The notes under the pieces: generated by a model
Told to the model about the DNA's origin: nothing
What the model saw: only the letters and a program-made list of their open reading frames with translations
Database searches by the model: none
Made by a program: the position numbers and the translations under genes
In this document: positions 1 through 38,160 of the stretch, piece by piece
How the letters are laid out: each line of letters begins with the position of its first letter
Numbering within the stretch: the stretch's first letter is position 1
Origin: Gammaproteobacteria bacterium
GTDB taxonomy: Bacteria; Pseudomonadota; Gammaproteobacteria; Pseudomonadales; Azotimanducaceae
Assembly: GCA_018666555.1 (NCBI GenBank)
Contig: JABIZD010000155.1
Span: 1 to 38,160, forward strand
Length of the DNA: 38,160 bases
Reading direction: 5' to 3'

Positions 1-2495
1 GGAAGCTGGCTCTTGATGGTAGAGAGCTGATGTCCAACGAATTCACTATCGATGATGAAACCCTGTCAATCCCCGATGTTGCGGAAAAATTCACCTTCAC
101 CAGCGTAGTGGAGATCAAGCCCCAGGACAATCTTGCGCTCGAGGGCCTTTACCGGTCTGGCGATATGTTCTGTAGTCAGTGCGAAGCCGAGGGTTTTCGC
201 AATATCACCTGGTATATGGATCGTCCTGATGTAATGGCCGCGTTCGAAACCACCATTGTTGCGAATAAAAAGAGTTTTCCTGTGCTGCTATCGAACGGGA
301 ACTTAGTTGGCCATGGAGAAGAGGCTGATAGGCACTGGGCTACCTGGGAGGATCCGTTCAGGAAGCCGGCTTATCTTTTTGCCCTCGTCGCTGGCGACCT
401 TGATTGCATTGAAGATGAGTTTGTGACCATGAGTGGCCGCAAGATTGTCCTGCAGATTTTCACAGAACGCCACAATATCGATAAAGTTGATTTTGCTATG
501 GCAAGCCTGAAACAAGCCATGACCTGGGATGAGCAGTTTTATGGGCGAGAATATGACCTCGATATATTTATGATTGTTGCGGTCGAGAGTTTCAATATGG
601 GCGCAATGGAGAATAAGGGATTAAACGTATTTAACACCTCCTGTGTCCTGGCGCGACCAGACACGACTACAGATGCAGGTTATCAGCGTGTTGAAAGCGT
701 TATAGCCCATGAATATTTTCATAACTGGTCTGGTAACCGGGTGACCTGCAGAGATTGGTTTCAGCTGAGTTTAAAAGAGGGGTTCACGGTATTCAGGGAC
801 CAGCAATTTTCAGCTTTTATGGGATCAGACGCAGTCTGCCGAATGAATGATGTTGCCATGCTGAGAACCGCTCAGTTCCCGGAAGATGCAGGGCCCATGG
901 CGCATTCAATTCGGCCTGACGCCTATATGGAAATCAATAATTTCTATACCGCGACGGTCTATGAGAAAGGCGCCGAAGTCGTTCGTATGATCAGTACGCT
1001 TGTCGGTCCTGATGGCTTTAGAAAAGGCACAGACTTGTACTTTGACCGACATGATGGGCAGGCCGTAACGACCGACGATTTTGTCACTGCCATAGAAGAT
1101 GCAAATTCCATAGACCTCAACCAGTTTCGACGCTGGTATAGCCAAGCGGGAACGCCACAGCTGCAGGTGACGGGTGAGTATGATGCTGATGGTCAGTGTT
1201 ATCGATTGAGGGTGCGGCAGAGTTGTCCGCCCACCCCGGGCCAGACGGAAAAGCCGCCTTTACATTTGCCTCTTGCAATTGGCCTGCTCGGCAAGGATGG
1301 AGCCGACCTTGTGTTTAGCTGTGCTGGTGCTGAGTCTGCCTATACAGAAAATGCTGACGGGCTGTTCACCATGGTGATGTCGTTGACGGCTGAGGAGCAG
1401 GTGTTTGAACTGACCGATGTAACCGAGGCACCCGTACCCTCATTGCTGCGCCGCTTTTCAGCACCGGTAAAATTGGATTTTGACTATAGTCGAGATGAAC
1501 TCACCTTCTTGATGAGTCACGACAATGACGGCTTTAATCGCTGGGAGGCGAGTCAGAGGTTAGCTGTTGACGTCATCATCGAAATGGTAAAACAGCATCA
1601 GGCTGGCGAGGCCTTCGTAGTAGATGCAAGATTGCTGCGAGCGATGGAGGTGAATTTAAATGAGGCGCTGAAGCGTGACCAGGAAGCAGGTTTTGATAAA
1701 GCCATGATAGCCAACATGCTGGTATTGCCATCGGAAACCTATCTTGCCGAGTTGTTTGAGGTCGCCGACATAGATGCGATTCATAGGGCTCGAGAAGAAC
1801 TCAGCAGCGTGATTGCCATCTCCCTGAAAGAGGCTCTGCTGAGTGTTTATAACTTGAATAAGGAGTCGGCCGAGTACGTAGCCAGCGCGACTGCGATAGC
1901 CAGCCGTTTGCTACGCAATGTCGCCCTGAGTTATCTGATGAAACCAGCTGATACGGATCAGGTTTCTCTTTGTGAAAACCAGTTCGACACGGCTACTAAT
2001 ATGACAGATACCAGTGCTGCGATTCGTGCACTGGTTAATTCCAGTCATGCATCGGCACTGGCAATCAAGCCAAGGGTATTATCAACATTTTATGATCGCT
2101 GGGCAGATGAAGCGCTGGTGATCGACCAATGGTTTGCTATTCAGGCTAGTTGCCCGCTGCCAGGGGCACTGGATCGTGTTAAGGTGCTGATGCAACATCC
2201 AGCATTTGACCTGAAAAAACCTAATCGAATGCGTTCGCTGATTACTTCGTTTGCTAGCCAGAACACTGTGAATTTTCACCATTTGGATGGCTCAGGTTAT
2301 GGCTTCCTTGCCGATTGCGTGATCGAGTTGGATCGCTTTAATCCTCAGATAGCAGCGCGTATGCTCACGCCGCTGACTCGCTGGCGCAAGCTGGACCGGG
2401 TTCGGCAACAGTTGATTAAAGACCAACTGCAGAAAATACGGGATTCTGGGGATCTGTCCAAAGATGTTTTCGAAGTCGTATCAAAGAGTTTGTAG
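1..2495 (+). CDS. pepN: Aminopeptidase N, 5' end outside window
   Basis: M1-family zinc aminopeptidase that removes N-terminal residues from peptides in the cytoplasm. The frame is open to the window edge: the codons before the first ATG at 30 (first complete codon at 3) read KLALDGREL, which matches the N-terminal domain of E. coli PepN. That ATG is therefore internal, and roughly 50 residues are missing compared with the usual length of about 870. Counting from the ATG at 30, the exopeptidase motif GAMEN lies at residues 191-195 and the zinc motif HEYFH at 227-231. The downstream Glu is in LKEGF. The C-terminal helical repeat domain is complete and ends at TAG 2493-2495. The gene converges on batD with only 6 bp between the two stop codons. 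Confidence 0.97.
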   Translation, partial: KLALDGRELMSNEFTIDDETLSIPDVAEKFTFTSVVEIKPQDNLALEGLYRSGDMFCSQCEAEGFRNITWYMDRPDVMAAFETTIVANKKSFPVLLSNGNLVGHGEEADRHWATWEDPFRKPAYLFALVAGDLDCIEDEFVTMSGRKIVLQIFTERHNIDKVDFAMASLKQAMTWDEQFYGREYDLDIFMIVAVESFNMGAMENKGLNVFNTSCVLARPDTTTDAGYQRVESVIAHEYFHNWSGNRVTCRDWFQLSLKEGFTVFRDQQFSAFMGSDAVCRMNDVAMLRTAQFPEDAGPMAHSIRPDAYMEINNFYTATVYEKGAEVVRMISTLVGPDGFRKGTDLYFDRHDGQAVTTDDFVTAIEDANSIDLNQFRRWYSQAGTPQLQVTGEYDADGQCYRLRVRQSCPPTPGQTEKPPLHLPLAIGLLGKDGADLVFSCAGAESAYTENADGLFTMVMSLTAEEQVFELTDVTEAPVPSLLRRFSAPVKLDFDYSRDELTFLMSHDNDGFNRWEASQRLAVDVIIEMVKQHQAGEAFVVDARLLRAMEVNLNEALKRDQEAGFDKAMIANMLVLPSETYLAELFEVADIDAIHRAREELSSVIAISLKEALLSVYNLNKESAEYVASATAIASRLLRNVALSYLMKPADTDQVSLCENQFDTATNMTDTSAAIRALVNSSHASALAIKPRVLSTFYDRWADEALVIDQWFAIQASCPLPGALDRVKVLMQHPAFDLKKPNRMRSLITSFASQNTVNFHHLDGSGYGFLADCVIELDRFNPQIAARMLTPLTRWRKLDRVRQQLIKDQLQKIRDSGDLSKDVFEVVSKSL

Positions 2496-2501
2496 GCGCA
2501 T

Positions 2502-4151
2502 TTATAAGCCAGGGTTGAGCGCTTTGGCAAGATAAGGTGTTGAGCCCAGCGAGGCGTTATCGGTGGTCGATTGCAGGCCTTTTATTGCTTGTATCAGTGC
2601 CTGGCCCTGCCAGTCGGCGGTATTACCCGAGAAAACGGCCTTCTCCAGCGGTAAAAACGCAGTAGCGAAGGCAGGTTGTAGCGCTGCCAGTGTTGTCGCA
2701 GACTGATGAGCAGGGAACTCGCTGCGAAGCCAGCGCAGTAGTAGATGGTGCGCGAGTTCTGCATCATTGCCCTGGCAGGCGGCCAGTAATTCCCTGGTAT
2801 CGGTTTTAACCTGGTTTTCCTGAGGAGCCGACCGGTTTGGCTGACGCTCGCCTCTGCGGCTGAGATACCAGCCTAGCGCCGTCAACAGCCACACAGTCAA
2901 CAGGCCCATGCTCACCCATTTCCAGGCTTGCGGACGGGTATCGATGCTCGAAGTGCCAGGCCCGACTGGTGCAAGTTCTCCTTGCATAATCGGTGGGACA
3001 AGTACGGGAGTATCCAACGGTTTAACGTCTATGGTTTGTCCCGGGATAATGGCCGTCTGCTGGCGGTCAAGTTCGATATTCCACCAGGGAATGCGGATTT
3101 CTGGCAAAACCAAAGAGCCTGCCTGGGTAGGTACAATCCCTATGGTGGTACGATTCAATGTGCTGATGCCGTTACTCGATTCGGTATCTTCAATGATGGG
3201 TTGGTCGACATATATTTTCGCTCCCGGTATATCCGAGAGCTTGATGTCTGGTAGCAGTAGGCCAGAGACACCTTGCATGGAAACACTGATGACTTGATTT
3301 AATGGTTCGCCAACCTTGATACCTGCTTCGGGAAGGTTCAGCTTACTGTCGGTCATCAGGTTTTTGCCCGGTAGCCACTGTTCACCCGTGAATGCAGGCG
3401 GGACCGGTTTTACCTGAACCCTATGGCCAGTGGAAATGGCACTGACTCTTTGCCGTGCCGAAAATAGTCCGCCTCGGCCACGAGTCCCTACGAACGTTTC
3501 CTTGGGTAGTAACAGTGGGCCGCTTTTCTGCGGGAAGATAGCGTACCGCTTTTCAAGTACGTAAAAGCGGCGATTATTGAGAATGGTCTCATAACGTTTT
3601 TCTTCTTCCAGAATTTCAACAACGGCATCTTCCAGGTCAGGTGCAGCAGGGAAGTCTCCGGAGATCGATTCTGAGTAATACAACTTGACTGAATAGATGA
3701 TCTGCGCCTGCACATAGGTGGTGGTAGCATCCAGTTCTGTTTCAAAAAAGAGTACCTCCTGCATTTGCTGGCGCATAGCATTGGATTGTTGTATGACTCT
3801 GATAGGTATAGGTTGGGTTGTTTCGTTGTTGATGGTCAGGGCAGGTATTTCCAGCTTACCTGTACGTTTCGGTCTTAGCTTGAGGGTGTAGTCAATGTAG
3901 GCGCGGCTGGTCTGCTGGCCATTTATAAAGGTATAGGAAGAGTTTTGCAGATTCTGGCTATTGACGATTTCGAAATCTTTTTCCAGTGCGGAAAAATCAG
4001 GTTGTCGGGTTTGAGAGTCACTGCTGCGGATAGTCAGGTTTAGCAGATCAAATTCAGAAATCTGGTTTCTGTCGACTGTCGCCGTAATGGTTGCCTTAAT
4101 CGGGCTGGCCACCAGAAGAAGGTAAAGTAAAATCCAGCTAAGCGGTTTCAT
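2502..4151 (-). CDS. batD: BatD-like exported membrane protein
   Basis: Last gene of the moxR-bat operon. The 549-residue protein has a signal peptide (residues 1-20), a long beta-rich extracytoplasmic region typical of BatD 'oxygen tolerance' proteins, one membrane segment at about 412-430, and a short cytoplasmic tail. In the family it is thought to sit in the membrane beside the VWA proteins BatA and BatB; the molecular function is not settled. The ATG at 4151 has GGTGAG upstream at good spacing and lies 6 bp after the batB/C stop, so translation is probably coupled. The name rests on signal plus C-terminal TM architecture, the early DRNQISEFDLLNLT strand pattern, and operon position. Confidence 0.85.
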   Translation of the reverse strand: MKPLSWILLYLLLVASPIKATITATVDRNQISEFDLLNLTIRSSDSQTRQPDFSALEKDFEIVNSQNLQNSSYTFINGQQTSRAYIDYTLKLRPKRTGKLEIPALTINNETTQPIPIRVIQQSNAMRQQMQEVLFFETELDATTTYVQAQIIYSVKLYYSESISGDFPAAPDLEDAVVEILEEEKRYETILNNRRFYVLEKRYAIFPQKSGPLLLPKETFVGTRGRGGLFSARQRVSAISTGHRVQVKPVPPAFTGEQWLPGKNLMTDSKLNLPEAGIKVGEPLNQVISVSMQGVSGLLLPDIKLSDIPGAKIYVDQPIIEDTESSNGISTLNRTTIGIVPTQAGSLVLPEIRIPWWNIELDRQQTAIIPGQTIDVKPLDTPVLVPPIMQGELAPVGPGTSSIDTRPQAWKWVSMGLLTVWLLTALGWYLSRRGERQPNRSAPQENQVKTDTRELLAACQGNDAELAHHLLLRWLRSEFPAHQSATTLAALQPAFATAFLPLEKAVFSGNTADWQGQALIQAIKGLQSTTDNASLGSTPYLAKALNPGL

Positions 4152-4157
4152 GATAGC

Positions 4158-5942
4158 TCACCAATTCCTTTCATAGTCTTTTCTGGTAATTTTTCCTTCC
4201 CGGACTCGGTCTTCAAACTGCCTTTCGAACTTTCTTCTCAGTAGTCCACCGGGGTCATCTGGTACTCGACGTAACCATTGCTGCATGGCTTGTTTTTCTT
4301 CTGCGTCCAGCTCATTTTCTTCAGCCAGGGCCTGCTGCATTTCCTCTTCTGTTGCCTGCTGCTGTTCTTGTTCAGATGGATCGGTATCATCCTGCTGCTC
4401 AGACTCATTTTGTTGGTCGGTTTCCTCGCCGGTGTTTTGTTCAGCCGGGTCTTGTTCATCTCCTGATGACTCGCTTCCCTGCTCAGACTGGTCCTGGTTC
4501 TGATTTTGCTGTTCTTCGTCGGATTCCTGATCCTGATCCTGGTCTGACTGCTGCTGCTGTTGCTGTTGCAGCAGTTCTTCTACTAGTTGTTTGTTAAAGG
4601 CAGCATCTTCATTGCCCGGGTTGCTTGTCAGAGCCTGTTCATAGGAGTCGATGGCCTCTTTCAGCTTTCCCTGCTTGGCTAGGGCATTGCCTAGGTTATA
4701 ACGGTTAAGACCTGGATCGTGGTTTTCATAAAGCTCTGATGCAGCCGCGTAGTCACCATTGCGATAGGCTGCGGTTGCCTTCCATGCCGGATCAGAAAAC
4801 AGCTGGCTTGCTCGAGTGTGGTCGTTGTTCTCATAGGCTCGCTTACCCTGCTGGTCCTGAGTCAGCCAGATATCCTGCCACCAGTCTGCATAGACCGGTT
4901 TTGCAGGGGTGATCAGTATCAGCAATGGCATCCATAGCCAACCGCGTCGAAAGGCAGACGCTGCCAGTGGCAGTAATAGCAGTAACAGGTAAGGACCTCT
5001 TTCTTTCCATAGATCGAAGTTTCGTTCAACCTCTCTGAATATTGCATCGCTCAGATCAGGTTGTTGAGCGAGCAGATAGTCAAGGTCATCGTCGGTGAGC
5101 GTTAAGCGAGCAAACCGGGCGTTGATCAGTTGGGCGAATTCGAGCAGCTCATCGAGATTAACTTCAGGGATGATGAGGTTGCCTGACGGGTCTTTCAGGT
5201 AGCCACCTCCGCCAGGGACGTTTTCAGTTGTTATCGGGGCTCCTAGAGGTGTGCCAATGGCCAGGATAGAGAGTGTGAACTGATTTCCCTTGAGATTGAC
5301 AGCCTTGGCTGTCTCTGCGCGATCACGAATCTCATCGGTTAAAACCAGGATTCGACCGGAAGAAATTCCCGCTGCAGCAAACAAGTTATGGCTTAGTTCG
5401 ATTGCTGGCGCCAGTCGGCTGCCGGGGGCTGGCATAATCTCAGGAGTGAGCGCGGGCAGCATGGATATAATGGTATTGGTATCGTCTGTGAGCGGAGCTA
5501 CGGTATGGGCATCGCCAGCAAAGACAATGAGTCCGGTAACGCCTTCTTTGCGGGTTCGCAACAGGTCCGTCAGCTTGCGTCGTGCGCTCACCAGTCGCGT
5601 TGGCGCTGCGTCGGAGGCGTGCATTGACCAGGTGAGGTCGAGAATAATGATCAGGGCGTCCTCTTTTTCCAGAATAGGTTGAGGCGCCTTCTCCCAGACT
5701 GGCCCGGCCAGAGCTAGAGCTGCTATCAGCCAACCGAGGCCAAGCAGGTATAGGGGGTTAGCACTCGGGCTGGTATCAGGTTGTCTCAATAGATGAGAGA
5801 TCAGCGCCGGATCGATAACTTTCTCCCATGTGGTACCTTTGGCTCGCCTTTGCCATAGGCCTGCGATTAAAAATACCGCTGGTAGCAGGGCGATAAGCCA
5901 GCAAGGCCTGAGAAAGTGAAAATCCGTCAGCAGGTCATTCAT
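4158..5942 (-). CDS. BatB-BatC fusion: VWA domain plus TPR and acidic Gln-rich tail
   Basis: One 594-residue protein combines what are two genes in Bacteroides-type bat operons. Residues 14-30 and 63-80 are membrane segments and 95-300 form a VWA domain. The VWA metal site reads D102-L-T104-W-S106, so a Thr stands where the canonical DxSxS motif has its first Ser. Further TM segments lie at 317-330 and 335-346. TPR-like helices follow at about 380-450, with YNLGNALAKQGKLKEAI the clearest repeat. Residues 459-545 are almost only Gln, Asp, Glu, Ser and Asn. The end carries the QWLRRVPDDPGGLLRRKF block common to gammaproteobacterial members. The ATG overlaps the batA stop as ATGA (5939-5942). 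It probably anchors a membrane complex with BatA, with protein partners on the TPR side. Confidence 0.9.
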   Translation of the reverse strand: MNDLLTDFHFLRPCWLIALLPAVFLIAGLWQRRAKGTTWEKVIDPALISHLLRQPDTSPSANPLYLLGLGWLIAALALAGPVWEKAPQPILEKEDALIIILDLTWSMHASDAAPTRLVSARRKLTDLLRTRKEGVTGLIVFAGDAHTVAPLTDDTNTIISMLPALTPEIMPAPGSRLAPAIELSHNLFAAAGISSGRILVLTDEIRDRAETAKAVNLKGNQFTLSILAIGTPLGAPITTENVPGGGGYLKDPSGNLIIPEVNLDELLEFAQLINARFARLTLTDDDLDYLLAQQPDLSDAIFREVERNFDLWKERGPYLLLLLLPLAASAFRRGWLWMPLLILITPAKPVYADWWQDIWLTQDQQGKRAYENNDHTRASQLFSDPAWKATAAYRNGDYAAASELYENHDPGLNRYNLGNALAKQGKLKEAIDSYEQALTSNPGNEDAAFNKQLVEELLQQQQQQQSDQDQDQESDEEQQNQNQDQSEQGSESSGDEQDPAEQNTGEETDQQNESEQQDDTDPSEQEQQQATEEEMQQALAEENELDAEEKQAMQQWLRRVPDDPGGLLRRKFERQFEDRVREGKITRKDYERNW

Positions 5943-6991
5943 GGGGTAGAGTTTCCTGCATTGCTAGTTGCGCCACTGGCAGTTCGTCGATGCCATTTGA
6001 TCCTGGCTATATAGTAGGCCAGCAAATGTTGGCCTGACAAAGCAAAGGACAATAGTAGAGCAATGCTGAGTGGCCAGAAATAGAGTGATTTTTCGGGTCT
6101 GAATGTCTCTTGCTCGATTTCAATGGGTTCAAGTTGGTCGAGTGCTGCGTAAATATTGGATAATTCGGCGGTGGATCGGGCCCTCTGGTAGATACCGTCA
6201 GTCAGCCCAGCGATTTTAGTAAGGGCTTGTGTATCTAGTTCCGCCGATGGATTAACCGTTCGGTTGAAAAGCAATCCAGGCACCTCCATTTCGTCAGCGC
6301 CAAACCCAACTGTATAGATCCTGATGCCTTCGTCAGCAGCCAGTTTGGCAGCCTGCAGTGGTGAGACTTCACCGATATTATTGACGCCATCGGTGAGGAG
6401 AATAAGAACGCGATTTTCTGAGGGGCGGTCGAGTAGACGTTTGACTGCCAGGCCAATGGCATCACCAATGGCTGTCTTGCCGCCGGCAATACCCAACGGG
6501 GTTTCCTCGAGAAGACCTCGCACGGTTGATCGGTCGAAGGTTAAAGGTGTCTGCAGGTATGCCTGGGAGCCAAACAGGATTAGGCCAAGGCGGTCGCCCT
6601 TGCGGCGTTCAACGAAATCACCGACAACATTTTTCACAGCGGCCAGTCGGGTAACCATCTGCCTGTCCAGGCGCATGTCTTTAGTGCCCATGGACCCCGA
6701 GATATCGACTGCCAGGAGTAAATCGCGGCCACTTTGTGGGAGTTCTATGGGTTCACCCACCCACCTTGGCTGACTTGCTGCAGTAACCAGGCACAGCCAG
6801 ATGATCAAGGCAATGACCCTTCGAGACCACTGCCTATTACGAGCCTTTTTAGAGAGCACCATCATTTGTTCGATTTGATCGAAAAACGGAATACGCAGCG
6901 CAGGGTCCTGGTGCTGGGCCGGCCGGAGCAGCATGAAAAGCATTGGCGCGGGTATAACCCAGAAGGCCCAGGGCCAGATGAACTCGATCAT
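5939..6991 (-). CDS. batA: BatA-like VWA membrane protein
   Basis: 350-residue inner-membrane protein. TM segments lie at about 7-22 and 58-73, followed by a VWA domain (about 90-280) and a C-terminal TM at about 307-330. The metal-ion-dependent adhesion site is intact: D96-x-S98-x-S100, a Thr in the GGKTAIGDAIG loop (T173), and D201 in LLTDG. Unlike its fused BatB/C neighbour it should therefore bind metal normally. The ATG forms ATGA with the DUF4381 stop (6988-6991). A GGGG-TGT-CCCC inverted repeat lies immediately 5' of the ATG, over the expected ribosome-binding region. In MoxR-type systems the AAA+ ATPase is proposed to act on VWA proteins of this kind. Confidence 0.92.
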   Translation of the reverse strand: MIEFIWPWAFWVIPAPMLFMLLRPAQHQDPALRIPFFDQIEQMMVLSKKARNRQWSRRVIALIIWLCLVTAASQPRWVGEPIELPQSGRDLLLAVDISGSMGTKDMRLDRQMVTRLAAVKNVVGDFVERRKGDRLGLILFGSQAYLQTPLTFDRSTVRGLLEETPLGIAGGKTAIGDAIGLAVKRLLDRPSENRVLILLTDGVNNIGEVSPLQAAKLAADEGIRIYTVGFGADEMEVPGLLFNRTVNPSAELDTQALTKIAGLTDGIYQRARSTAELSNIYAALDQLEPIEIEQETFRPEKSLYFWPLSIALLLSFALSGQHLLAYYIARIKWHRRTASGATSNAGNSTP

Positions 6992-7503
6992 GGGGACACC
7001 CCAGTAGGTTCGTCCAGTCTTTTGTGCTTCTTTATCCAGAAATGCCCGAGGTTGAGTAACTGGTCAATATCAGCTTCCAATTCCTTGGTATAGATTGAAT
7101 CGATTAATGCTTGCCCGGCACCCATGCGAAACTCATTGGAACCACAGCTCTTATCCAGGAAATCTACCCAGAGTTCACCATTCAGGGCCGCGACTTTATC
7201 TCGATGATAAGCGTGCAGGGCAACTCGTTTTAACAATGACTGGAACTCGCTCAGAAATATCCGGCTGTCAGGACTTTCCTGGTAACGGCTGTAAATACTG
7301 TTAAGTTCCTTGCCAGCTATCGACCGATAACGGTTTTCTTGCCAGTATTTGAAAAGTCTATAGCCGCCCCAGCTAATAACAGCAATGACCAGCAAAGCAA
7401 GCACCCACCAGCCGGGAGCAGGCCATTGGCTGATTTCCCCGGGCAGATGAATATCTTTCAGCTGCTCTAGTGGGTCAGTCTGTGGGGGCATTGCCTGGGC
7501 CAT
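6988..7503 (-). CDS. DUF4381 single-pass membrane protein
   Basis: 171 residues: a short Pro-rich N-terminus (LKDIHLPGEISQWPAPGWW), one TM helix at about 32-50, and a cytoplasmic alpha-helical region. This arrangement, and the position between DUF58 and batA, is that of the DUF4381 family found in gammaproteobacterial moxR/bat operons. No catalytic motif is visible. The ATG lies 1 bp after the DUF58 stop. It probably helps assemble the VWA complex, but the function is unknown. Confidence 0.8.
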   Translation of the reverse strand: MAQAMPPQTDPLEQLKDIHLPGEISQWPAPGWWVLALLVIAVISWGGYRLFKYWQENRYRSIAGKELNSIYSRYQESPDSRIFLSEFQSLLKRVALHAYHRDKVAALNGELWVDFLDKSCGSNEFRMGAGQALIDSIYTKELEADIDQLLNLGHFWIKKHKRLDEPTGVSP

Positions 7504-7504
7504 G

Positions 7505-8473
7505 TCAGCGGTTTCCTCGATGGCGGCTGGCGTTAATACCGGTTACCACTTCATCGGTGGTTAGCATTGAAATTAACAGGCACTTCAAGCGCGCAAACGT
7601 CTGCACTAGTTCTGCCTGGCGTTTTTTATACTGGCTTTGGTATTGTTCTCGTATTGATACCGCAGCAGTATCGATGGGTAGCTTGCGTTCTCCATCCGTG
7701 ACCGTGTAAAGGTCAGGTGCAGGTAGCTGGTGTTCAAGAGGATCAGAAATGTGGATACCAGTCACATCGTTGTATCTAGCCAGTTGTTGAAGGTAAAGCA
7801 GGGCCTGTTCATCCAGGCACGAAAAATCACTGATCAATATAATACTACTGCCGTGTTTACAGACTCGTCTGGCGTTAACCAGCGCTTGCGCCAGCGCATC
7901 GGTTACGCGAGCAGGTTGGGCATTTTCAAGCTCGTGATTGTATCGGTCAATTTCATGAATCAGGCGAAGAACGGAATGTCGACTCCGGCGTGGCCTGATC
8001 TCCCTATGTGCTGCATCGCTGAACACGATACCGCCAACGCGGTCACCCTGTTCCAGGCTAGACCAGGCTAACAGGGCTGCGATTCTTGCCGCCGCAACTG
8101 ATTTAAAACGGGTCCGTGAACCAAAAAACATGTGGTTAGATTGATCAACAACAATAAGGACAGGCCGTTCCTTTTCTTCTTGAAATAATTTGGTGTGCGC
8201 GACCTGGGTTCTTGCCGTCACTCGCCAGTCGATAGTCCGAACGTCGTCTCCGGGTTGATAGACCCGGACCTCAGAGAAGTCGATCCCTCGACCCTGCGAC
8301 TTTGAACGAAGTTGGCCAGACAGAGGATTTGAGGTTTTAGCTAACGACGTCAGATCGACCTTGCCAGCTTCATGACGCAGATCAATTAGATCCCGTAGAT
8401 GAGTGAAAGGACCTTGGCTGAGATTTTGTTGGTTGAGCGCGACCATAGCTGCGGCTTCAGGCGGTAGCAACAC
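7505..8473 (-). CDS. DUF58 protein (VWA-like, MoxR-associated)
   Basis: 322 residues. The DUF58 signature FSEVRVYQPGDDVRTIDW spans residues 66-83 and is followed by a VWA-like core. There the MIDAS-equivalent reads D110-Q-S112-N-H114, so the last Ser of DxSxS is His and metal binding may be weak. DUF58 proteins almost always sit next to MoxR ATPases and probably serve as their partner or adaptor. The longest frame starts at GTG 8473, overlapping moxR by 17 bp. An in-frame ATG at 8446, 10 bp after the moxR stop, is equally possible, and neither has a strong Shine-Dalgarno sequence. No membrane segment is seen, so it is probably cytoplasmic. Confidence 0.9.
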   Translation of the reverse strand: MLLPPEAAAMVALNQQNLSQGPFTHLRDLIDLRHEAGKVDLTSLAKTSNPLSGQLRSKSQGRGIDFSEVRVYQPGDDVRTIDWRVTARTQVAHTKLFQEEKERPVLIVVDQSNHMFFGSRTRFKSVAAARIAALLAWSSLEQGDRVGGIVFSDAAHREIRPRRSRHSVLRLIHEIDRYNHELENAQPARVTDALAQALVNARRVCKHGSSIILISDFSCLDEQALLYLQQLARYNDVTGIHISDPLEHQLPAPDLYTVTDGERKLPIDTAAVSIREQYQSQYKKRQAELVQTFARLKCLLISMLTTDEVVTGINASRHRGNR

Positions 8474-9425
8474 GGTCTAACAGGGCCATCATCACCTGTT
8501 CAGCATTAATGCCCATTGCTTCTGCCTCGAAACTAACCACAATACGATGTCGAAACACGTCAGCGGCCACGGCCTGAACATCATCGGGACTGACAAAATC
8601 CTTACCATTGAGGTAAGCATGAGCCCGGGCGCACAGGTCAAGGGAGATGGTTCCCCTGGGGGATGCGCCGTAATCGAGCCAGTTAGCCAGATCGTCGCCA
8701 AATAATTCCGGTTTACGGGTCGCCATGGTTAACTGCACGATATAGTTTTCGACTACCGGCTCCATGTGTAATGCCAGTACTTCCTGGCGAGCGGCAAAGA
8801 TATTCTGCTGGCTGACTGGCTCGATTGCCTGGATCGAGTCAGAAAATTTTTCCCTTGCTTCATCGCGTACCAGCCTAAGAATGGCATGCTCAGATGCTGA
8901 GTCTGGGTAGTCGATCTCAACATGCATTAAAAACCGATCAAGCTGGGCTTCTGGTAAGGGATAGGTACCCTCTTGCTCGATCGGGTTTTGCGTTGCCATG
9001 ACCAAAAACAAAGGCGGTAAAGCCATGGTTTGACGGCCATGGCTGACCTGTCTTTCACCCATGGCTTCGAGTAATGCTGACTGCACCTTTGCCGGAGCTC
9101 GGTTTATTTCGTCAGCAAGGATCAGGTTGTGAAAGATGGGGCCCTCCTGAAATACAAAAGTACCTTCCTGGGCTCGATAGATCTCTGTACCTGTTATATC
9201 CGAAGGAAGCAGGTCAGGGGTAAACTGGATACGTTGAAAATTTCCCTCTATCGCCGATGCCAGGGTTTTAATTGCTTTTGTCTTCGCCAGTCCAGGAGCA
9301 CCTTCAACGAGCAGATGGCCATCTGACAGCAATGCTATCAGCAATCGATCAACCAGGGCCTCCTGCCCAATAATCTGGTGTGCCAGCCATTTTCTTAAGG
9401 CTAGAATCGGTTCAAGGTGCTGCAT
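8457..9425 (-). CDS. moxR: MoxR-family AAA+ ATPase
   Basis: First gene of the bat operon, 322 residues, usual family length. Walker A is at residues 42-49 (GAPGLAKT), Walker B LILADE at 101-106, and sensor 1 in ATQNP (N147). The MoxR-specific lid follows. MoxR ATPases use ATP hydrolysis in a chaperone-like way, often to activate VWA-domain partners, several of which are encoded directly downstream here. The protein should be cytoplasmic. The ATG at 9425 has only a weak upstream TGAG, and I could not assign a convincing promoter in the 399 bp separating it from the divergent amt gene. Confidence 0.95.
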   Translation of the reverse strand: MQHLEPILALRKWLAHQIIGQEALVDRLLIALLSDGHLLVEGAPGLAKTKAIKTLASAIEGNFQRIQFTPDLLPSDITGTEIYRAQEGTFVFQEGPIFHNLILADEINRAPAKVQSALLEAMGERQVSHGRQTMALPPLFLVMATQNPIEQEGTYPLPEAQLDRFLMHVEIDYPDSASEHAILRLVRDEAREKFSDSIQAIEPVSQQNIFAARQEVLALHMEPVVENYIVQLTMATRKPELFGDDLANWLDYGASPRGTISLDLCARAHAYLNGKDFVSPDDVQAVAADVFRHRIVVSFEAEAMGINAEQVMMALLDRVATA

Positions 9426-9773
9426 ATTACGTTACTCACATTCAGGTTTTCTGGTAAAACATTCAGTCGCTGGCTATAGACCACGTTTGATCGTGATCGT
9501 TCCCAATAGTCTACTGATCAATGGTTCGTTTCTAGCGCTCTGGCGTTCAATGATAAGGGAAGCAGGACAGGCTCTGTTGCTAAGTTGAGGCCATGTGCTT
9601 GAGCTAGTTTGTCGGCTTTTATGCCGGTATAGCTGGATTGGTCGACATTGTCATCTATGTTTACCAGTTTTACCAGTCCAGAGTGCTAGATCGGGCATTT
9701 GTATTGTGGAAATCTGTTGTCCTAGGTAGACTTTGCTTATTGCTGCGCATTGCCTCGATAAGCAGATAAAAGT
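9426..9773. other. Intergenic region between divergent moxR and amt
   Basis: This stretch carries no open frame I can support and no RNA gene. It must hold the promoters of the moxR-bat operon (leftward) and amt (rightward). I found no sigma-54 site with GG-N10-GC spacing, although amt genes are often nitrogen-regulated. The only clear ordered sequence is the repeat array that begins at 9774. Confidence 0.6.
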
Positions 9774-9817
9774 GTCATAAAAGGGTCATAAAAAAGTCAT
9801 AAAAAGGTCATAAAAGG
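9774..9817 (+). repeat. Four 11-bp direct repeats, PHO-box-like, over the amt ribosome binding site
   Basis: Four consecutive units of exactly 11 bp: GTCATAAAAGG (9774), GTCATAAAAAA (9785), GTCATAAAAAG (9796) and GTCATAAAAGG (9807). Every unit contains GTCATAAAA. The last supplies the AAAAGG Shine-Dalgarno sequence of amt, 6-7 nt before its ATG. The known PhoB box consists of TGTCAT half-sites repeated every 11 bp with an A/T-rich spacer, so the array matches its period and most of its sequence. PhoB binding is an inference. The repeats could also be a non-regulatory tandem expansion. Confidence 0.85.
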
Positions 9818-9824
9818 GTTGTTT

Positions 9825-11114
9825 ATGCGTGTATTTTTGTATTCGGTCGGACTGGGTGCTCTATTCTTTTCACATGCTGCTCTGGCGAGTGATGGTGTTG
9901 ATTCGGGTAATACTGCCTGGATACTGACATCAACAGCGCTGGTTCTTTTCATGACGATCCCTGGTTTATCGCTGTTTTATGGTGGCTTGGTCAGGGTGAA
10001 GAATGTCCTTTCTGTACTGATGCAATGCTTTGCCATAACCTGCATGGTGTCCGTAATCTGGCTTGTGTTGGGGTACTCCCTGGCGTTTGCTGACGGCAAT
10101 GCTTTGATCGGTGGCCTGGGCAAAGTATTCATGTCAGGTGTAACCGAAGATTCAGTCAGCAATGGGATTCCTGAAAGTGTATTTGCTATGTTTCAGCTGA
10201 CCTTTGCCATTATCACGCCAGCCTTGATTGTAGGTGGGTTTGCCGAACGTATGCGGTTTTCATCGATGATGGTGTTCTCAGGACTGTGGGTTGTTTTTGT
10301 GTATGCTCCCATTGTCCACTGGGTATGGGGAGGTGGATGGCTTCAAGAACTCGGCTTGCTCGATTTTGCAGGTGGTGTTGTCGTGCATGTTTCCGCGGGT
10401 ACAGCCGCATTGGTCGCCGCCATCGTAATGGGAAAAAGAAACGGATTCCCTGGTTCACCCATGCCACCTCATAATATGACCATGACTATCACCGGCGCTG
10501 GTATGCTGTGGGTAGGCTGGTTTGGTTTTAATGCCGGCAGTGCTCTGGCAGCCAATGGTGATGCCGGTATGGCAATGTTGGCAACGCATATGTCAGCCGC
10601 TGCTGGCGCGCTGGTGTGGTTGAGTTGTGAATGGTATCGGTTCGGCAGGCCAAGCGTTCTCGGTGCTGTCACTGGTATGGTGGCCGGTTTAGGTACGATC
10701 ACGCCTGCTTCAGGGTTTGTTGGCCCTGCTGGAGGACTTGTAATTGGTATGCTGGCAGGTGTTGTCTGTTTTAATGCAACGGTGTTCCTCAAGCAGCGAT
10801 TGCAGATTGATGACTCATTGGATGTTTTTCCTGTTCATGGCGTCGGTGGTGCTTTAGGAACTATTTTGGCTGCAGTGTTTGCAAGTGCTGGTCTCGGAAT
10901 TTTCAGTGGCCAGGGTTATGCCGAAGGCATGGCCATGAGCTCCCAGTTACAGGTGCAGGTCATTGGTGTAGTCTCCTGCCTGGTATATACTGCCCTGGTA
11001 TCTTATATCCTGCTCAAATTAGTTGATTACCTGCTTGGTTTACGAGTATCGCAGGATGAAGAAACTGAAGGGTTGGATTTAAACCAGCATAATGAACGCG
11101 GTTATGATCTGTAG
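9825..11114 (+). CDS. amtB: Ammonium transporter (Amt/MEP/Rh family)
   Basis: Inner-membrane ammonium channel with a cleavable signal peptide (residues 1-21, ending AALA) and about 11 TM helices. The twin pore histidines are H188 (VVVHVSAGT) and H338 (FPVHGVGG). The C-terminal tail ends LNQHNERGYDL, the conserved tail through which PII proteins (GlnK) gate the channel. No glnK is adjacent, so a PII protein elsewhere is expected. An upstream in-frame TTG (9819) is only 1 nt from the GGG and so is less likely than the ATG at 9825, which is 6 nt from AAAAGGG. With the ATG the protein has 429 residues. Confidence 0.96.
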   Translation: MRVFLYSVGLGALFFSHAALASDGVDSGNTAWILTSTALVLFMTIPGLSLFYGGLVRVKNVLSVLMQCFAITCMVSVIWLVLGYSLAFADGNALIGGLGKVFMSGVTEDSVSNGIPESVFAMFQLTFAIITPALIVGGFAERMRFSSMMVFSGLWVVFVYAPIVHWVWGGGWLQELGLLDFAGGVVVHVSAGTAALVAAIVMGKRNGFPGSPMPPHNMTMTITGAGMLWVGWFGFNAGSALAANGDAGMAMLATHMSAAAGALVWLSCEWYRFGRPSVLGAVTGMVAGLGTITPASGFVGPAGGLVIGMLAGVVCFNATVFLKQRLQIDDSLDVFPVHGVGGALGTILAAVFASAGLGIFSGQGYAEGMAMSSQLQVQVIGVVSCLVYTALVSYILLKLVDYLLGLRVSQDEETEGLDLNQHNERGYDL

Positions 11115-11228
11115 TCAGCTATAGCTGCGGGCAAATCCTGCATCTCAGCAACCATCAGCTTCGGGCAAGGCGGGTATTGCACGAGTACACCTTAAAACCT
11201 ACCCTGCTGGCGGCTTTGAGGGCAGCGA

Positions 11229-12182
11229 TTATCGTCTGGAGGCCGCCTGCTCGACTAAAGATTTAATCAATTCATCAAAGTCCAGGCCAAAGCCCCTGGC
11301 ACCATCCGGATATAGGCTGGTTGGTGTCATGCCCGGCAGGGTATTCACCTCCAGTAGAAAACAGCTGTTGTCCTCATCGAGTAGAAAGTCGGCTCTTGAC
11401 AGGTCTCTACAGCCCAGGCAGAGATGAGCATTGATGGCGATATCTTGCAAGGCTTTGGCAACATCAGTGGGTAGCTCTGCTGGCATTAAATGTTCTGATA
11501 AACCGGCCGTGTAGCGATGTTCAAAGTCATACCAGCTATTCTCGGGTGTTGTTATCTCGATAACCGGGAATGCGTCGATTTGCTGGCCATACTGGAGGAT
11601 CCCAACGGTCATCTCCCGGCCGTTGATCCGTTTCTCTATCAATAGCTGATCATCATATTCAAATGCCATACTGACAGCGCTTCTCAGGCCGTTTGCATCG
11701 TTGACGCGGGTGATGCCCAAAGCACTTCCCTGGCGTGCTGGTTTAACCACGACATTATGGCCTAGCGAAGCAATCACCTCATCGACAGTCCGGTTAATCC
11801 CATTGGAACTGTTTGCAGTAACATGGTCTACCAGAGGGAGGTTAGCTTCCCGGAAAAGGCCTTTAGCGGCAATTTTGTCCATCGCCAGAGCGCTGGCCTG
11901 TACACCTGAACCAATATAAGCCAACTGCATTATTTCCAGGAGACCCTGGATGGTACCGTCCTCTCCTGGTGGGCCATGCAGCACCGGGAAAACCACGTCT
12001 GGTTGGAATTCGGATAGCTGATTGATTAGTGAGCCATCCAGCTCGAAGTTTTGCACCTGGCTGTAATGGCCTGCCAGCGCAGCAAAAACAGCCGCCGCAC
12101 TGGTTCGCGATACGCTGGCTTCATTTGAATCTCCGCCACTGATAAGGGCGATACGCAGATCGGTTGTAGAACGCTGATTCAC
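11229..12182 (-). CDS. ddl: D-alanine--D-alanine ligase
   Basis: ATP-grasp enzyme that joins two D-alanines for peptidoglycan precursor synthesis in the cytoplasm. Visible features are an N-terminal ISGGDSNEASVS loop (usually GGxSxEReVS), the HGPPGEDGTIQG substrate loop, the ATP-grasp strand VVKPARQGSALGI, and the metal/ATP end LLEVNTLPGMT. At 317 residues it is close to the DdlB size. The start is GTG 12182, whose GTGA overlaps the stop of the upstream SMP-30 gene. It lies outside a mur/fts cluster, which suggests a second Ddl or a relocated sole copy. Confidence 0.95.
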   Translation of the reverse strand: MNQRSTTDLRIALISGGDSNEASVSRTSAAAVFAALAGHYSQVQNFELDGSLINQLSEFQPDVVFPVLHGPPGEDGTIQGLLEIMQLAYIGSGVQASALAMDKIAAKGLFREANLPLVDHVTANSSNGINRTVDEVIASLGHNVVVKPARQGSALGITRVNDANGLRSAVSMAFEYDDQLLIEKRINGREMTVGILQYGQQIDAFPVIEITTPENSWYDFEHRYTAGLSEHLMPAELPTDVAKALQDIAINAHLCLGCRDLSRADFLLDEDNSCFLLEVNTLPGMTPTSLYPDGARGFGLDFDELIKSLVEQAASRR

Positions 12183-13018
12183 GGCCTGCCTGCTCCAGCA
12201 ACGGCAACATCGACGAATTCGATTTTTCCATCGCGATTAGCTTTGCAAGCATCAGGCATTGAACTACCGGCAGTACAGATAAACAGGCGCTTTTTATCTT
12301 CCCCTCCGAGCATACAGGCATAAGCCTGGTTTTCTACTTTGATACGGTCAGTAATCGTTCCGCCCTCTGTCAGCCGAATGCATTCATTACTCACCGGCGA
12401 GGCGACCCAAATGCCCATGTCTTCATCCAGACAGATTCCGTCCGGGATGGCACCCTCCATTTTTGCCCATAATCGACGGTTCGATAAAGTCCCGTCCTGG
12501 TTTATATCGAATGCGGTCAGTCTAGCTGCCATGCTTTCAGCAATGATCAGGGTTTTACCATCTGGGGTGATGACGGTGCCATTGGGAAATCGTAGGTCAT
12601 CAGCGACCACGGTTGTGGCCCCGGTCGGGGCAACCATGATGAGTTCAGCCGGCTCAGGGCTTGCACCGGCTGTGAGATCAAAGCCGAAATTACCGACATA
12701 GCAGCGACCTTCGGCATCTATGACCATGTCATTGCAATGATAGCTGGCCAGGGAGTGAAGATCAGCGTATTCACTTAGCTCACCGGCATTGTCAACCAGT
12801 AGTTTTCTATCTAGCATGGACACAACGACCATACGCTGGTCGGGTAGCCAGCCCAAACCCGAGGGTTGCTGGCTGACTCTTGCCATCACCTGGTGGTCTC
12901 CATTGATAGCCACTTTAATGACCTCGTGGGCATGCATGTCAGAAAACCATAGGTGGCTATCGTGCCACCGGGGACCTTCACCGAAACAGAGGCCGTCCAG
13001 CAAAATTGATGTGTCCAT
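12179..13018 (-). CDS. SMP-30/gluconolactonase-type beta-propeller hydrolase
   Basis: 279 residues with the SMP-30/LRE family pattern. The metal-ligand Glu is in FGEGPRW, Asn residues are in CNDMVID and FPNGTV, and the Asp is in PDGICLDEDMGIWVAS. These belong to a six-bladed calcium-dependent propeller that hydrolyses lactones such as gluconolactone; the real substrate cannot be read from sequence. No signal peptide is seen, so it is probably cytoplasmic. The ATG at 13018 has GGAG at 7 nt. Its stop overlaps the ddl start (12179-12182), so the two are probably co-translated although no metabolic link is obvious. Confidence 0.9.
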   Translation of the reverse strand: MDTSILLDGLCFGEGPRWHDSHLWFSDMHAHEVIKVAINGDHQVMARVSQQPSGLGWLPDQRMVVVSMLDRKLLVDNAGELSEYADLHSLASYHCNDMVIDAEGRCYVGNFGFDLTAGASPEPAELIMVAPTGATTVVADDLRFPNGTVITPDGKTLIIAESMAARLTAFDINQDGTLSNRRLWAKMEGAIPDGICLDEDMGIWVASPVSNECIRLTEGGTITDRIKVENQAYACMLGGEDKKRLFICTAGSSMPDACKANRDGKIEFVDVAVAGAGRP

Positions 13019-13156
13019 GGTGAGTCTCCAGTGTTTCAGCCATTTTAGCAGGAAATAAGCGGTTGGGTGGTGATCTGTGTTGACATTGCTTACCGAGGAT
13101 TGATTCCTGCCACCTTAACAAACGCGTCGGTTTTGCGGGCGCAGACCGGCTTGCAC

Positions 13157-13402
13157 CTAGACACTAGGCCGTAGCAGAAAAGACCTCAGCTGGTCGAGGG
13201 TAAACGGCCACGCCAGTTCGGTTGTGGACTGATCTGTGGATATTACAGGTATGCGTACACCATAACGCTCGATGAGATCATCGGAGTTGGCTATTTCAAC
13301 TTCTGTAAGGCTAATCTGGAAGTGCAACTGCAGGGTTTGAATTTGAGCCAGGGCCAGCTCGCAGAGATGGCAGCCTGAGGTGGTGTAGAGATTCACTTTC
13401 AT
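13157..13402 (-). CDS. Glutaredoxin-like DUF836 protein
   Basis: 81-residue thioredoxin-fold protein of the small glutaredoxin-like (DUF836) family. It has an N-terminal CHLC redox motif (SGCHLCELA) and the cis-proline loop YGVRIPVIS. The frame can be extended to a TTG at 13417, but the ATG at 13402 makes an exact ATGA overlap with the tatD stop (13399-13402) and gives a normal N-terminus (MKVNLYTT). Its role is probably thiol-disulfide exchange or iron-sulfur metabolism; the specific partner is unknown. Confidence 0.87.
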   Translation of the reverse strand: MKVNLYTTSGCHLCELALAQIQTLQLHFQISLTEVEIANSDDLIERYGVRIPVISTDQSTTELAWPFTLDQLRSFLLRPSV

Positions 13403-14181
13403 GGCAGGTTGAAACAAGTCCTGGCATTCCGGCTGGTCTGGTTGGCAAGCTGCTCAAAAGAGGTGTTCAGTAGCATGGCAACGAACCTGCATATTTCTGG
13501 CAGGTGAGCGGGTTCACAGCGTCGATTTTTTGGTTTTTCTTTCAGGCTCCGTGGGATCAGGTAGGGGGCATCGGTTTCCAGCAATAAACGGTCTGCAGGA
13601 ATTAATTCAATGAGGTCGTGGAGATGTTGGCCTCGTCTTTCGTCACAGACCCAGCCAGTAATACCAATGTAACAGTCCATGTCCAGATAAGTCTGCAGGG
13701 CTGTTCTATCACCGGTGAAGCAATGGACGACAACGGAGTCGAGCTTGTCTCGATAGGATCTCAAAATAGGCGCAAAATCTTTAAAGGCATCTCGCTCGTG
13801 CAGAAAAAGTGGCAGATTCATTTCGATAGCTAACTGTAATTGCGCTTCGAAGGCATCGCGTTGTCTATCCCTCGGGCAGAAATCCCGAAAATAATCCAGG
13901 CCGGTTTCGCCAATTGCTCTGACCTTGCTATCTTCAGCCAGCGATTTGAGCTGCTCAAGTACCTGTTCAGAACACTCAGCTGCATGATGAGGATGAATGC
14001 CGACAGTGGAGAACAGGTGGTCCTGGCTACGGGCTAATTGCAAGGCATCAACACTACTGTCGATGGATGCACCGGTAATGATTAGAGACTCTACCGTCGC
14101 CTGGTGCGCTCGATCGATAACCTCCTTTAAGTCGTCTGCAAAAGATTCATGGGTCAGGTTGGCACCGATATCTATCAGCAT
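13399..14181 (-). CDS. tatD: TatD-family metal-dependent DNase
   Basis: 260 residues, close to E. coli TatD throughout, including the IGITGWVCDERRG block. Metal ligands are visible: an N-terminal DIGAN that replaces the DxHxH of other amidohydrolases as in true TatD, the Glu in AIGETGLDY, His in FLHERDA, His in VVHCFTG, and the Asp in LETDAPYL. TatD is a 3'-5' exonuclease linked to repair of oxidative damage and DNA turnover. The ATG at 14181 lies 6 bp after the lytic transglycosylase stop, and the gene overlaps the downstream DUF836 gene. Confidence 0.95.
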   Translation of the reverse strand: MLIDIGANLTHESFADDLKEVIDRAHQATVESLIITGASIDSSVDALQLARSQDHLFSTVGIHPHHAAECSEQVLEQLKSLAEDSKVRAIGETGLDYFRDFCPRDRQRDAFEAQLQLAIEMNLPLFLHERDAFKDFAPILRSYRDKLDSVVVHCFTGDRTALQTYLDMDCYIGITGWVCDERRGQHLHDLIELIPADRLLLETDAPYLIPRSLKEKPKNRRCEPAHLPEICRFVAMLLNTSFEQLANQTSRNARTCFNLP

Positions 14182-14187
14182 GGAATG

Positions 14188-16335
14188 CTACAGTTGGCCA
14201 CTACTTGAGACTGCCTCTGACTCAGGCGTAGCAGAAAGACTGACAGACCAGTCAGGGCTAAAATGGGCGCGTTCCGAGGGTGTAATCATGGCTTGCTTTT
14301 GTCCTAGTCTGTCGGCGTAGATAGAGGCGTAAACCAGCGTTGTTTGAACATAATCACGAGTTTCCCGATAAGGTATGGATTCAATCCAGACATCGACTGG
14401 TAGTGCTCTATTCAGCCACTTGGAGACTCTAGTGGGTCCGGCATTGTAGGCCGCCAGGGCGATGACGCGATTATGGTCAAATCGGCGGATGAGGCGACCC
14501 AGATACCATGAGCCCAGGCGAATGTTAATAACTGGATCTGTCAGGTCCAGGCCTTTTTCAAACATGATCCCTAAATTCTTGGCGGCAAGCTTACCTGTTT
14601 CTGGCATCAACTGCATTAAACCCTGGGCTCCGACAGGAGAGCGTGCCTGTGGCCAGAAGGCGCTTTCCTTTCTGGCTACGGCCAGGCTCAGCGATAATGG
14701 GATGCCGGATAATAAGGCATTAGATGAAAAATGCTCAGGATAAGCCAGGGGAAAGCGACCCTCGACTTCGTTCCACGCTCGAGCCTGTGCATAGGCTCGA
14801 ATGGCCATATCATGCCAGTGCCAGCTTCGGGCAATAATAGCGGTTACCTGATGTTCGCGAGTCGAGAAATCTCGAGTCAGGTGAAACCATTCTCTACGCG
14901 CCTGGATAGTCTCTCCCAAAGCAATAAGTTCTCTAATTCGGCCAGTAGCCGGTGTCGCCAACAGGTTCTCGACGCTGTCTGAACTAACTGGTTGCATTTG
15001 TGCCTGTAGTTGTTGTGGCTTGTTGAGTCTGGCTGCCGCTAAATAGCCGTAAAAATCTCGTTGCAGAGACAATGCATTCAGGATGGATCTGGCTGCAGCC
15101 TGTTCGGCAGGCTCATTGTTGCTAAGCAGGCTAACAGCGCGCCAATACTGCCATACGGGTTTGCGTTTGCTTTCCTTTGGAAGCAGGTTTAGCAGGATCA
15201 GTGTTGCACTCCAGTCCTGCTGCTGAATAGAAAACCTGGCACGAGCTTCAATGAGTTTTGGATAGTCTCGTAACTCTAGTGGAAACTGGTCCAGAGAGTC
15301 AGTCATTTTACCGCTATGAGCTAGATAAAGGCCGACTTGGGCATACAATTCAGCCAGTAGTGCTTGCGGTAAACGGTCTTGCTGCCGATAGGTATCTAAC
15401 GCTTTAAACGCAGTTTCCGGCTTGATTTTGGCGAGTTTAGTCAGGCTTGCCGAGAGGATTTTTTGCTGTTTTGGGTCACGGAAGTCGTGTTGTGAATGTT
15501 TGTTGAGGCGGCCTGGATTTCGGTAGAGTTCATGTAACTGTTGCGCTTTACGCGCAGTCTTCGGCTTGAGATAACGCACCAGGTATCGGGCTAGCTGGTT
15601 TTCACCGGCTATTACTGCCAGTTCGAATCGTTGCCAGGCGAGTTGCTGGTTTATCCCGCCTGCCTTGCGCAGACGATGAAATACTGGGTCGCATTGCTCC
15701 GGCATGGAGGTTTGGTTCAGCCACAGGAGCCGGGCAAGTTCATTTGCCTGCTGTTGCTGGCCACTTTGCCACACTGCATCGGCGTGGTAACAGCGTTGCT
15801 CCTTGGTTGCTGACTCTTTCCGATACAAAGCCAGGAAGTCTTGCCAGCGGTTTCTCTGCATGCGCTGGTTCAAATATTGATTGCGTAATTGTTCACCGAT
15901 CGGTGAGTCGATGTGTGTATTAATAAACTGCTGAATAGTATCGGGTTGAACTCGTCTTAGCCGGGCCCTGAGCTGTTCCAGCTCGATATAGGGTAGCAGG
16001 GGATAACCGAGTAACGCTGTTTTCAGCTGTTCGGCTTTTCTTCGGCTGCCCATGCGGATAGCACTGATAGCTTGCTGGTAGAGTCCTCTTTGTTTGTATA
16101 GCAAGGAGTCATCTCGTGGGTCTATGCTGTTAATCATTTGTTGAGGGTTAAGCGAGACTGGATTGCTGGACGCCGGTACCATGGCGCTTGCAGTCGTGCT
16201 GGGAGGTAACGCTTCATCGGTGGTAGCCGCTGCCTGGCCAGCGTCAACCAGCGTTAGACAACTACTGGCGATAAAAATGCAGAGGCCACTCAAACCTTTA
16301 GAGTCAGCGGACAAGCAGAGTATTCGAATACGCAT
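14188..16335 (-). CDS. slt: Soluble lytic murein transglycosylase (Slt70-like)
   Basis: Periplasmic enzyme that cleaves the MurNAc-GlcNAc bond to give 1,6-anhydro ends. The 715-residue protein is longer than E. coli Slt70 (about 645). It has a signal peptide (about residues 1-37), a linker rich in Ala, Ser, Thr and Pro, a long alpha-superhelical domain, and a C-terminal GEWL/SLT domain. The catalytic acid is E557 in VARKESAF, followed by GAQGLMQLMPETG and later AAYNAGPTRVSKWL. The start is ATG 16335 with no strong Shine-Dalgarno. The tatD and DUF836 genes follow so closely that an operon is likely. Confidence 0.95.
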   Translation of the reverse strand: MRIRILCLSADSKGLSGLCIFIASSCLTLVDAGQAAATTDEALPPSTTASAMVPASSNPVSLNPQQMINSIDPRDDSLLYKQRGLYQQAISAIRMGSRRKAEQLKTALLGYPLLPYIELEQLRARLRRVQPDTIQQFINTHIDSPIGEQLRNQYLNQRMQRNRWQDFLALYRKESATKEQRCYHADAVWQSGQQQQANELARLLWLNQTSMPEQCDPVFHRLRKAGGINQQLAWQRFELAVIAGENQLARYLVRYLKPKTARKAQQLHELYRNPGRLNKHSQHDFRDPKQQKILSASLTKLAKIKPETAFKALDTYRQQDRLPQALLAELYAQVGLYLAHSGKMTDSLDQFPLELRDYPKLIEARARFSIQQQDWSATLILLNLLPKESKRKPVWQYWRAVSLLSNNEPAEQAAARSILNALSLQRDFYGYLAAARLNKPQQLQAQMQPVSSDSVENLLATPATGRIRELIALGETIQARREWFHLTRDFSTREHQVTAIIARSWHWHDMAIRAYAQARAWNEVEGRFPLAYPEHFSSNALLSGIPLSLSLAVARKESAFWPQARSPVGAQGLMQLMPETGKLAAKNLGIMFEKGLDLTDPVINIRLGSWYLGRLIRRFDHNRVIALAAYNAGPTRVSKWLNRALPVDVWIESIPYRETRDYVQTTLVYASIYADRLGQKQAMITPSERAHFSPDWSVSLSATPESEAVSSSGQL

Positions 16336-16369
16336 TTGAGCGATGTTATACCAGGTTTAGTTCTGTCGG

Positions 16370-16807
16370 TTAGTTACCAACACGAACAGCCAGGACATCG
16401 CAAGGAGATCCATGCAGTACGCCGTTGGCAGTTGAACCCAGCAGCAGGGCCAGGCCATGTCGACCATGACTGCCTACCACGATCAGGTCGGCCTCGAGCT
16501 CTGTAGCCAGCGAGTGAATTTCAGTTTCAGGTCTACCAAAAACGAGATGTTGGTTTTCTTGTGGAATACTCAGGCTGGAGGCAAACTCCCGCAGTTGACT
16601 CTTGGCTGTCTCCTGGATTTGATCCTGGATTGTCGACAGGTCCATCGGCACATCACCGCCATAGGCTAAGCTCAGGGGCTCGATGACGTGGGTACAACTG
16701 AGCTTGCAATTAAACACGGTTCGTAAAGCGCAGGCTTTTTTGGCAACATCCCGAGCATCCTCGGTGAGATCGACCGCTATCAGAATATGGTTAAATGGGC
16801 TTTCCAT
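16370..16807 (-). CDS. Universal stress protein, UspA family
   Basis: With the ATG at 16807 the protein is 145 residues, the normal single-domain length. AAGG lies 8 nt upstream, so this start is preferred over the longer frame from 16873. The N-terminal ILIAVDLTEDA strand and the C-terminal ATP-binding loop GSHGRHG-x5-GST are both present, so it belongs to the nucleotide-binding UspFG-like subgroup. It is cytoplasmic and expected to rise under stress or stasis. A promoter reading TTGTTT - 17 bp - TACATT lies just upstream. Confidence 0.92.
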   Translation of the reverse strand: MESPFNHILIAVDLTEDARDVAKKACALRTVFNCKLSCTHVIEPLSLAYGGDVPMDLSTIQDQIQETAKSQLREFASSLSIPQENQHLVFGRPETEIHSLATELEADLIVVGSHGRHGLALLLGSTANGVLHGSPCDVLAVRVGN

Positions 16808-16844
16808 GCAGTGCACCTTCTGAAAAGTGAGGCTGTTAGGATCA

Positions 16845-16873
16845 AATGTACACAGTAATTTGAGCTTAAACAA
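16845..16873 (-). promoter_or_regulatory. Putative sigma-70 promoter of the usp gene
   Basis: On the minus strand, TTGTTT (complement of 16868-16873), a 17-bp spacer and TACATT (complement of 16845-16850) lie about 38 bp before the usp ATG. The spacing is ideal and each hexamer has two mismatches. Confidence 0.5.
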
Positions 16874-16974
16874 TAGAACATCGAGTGAATGATTAAATCA
16901 GCGCTATATTAATGGATCGAGCTGGCCATAAATAATGGTCGTCGAGCGGGTTAAACACTTGGTCGATACTGTCA

Positions 16975-16991
16975 CTTGAACCGATTTCAAG
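16975..16991. promoter_or_regulatory. Inverted repeat before the 89-bp repeat array
   Basis: Perfect 6-bp arms CTTGAA and TTCAAG around a CCGAT loop, 17 bp upstream of the first mini-ORF ATG. A second, weaker hairpin (GGCCAT/ATGGTC, one G-T pair) lies at 16924-16940. Either could be an operator or an RNA hairpin in the leader; neither has a T-run, so a terminator is unlikely. Confidence 0.4.
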
Positions 16992-17008
16992 CGAATCAGA
17001 TGAAGATT

Positions 17009-17104
17009 ATGATGCCCTATTTTTTGATTGGTCTGGTTGTAATGCTGCTGGTGGATTCGATAATCTTGATTTTACCTGATCAAAAAAGGTGGCTTATATG
17101 GTGA
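17009..17104 (+). CDS. Mini-ORF 1 of tandem array, 31-residue membrane peptide
   Basis: ATG ATG start at 17009/17012 and stop TGA at 17102-17104. It encodes one hydrophobic helix (about residues 5-22) followed by PDQKRW and a short tail. An in-frame ATG at 17000 is also possible, and the Shine-Dalgarno here (GAAG) is weak. Its stop overlaps the start of mini-ORF 2 by 7 bp (ATGGTGA). No database family is recognised. The closest relative I can see is the N-terminus of the 178-residue protein starting at 17187. Confidence 0.5.
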   Translation: MMPYFLIGLVVMLLVDSIILILPDQKRWLIW

Positions 17105-17190
17105 CAAATTTTTTGCTCGGCCTGGTTGTAATGTTGCTGGTGGATTCGATAATTTTGATTTTACCTGATCAAGAAAGGTGGCCTATATGA
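17098..17190 (+). CDS. Mini-ORF 2 of tandem array, 30-residue membrane peptide
   Basis: ATG at 17098 with AAAGGTGG 5 nt upstream, the best ribosome binding site of the array's region, and stop TGA at 17188-17190 overlapping the next ATG as ATGA. The peptide agrees with mini-ORF 1 at about 23 of 30 positions: a single TM helix containing LVVMLLVDSIILIL, then PDQERW. About half of the nucleotide differences from mini-ORF 1 are silent or conservative and no stop interrupts the frame. That hints at selection on the peptide but does not prove expression. Confidence 0.55.
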   Translation: MVTNFLLGLVVMLLVDSIILILPDQERWPI

Positions 17191-17723
17191 TGACTTATTT
17201 TTTGATCGGCCTGCTTGTAATGCTGGTGGTAGTTCCAATAATTTCGATTTTGCCCAATCAAAAACAGCGCGGTGTTATGAAGGTCCGAAATTCAGCCATG
17301 AGGCGAGGGATCGGTGTTGAACTCACCAGTATTCCTGATCATGCCGCAGAAGCCGTTAAAAGAGTCTCTGGGTCAGGCCGGGCAATCTCTCCTGTGCTCA
17401 AAGTGGCGGCTTACCGGCGTTATCGAAAACGACCTCAATCTCGACATGACCTGGCTGCGATTTCATGGTCGCTGCTTCGCGTCGCCAAGGGTGATGATAC
17501 CTTGCCGGCGCACTGGCACTGGCTGGAGCAACCGGGGCTTGAGGATCCTGAGCCCCTCAAGCTCTTTCTGGCTGGCAAGTTAAAGCAGTTGCCAGAATCG
17601 GTTGTCTTAGTCACTGAAAAAAACCGCGCTGTCAGTGTGCACTGGAATGAAAACGGCGAGGTACATCAGGCAGAGGCGATATTTTCGTTTCTGGATGACT
17701 GCATTAAATGGCCTGATATTTAA
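17187..17723 (+). CDS. Conserved hypothetical membrane-anchored protein
   Basis: 178 residues from ATG 17187 (second ATG at 17190), with AAAGGTGG 5 nt upstream. An in-frame GTG at 17178 is less well placed. One N-terminal TM helix (about 4-22) is followed by a basic juxtamembrane segment (KQRGVMKVRNSAMRRGIGVEL) and a soluble domain rich in Trp and Leu (ISWSLLRVAKGDDTLP, HWHWLEQPG, VSVHWNENG). The pattern 'TM, Pro, basic RxxAMRRG, VxLT, PD' recalls small hypothetical proteins of Pseudomonas-type bacteria, but I cannot name a family or function. It is the intact member of the 89-bp array and lies upstream of topA on the same strand, 240 bp away. Confidence 0.8.
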   Translation: MMTYFLIGLLVMLVVVPIISILPNQKQRGVMKVRNSAMRRGIGVELTSIPDHAAEAVKRVSGSGRAISPVLKVAAYRRYRKRPQSRHDLAAISWSLLRVAKGDDTLPAHWHWLEQPGLEDPEPLKLFLAGKLKQLPESVVLVTEKNRAVSVHWNENGEVHQAEAIFSFLDDCIKWPDI

Positions 17724-17963
17724 AATATTTTTTGGTCAGGCTGGATTTACCAGTTGATTTACCGGTGTTCCTGGTTGCTCTGGATTCAGTTAGTCCACAG
17801 ATGTGAATACTGCGGAGAACGGCCACGTTTGACCCGTACTTGACCCTATTATTGCGTCATATGGGATGAAAATTGTCTTCGAGGATTGAATTATTGAGAG
17901 CGAATAGGTTAGCCTTCACCCGTCACCGGCATAGAAGTTTGCGTTCAGAGTTGAAGTAGAAGT

Positions 17964-20651
17964 ATGGGAAAAACATTAGTAATCGTTGAATCACCCGCTA
18001 AAGCAAAGACGATTAATCGTTATTTGGGTAAGGATTTTATTGTCAAATCCAGTGTTGGGCATATACGTGACCTTCCTGTTAGTGGTTCCAGTCAACCAGT
18101 TGATCCAAAAGCTCGTGCCGCCGAAGCAGCTAAAACCAGAAAGATGGAGCCAGCCAAAAAAGCGGCTTACCAGAAGGCTAAAGCACACAGTCGGTTGATA
18201 AAACGTATGGGCGTAGACCCTGACGATAATTGGCGGGCGCAATATCAGATACTGCCTGGTAAAGAAAAAGTAGTCTCGGAACTTCGCAATCTATCAAAGT
18301 CTGCTGACGAAATTTATCTGGCGACTGATATGGACCGGGAAGGAGAAGCGATTGCATGGCATCTGCAGGAGGCTCTAGGTGGGTCAGCAGACCGATATAA
18401 GCGAGTCGTTTTCAATGAAATTACTCAGAAAGCCATCCAGGCAGCCTTTGAAAAACCTGGCGATATAGACCAGCATCGGGTCGATGCGCAACAGGCCAGG
18501 CGCTTCCTTGATCGTGTTGTAGGCTATATGTTGAGTCCGTTGCTGTGGCAGAAGATTGCCAGAGGACTCTCTGCAGGCAGGGTTCAATCGGTCGCGGTTA
18601 AACTTCTGGTTGAAAGGGAACGTGCCATCAGGGCCTTCATACCGGAAGAATACTGGGAAGTGTTTGCCTTACTGGGAGAACAGGAGCAGGTCACTAAATT
18701 TCAGGTTATGCGTGATAAGGGTAAAGCCTTCCGGCCTGACAACAAAGACCTTACTGATGCAGCTTTACTGCAATTAAGGCAAGCCAAGTTTATTGTCGAG
18801 AGCAGAGAGGATAAACCAACACAGACCAAGCCCAATGCCCCTTTTATTACCTCTACGTTGCAGCAGGCTGCTAGCACTCGACTAGGCTTTGGCGTTAAAA
18901 AAACCATGATGATGGCTCAGCGCTTGTATGAGGCCGGTTTTATTACTTATATGCGGACAGATTCGACTAATTTGAGCGCGGATGCCATAGAAGACTGTCG
19001 TAACCTCATCCTTGCTGATTATGGCGATCGATATTTACCGGCGAAGCCCCGATTGTATTCCAGTAAAGAAGGTGCACAGGAGGCTCATGAAGCAATTCGA
19101 CCGTCGAATGTACATGTTCGTTCGACAGCCATGGATAGACAGGAAAGAGATGCCCAGAGGCTTTACGAATTAATATGGCGACAGTTTGTTGCCTGTCAGA
19201 TGCCGAATGCCGAGTATACCAGTACGGCCGTTGTCGTGGCCGCTGCAGATATGGAGCTCAGAGCCCGCGGCCGGATTTTACGTTTTGATGGTTATACCCT
19301 GGTTCAGAATGCAGCTCAGAAAAAAGAAGATGACCAGGAATTACCTGATTTCAAAATAGACAGCCAGTTGACCCTGCAAGATCTGCAACCGGTCCAGCAT
19401 TTTACCAAAGCTCCGGCTCGGTTTGGTGAGGCTTCTTTGGTGAGAGAATTAGAAAAGAGAGGTATTGGCAGGCCGTCAACTTATGCCTCAATTATAACCA
19501 CAATTCAAGATCGAGGTTATGTAACCCTAAAAAATCGACGGTTTTATTCTGAAAAAATCGGTGAACTGGTCACTGACCGGCTCAATGAATGCTTTGGAGA
19601 ACTGCTTGATTATGGCTTCACTGCTCAGCTAGAGGAATCACTGGATCAAATTTCCAATGGCACGACGTCCTGGAAGGTAATACTGGATCGTTTTTATGAA
19701 GGTTTCTCTGAGAAATTGGTTAAGGCGGGTGATGCAGAAAATGGCATGCGTCCGAACCAACCCTCTATTGTAAATTTACCTTGTCCTGACTGTGGTCGGG
19801 GTATGAACGTTCGTACCGCCAGCACCGGTGTTTTCCTGGGCTGTTCTGGCTACAGCTTACCGCCAAAGGAGCGCTGTAAAACGACGATTAATCTGATCGA
19901 CGGTGATGAGGTAGTCAGTGCTAATGGAGATGATGAAGAAGAATCAAGAATCCTCCTGGCAAAACAGCGCTGTAGCAAGTGCCAGACGGCGATGAGTAGC
20001 TACCTGATTGATGAATCAACCCGGCTGCATTTGTGTGGTAATAATCCTGATTGCAGTGGTTCTGAATTTGAAAAGGGGTCATTTAAGATAAAGGGCTACG
20101 AAGGACCTTTGCTTGAATGTGACAAGTGTGGTGCAGAAATGCAGCTGAAAACGGGGCGTTTCGGTAAGTATTTTGGTTGCACTAATTCAGAGTGTAAAAA
20201 TACCCGTAAATTGTTGCGAAACGGTGAAGCTGCGCCGCCAAAAATGGATGTAGTTCCAATGCCGGAGCTGCAGTGTGACAAGGTTGATGATACCTACCTG
20301 CTTCGGGATGGCGCCGCGGGTATTTTTCTGGCTGCCAGTCAGTTTCCAAAAAATCGCGAAACTCGTGCGCCTTATATAGATGAGTTAATTCCGCATCAGA
20401 ATGAAATCGATCCCAAGTACCAGTTTCTCATGAGAGCTCCGGTGCAGGATCCGCAGGGAAGGCGGTCATTGGTTAAATTCGCCAGATCTACCAAACTTCA
20501 GTATGTTGTTACCGAGCTATCCAAGGGCAAACTTTCGGGATGGCGAGCGGACTACCAGGATGGAGAATGGGTAGAGGCCGAGTCAGCCAAGCCAAAGAAA
20601 AAAGCCGCTGCGAAACGCAAGAAAAAGAAGTCTGCCAGTAAAGCAGGCTAG
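17964..20651 (+). CDS. topA: DNA topoisomerase I
   Basis: Type IA topoisomerase that relaxes negative supercoils. The 895-residue protein opens with the Toprim strand [14 protein letters not shown] and has the acidic [15 protein letters not shown] motif. The catalytic tyrosine is Y329 in ITYMRTDST. Three C-terminal zinc-ribbon units have Cys pairs at CPDCGRG, CSKCQTA and CDKCGAEM, and the end is Lys/Ala-rich ([14 protein letters not shown]). A second Toprim-like C-terminal region with [11 protein letters not shown] follows the fingers, as in Pseudomonas-type TopA. The stop TAG overlaps the lexA stop within CTAG 20648-20651. No convincing -35/-10 pair was found in the 240-bp upstream gap. Confidence 0.98.
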
Positions 20652-21244
20652 TGCCGGATAACGCCAACCCCAAGCCCTTCTATTGCGAAATCCTCGCTGC
20701 GCAGGTCGACTACAATTGGGCTGTAGTCACGGTTTTCCGGCAATAAGGTAATCTGATGGCTTTGTTCGCCTCGGCGAAATCGTTTCACTGTTACTTCATC
20801 TTCAATACGAGCGACGACGATGTCGCCATTATTAACCTGATTTGTTTTGTGCACAGCAAGCAGATCACCATCCATAATACCGCATTCAATCATGCTATCA
20901 CCTTTGACAATCAGCATGTAATCGGCGCTTGGGTGAAAGAAAGTTGCCGGGATTTCGCAGTGATCCTCAATGTGCTCCTGAGCCAGGATGGGGTTTCCTG
21001 CCGCAACCCGGCCGACAATTGGGATACCGAGCGTTTCCGGCAGTTTAATGCCTCTGGAGGTGCCTGGGATCATTTCAATGGCTCCTTTACGGGCCAATGC
21101 CTTGAGATGTTCCTCGGAAGCATTGGCACTTTTGAAACCCAGTTTGTTGGCAATATCAGCCCGAGTTGGCGGGTAACCGGTCTGATCTATGTGTTCCCTG
21201 ATGAAGTCGAGGACTTCTGATTGACGTGCCGTCAGTTTGATCAT
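20648..21244 (-). CDS. lexA: SOS repressor LexA
   Basis: 198-residue repressor of the DNA-damage response. The N-terminal winged helix carries [27 protein letters not shown]. The RecA-stimulated autocleavage site is A82-G83 (GRVAAGNP). The catalytic dyad is S117 (KGDSMIE) and K154 (VTVKRF). All features required for self-cleavage are present. Two SOS boxes and a promoter lie upstream at 21382-21433. No sulA follows, unlike in Pseudomonas where lexA-sulA is common; the gene instead ends against topA. Confidence 0.98.
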
Positions 21245-21255
21245 AAATTGCTCTC

Positions 21256-21304
21256 TTTATTCTTTTGTCTTTATTCTTTTGTCTTTATTCTTTTGTCTTT
21301 ATTC
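21256..21304. repeat. 14-bp tandem repeat in the lexA leader
   Basis: Three perfect copies of TTTATTCTTTTGTC (21256-21269, 21270-21283, 21284-21297) and a 7-bp partial copy (to 21304). On the lexA strand the unit reads GACAAAAGAATAAA. The array ends 12 bp before the lexA ATG, so the mRNA leader is A-rich and purine-rich right up to the ribosome binding site (AAAGAGAG). Confidence 0.95.
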
Positions 21305-21381
21305 AGGAGAGGCTGGTGGTTTGTAATGTTAACCAACCCGGTCGCCGGCTGCCCACAACATCTAAATGCAGCATTCAGGCC

Positions 21382-21397
21382 ATGTTTATATATACAG
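21382..21397. promoter_or_regulatory. LexA (SOS) box 1
   Basis: ATGT-N8-ACAG with an A/T-only centre; seven of the eight conserved CTGT/ACAG positions match. Together with box 2, 19 bp away centre to centre, it forms the double operator typical of autoregulated lexA genes. Confidence 0.85.
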
Positions 21398-21400
21398 TAG

Positions 21401-21416
21401 GTGTGATTATATACAG
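21401..21416. promoter_or_regulatory. LexA (SOS) box 2
   Basis: GTGT-N8-ACAG, again seven of eight conserved positions. It covers the -10 hexamer of the lexA promoter, so bound LexA would block RNA polymerase directly. Confidence 0.85.
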
Positions 21417-21433
21417 TAGTTGGTAGTAAGCAA
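21406..21433 (-). promoter_or_regulatory. lexA promoter
   Basis: On the minus strand, TTGCTT (complement of 21428-21433), a 16-bp spacer, then a perfect TATAAT (complement of 21406-21411) inside SOS box 2. Transcription would start near 21400, which gives a leader of about 155 nt containing the 14-bp repeats. Confidence 0.7.
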
Positions 21434-21458
21434 CTGTTTTTCAACGACTGACCCTAAT

Positions 21459-21486
21459 TTGATTTGCTATCATTCATCGATATAGT
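21459..21486 (+). promoter_or_regulatory. Putative promoter of the SPOR-like gene
   Basis: TTGATT (21459-21464), 16-bp spacer, TATAGT (21481-21486). It lies about 43 bp beyond SOS box 2, so LexA control of this rightward gene would not be by simple occlusion. Confidence 0.5.
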
Positions 21487-21513
21487 GTTCAATTCACTGC
21501 AGAGGTCCATCTA

Positions 21514-22071
21514 ATGAATACATGGAAATTTCACTTTTTACTATCGTTGTCGTTGCTAATGATGCTCCCAGTAGAGCTTCTGGCTGTCGATAGTGGTCGT
21601 ATGATGTGGGTTCTGGGCAGCTTCAGAGAAGAAGCGGGAGCTGAGAGTCAGGCGCAGGTTCTGAGCCAATTGACCGGTCAGGAGGTTTTAATACAGACTT
21701 TATTGGTTAATGGATCTATACGGCATCGCCTGCTGATTCAGCCGCAACAGGCCGAGGATGATCAGCAAGGACTGGTGATGCTGCTGGAGAGTGGCAATTT
21801 TAATGATCATTGGCGAACCTGGCTTCAGGGCGATGAGATAGGCATACAATCACTGATTGCTGCGCCGGCCAGAGCAAAAGATGACGCCGACAATAGTTTT
21901 GAAGAGCCGTTTTTTATGGATTACCAGGACAATGCTGAGATTCAGGATGATATGGTGCCCTATAGCCTGCCAGAAAGGCGTTCTGAACAGGTGGTGCCTT
22001 TAAGTGCCTCAGATGCAGGCGAGGATATAAGGTACAACCCGGCTAGTCTGGTCCGACAGCAAGATAATTAG
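21514..22071 (+). CDS. Exported protein with a SPOR-like segment
   Basis: 185 residues with a signal peptide (residues 1-24, ending ELLA). The segment after it (MMWVLGSFREEAGAESQAQVL, then SIRHRLLIQP) follows the SPOR pattern: a GSF strand, an Ala-rich helix and an R-x-R/LL strand. SPOR domains bind denuded glycan at division sites. That assignment is inferred from pattern only, because the match is short and no second motif is present. The C-terminal 70 residues are acidic and probably disordered. AGAGGT lies 7 nt before the ATG. It is divergent from lexA and 26 bp upstream of the MscS gene. Confidence 0.75.
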   Translation: MNTWKFHFLLSLSLLMMLPVELLAVDSGRMMWVLGSFREEAGAESQAQVLSQLTGQEVLIQTLLVNGSIRHRLLIQPQQAEDDQQGLVMLLESGNFNDHWRTWLQGDEIGIQSLIAAPARAKDDADNSFEEPFFMDYQDNAEIQDDMVPYSLPERRSEQVVPLSASDAGEDIRYNPASLVRQQDN

Positions 22072-22097
22072 ACAGAGCCAGTAAGGGGTGCATAACT

Positions 22098-23171
22098 GTG
22101 AGTGAGATGAATGATGGCAGCGAATTGCTGTCGGTAGTCCTGGGCTGGTTCACCGACCCACTGGTTGTTCGGGTATTTTTGGTTATCCTGGCTACGGCCA
22201 TTGTCAATTCTATCAGCAGGCGGTTCATTAAAAAGCTCGATAAAGTGGTCGAAAACACCGATTCACTCTGGGACGATGCGCTGCTGGCAACGGTGAGTCA
22301 ACCGCTGAACCTGTTGATCTGGATACTCGGTATCTCTATTGCCGCTGAGTTGATAGCAGAGCGAGGTAATGACGTCCAGATCCCAATGATCAATTCGATC
22401 CGCTATCTCGCCTCTATTGGGCTGCTGGCTTTTTTCTGTGTTCGGCTTGTAACTGAAATTGAAAAAGCCTACATCTCCAGCGGCTCTGATGAAACGACGG
22501 TGACCGCGGTGGCTAAGCTGGTCCGTATTTCACTTGTTATCACGGCGGGTTTAATGACGCTGCAGACGCTCGGGGTGAGTATTTCCGGCGTGCTCGCATT
22601 CGGGGGGGTTGGCGGGTTAGCAGTGGGCTTCGCCGCACAGGACTTATTAGCCAACTTTTTTGGTGGTCTGGTCATCTACCTGGACAGACCATTTAAGGTC
22701 GGAGATTGGATACGAAGCCCGGATCGAGAGATCGAGGGGACGGTCATAAAGATTGGTTGGAGGCTGACAGAAATCAGGACTTTTGATCAAAGACCTTTAT
22801 ACATTCCTAATTCCATGTTCTCGACCATCTCTTTGGAAAACCCATCTCGGATGTTGAATCGAAGAATATATGAGACGATTGGCCTGCGTTATGTCGATAT
22901 GAACCTGATGGCTGCGATCGTCGTCGACGTCGAGACCATGCTTAGAACTCATGCTGATATCGATGTTGAGAAAACTCTGATGGTTAACTTTAATGCTTTC
23001 AGCGACTCAACCCTGGATTTCTTTGTTTATACCTTTACCAAAACCACCAATTGGGTGGAATTTCATGCCATCAAGCAAGATGTGCTGATTAGAATCGCTG
23101 ATATTATTAATGATCATGGTGCCGAGATCGCCTTTCCGACCTCTACTATCCATATTGAACCTGAAGCTTGA
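22098..23171 (+). CDS. MscS-family mechanosensitive channel
   Basis: 357 residues. Several TM helices (about 22-39, 70-86, 103-120 and 142-160) precede the pore helix, which has the Gly/Ala pattern GVGGLAVGFAAQDLLANFFGG at 170-190. The family beta-domain (FKVGDWI, then GTVIKIGWRLTEIRTFDQR and YIPNSMF) and a C-terminal alpha/beta domain follow. It should release solutes on hypo-osmotic shock. The GTG at 22098 is preferred because AGGGG lies 9 nt upstream; the ATG at 22107 would be too far from it. It is probably co-transcribed with the preceding exported-protein gene. Confidence 0.95.
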   Translation: MSEMNDGSELLSVVLGWFTDPLVVRVFLVILATAIVNSISRRFIKKLDKVVENTDSLWDDALLATVSQPLNLLIWILGISIAAELIAERGNDVQIPMINSIRYLASIGLLAFFCVRLVTEIEKAYISSGSDETTVTAVAKLVRISLVITAGLMTLQTLGVSISGVLAFGGVGGLAVGFAAQDLLANFFGGLVIYLDRPFKVGDWIRSPDREIEGTVIKIGWRLTEIRTFDQRPLYIPNSMFSTISLENPSRMLNRRIYETIGLRYVDMNLMAAIVVDVETMLRTHADIDVEKTLMVNFNAFSDSTLDFFVYTFTKTTNWVEFHAIKQDVLIRIADIINDHGAEIAFPTSTIHIEPEA

Positions 23172-23325
23172 AAATGCCCTGGTTTAGTTGACCGAGTACA
23201 GTCCTTTAGGGCCTGTTAGGGCAGTTACTTTATCAGTGAAGGCATGTAATACCTTGCGGGATGGTGCTGGGGATGAGGAAGTTGCGTTTTAGTATGGTGA
23301 ATGAGAAGGTGTGACTGGGGGAATA

Positions 23326-24045
23326 ATGACCGAATTATTGTTTTATCAGAAACCGGTGCCGTTGAATGCCAACAACCATGGTAGTTGGCGTATAAGCAGG
23401 GATGGCCTGCATTTCGGGTTTGCTGCGGATATAAATTCAGTTCTATTGGCGGGAATTGAATTCATCGAAGCATGCAAAGAGTACCCGATCGTTTTTGCTA
23501 AATCCGGTGACAGCCTGGTGCCGGTGGCGTTGCTGGGATTACGGGGTACCAAGAATCTATTTGTCAGCGAGCAGGGCGGGTGGCTAGGTCGTTATGTTCC
23601 CGCTTTCATCCGCCGTTATCCCTTTGTGCTTGCTGATGCACCTGACCAGGAACAGAAAGTTGTCTGCATAGATGAGGCCTTTGTCGGCTTAAATCAGCCA
23701 GATGGCGAAGATCTTTTTGAAGATGGCAAGGCCCGGCCTGTGTTGGATAAAGCGATTGAGTTTCTGATGGAATATCAGCAGCAATATCTGCGTACGGAAA
23801 CGCTGGTTAAACGGCTTCAGGCAAACCAGTTGTTAACCAAGATAAATGCTCGGGTGACCGCTAAGGACGGTCAGGAAACCGCCCTGGATGGCCTGCTCGT
23901 GGTAGACGAGAAAAAACTGCTGGAACTGGATGATGAAAAGGCCCTGACACTGTTTCGGTCTGGCGAACTTGCCTGGATCTACGCGCACCTCATTTCTATT
24001 GCTAACATTGGTACCCTGGCACAGAGAATGAATCAGCAGGAATGA
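23326..24045 (+). CDS. SapC-family protein
   Basis: 239 residues from ATG 23326. The frame extends to GTG 23311, but that codon has its purine block only 1 nt away. Family features are the early PVPLNANNHGSWRI segment, the IEFIEACKEYPIVFAK block, and PFVLADAPDQEQKVVCIDEA. SapC in this Pfam sense is named from Campylobacter S-layer loci, but the same family is widespread in Proteobacteria without S-layers, where its function is unknown. No signal peptide is seen. It stands alone and converges with the csiV-like gene. Confidence 0.85.
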   Translation: MTELLFYQKPVPLNANNHGSWRISRDGLHFGFAADINSVLLAGIEFIEACKEYPIVFAKSGDSLVPVALLGLRGTKNLFVSEQGGWLGRYVPAFIRRYPFVLADAPDQEQKVVCIDEAFVGLNQPDGEDLFEDGKARPVLDKAIEFLMEYQQQYLRTETLVKRLQANQLLTKINARVTAKDGQETALDGLLVVDEKKLLELDDEKALTLFRSGELAWIYAHLISIANIGTLAQRMNQQE

Positions 24046-24217
24046 GTCGCTGCAGGGCCTGGAATTACCCGGTACTGGACTGACCGCAGCTCCCACCTCA
24101 CTGGTTTTATTGACCAAAGCGGGCCTGGTTTGTATACCAGTATATTGGCAGGCGAACTAAACAAGGGTCAAACTGGCAAGGGTTGATTTGCTGCCATGAC
24201 AGTACTGAGTATTATGA

Positions 24218-25222
24218 TCAGCCTGCTTCCGCACCTAATTGGGTTGGTTTGATGTGCACCATGATGCCGAATCTATGATGATCAAGATAATGCGTTTCGG
24301 CAGATCGCATCCGTCTTGATTGCCGTAAGGGAAATTTTTGTTCGGCCAGGAAGGCATTTTTCCTGGATTCTGCAATGAGCAGCTTCTTATAACGCTCGTC
24401 ATAGCTCTCGTCATAGCTCTTGTCAGAACTCCCGCGCTGCTGCGGGAATTGTGCCAGCGGCTGATCAGGAGCGATTCTTTCAAAAGAGGTCAACCATAGG
24501 TCAGTTTCGACGTGCAGATAACGGGAAACTCTCAGAGAAATAGTGCCGTCAAGCTCAAAGGCTTCACCATATTGCTCACCGGCCTGAATCAAAATGGCCT
24601 TATTAGCACTGGCTATGGGCTGAATCCAGGCATTATGGCTCAGCAGTCTGAAACCCTGGGAACGACGTATTGAGCTCGCTTCTCGATTCAGTACCCGTGA
24701 GGCAGCGGGCAAGCTGGTATAGATCTGGGTCTGATCGGAGAAGATGAATGCCAGGCGCTGATCCAGGTCGTTTTGTCTTTTCGGTTGATCCTGGTCTTTG
24801 ACTTGGCTGATTTTGGTCCGCTCAAGTTGCCTTCTGTTGAAGTCAGCAGAGCCTTTATCTGCAAACAGAAATTGCTGCTGTTGGGGCTGCGCCGGCTTGA
24901 CTGAGGCGACGATGGATTCCAGGTCTCGGGTTTGGCTGAGCAGTTGTGGCACCGTGTCGCTTAGCTGGTTGGGAGCGATGGCAAAGAGGTTTCGAGCGTA
25001 GTGAGGCTGACCCGGATCGAGTCGTTCCGGGCTCTGCTCAGGATTGAGGCGTTTGAAAACCAAAACTTCTACCTGGTAGTAATTGCCTGAAAATTCAGCA
25101 TAGCCAGTCTGTAACCAGGCGCTCAGGCCAGTGGCAAACAGCAGCGCCAGCAGAGTTCGAACGAGCCGCAGGTGGGTCCGGGTTGGCTGTATTGTTGAAT
25201 TATTGTTTAGAGAGCCGGTCAA
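24218..25222 (-). CDS. csiV: CsiV-like peptidoglycan-binding periplasmic protein
   Basis: 334 residues: a basic N-terminus, a signal helix (about 20-42), and the family motif NYYQVEVLVFKR at the start of the mature part. CsiV in Vibrio cholerae is a periplasmic peptidoglycan-binding cell-shape factor, and the family commonly follows mfd, as here. No ATG or GTG precedes the signal peptide. The only conventional start is TTG 25222, inside the last codons of mfd (23-bp overlap). A SYDE-SYDE duplication encoded by 12-bp direct repeats lies near the C-terminus. The name is based on motif and synteny. Confidence 0.75.
   Translation of the reverse strand: MTGSLNNNSTIQPTRTHLRLVRTLLALLFATGLSAWLQTGYAEFSGNYYQVEVLVFKRLNPEQSPERLDPGQPHYARNLFAIAPNQLSDTVPQLLSQTRDLESIVASVKPAQPQQQQFLFADKGSADFNRRQLERTKISQVKDQDQPKRQNDLDQRLAFIFSDQTQIYTSLPAASRVLNREASSIRRSQGFRLLSHNAWIQPIASANKAILIQAGEQYGEAFELDGTISLRVSRYLHVETDLWLTSFERIAPDQPLAQFPQQRGSSDKSYDESYDERYKKLLIAESRKNAFLAEQKFPLRQSRRMRSAETHYLDHHRFGIMVHIKPTQLGAEAG
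24395..24430. repeat. 12-bp direct repeats inside the csiV-like gene
   Basis: Two perfect copies of CTCGTCATAGCT (24395-24406 and 24407-24418) and a degenerate third copy, encoding SYDESYDE on the minus strand. The in-frame unit length keeps the gene open. Confidence 0.8.
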
Positions 25223-28200
25223 GTAATTTCTCTATCTGTTGGAAACGTTTTTCCCTGTCTTCCATATTATCCTTAAAACTGAGCTGGTTGGCAGAGGTTA
25301 ATCGAAATCGGTGAGGATTTGACTGTACCAGACTGACAATTTCGCCTGCACTGACGCGAGTTTCCTGGAGAAATTCGATTTTGCCGCTTTTTTCGCCGAC
25401 ATCTACTTTTTTGATACCTAAATGCTCGGCCTGCAATTTTATCTGGGTCAGCCTGAACAGATTCTTAACGGGCGAGGGTAATAGACCAAATCGGTCAATC
25501 ATTTCGACCTGTAATTCCCTTAGCTGATCTTCATTTTCTGCATTGGCGATTCTTTTGTATAGCACCAGGCGAGTATGCACATCTGATAGATAATCCTCTG
25601 GAATCAAAGCGGGTAAGTGCAGGGTCACTTCAGTGGTGTCATGCAATGGCTGGTCCAGATTAGGGGTTTTACCCTGGCGGATAGAGGTCACCGCGCGTTC
25701 CAGCATCTCCATGAACAGGCCATAGCCAATCCCCTGGAGGTTTCCCGTCTGCTGGTCACCCAGTAGCTCCCCTGCACCTCGAATTTCTAAATCGTGAGTC
25801 GCTAATATAAAACCAGAGCCTAATTCTTCCGCCTGGGTAATTGCCTCCAGCCGTTTTACGGAGTCTGCTGTCATTGCGCTCGGATGCGGAGTGAGGAGGT
25901 AGGCATACGCCTGGTGATGGGAGCGGCCAACCCGTCCCCTTAGTTGGTGTATTTGAGCCAGTCCGAACTTATCTGCCCGTGACATAATGATGGTGTTGGC
26001 ATTAGGCACATCAATGCCAGTCTCGATGATGGTGGTGCATACCAGGACATTTGAACGTTTATGGTAGAAATCGGACATGACCTGTTCCAGCTCTCTTTCC
26101 CGCATCTGGCCATGGCCGATGCTCAAGCGAGCTTCAGGGACTAACTGATTGAGTTCGTCTGCCATCCGTTCGATTGTCTTGACTTCATTGTGCAGGTAAT
26201 AAACCTGGCCACCCCGCATGAGCTCCCTTTGAATAGCTTCTTTGATCAATGCGTCGCTTTTCTGTCGGATAAAGGTCTTAATTGAGAGACGCCTGGGTGG
26301 AGGTGTGGCAATAATGGAAAGATCACGCATCCCTGTCATAGAAAGATTCAAAGTTCGAGGGATTGGCGTTGCTGTCAGGGTCAAGACGTCAACTTCGGAA
26401 CGCAGGGACTTTAATTTTTCCTTCTGGCTTACGCCAAAACGATGTTCTTCATCGATAATAAGCAGTCCCAGGTTTTTAAAACGTAGGCCATCCTGAATAA
26501 GCGCATGGGTACCAATGAGGATATCGACTTTTCCGGTAAAGGCCGTTTGTATAATTTCAGATTGCTGTTTTTTTGATTTGAAGCGGGAGATACTCTCTAT
26601 GTTAACCGGCCACTGAGCAAAGCGATCCCGGAATGATTGCAGGTGCTGTTCGGCCAGTAAGGTGGTTGGAACCAGTAACGCCACCTGACGGTTATTCTGG
26701 ACCGCTAAGAAGGCTGCTCGCATGGCGACCTCGGTCTTGCCAAATCCAACATCACCACAGATGAGGCGGTCCATGGGGCGCTCCAATGTCATATCGGAGA
26801 TGACACTCTCGATAGCGGTTTCCTGATCGGCAGTCTCTTCGAAGGGAAAAGCTCGACTGAATTGCAGGTAAGCGTCATCAGGAACGGGATAGGAGAAGCC
26901 TTGTTTAGCTTCCCTTCTAGCATAAATATCAAGGAGTTCGGCAGCGACGTCTCTTATCTGTTCGGCAGCTTTGCGCTTGGCCTTTTGCCAGACATCGCCG
27001 CCGAGCCGATGCCATGGTGTGGATTCCCCCTCACTACTGGCGTAACGGGAAACCAGGTGCAGGTCGCTTACGGGTACGTAAAGCTTTGCTTCATCCTGGT
27101 ACAGCAGGCAAAGGAATTCATGGGTCTGGTCGTTAATTTCCAGAGTTTGCAAGCCTTGATAGCGGCCAATACCATGGTCTATGTGAACCACTGCATCATC
27201 GATACTAAGCTCGGTGAGGCTACGTACCACTAGTTCGGCGGCATGGTCTCTTTCTTTCTGACGCCGTCTGGTCTGCAGGACCCTTTCGCCGAAAAGCTGT
27301 TGTTCTGAAATGAGCGCGATCTCCTGACTAGGCAGGTACATGGACCGGTCCAAAGGAGCGATACCAAGAGCCAGGGAATGATCTGAGCGCACAAATTCTG
27401 ACCAGCTGTTAACTTCTTTGGCCGCCAGGCCATTTTTTCTGAACAGGGTGTCGACGACTTCCCGCCGGCCGGCAGAGGCAGTCGCAATAAGCAATCTGGT
27501 CTGGTTGCTGGCAAGATAGGCCTGTAGTTTTTTCAGCGGATTGTTAGAGCGATCATCGACTATGACATCAGGGGTTGGCAAAATGTCAAACTGACGTGAA
27601 TTGCGGGCTGGCTTATCGGTAAAGTTGATTCTTGGGTAGTTTTTGATTTTGAGCATGACCTCATCACTGCGCAGCAACAAGGCTCTAGGTTCCAGTAGGG
27701 GTCTTGAGATGTCATAGCGAAGACTCTCGTAGCGTTGTTGGGCGTTTTCCCAGAGTGAATCGAGTTGAGATTCGATATGTTCTGTTAACACCAGCAGATT
27801 TTCGGGCAGGTAATCAAAAAAAGAATCGAGGTGTTCAAAAAATAGTGGCAGGTAATACTCTATCCCGGCTGGAGCCAAGGCCTGGCTGACATCGAGGTAG
27901 ACTGGACATTGTCGAGCATCGACCGAAAATTGCTGGTGCCATTGATCCTGAAAGAGGCGGATCGCCGAGCTGGATAACGGAAACTCTCTTGCTGGAAGCA
28001 AATCAATTTCATTAACTCGCTGCGTTGATCTCTGTGATTCCGGGTCGAAAGTCCTGATAGTTTCAACTTCATCATCAAATAATTCTATTCTGAATGGTGT
28101 TGGGTTACCCATAGGAAACAGATCCAGGATTGACCCGCGCACAGCAAATTCTCCATGCTCCTGGACCGATTCGACACAGCGGTAACCGTTCGATTCAAGG

Positions 28201-28655
28201 CGCCTTCGCATCGACGTTAAGTCGATGGTTTGGCCGGTTTGTAGCTGCAGGGTGTTGCCCAGAATATGCGAGGTAGGGGCAAGTTTTAGCATCAGCGTTG
28301 ATGCCGGGATAATGATGATCCCCTGAGTTAGCTCTCGAGCCTGATTCAGTAGTGACATTCTTGCAGAAATTATGTCTTCGTGAGGAGAGAAACTGTCGTA
28401 AATAAGGGTTTCCCAGTCTGGGAACAGCAGAACCGGATGCTTCTGGTCCTGGTAGTAGAGTAGTTCCTGCTCGAGTTGGGCTGCACTCTGCGAGTCATGG
28501 GCAATGAGTAACTGAACGCCGCGCTGGGCCCGTTGGATTTCGGTAATAGCCAATGCCAGAGCTGAGCCATGCAGGCCGTGCCAGCGTCGTGTGTCTCCGG
28601 CCTGCATCGGTAACAGGTCGGTATTGATATTCAACAGTGACTTGGGTTCGGACAT
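25200..28655 (-). CDS. mfd: Transcription-repair coupling factor Mfd
   Basis: 1151 residues, essentially the length of E. coli Mfd. It displaces RNA polymerase stalled at DNA lesions and recruits UvrA. The order is an N-terminal UvrB-homology module, the RNA-polymerase interaction domain (around VVHIDHGIGRYQGL), and two RecA-like motor domains with Walker A GDVGFGKTEVAM at about 634-640 and DEEHRFG at about 733. The translocation motif LTATPIPRTLNLSMTG and the C-terminal D7 autoinhibitory domain follow. The ATG at 28655 has a weak Shine-Dalgarno. It is divergent from the GAPDH gene. Confidence 0.98.
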   Translation of the reverse strand: MSEPKSLLNINTDLLPMQAGDTRRWHGLHGSALALAITEIQRAQRGVQLLIAHDSQSAAQLEQELLYYQDQKHPVLLFPDWETLIYDSFSPHEDIISARMSLLNQARELTQGIIIIPASTLMLKLAPTSHILGNTLQLQTGQTIDLTSMRRRLESNGYRCVESVQEHGEFAVRGSILDLFPMGNPTPFRIELFDDEVETIRTFDPESQRSTQRVNEIDLLPAREFPLSSSAIRLFQDQWHQQFSVDARQCPVYLDVSQALAPAGIEYYLPLFFEHLDSFFDYLPENLLVLTEHIESQLDSLWENAQQRYESLRYDISRPLLEPRALLLRSDEVMLKIKNYPRINFTDKPARNSRQFDILPTPDVIVDDRSNNPLKKLQAYLASNQTRLLIATASAGRREVVDTLFRKNGLAAKEVNSWSEFVRSDHSLALGIAPLDRSMYLPSQEIALISEQQLFGERVLQTRRRQKERDHAAELVVRSLTELSIDDAVVHIDHGIGRYQGLQTLEINDQTHEFLCLLYQDEAKLYVPVSDLHLVSRYASSEGESTPWHRLGGDVWQKAKRKAAEQIRDVAAELLDIYARREAKQGFSYPVPDDAYLQFSRAFPFEETADQETAIESVISDMTLERPMDRLICGDVGFGKTEVAMRAAFLAVQNNRQVALLVPTTLLAEQHLQSFRDRFAQWPVNIESISRFKSKKQQSEIIQTAFTGKVDILIGTHALIQDGLRFKNLGLLIIDEEHRFGVSQKEKLKSLRSEVDVLTLTATPIPRTLNLSMTGMRDLSIIATPPPRRLSIKTFIRQKSDALIKEAIQRELMRGGQVYYLHNEVKTIERMADELNQLVPEARLSIGHGQMRERELEQVMSDFYHKRSNVLVCTTIIETGIDVPNANTIIMSRADKFGLAQIHQLRGRVGRSHHQAYAYLLTPHPSAMTADSVKRLEAITQAEELGSGFILATHDLEIRGAGELLGDQQTGNLQGIGYGLFMEMLERAVTSIRQGKTPNLDQPLHDTTEVTLHLPALIPEDYLSDVHTRLVLYKRIANAENEDQLRELQVEMIDRFGLLPSPVKNLFRLTQIKLQAEHLGIKKVDVGEKSGKIEFLQETRVSAGEIVSLVQSNPHRFRLTSANQLSFKDNMEDREKRFQQIEKLLDRLSKQ

Positions 28656-28761
28656 TTAGCGCGTTAGCTTCAAGATTAACAGAGGTGATTCAGGTCTACA
28701 GTCTAAGTGTACTCTAATCCGATAAAAGAGGCTTTAATAAGCGAAGAATTTGATTCAGTAA

Positions 28762-28790
28762 TTGCTTATCTCTGTGCTGATATTCATAAT
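28762..28790 (+). promoter_or_regulatory. Putative promoter of the GAPDH gene
   Basis: TTGCTT (28762-28767), 17-bp spacer, CATAAT (28785-28790), about 144 bp before the GTG start at 28934. The hexamers are moderate and the spacing is ideal. Confidence 0.45.
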
Positions 28791-28933
28791 AGGGCGCAGA
28801 TTGCGCAGCGATTGAATTATTAGCGGTTTAAAGGGTCTTTTGGGCAGGAATTCAGGCAATTAATGGGTTGTTTCCGTTCGAGCTTGGGTTCGCGGTTACG
28901 GTGATAGGGAAAAATATAATAGGGAGAATTTTG

Positions 28934-30439
28934 GTGACAAAACCAGGTCTCGAAGGTGTTTTCGCTGATTGGAAGGAACGTGAAGCGTTAGCAGAAGCAA
29001 TGATCCCCCTGATTGGCAAACTCTATCGGCGTAACGTCGTCATTTATATACAGGGCGTGCCTGTATTCAACCAGTCAGTCATTGAAATCATGAAAGCCCA
29101 TAGGCGAGTGCGTCAGATCGAACAAAATGAGCTTTCTGAGTTTGAAACGCATCAGTTTTTAGAAATACTCAGTTCTCTCGATTTGAGTCCAGCCCATATC
29201 GACTTGGGCAAGTTAACGTCTGCTTTCATGGACGACGACCAGGGTCTGACCACACGAGAATACGTTGAGCATTATTGTGCCGGCATTATCGGCCAGCAGG
29301 ATTCAGTCAGTCACACACCCTGTGATGTGGTTGTTTATGGGTTTGGCCGGATTGGACGTCTGGTGATGCGACTGCTGTTAGAGAAAACCGGTGGGGGCCA
29401 TAACCTGATACCGAAAGCCGTTGTGTTGAGACCACCCAAAGATGTTGCAAAAGATCTCCATAATCGTGCCAGCCTTTTACGCAGGGACTCCGTACATGGG
29501 CCGTTTAATGGCACTATCCGAGTCGATGAAGAGAACCAGGTGCTGATTTGTAATGGCGTGGTAGTGAAGTTTATTTACGCTGCCGATCCTGCTGCTATTG
29601 ATTACAGTCAGTATGGGATCAGTGACGCTCTGGTCGTTGATAGCACCGGTGCCTGGCGTGATGAAAAGGGCCTCGGCCAGCACCTCAGCAGTGTGGGTGT
29701 GAGTAAGGTTCTACTGACCACATCGGGTAAAGGTAACATCAAGAATATTGTATCCGGGGTTAACTCTAATACGATCCTTCCAGAAGATAAGTTAATCGGC
29801 GCTGCCTCGTGTACTACCAATGCCATCGTGCCTGTGCTCAAAGCGGTGAACGACCGTTTTGGAATTGTTTCCGGGCATATGGAAACAGTACACGCTTATA
29901 CAGATGACCAGAACCTGCACGATAATACCCATTCGAAATCAAGACGGGGTCGCAGTGCACCATTAAATATGGTCCTGACTGAGTCCAATGCGACCAGTTC
30001 AGTGGGTAAGCTATTACCAGAACTGGCCGGAAAACTGACCGGTAATTCCATCAGGGTACCGGTACCGAATGTGTCCATGGCAATTCTCAATCTGACCATT
30101 GAAAACGCATCGTCAGTACAGGAAGTGAATGAATATCTTCGGGATGTTTCCCTTAATTCATCCATGCAGAGACAGATTGATTATCAGGTATCCAGTGAAG
30201 TCGTCTCTTCGGATTTTGTTGGTAACCGACATGCCGGCATTATCGACTCCCAGGCAACGATTGTCAGTGGTTGTCAGGTGGTACTCTACGTCTGGTATGA
30301 CAACGAATTTGGTTATAGCTGCCAGGTCCTTCGATGCGTTCAGAAAATGGCCGGTATAAAGTATCCACTGGTACCCGCGCAGCCCTCCAGTAGCGATGCC
30401 AGCAATCCGGCGGTAGTTTCCCAATTGAAAACTGCCTAA
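28934..30439 (+). CDS. Glyceraldehyde-3-phosphate dehydrogenase with N-terminal extension
   Basis: 501 residues from GTG 28934, chosen because AGGGAG lies 7 nt upstream; TTG 28931 and TTG 28868 are poorer. The first 130 or so residues (FADWKEREALAEAMIPLIGKLYRRN and on) are an added helical domain not found in the usual 330-residue GapA. The Rossmann motif YGFGRIGR then starts near residue 135, the catalytic Cys is C293 (AASCTTNAIVPVLKAV), and the partner His is in METVHAYTDDQN. The extended GAPDH beside mfd is also seen in Pseudomonas. There it is regarded as a second, often gluconeogenic, enzyme; that role is inferred here. Confidence 0.93.
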   Translation: MTKPGLEGVFADWKEREALAEAMIPLIGKLYRRNVVIYIQGVPVFNQSVIEIMKAHRRVRQIEQNELSEFETHQFLEILSSLDLSPAHIDLGKLTSAFMDDDQGLTTREYVEHYCAGIIGQQDSVSHTPCDVVVYGFGRIGRLVMRLLLEKTGGGHNLIPKAVVLRPPKDVAKDLHNRASLLRRDSVHGPFNGTIRVDEENQVLICNGVVVKFIYAADPAAIDYSQYGISDALVVDSTGAWRDEKGLGQHLSSVGVSKVLLTTSGKGNIKNIVSGVNSNTILPEDKLIGAASCTTNAIVPVLKAVNDRFGIVSGHMETVHAYTDDQNLHDNTHSKSRRGRSAPLNMVLTESNATSSVGKLLPELAGKLTGNSIRVPVPNVSMAILNLTIENASSVQEVNEYLRDVSLNSSMQRQIDYQVSSEVVSSDFVGNRHAGIIDSQATIVSGCQVVLYVWYDNEFGYSCQVLRCVQKMAGIKYPLVPAQPSSSDASNPAVVSQLKTA

Positions 30440-30646
30440 GGTCTTTGATACTTAGATGAGGTTCGCAGTCACTGTCTTTTGTGGTTGCTATTATGGCGTT
30501 GTCTGGAGTCGGTCTTCAGGTAGCAGCTGTGTCGCACTTTAATTAGGTAGGTTTAAGGTATTGTCGAATCCGCAGGGTTGGTCGCTGCGAGTTAATTAAA
30601 TAGCACGGTACTGAAAAGTCTGAGCATTGATATTCTAGAGAGAGTG

Positions 30647-31435
30647 ATGAAAAGCCATAAAGTTGATTACGAATTATTTGGTGATGACATGCAGACCGTG
30701 GAGGTCGAGCTTGATCCAGGCGAAACGGTCATTGCTGAAGCTGGCGCCATGAACTGGATGGAAGACGGTATCACCTTTGAAGCTAAAATGGGTGATGGCT
30801 CGCAACCCGACCAGGGCATCATGGGGCGATTGTTGGATGTAGGTAAAAGGGCCATTACGGGTGAGGGGATTTTTATGACCCATTTCACCAACCAGGGTCA
30901 TGGCAAGAAAAGAGTCGCATTTAGTGCCCCCTATCCCGGTAAAATCATACCCGTTAATTTGACCGAAATCGGTGGCGAATTAATCTGTCAGAAAGATGCC
31001 TTCCTTTGTGCTGCGCTGGGAACCCAGGTAACGATTGCATTCAGCCAGAAGTTAGGAGCCGGGTTCTTTGGCGGCGAGGGCTTTATCCTGCAGAAACTGA
31101 AGGGTGATGGTATGGCCTTCATCCATGCAGGTGGCATGGTAGTGGAAAAGCAATTACGAGGCGAAACTTTACGGGTGGACACAGGGTGTATTGTCGGGTT
31201 CAGCCCTGGTATCGATTATGACATTCAGCGTGCTGGCAATTTGAAGTCCATGTTTTTTGGTGGTGAGGGGCTGTTTCTAGCGACGCTAAGTGGTCATGGT
31301 AAGGTTTTCCTGCAAAGTCTACCGTTCTCCAGGTTGGCAGATCGAGTTATCCAGCATGCGCCCGCGCTTGCTGGCTCGGCAAAGGGTGAAGGATCCGTGC
31401 TAGGTGGCTTAGGCCGTATGCTTGACGGTCATTAG
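30647..31435 (+). CDS. TIGR00266/AIM24-family protein
   Basis: 262 residues from ATG 30647 with GAGAG just upstream. GTG 30644 is in frame but closer to it. The sequence has the family's double beta-roll pattern: [21 protein letters not shown], then [22 protein letters not shown], and [17 protein letters not shown]. These proteins form trimers or multimers of unknown function; the eukaryotic relative Aim24 is mitochondrial. No signal peptide is present. It is separated from the GAPDH gene by 207 bp in which I see no terminator or gene. Confidence 0.92.
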
Positions 31436-31524
31436 GACGAAACGCAGAGTAGATTGCCGATTAAGGCTAGTTCATCTGAATCCAGGGAACGATTCCAGGC
31501 GTTTTATTTTGAAGGGGCGTTATT

Positions 31525-32313
31525 TTATTTTTGGGGGCTTGCAGGCATTTTTTCTTCGGATATCGCATAACCAGCCGCTTCCTGAATACAGAGATAGGTG
31601 CCATCTTGCCGCTTTTCGGTCCAAGGTATAACGGTCACCAGGGATCGATTCTCCGCCTTAGTAAAGGCATCCTTGACGGTTCTGCTCTGTGCCAGTAACT
31701 CCACGTTCAGGCGGGTCGGGAATATAATAGTGTAATCCCCGGATTTAGCTCGTTTGAGCGCATCCTGCGGTCTGATCCAGACCGAATCAACGGATTCACC
31801 ACCGTCGTGCACAGCAATGTGATCGAGTGGCGCGGCAGCAAGATAAAACAGGGTATCAAACCGTTTAGGCATCATCTCTGGCGTGACCCAGTGAGCGAAA
31901 ACCTGCAAGGCATCGCAAGCCAGGACCAGTTGTTCCGATGCCAGGAACTGATCCAGGGTTACGCTGCCATCATGGAGTTTATCCCGGTAATGTTGCAGCG
32001 AGCTGAGGCGCTGGCCACTTATCAACTCTGAACTGCCGACAGGCCGAGCTAATAAGACACCGCACTCTTCAAAGGATTCCCGGATTGCGCCTACCATCAT
32101 GGCGATGGCGGTTGCATCCTGGTCTTGAATTCCTGCACAGTGCGCCTGCACCTGGCTATCACCTGGGTCAACTTTTCCACCCGGAAAGACCAAAGCCCCT
32201 GAAGCGAAGTCAATCTGGTGGTGGCGCACGACCATGAACACCTCCAGGCCTTCGGTTGTGTCTCTTAGCATTAACGTTGTGGCAGCGGGAACGGTGGCTA
32301 CAGGTGGGTTCAT
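31525..32313 (-). CDS. Nudix hydrolase with an interrupted Nudix box (NUDT19-like)
   Basis: 262 residues. The Nudix box is split: FPGGKVDPGD gives the first Gly half. About 30 residues then intervene before RESFEECGVLL, the REx2EExG half with the metal-binding glutamates. This insertion is characteristic of the NUDT19/RP2p-like branch, members of which hydrolyse CoA derivatives; substrate is not proven here. The remainder includes a helical region (LDQFLASEQLVLACDAL) and FAHWVTPEMMPKRFDT, also typical of that branch. ATGA overlap with the MORN gene at 32310-32313 implies coupled translation. Confidence 0.9.
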   Translation of the reverse strand: MNPPVATVPAATTLMLRDTTEGLEVFMVVRHHQIDFASGALVFPGGKVDPGDSQVQAHCAGIQDQDATAIAMMVGAIRESFEECGVLLARPVGSSELISGQRLSSLQHYRDKLHDGSVTLDQFLASEQLVLACDALQVFAHWVTPEMMPKRFDTLFYLAAAPLDHIAVHDGGESVDSVWIRPQDALKRAKSGDYTIIFPTRLNVELLAQSRTVKDAFTKAENRSLVTVIPWTEKRQDGTYLCIQEAAGYAISEEKMPASPQK

Positions 32314-33044
32314 CGATCACTTTCCTTTAGTATGCGCCAGCCCTGCTGGTGGTTCTGAACACGAATAAGTTTATTGCTGACTTCCCGATAAGTATTCGAT
32401 CGGTAGGATAGCTTTACCGCCACATCGACTATACCGGGATTCGGTGAGGTTAAGGCCTCATAGGCAAGGTCAATCTGGATGTAGGTAGGCGAGAGAATAC
32501 GTTCTTTTCGATTTAGCGACCAGACCGGAATCGTCTGACTGTTCTGGGGTTGGAAATTCGTTGAATAAAGGGACAGATGCTGGATAACGTCCTGGCTCAT
32601 CCAAGTCGCAGCCCAAAGATCTAAAACGTCCTTGATCTGCCGTTCAGTGCTGGCATCCACTGCTGCAGGTTTGGCGCTGGTCGCGTTAGTTTCTATTGCA
32701 GGGGTTGCAGGGTCAGTGAGCGCATCTGGGCCAATGAGGGCCTCCGGGGCATCTTCAGTCAGCAGGACATCGCTGTCGAACAAGCCTCGATAGGTGGTCC
32801 CATCAGGTAAAATCAAGAGTCCTTCACCTTGTCTCAAGTCAACTCTGAACTCTCCGATATAGCGGGTACCGTCCTGCCAGTAAATGGTTCCCCGACCATG
32901 CCTCTTGCCGTCCTGGATTCCACCGACATAGCGAGTACCGTCGGACCACGTCAGGGTCTGGGTAGTTTCTCCGGCAATACCTGGGGTTACAGCTAAACTG
33001 GCTATAAAAAACAAACTAATTGCAATGTGTTGCCACGTGGACAT
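32310..33044 (-). CDS. Exported MORN-repeat protein with C-terminal NTF2-like domain
   Basis: 244 residues. A signal peptide (1-24) is followed by about three MORN repeats: WSDGTRYVGGIQDGKRHGRG (33-52), WQDGTRYIGEFRVDLRQGEG (56-75) and LPDGTTYRGLF (79-89). After an Ala/Thr/Pro linker comes a C-terminal domain (about 135-244) starting DVLDLWAATWMSQDVIQHLSLY, which resembles the NTF2/SnoaL-like domain attached to some bacterial L,D-transpeptidases and TPR proteins. MORN repeats often mediate membrane or protein contacts. Function is unknown. The stop overlaps the Nudix start. Confidence 0.85.
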   Translation of the reverse strand: MSTWQHIAISLFFIASLAVTPGIAGETTQTLTWSDGTRYVGGIQDGKRHGRGTIYWQDGTRYIGEFRVDLRQGEGLLILPDGTTYRGLFDSDVLLTEDAPEALIGPDALTDPATPAIETNATSAKPAAVDASTERQIKDVLDLWAATWMSQDVIQHLSLYSTNFQPQNSQTIPVWSLNRKERILSPTYIQIDLAYEALTSPNPGIVDVAVKLSYRSNTYREVSNKLIRVQNHQQGWRILKESDR

Positions 33045-33112
33045 AACTGACTTACCAACTCAGGAGCTTGAATGGTAGCATTTCAATGCCGTTGAGAGAA
33101 CTCTGCTCAGGC

Positions 33113-34114
33113 TCAAGCACGTCTGCTGAGTAAACCCTTTGCAGCTGCCTTATGCATGATGATATCGGGCTCGATAATCCACGGGCCATCCCTGCAGACC
33201 TTGAGTAGGGCGGTCTCGGATTGGCCAAGGCCGATACTGCGATCACCATCGAAGGCAAGAATGCCAGCTCCGCTCACAGAAATAGTTGTGTCGAGTTGTA
33301 TACGTTTAAAATCCTTGACGCCGACTTCCTGCCAGAGCCCTGGCGATATAGGCACCGTCACTTTGGTTTTGCCAAGCTTTGCGCATTCAACCACGAGGCC
33401 AAAATCATCATGATGTCCACACGCGTCGAGGTAGCCACCAACGGGCGATAAGCCGACCGATGCCGGTTCTGCCCGGGTTAATACCAGGGTCGAGAGATGG
33501 TCTGCGGAGAAGGGTAATAAAGAGCCTAACTCGTCATTCTTGAGTAGCACAGCATCAATTAAAGCGATATCAGCGCGACTGGAATCCACCTGATCTGTGA
33601 GGAGATGTATCTGCTTACAGCGAATACAGGTTTGCTCGAGTTGCAGTTGTTTGCTGGCAATGATGCCAGCAGCAGCCCCGGCGATAGAGGCTTCCACGAA
33701 AACAGGGAAGACGTTGTTGGTACCGGTCGATAGAGGCAAAATGGTGGCGTCAGGGTAACGGCGGGCAACTATCCTGTTTGTTCCATCGCCACCTAGAACG
33801 ATGAAAGTCCTGCACCCTTCAGCCCACATTAGGTCGGCCATGGTTTCTGTGTCTCTGGCGGTATGGGTCAGGGGGTATTTGAGGATTTCGATTAGGGATC
33901 GTTGCGGTAGATGCTCGACCGCTCTGGAACTGATACGAAAAGGCTCGTCCGCGAGGAAAATCCGGGCGACGCCATGCTCCAGGGCCGCCAGTACCAGTCG
34001 GGTAACCTGTTGCTGTTTTTCATAGTGTGTGCTGGTACTGGCCCGCGCTACAACACGCCTGACATCCCTGCCGGACATGGGATTAACGATGATACCGAGT
34101 AAGTTTTCCTGCAA
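33113..34114 (-). CDS. ATP-NAD kinase-like protein (AcoX type)
   Basis: 333 residues. Motifs are IIVNPMSGRDVRR at the N-terminus and the kinase signature VLGGDGTNR, followed by LPLSTGTNNVFP. These place it in the NAD-kinase/diacylglycerol-kinase fold family near AcoX, not canonical NadK; the true substrate is unknown. No acetoin genes are nearby. The only usable start is TTG 34114, since a stop (TAG) lies two codons upstream and the first beta-strand begins at codon 6. Its AGGAG abuts the start with no spacer. It begins 8 bp after the yaaA stop, so coupling is likely. Confidence 0.88.
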   Translation of the reverse strand: MQENLLGIIVNPMSGRDVRRVVARASTSTHYEKQQQVTRLVLAALEHGVARIFLADEPFRISSRAVEHLPQRSLIEILKYPLTHTARDTETMADLMWAEGCRTFIVLGGDGTNRIVARRYPDATILPLSTGTNNVFPVFVEASIAGAAAGIIASKQLQLEQTCIRCKQIHLLTDQVDSSRADIALIDAVLLKNDELGSLLPFSADHLSTLVLTRAEPASVGLSPVGGYLDACGHHDDFGLVVECAKLGKTKVTVPISPGLWQEVGVKDFKRIQLDTTISVSGAGILAFDGDRSIGLGQSETALLKVCRDGPWIIEPDIIMHKAAAKGLLSRRA

Positions 34115-34122
34115 CTCCTAAA

Positions 34123-34893
34123 TCACGCTTTGCGCGTGAACACCCACTGGTTATCCATACTTAATTCTTCTGAATAATGATAGCCATCGGCGTCAAATGA
34201 CTTAAGGGCTTCCGGCTGGTTGATTCGATTCTTGACGATATAAGTAGCCATCATGCCGCGTGCTTTCTTTGAAAAAAAACTGAGAATTTTATAAGTTCCT
34301 TTATTGTAGTCTTTGAATACCGGTGTAATGACCTTGTTCGGCAGAAAGTCCAGATCGACTGCTTTGAAGTATTCAATTGAGGCCAGGTTTATCAGGGTTT
34401 TATTGCGGTGTCCTGCCAGTTCCTGGGTCAGTGCGCAGGCAATTGTCTTGTTCCAGAATTTATATAAATCGTTGCCTTTACTATTTTTAAGTTTAATCCC
34501 CATCTCTAGCCTATAGGGCTGTATTAGGTCCAGGGGTTTGAGTAGACCATATAATCCGGACAGGATGCGCAGGTTTTTCTGTGCGAAATTGAAATCCCGG
34601 GCACTGTATGAATCTGCCTCCAGTCCGAGGTAGACATCGCCTTTAAAAGCAAGCAGAGCCTGACGTTGCTCCTCAGTCTGGATTGAACTGGACCAGTTTT
34701 GAAATCTTTCGACATTTAAATCCGCTAGTTTCGGGCTGATATTCATCATGCCTGACAAATCCTTGGCAGACTTTTTTTTCATTAGTCTGGCCAATGACGC
34801 GGCATCGCGAAGAAAACGAGGCTCTGAGGCTTTTTTGATAGAAACGGGAGAATCATAGTCAAGCGTTTTGGCTGGGGAGAGCACTGTAATCAT
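34123..34893 (-). CDS. yaaA: Peroxide stress protein YaaA
   Basis: 256 residues from ATG 34893 (MITVLSPAKTLDY). The TTG at 34899 adds two residues and is not needed. The family blocks LSPAKTLDYDSP, ALLAFKGDVYLGLEADSY, FAQKNLRILSGLYGLLKPLDLIQPYRLEMG and KKARGMMATYIVKNR are all present. YaaA binds DNA and lowers free iron toxicity under hydrogen peroxide in E. coli. It appears to lead a four-gene minus-strand unit: yaaA, NAD-kinase-like, MORN protein, Nudix. Confidence 0.96.
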   Translation of the reverse strand: MITVLSPAKTLDYDSPVSIKKASEPRFLRDAASLARLMKKKSAKDLSGMMNISPKLADLNVERFQNWSSSIQTEEQRQALLAFKGDVYLGLEADSYSARDFNFAQKNLRILSGLYGLLKPLDLIQPYRLEMGIKLKNSKGNDLYKFWNKTIACALTQELAGHRNKTLINLASIEYFKAVDLDFLPNKVITPVFKDYNKGTYKILSFFSKKARGMMATYIVKNRINQPEALKSFDADGYHYSEELSMDNQWVFTRKA

Positions 34894-34899
34894 GGGCAA

Positions 34900-35362
34900 T
34901 TAAAAGCGTCTGGGTTAGGACATAAGATAATACCCCAAGTTTCAGGTGATGGCATAGTGTTGCTTGCAGATTGAACTATTAACAGGTGTCGATTTTGCGA
35001 TTTGAGTGGTATCAAGATGCCATACACAAGCAGATAGAAGCGCCATACTATTCAGCGGGACCAGCATAGTGCGCTGCGGACAGCTTGTAGGCTGGGTTAA
35101 AATTGCCGGTGCTTTGCTGGAACAGTTTTACAAAAGCAGCGCTCATCGTCGAACCCACGCTGGTCTGATTTAGGATAATGAGCTTGACATCAGGTATGAT
35201 GAAATAACATCAGTTTGATATGTGGGCTGTCATATAGAAATAGCGGCTAACCCATTTAAGTGAGTGCCATTCGAAATGTTTTAAAAGTTAGGTGCAGTTG
35301 CTCTCGGTTCTATGCAATGAAAGACCAGGCTGATTATCCTGTCACCTTTAAAGAGGAATGTT
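34900..35362. other. 463-bp intergenic region before the FecR-domain gene
   Basis: I find no supportable gene, RNA gene or terminator here. A TTGACA at 35184-35189 looks like a -35 box, but no good -10 lies 16-18 bp downstream. A weak inverted repeat (ATATG...CATAT) lies around 35216-35236. Promoters of yaaA (leftward) and of the FecR-domain gene (rightward) must be in this region. Confidence 0.5.
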
Positions 35363-36304
35363 ATGGATTTCGCTAGAAGTAAATTTGCCTGCTTTGGTAT
35401 TGTCACGTTGTTAGTTTTTGCCGTTGCTCATCCCGTTGCTGCAGCGTCCGGTCCGATTGGCCGGCTACTGGAACCCGAAGGGGATATTGAATATTCAAGG
35501 GATGGTAGCCGATGGAAGCGAGTCACCCGAACTAAATACGTGTTTGCCGGCTATAAAGTGCGAACCGGAGGGGATGGAAGGGGTACCTTCGTGAATCAGT
35601 TATCAGGCTTGTCCAGAGTGATTGGTCCGGATAGTTCGGTAGAGGTCAGCTCAGACGGACTGGCCTTTACAAAAGGGGCGCAAACTGACCCATTTACTAA
35701 TGAGGCAACTGTATTTGATGGTATCGCTAATAAATTTGCTAAGGCGCAGCGGTATACCATGCTGCGCAGGCCAGCGATTAAATGCAGTAATGAGGTTAAG
35801 ACGGCGCGCTCTGTTTCATTATCCTCCTCTCATCCTGATCTTGTCTGGAATATTGCCTGCCCAGGAACGACCTATCGTTTAACCATAGACGGAAAGATAG
35901 TCGAATTGGGGGGGCTGGCAGAGGCTGACATGGTCCGCTTCAAGGTCTCTGGCGTGAGCGAGGGTGCCCATACTTACAAGCTTGAGACAATCAACGATGG
36001 AATGGTTGTTTATTCGCCAAGTAGGGACAGTCGATTTCACTGGCTTAGTCAGGCGCAGGAAACTGAAATCAAGAAAACCCTCGCCGACTACGATGATGAT
36101 GTGTTTGCCCAGGCAGGCATTCTCGAAAGTGTTGGTTTGCTGGTGGCTGTGATGGATTCCTATAGCCGCTATTTTTTAGAGGAATTCGATGATAATGATA
36201 TGCGGCCGCTGCTAGTGCGCAGTTACTCCAGACTGGGTCTGACCGAACTCCAGAAGAAAGAGGCTAAGATCTTTCGGGATTTCCCCAACTCGTCTACACC
36301 ATGA
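35363..36304 (+). CDS. Exported FecR-domain protein
   Basis: 313 residues with a signal peptide (about 1-27, VAHPVAAA). The early part reads GRLLEPEGDIEYSRDGSRWKRV, then VFAGYKVRTGGDGRGTFVNQLSG, the pattern of a periplasmic FecR domain. A beta-sandwich-like middle follows (LVWNIACPGTTYRLTIDGK) and the end is helical. No N-terminal sigma-regulator helix is seen, so it is not a classic anti-sigma FecR. GAGG lies 7 nt before the ATG. In related bacteria FecR-domain proteins are found beside CHASE2 adenylate cyclases, as here, so a sensory partnership is inferred. Confidence 0.85.
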   Translation: MDFARSKFACFGIVTLLVFAVAHPVAAASGPIGRLLEPEGDIEYSRDGSRWKRVTRTKYVFAGYKVRTGGDGRGTFVNQLSGLSRVIGPDSSVEVSSDGLAFTKGAQTDPFTNEATVFDGIANKFAKAQRYTMLRRPAIKCSNEVKTARSVSLSSSHPDLVWNIACPGTTYRLTIDGKIVELGGLAEADMVRFKVSGVSEGAHTYKLETINDGMVVYSPSRDSRFHWLSQAQETEIKKTLADYDDDVFAQAGILESVGLLVAVMDSYSRYFLEEFDDNDMRPLLVRSYSRLGLTELQKKEAKIFRDFPNSSTP

Positions 36305-36393
36305 AAGTGATGATGAGCGGGTGGCTGACTATGATTGTGAATGTGCTAACGCATTGCTTTGCGGTTGTTCTGCCACGGAGAAGCTGTGCCTAA
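36301..36393 (+). CDS. Candidate 30-residue hydrophobic mini-ORF
   Basis: ATG 36301 overlaps the FecR-gene stop as ATGA, and the stop TAA 36391-36393 lies just inside the cyclase gene, overlapping its GTG start by 8 bp. The peptide has a hydrophobic centre (WLTMIVNVL, then FAVVLP) and a basic end (RRSCA). It could be a small membrane peptide or simply a translational bridge that lets ribosomes read on to the cyclase. No homologue is recognised. Confidence 0.35.
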   Translation: MKVMMSGWLTMIVNVLTHCFAVVLPRRSCA

Positions 36394-38160
36394 AGTTCTG
36401 CAGGTACTAACCAACCGGGTTGATATCCCCATTGTTATTGGCTTATTTGCCCTGGCCTTGCTGCTTGAATTTAGCGAAGCGTTTTCGATTTTTGAGGACG
36501 AAACGTTATCTTATCGCCATCTGCTTCGGACTGTGTATGGCGATGATGAAATTGTGCAGGTTAATGAAGCTGTATGGGTAGTCTATACGGATGAAGATTT
36601 CTACATGGAGTACGGCGTATACCCACTGCGTAGAACCGATCTAGCCACCATTATATCCAGATTGAGTGATATGGGGGCTGCTGTAATCGGGGTTGATATG
36701 TTGTTGGATTTTAATAGTGCATACGGTGAAGACCCGGCCCTGGCAGAAGCATTCAGCAAGGCGGGTAATATACTGCTGGGCTCCCAGGCAGTGTTTGAAA
36801 GAGAGCAGTTCAAGCAGATGAATACCGCCATTCCTGTGTTTGAACAACTGGCTGAATCGGGTTATTCAAACATTTCTTCTAACAGTGACCTGTCAGAAAC
36901 GTTGGTGCGTCTTCGCATCTATCCGGAGGTGGCAGCAGAGAATGCCTGGCCAATTTCTGTAAAGGCGGTTTCCATGATGTTGGCCGCCGTGCCTCGATTA
37001 CATAATAACAAGCTGTATATAGGCGATAAACTCGCCATCGAACTCGATCAGTTTAATGACCTTTATATCGATTATCCGGCCCTGGCGGCATCGGCCTCAG
37101 GAGCGGGTCTTATTAGACGGCATCAGGTAGCAGGCTTATCCGCCGCGGATATTCTTTTTGCCGCCGATGAGGAGGAGTTAGAGGAACTGGCTGTGCTGGT
37201 CAAAGACAAGATAGTTTTGATTGGTGAGGTGGCTGAAGTCGCACACGATGAATTTGAGACCACCGTGGGCAATATTTTTGGAGTCAACATTATTGCCAGT
37301 GAAATCGAAACTATTTTGGATGGTGGTCAATTAAGAGCAGCACCATTCTGGATGGAACTGATGGTGGCTTGCCTGCTGTTGTTACCCGTGCTTTGGTCCT
37401 CATTTATCGCAGCTCCGCTGCTGCGGAACTTGATGATTACGGCAGTCCTGTTGGTATTTGTTGGCACGGCCACTGGGTTTTATGTGTTCTATGGCATTGT
37501 TTTGTCAATGAGCTATCTAATACTTGCGTTAGCGCTTGCCTTCATCGTCATCAATGGTCGTATTTACTTACATGAAATTGGCCAGAAAGCGTTTATAAAA
37601 GAAGCCTTTGGTCAGTATCTTTCTCCAGCAGTTGTGTCAGACCTGGTGAAAGACCCGACTAAGCTGATGTTAGGCGGGGAAGAGCGCGTCATGACGGCTT
37701 TCTTTTCTGATATAGCTGCGTTTTCCAGTTTTTCTGAAGCACTGACACCCACTGAATTAGTCCAATTGCTAAACGACTACCTGACGCAGATGTGCAATAT
37801 CATCATTGCCGCTCAGGGTACCGTCGATAAGTTTGAGGGTGATGCCATTATCGCTTTTTGGGGCGCACCGGTGGTGCAACCTGAGCACGCGAAATTGGCT
37901 TGTTTTGCTTGTATAGACATGAATCATGCGCTGATATCGCTGCGGCAAAAATGGCTCGCAGAAGGTCGTCCGCGCATTGCTGTTCGTATGGGGGTCAATA
38001 CCGGAGCCATGGTGGTTGGCAATATGGGTTCGGAGCAGAGAACCAACTATACGATGATGGGTGATGCAGTCAATCTGGCCTCAAGACTGGAAGGAGCTAA
38101 CAACGCATTTGCCTCAGATGTGATGATCTCCGAGGCTACCTATCTGCAGTGTCAGCAGCA
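36386..38160 (+). CDS. CHASE2-domain adenylate cyclase (3' end outside window)
   Basis: Class III nucleotide cyclase, 591 codons present. An N-terminal TM (about 13-28) is followed by an extracytoplasmic CHASE2 domain (about 35-310, with VWVVYTDEDFY and GVDMLLDFNSAYGEDPALAEAF). Three TM helices lie at about 324-395. The catalytic domain starts near 430. Metal-binding aspartates are D442 (FSDIAAF) and D486 (FEGDAIIAF). K482 and D560 (MMGDAVNL) indicate ATP specificity, and N563 and R567 are the transition-state residues. It should therefore make cAMP in response to a periplasmic signal. GTG 36386 is chosen for GGAG 5 nt upstream; a stop at 36347 limits extension. Confidence 0.93.
   Translation, partial: MPKVLQVLTNRVDIPIVIGLFALALLLEFSEAFSIFEDETLSYRHLLRTVYGDDEIVQVNEAVWVVYTDEDFYMEYGVYPLRRTDLATIISRLSDMGAAVIGVDMLLDFNSAYGEDPALAEAFSKAGNILLGSQAVFEREQFKQMNTAIPVFEQLAESGYSNISSNSDLSETLVRLRIYPEVAAENAWPISVKAVSMMLAAVPRLHNNKLYIGDKLAIELDQFNDLYIDYPALAASASGAGLIRRHQVAGLSAADILFAADEEELEELAVLVKDKIVLIGEVAEVAHDEFETTVGNIFGVNIIASEIETILDGGQLRAAPFWMELMVACLLLLPVLWSSFIAAPLLRNLMITAVLLVFVGTATGFYVFYGIVLSMSYLILALALAFIVINGRIYLHEIGQKAFIKEAFGQYLSPAVVSDLVKDPTKLMLGGEERVMTAFFSDIAAFSSFSEALTPTELVQLLNDYLTQMCNIIIAAQGTVDKFEGDAIIAFWGAPVVQPEHAKLACFACIDMNHALISLRQKWLAEGRPRIAVRMGVNTGAMVVGNMGSEQRTNYTMMGDAVNLASRLEGANNAFASDVMISEATYLQCQQ

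Follow-up and report, generated by a model that had tools for sequence, protein, structure and literature searches.

The stretch of DNA analyzed in this work (hereafter, the window) comprises 38,160 nucleotides, i.e., positions 1 to 38,160 of contig JABIZD010000155.1 in the assembly GCA_018666555.1, assigned to a gammaproteobacterium of the family Azotimanducaceae. On its plus strand, the gene coding for a full-length 178-residue protein with one N-terminal hydrophobic stretch (17187..17723) is preceded by two mini-ORFs in the same orientation: that of unit 1 (17009..17104), which encodes 31 residues and whose stop overlaps the next start, and that of unit 2 (17098..17190), which encodes 30 residues and whose stop overlaps the start of the full gene. 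Upstream, on the minus strand, lies a divergent universal stress protein gene (Usp; 16370..16807, with the start taken at the methionine of MESPF...), recognized by matching the translation of 16370-16822 to the Pfam family Usp (PF00582, E 8.5e-30). The region around its start can be aligned with those of the three nearest relatives (loci L002-L004, which lie on the same contigs as L005-L007 and belong to genomes G001, G010, and G012).

The protein encoded by the full gene belongs to an orphan family. Neither the full gene nor the mini-ORFs matched any family above the cut-off in the Pfam and NCBIfam scans; the 27 family members compared with Pfam gave only weak and scattered matches (best E 0.013), and a PDB sequence search with the family profile returned three matches up to E 1 (the best at 0.14) and no convincing relative. 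One copy is present in the window's own genome, and, with this genome included in both counts, the family occurs in 36 of the 58 genomes of the relatives search and in 164 of the 206 genomes of the taxonomic family. The family alignment, which consists of 27 sequences (out of 30 full-gene loci, L001 being the window itself and L014, L018, and L032 being left out), displays a single N-terminal hydrophobic stretch, followed in most members by LP, and invariant positions M2, P17, P23, R34, G41, W153, and E155. In a looser check covering 70 loci, among them the window's gene, 69 have a proline between positions 12 and 19, the exception being L071. The hydropathy of the N-terminal stretch suggests that it is probably a transmembrane helix and that the protein is membrane-anchored. 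In the alignment, the middle of one member (L022, 1153-1800, minus strand) shows an inserted stretch of about 28 residues with DRI/TPD-like internal repeats.

The analysis of the window with Tandem Repeats Finder revealed an array with an 89-bp period at 17008-17264 (2.9 copies, 0% indels, score 353), whose units start at 17009, 17098, and 17187, the periods of units 1 and 2 thus covering 17009-17097 and 17098-17186, respectively. ORF1 and ORF2 overlap by the seven bases ATGGTGA (17098-17104), and ORF2 and the full gene by the four bases ATGA (17187-17190). The three-unit array described by the first-pass annotation is therefore real, with the exact period, the unit starts, and both overlaps as claimed; the AAAGGTGG sites inside units 1 and 2 are also present, and the third copy does run into the 178-residue protein. 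This copy indeed starts at 17187, but it is not a full 89-bp unit, its homology to units 1 and 2 being limited to the first 78 bases (17187-17264). Over 89 bases, units 1 and 2 are identical at 78 positions, in agreement with the figure of about 88% and the open frames previously reported for them, while the pairs 1/3 and 2/3 share 67 and 66 positions; over the homologous 78 bases, the corresponding values are 68 (87%), 63 (81%), and 62 (79%). Units 1 and 2 are thus closer to each other than either is to unit 3, and no indels separate the units. The description of many of the changes between the first two copies as silent or conservative holds only in part, since 5 of the 10 differences within the 26 codons are nonsynonymous. 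Units 1 and 2 end in 11 bases (AGGTGGCYTAT) copied from the gene's leader, and the duplicated segment thus corresponds to the leader with its ribosome site plus codons 1-26.

The leaders of the three units differ in their predicted strength. That of unit 1 (16994..17008, plus strand), which occupies the position of the gene start in the relatives, harbors a degenerated ribosome site (AATCAGATGAAGATT vs. AACCAGGTGRCCTAS in the three relatives, according to the alignment): its duplex with the anti-Shine-Dalgarno sequence has an energy of -1.7 kcal/mol, as against -7.3 to -8.2 kcal/mol in the three nearest relatives and -4.9 to -10.2 in four further ones, and 81% of the 707 plus-strand ATGs of the window are as good or better. 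An in-frame ATG at 17000 does not fare better (-1.8 kcal/mol). The copied leaders AGGTGGCTTAT (17087..17097, plus strand) and AGGTGGCCTAT (17176..17186, plus strand), representing the predicted ribosome sites of unit 2 and of the full gene, reach -7.4 and -7.5 kcal/mol, values equaled or exceeded by 13% and 12% of the same 707 ATGs. Hence, as far as prediction goes, the initiation site of the first upstream ORF is lost and that of the second is present; the old start, now in unit 1, appears to have decayed, and it is the youngest start that would serve the gene.

The comparison of the locus among relatives that the first-pass annotation had proposed could provide a count of units for the three nearest ones, which are 71-72% identical and possess one unit each at the same place. 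The window has 380 bp between the Usp start and the gene start, vs. 199, 200, and 188 bp in these relatives, and subtracting two periods (178 bp) from the 380 bp leaves 202 bp. When the DNA from the Usp start across the intergenic region to the gene start is aligned, the relatives match through the leader of unit 1, after which a gap opens for the extra units. The array was absent from 69 other upstream regions in an ungapped comparison of up to 500 bases; these comprised 29 of the 35 other matches from the relatives search and 40 additionally fetched ones, 68 of the 69 coming from those 163 genomes of the family, other than the window's own, that had a match, and one (L024) from another family of the order. 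The self-similarity in the window goes beyond chance: the best upstream self-match amounts to 73 of 90 bases in the window vs. at most 40 of 90 in the 69 regions, and the best upstream peptide score to 87 vs. 21. Searched at the DNA level, the 15 genomes of the genus yielded the array in the window's own genome and a single gene start in the three nearest relatives; conservation of the mini-ORFs across genomes was thus observed neither here, where the array is found in one genome and 11 of the 15 gave no DNA match and are hence uninformative about it, nor among the 69 regions. A scan that may omit records from this genome or from one very close to it yielded no second assembly of the species carrying the array. 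Within the genome, other copies of the junction were searched for allowing up to three mismatches, and this search returned the two sites of the array and one three-mismatch site on contig 72, a control pattern giving one match.

Taken together, the single-unit relatives, the extra length of two periods, and the character states that are common to the three units but not to the relatives bear out the idea that the 5' end of the gene was duplicated in tandem: units 1 and 2 match the leader and codons 1-26, a pattern found in none of the 69 other regions. The states in question concern codons 5, 11, 12, 13, 18, and 25, and, by parsimony, they place the duplication after the split from the single-unit relatives, a pattern that gene conversion between units could mimic. 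Moreover, compared with unit 3 and the relatives, units 1 and 2 have V14L, V16D, P17S, S20L, and N24D in common, which indicates that both descend from one diverged upstream copy. As a consequence of two of these changes, Asp16 and Ser17 occur in both upstream units where unit 3 has Val and Pro, and Pro17 is invariant in the 27 members. Once polarized, the changes amount to five nonsynonymous and one synonymous on the upstream stem, one and three in unit 3, one and three in unit 1, and four and one in unit 2; base 9, whose original state is ambiguous, changed in both upstream units, and four of the six changes assigned to the branch of unit 2 alter the residue. In Fisher's tests, the upstream copies did not differ significantly from unit 3 in this respect (p 0.19 for the stem and 0.28 for all upstream branches).

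The overlaps and the open frames can be accounted for without selection. The gene begins with ATGATGA both in the window and in the three nearest relatives, and, with a period one base below a multiple of three, an ORF copied from such a start reads the TGA within the next ATGA. When an 89-bp duplication was modelled on the single-unit start of G010 (L006), a 30-residue ORF ending four bases into the next ATG was obtained; the same modelling on the other two relatives, whose leaders are of the AGGTGACC type, gave a 27-residue ORF with its TGA stop five bases before the next start. The overlap thus follows automatically if the leader is AGGTGGCC, which units 1 and 2 reveal as the one that was copied, but does not follow with all leaders. 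In the window, the second codon of unit 2 changed from ATG to GTG, which shifted the ORF1 stop three bases downstream and created the ATGGTGA overlap. The overlaps of seven and four bases, as might be looked for in coupled ORFs, are thus present, yet they are expected from the period alone.

In neutral simulations with the inferred numbers of changes, both 26-codon frames remained open with their starts kept in 37, 40, and 43% of the runs (kappa 1, 2, and 4, respectively). Residue changes as few as those seen between units 1 and 2 occurred in 22-32% of the neutral runs if sites could repeat and the start codon was included, and in 13-21% with distinct sites and the start codon spared; under the latter sampling of distinct sites, the values were 5-11% for units 1/3 and 50-65% for units 2/3. 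The pair speaking most against neutrality is therefore 1/3, to which the constraint acting on unit 3 itself contributes. The dN/dS values between units, whose calculation had been suggested together with the comparison among relatives, are below 1 in all three pairs (Nei-Gojobori, codons 2-26: 0.27 for 1/2, 0.20 for 1/3, and 0.47 for 2/3; 0.32 for 1/2 if three more codons are counted). However, they do not establish purifying selection on the mini-ORFs, because the constraint on unit 3 enters two of the three pairs and the neutral simulation is compatible with the data; based on 4 to 17 substitutions, all these selection tests have low power in either direction.

Other tandem repeats are present in the window. 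A perfect 14-bp repeat at 21254-21304 (3.6 copies, CAAAAGAATAAAGA on the minus strand) lies just upstream of the start, at 21244, of a putative lexA-like gene; in two relatives, too, lexA is preceded at a distance of about 80-95 bp by tandem repeats, which differ in sequence (L002, 9158-9213; L004, 9145-9187). An 11-bp repeat at 9766-9819 (4.9 copies, ATAAAAGGGTC) directly precedes the ORF at 9819, a candidate ammonium transporter gene by resemblance. A survey of 329,472 bases, i.e., the window plus 291,312 bases from 20 of the 217 contigs (L079-L098; 12 whole contigs and the first 20 kb of eight), revealed that, on crude ORF calls, 12 of 35 tandem arrays centre in gene-start zones covering 12.4% of the bases, an enrichment that does not control for intergenic position and includes some arrays at contig ends. 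This hints that repeats in gene leaders are frequent in this genome. The 89-bp array has the longest period in the survey, the next being 32.

Based on these findings, we consider it fairly probable that the array originated from a tandem duplication, specific to this lineage, affecting the 5' end of an orphan gene and that it represents a tolerated by-product rather than a selected device. The ancestor would have possessed a single start, as the three single-unit nearest relatives suggest, and the comparison with them shows that the segment from the AGGTGG leader to codon 26 was duplicated with an 89-bp period. As the modelling on a relative shows, the upstream copy thereby became an out-of-frame ORF closing on the TGA of the next ATGA; it would then have diverged and, in turn, been duplicated itself, which would account for the states common to units 1 and 2. 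Sequence and duplex energies are consistent with unit 1 lying at the old start without its ribosome site and with unit 2 and the gene retaining theirs. Translation may occur on ORF2 and, to a weak degree, on ORF1, and a fraction of the ribosomes that terminate at the ATGA may reinitiate on the gene; since the latter has a good ribosome site of its own, the net effect is likely to be small. Our best reading is that any translational coupling would be incidental and at most mild, and a function beyond a mild effect on translation appears unlikely.

Some observations weigh against this scenario. Direct repeats of about 100 bp are unstable, those of 101 bp being deleted at high frequency in E. coli (PMC8378479), so that persistence up to a divergence of 13-21% could mean selective retention. 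Furthermore, the ribosome site of unit 2 and both frames are intact and no indel has accumulated between the units; all three dN/dS values lie below 1, the residue changes between units 1 and 3 are few for neutrality, and the branch of unit 1 counts one nonsynonymous and three synonymous changes in addition to the ambiguous site. The persistence of the copies suggests either selective retention or one lucky survivor among many duplications; mismatches, once accumulated, also stabilise repeats.

Alternatively, the array might be a selected regulatory leader: translation of the mini-ORFs would deliver ribosomes to the start of the full gene, or expose that start, and the number of units would set the output. 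The NTGA arrangement, reported to be much more frequent than any other spacing motif among co-directional genes lying close together (PMC12548453), would fit this idea, as would the AGGTGG sites before units 2 and 3, the minimum-energy fold of isolated unit 1, in which the start of its ORF is paired to the ribosome site that follows, and the very persistence of a repeat of an unstable kind. Nevertheless, we regard this possibility as unlikely, given that the overlaps follow from geometry alone, that unit 1 lacks a good ribosome site and the gene has its own, and that the array occurs in none of the 69 other regions. In addition, RNA structure was rejected as a coupling device, the folding not being beyond that of shuffled sequences (z of -0.92 for the whole array and of -1.16, -0.04, and 1.14 for the three units). 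The copy-number-tunable leader envisaged by the first-pass annotation is thus not supported, in view of a lost ribosome site in unit 1, an RNA folding that is not unusual, and overlaps expected without selection. We are still more doubtful about a serial, self-built leader, in which out-of-frame copies of a start would act as coupled upstream ORFs, their number, variable by slippage, would set expression, and the helix peptides would be by-products or decoys.

The same annotation had alternatively proposed a translationally coupled family of tiny membrane proteins, which is likewise not supported. It might be imagined that the mini-ORFs encode functional membrane micropeptides, e.g., helix decoys pairing with the full protein; both indeed keep a strongly hydrophobic stretch (best 19-residue Kyte-Doolittle means of 2.74 and 2.69 vs. 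2.86 in the gene) and the dN/dS point estimates are below 1. Yet the residue changes are compatible with the neutral simulation, most of those on the branch of unit 2 alter the residue, and both copies have lost the conserved proline and acquired an Asp in the middle of the helix; together with frames and overlaps that require no selection, this makes such a role improbable. Very improbable, and rejected here, is the idea that the copied segment matters as DNA by multiplying a promoter: a promoter-like TTGTAA-16-GATAAT occurs in each of the three units (with AATAAT in unit 3), but three matches compare with a mean of 1.7 in shuffled sequences, all three are copies of one motif at chance level, and the aligned bases of the relatives, inspected only by eye, do not match it. 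Lastly, an artefact could be suspected in a single draft assembly of 217 contigs for which no second assembly with the array was found; it would, however, tend to produce identical copies, whereas these differ by 13-21% over the homologous 78 bases and their flanks match the relatives, so that we deem an assembly error extremely improbable.

Returning to the duplication as a tolerated by-product, the implication is that a single slip of non-triplet length can be enough to produce a chain of overlapping mini-ORFs from a gene that starts with ATGATGA, and therefore such an architecture alone is not evidence of function. If it were true that the array tunes expression, it would represent a simple and evolvable translation dial, as well as a route for the birth of small membrane proteins. 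The literature retrieved on partial duplications, duplicated starts, and coupled upstream ORFs contained no serial array of self-derived upstream ORFs, which is no proof of absence.

Among the systems described so far, the coupling at NTGA motifs (PMC12548453) resembles the locus in the co-directional four-base overlap of the ORFs and in the ribosome site before the second of them, but in the array the upstream ORFs are copies of the start of the downstream gene itself and the coupling is putative. The upstream ORF of iraD in E. coli (PMC5574718) is likewise a short ORF preceding a gene; there, coupling was tested and CsrA is involved, whereas here it is putative, and the opening part of that abstract mentions neither an array nor the copying of a gene start. 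As for changes in the number of units, template switching during replication (PMC8378479) would offer a plausible route, the repeats being of similar size (101 bp), with the difference that those belong to a plasmid tetA assay and the units analyzed in this work are diverged natural copies.
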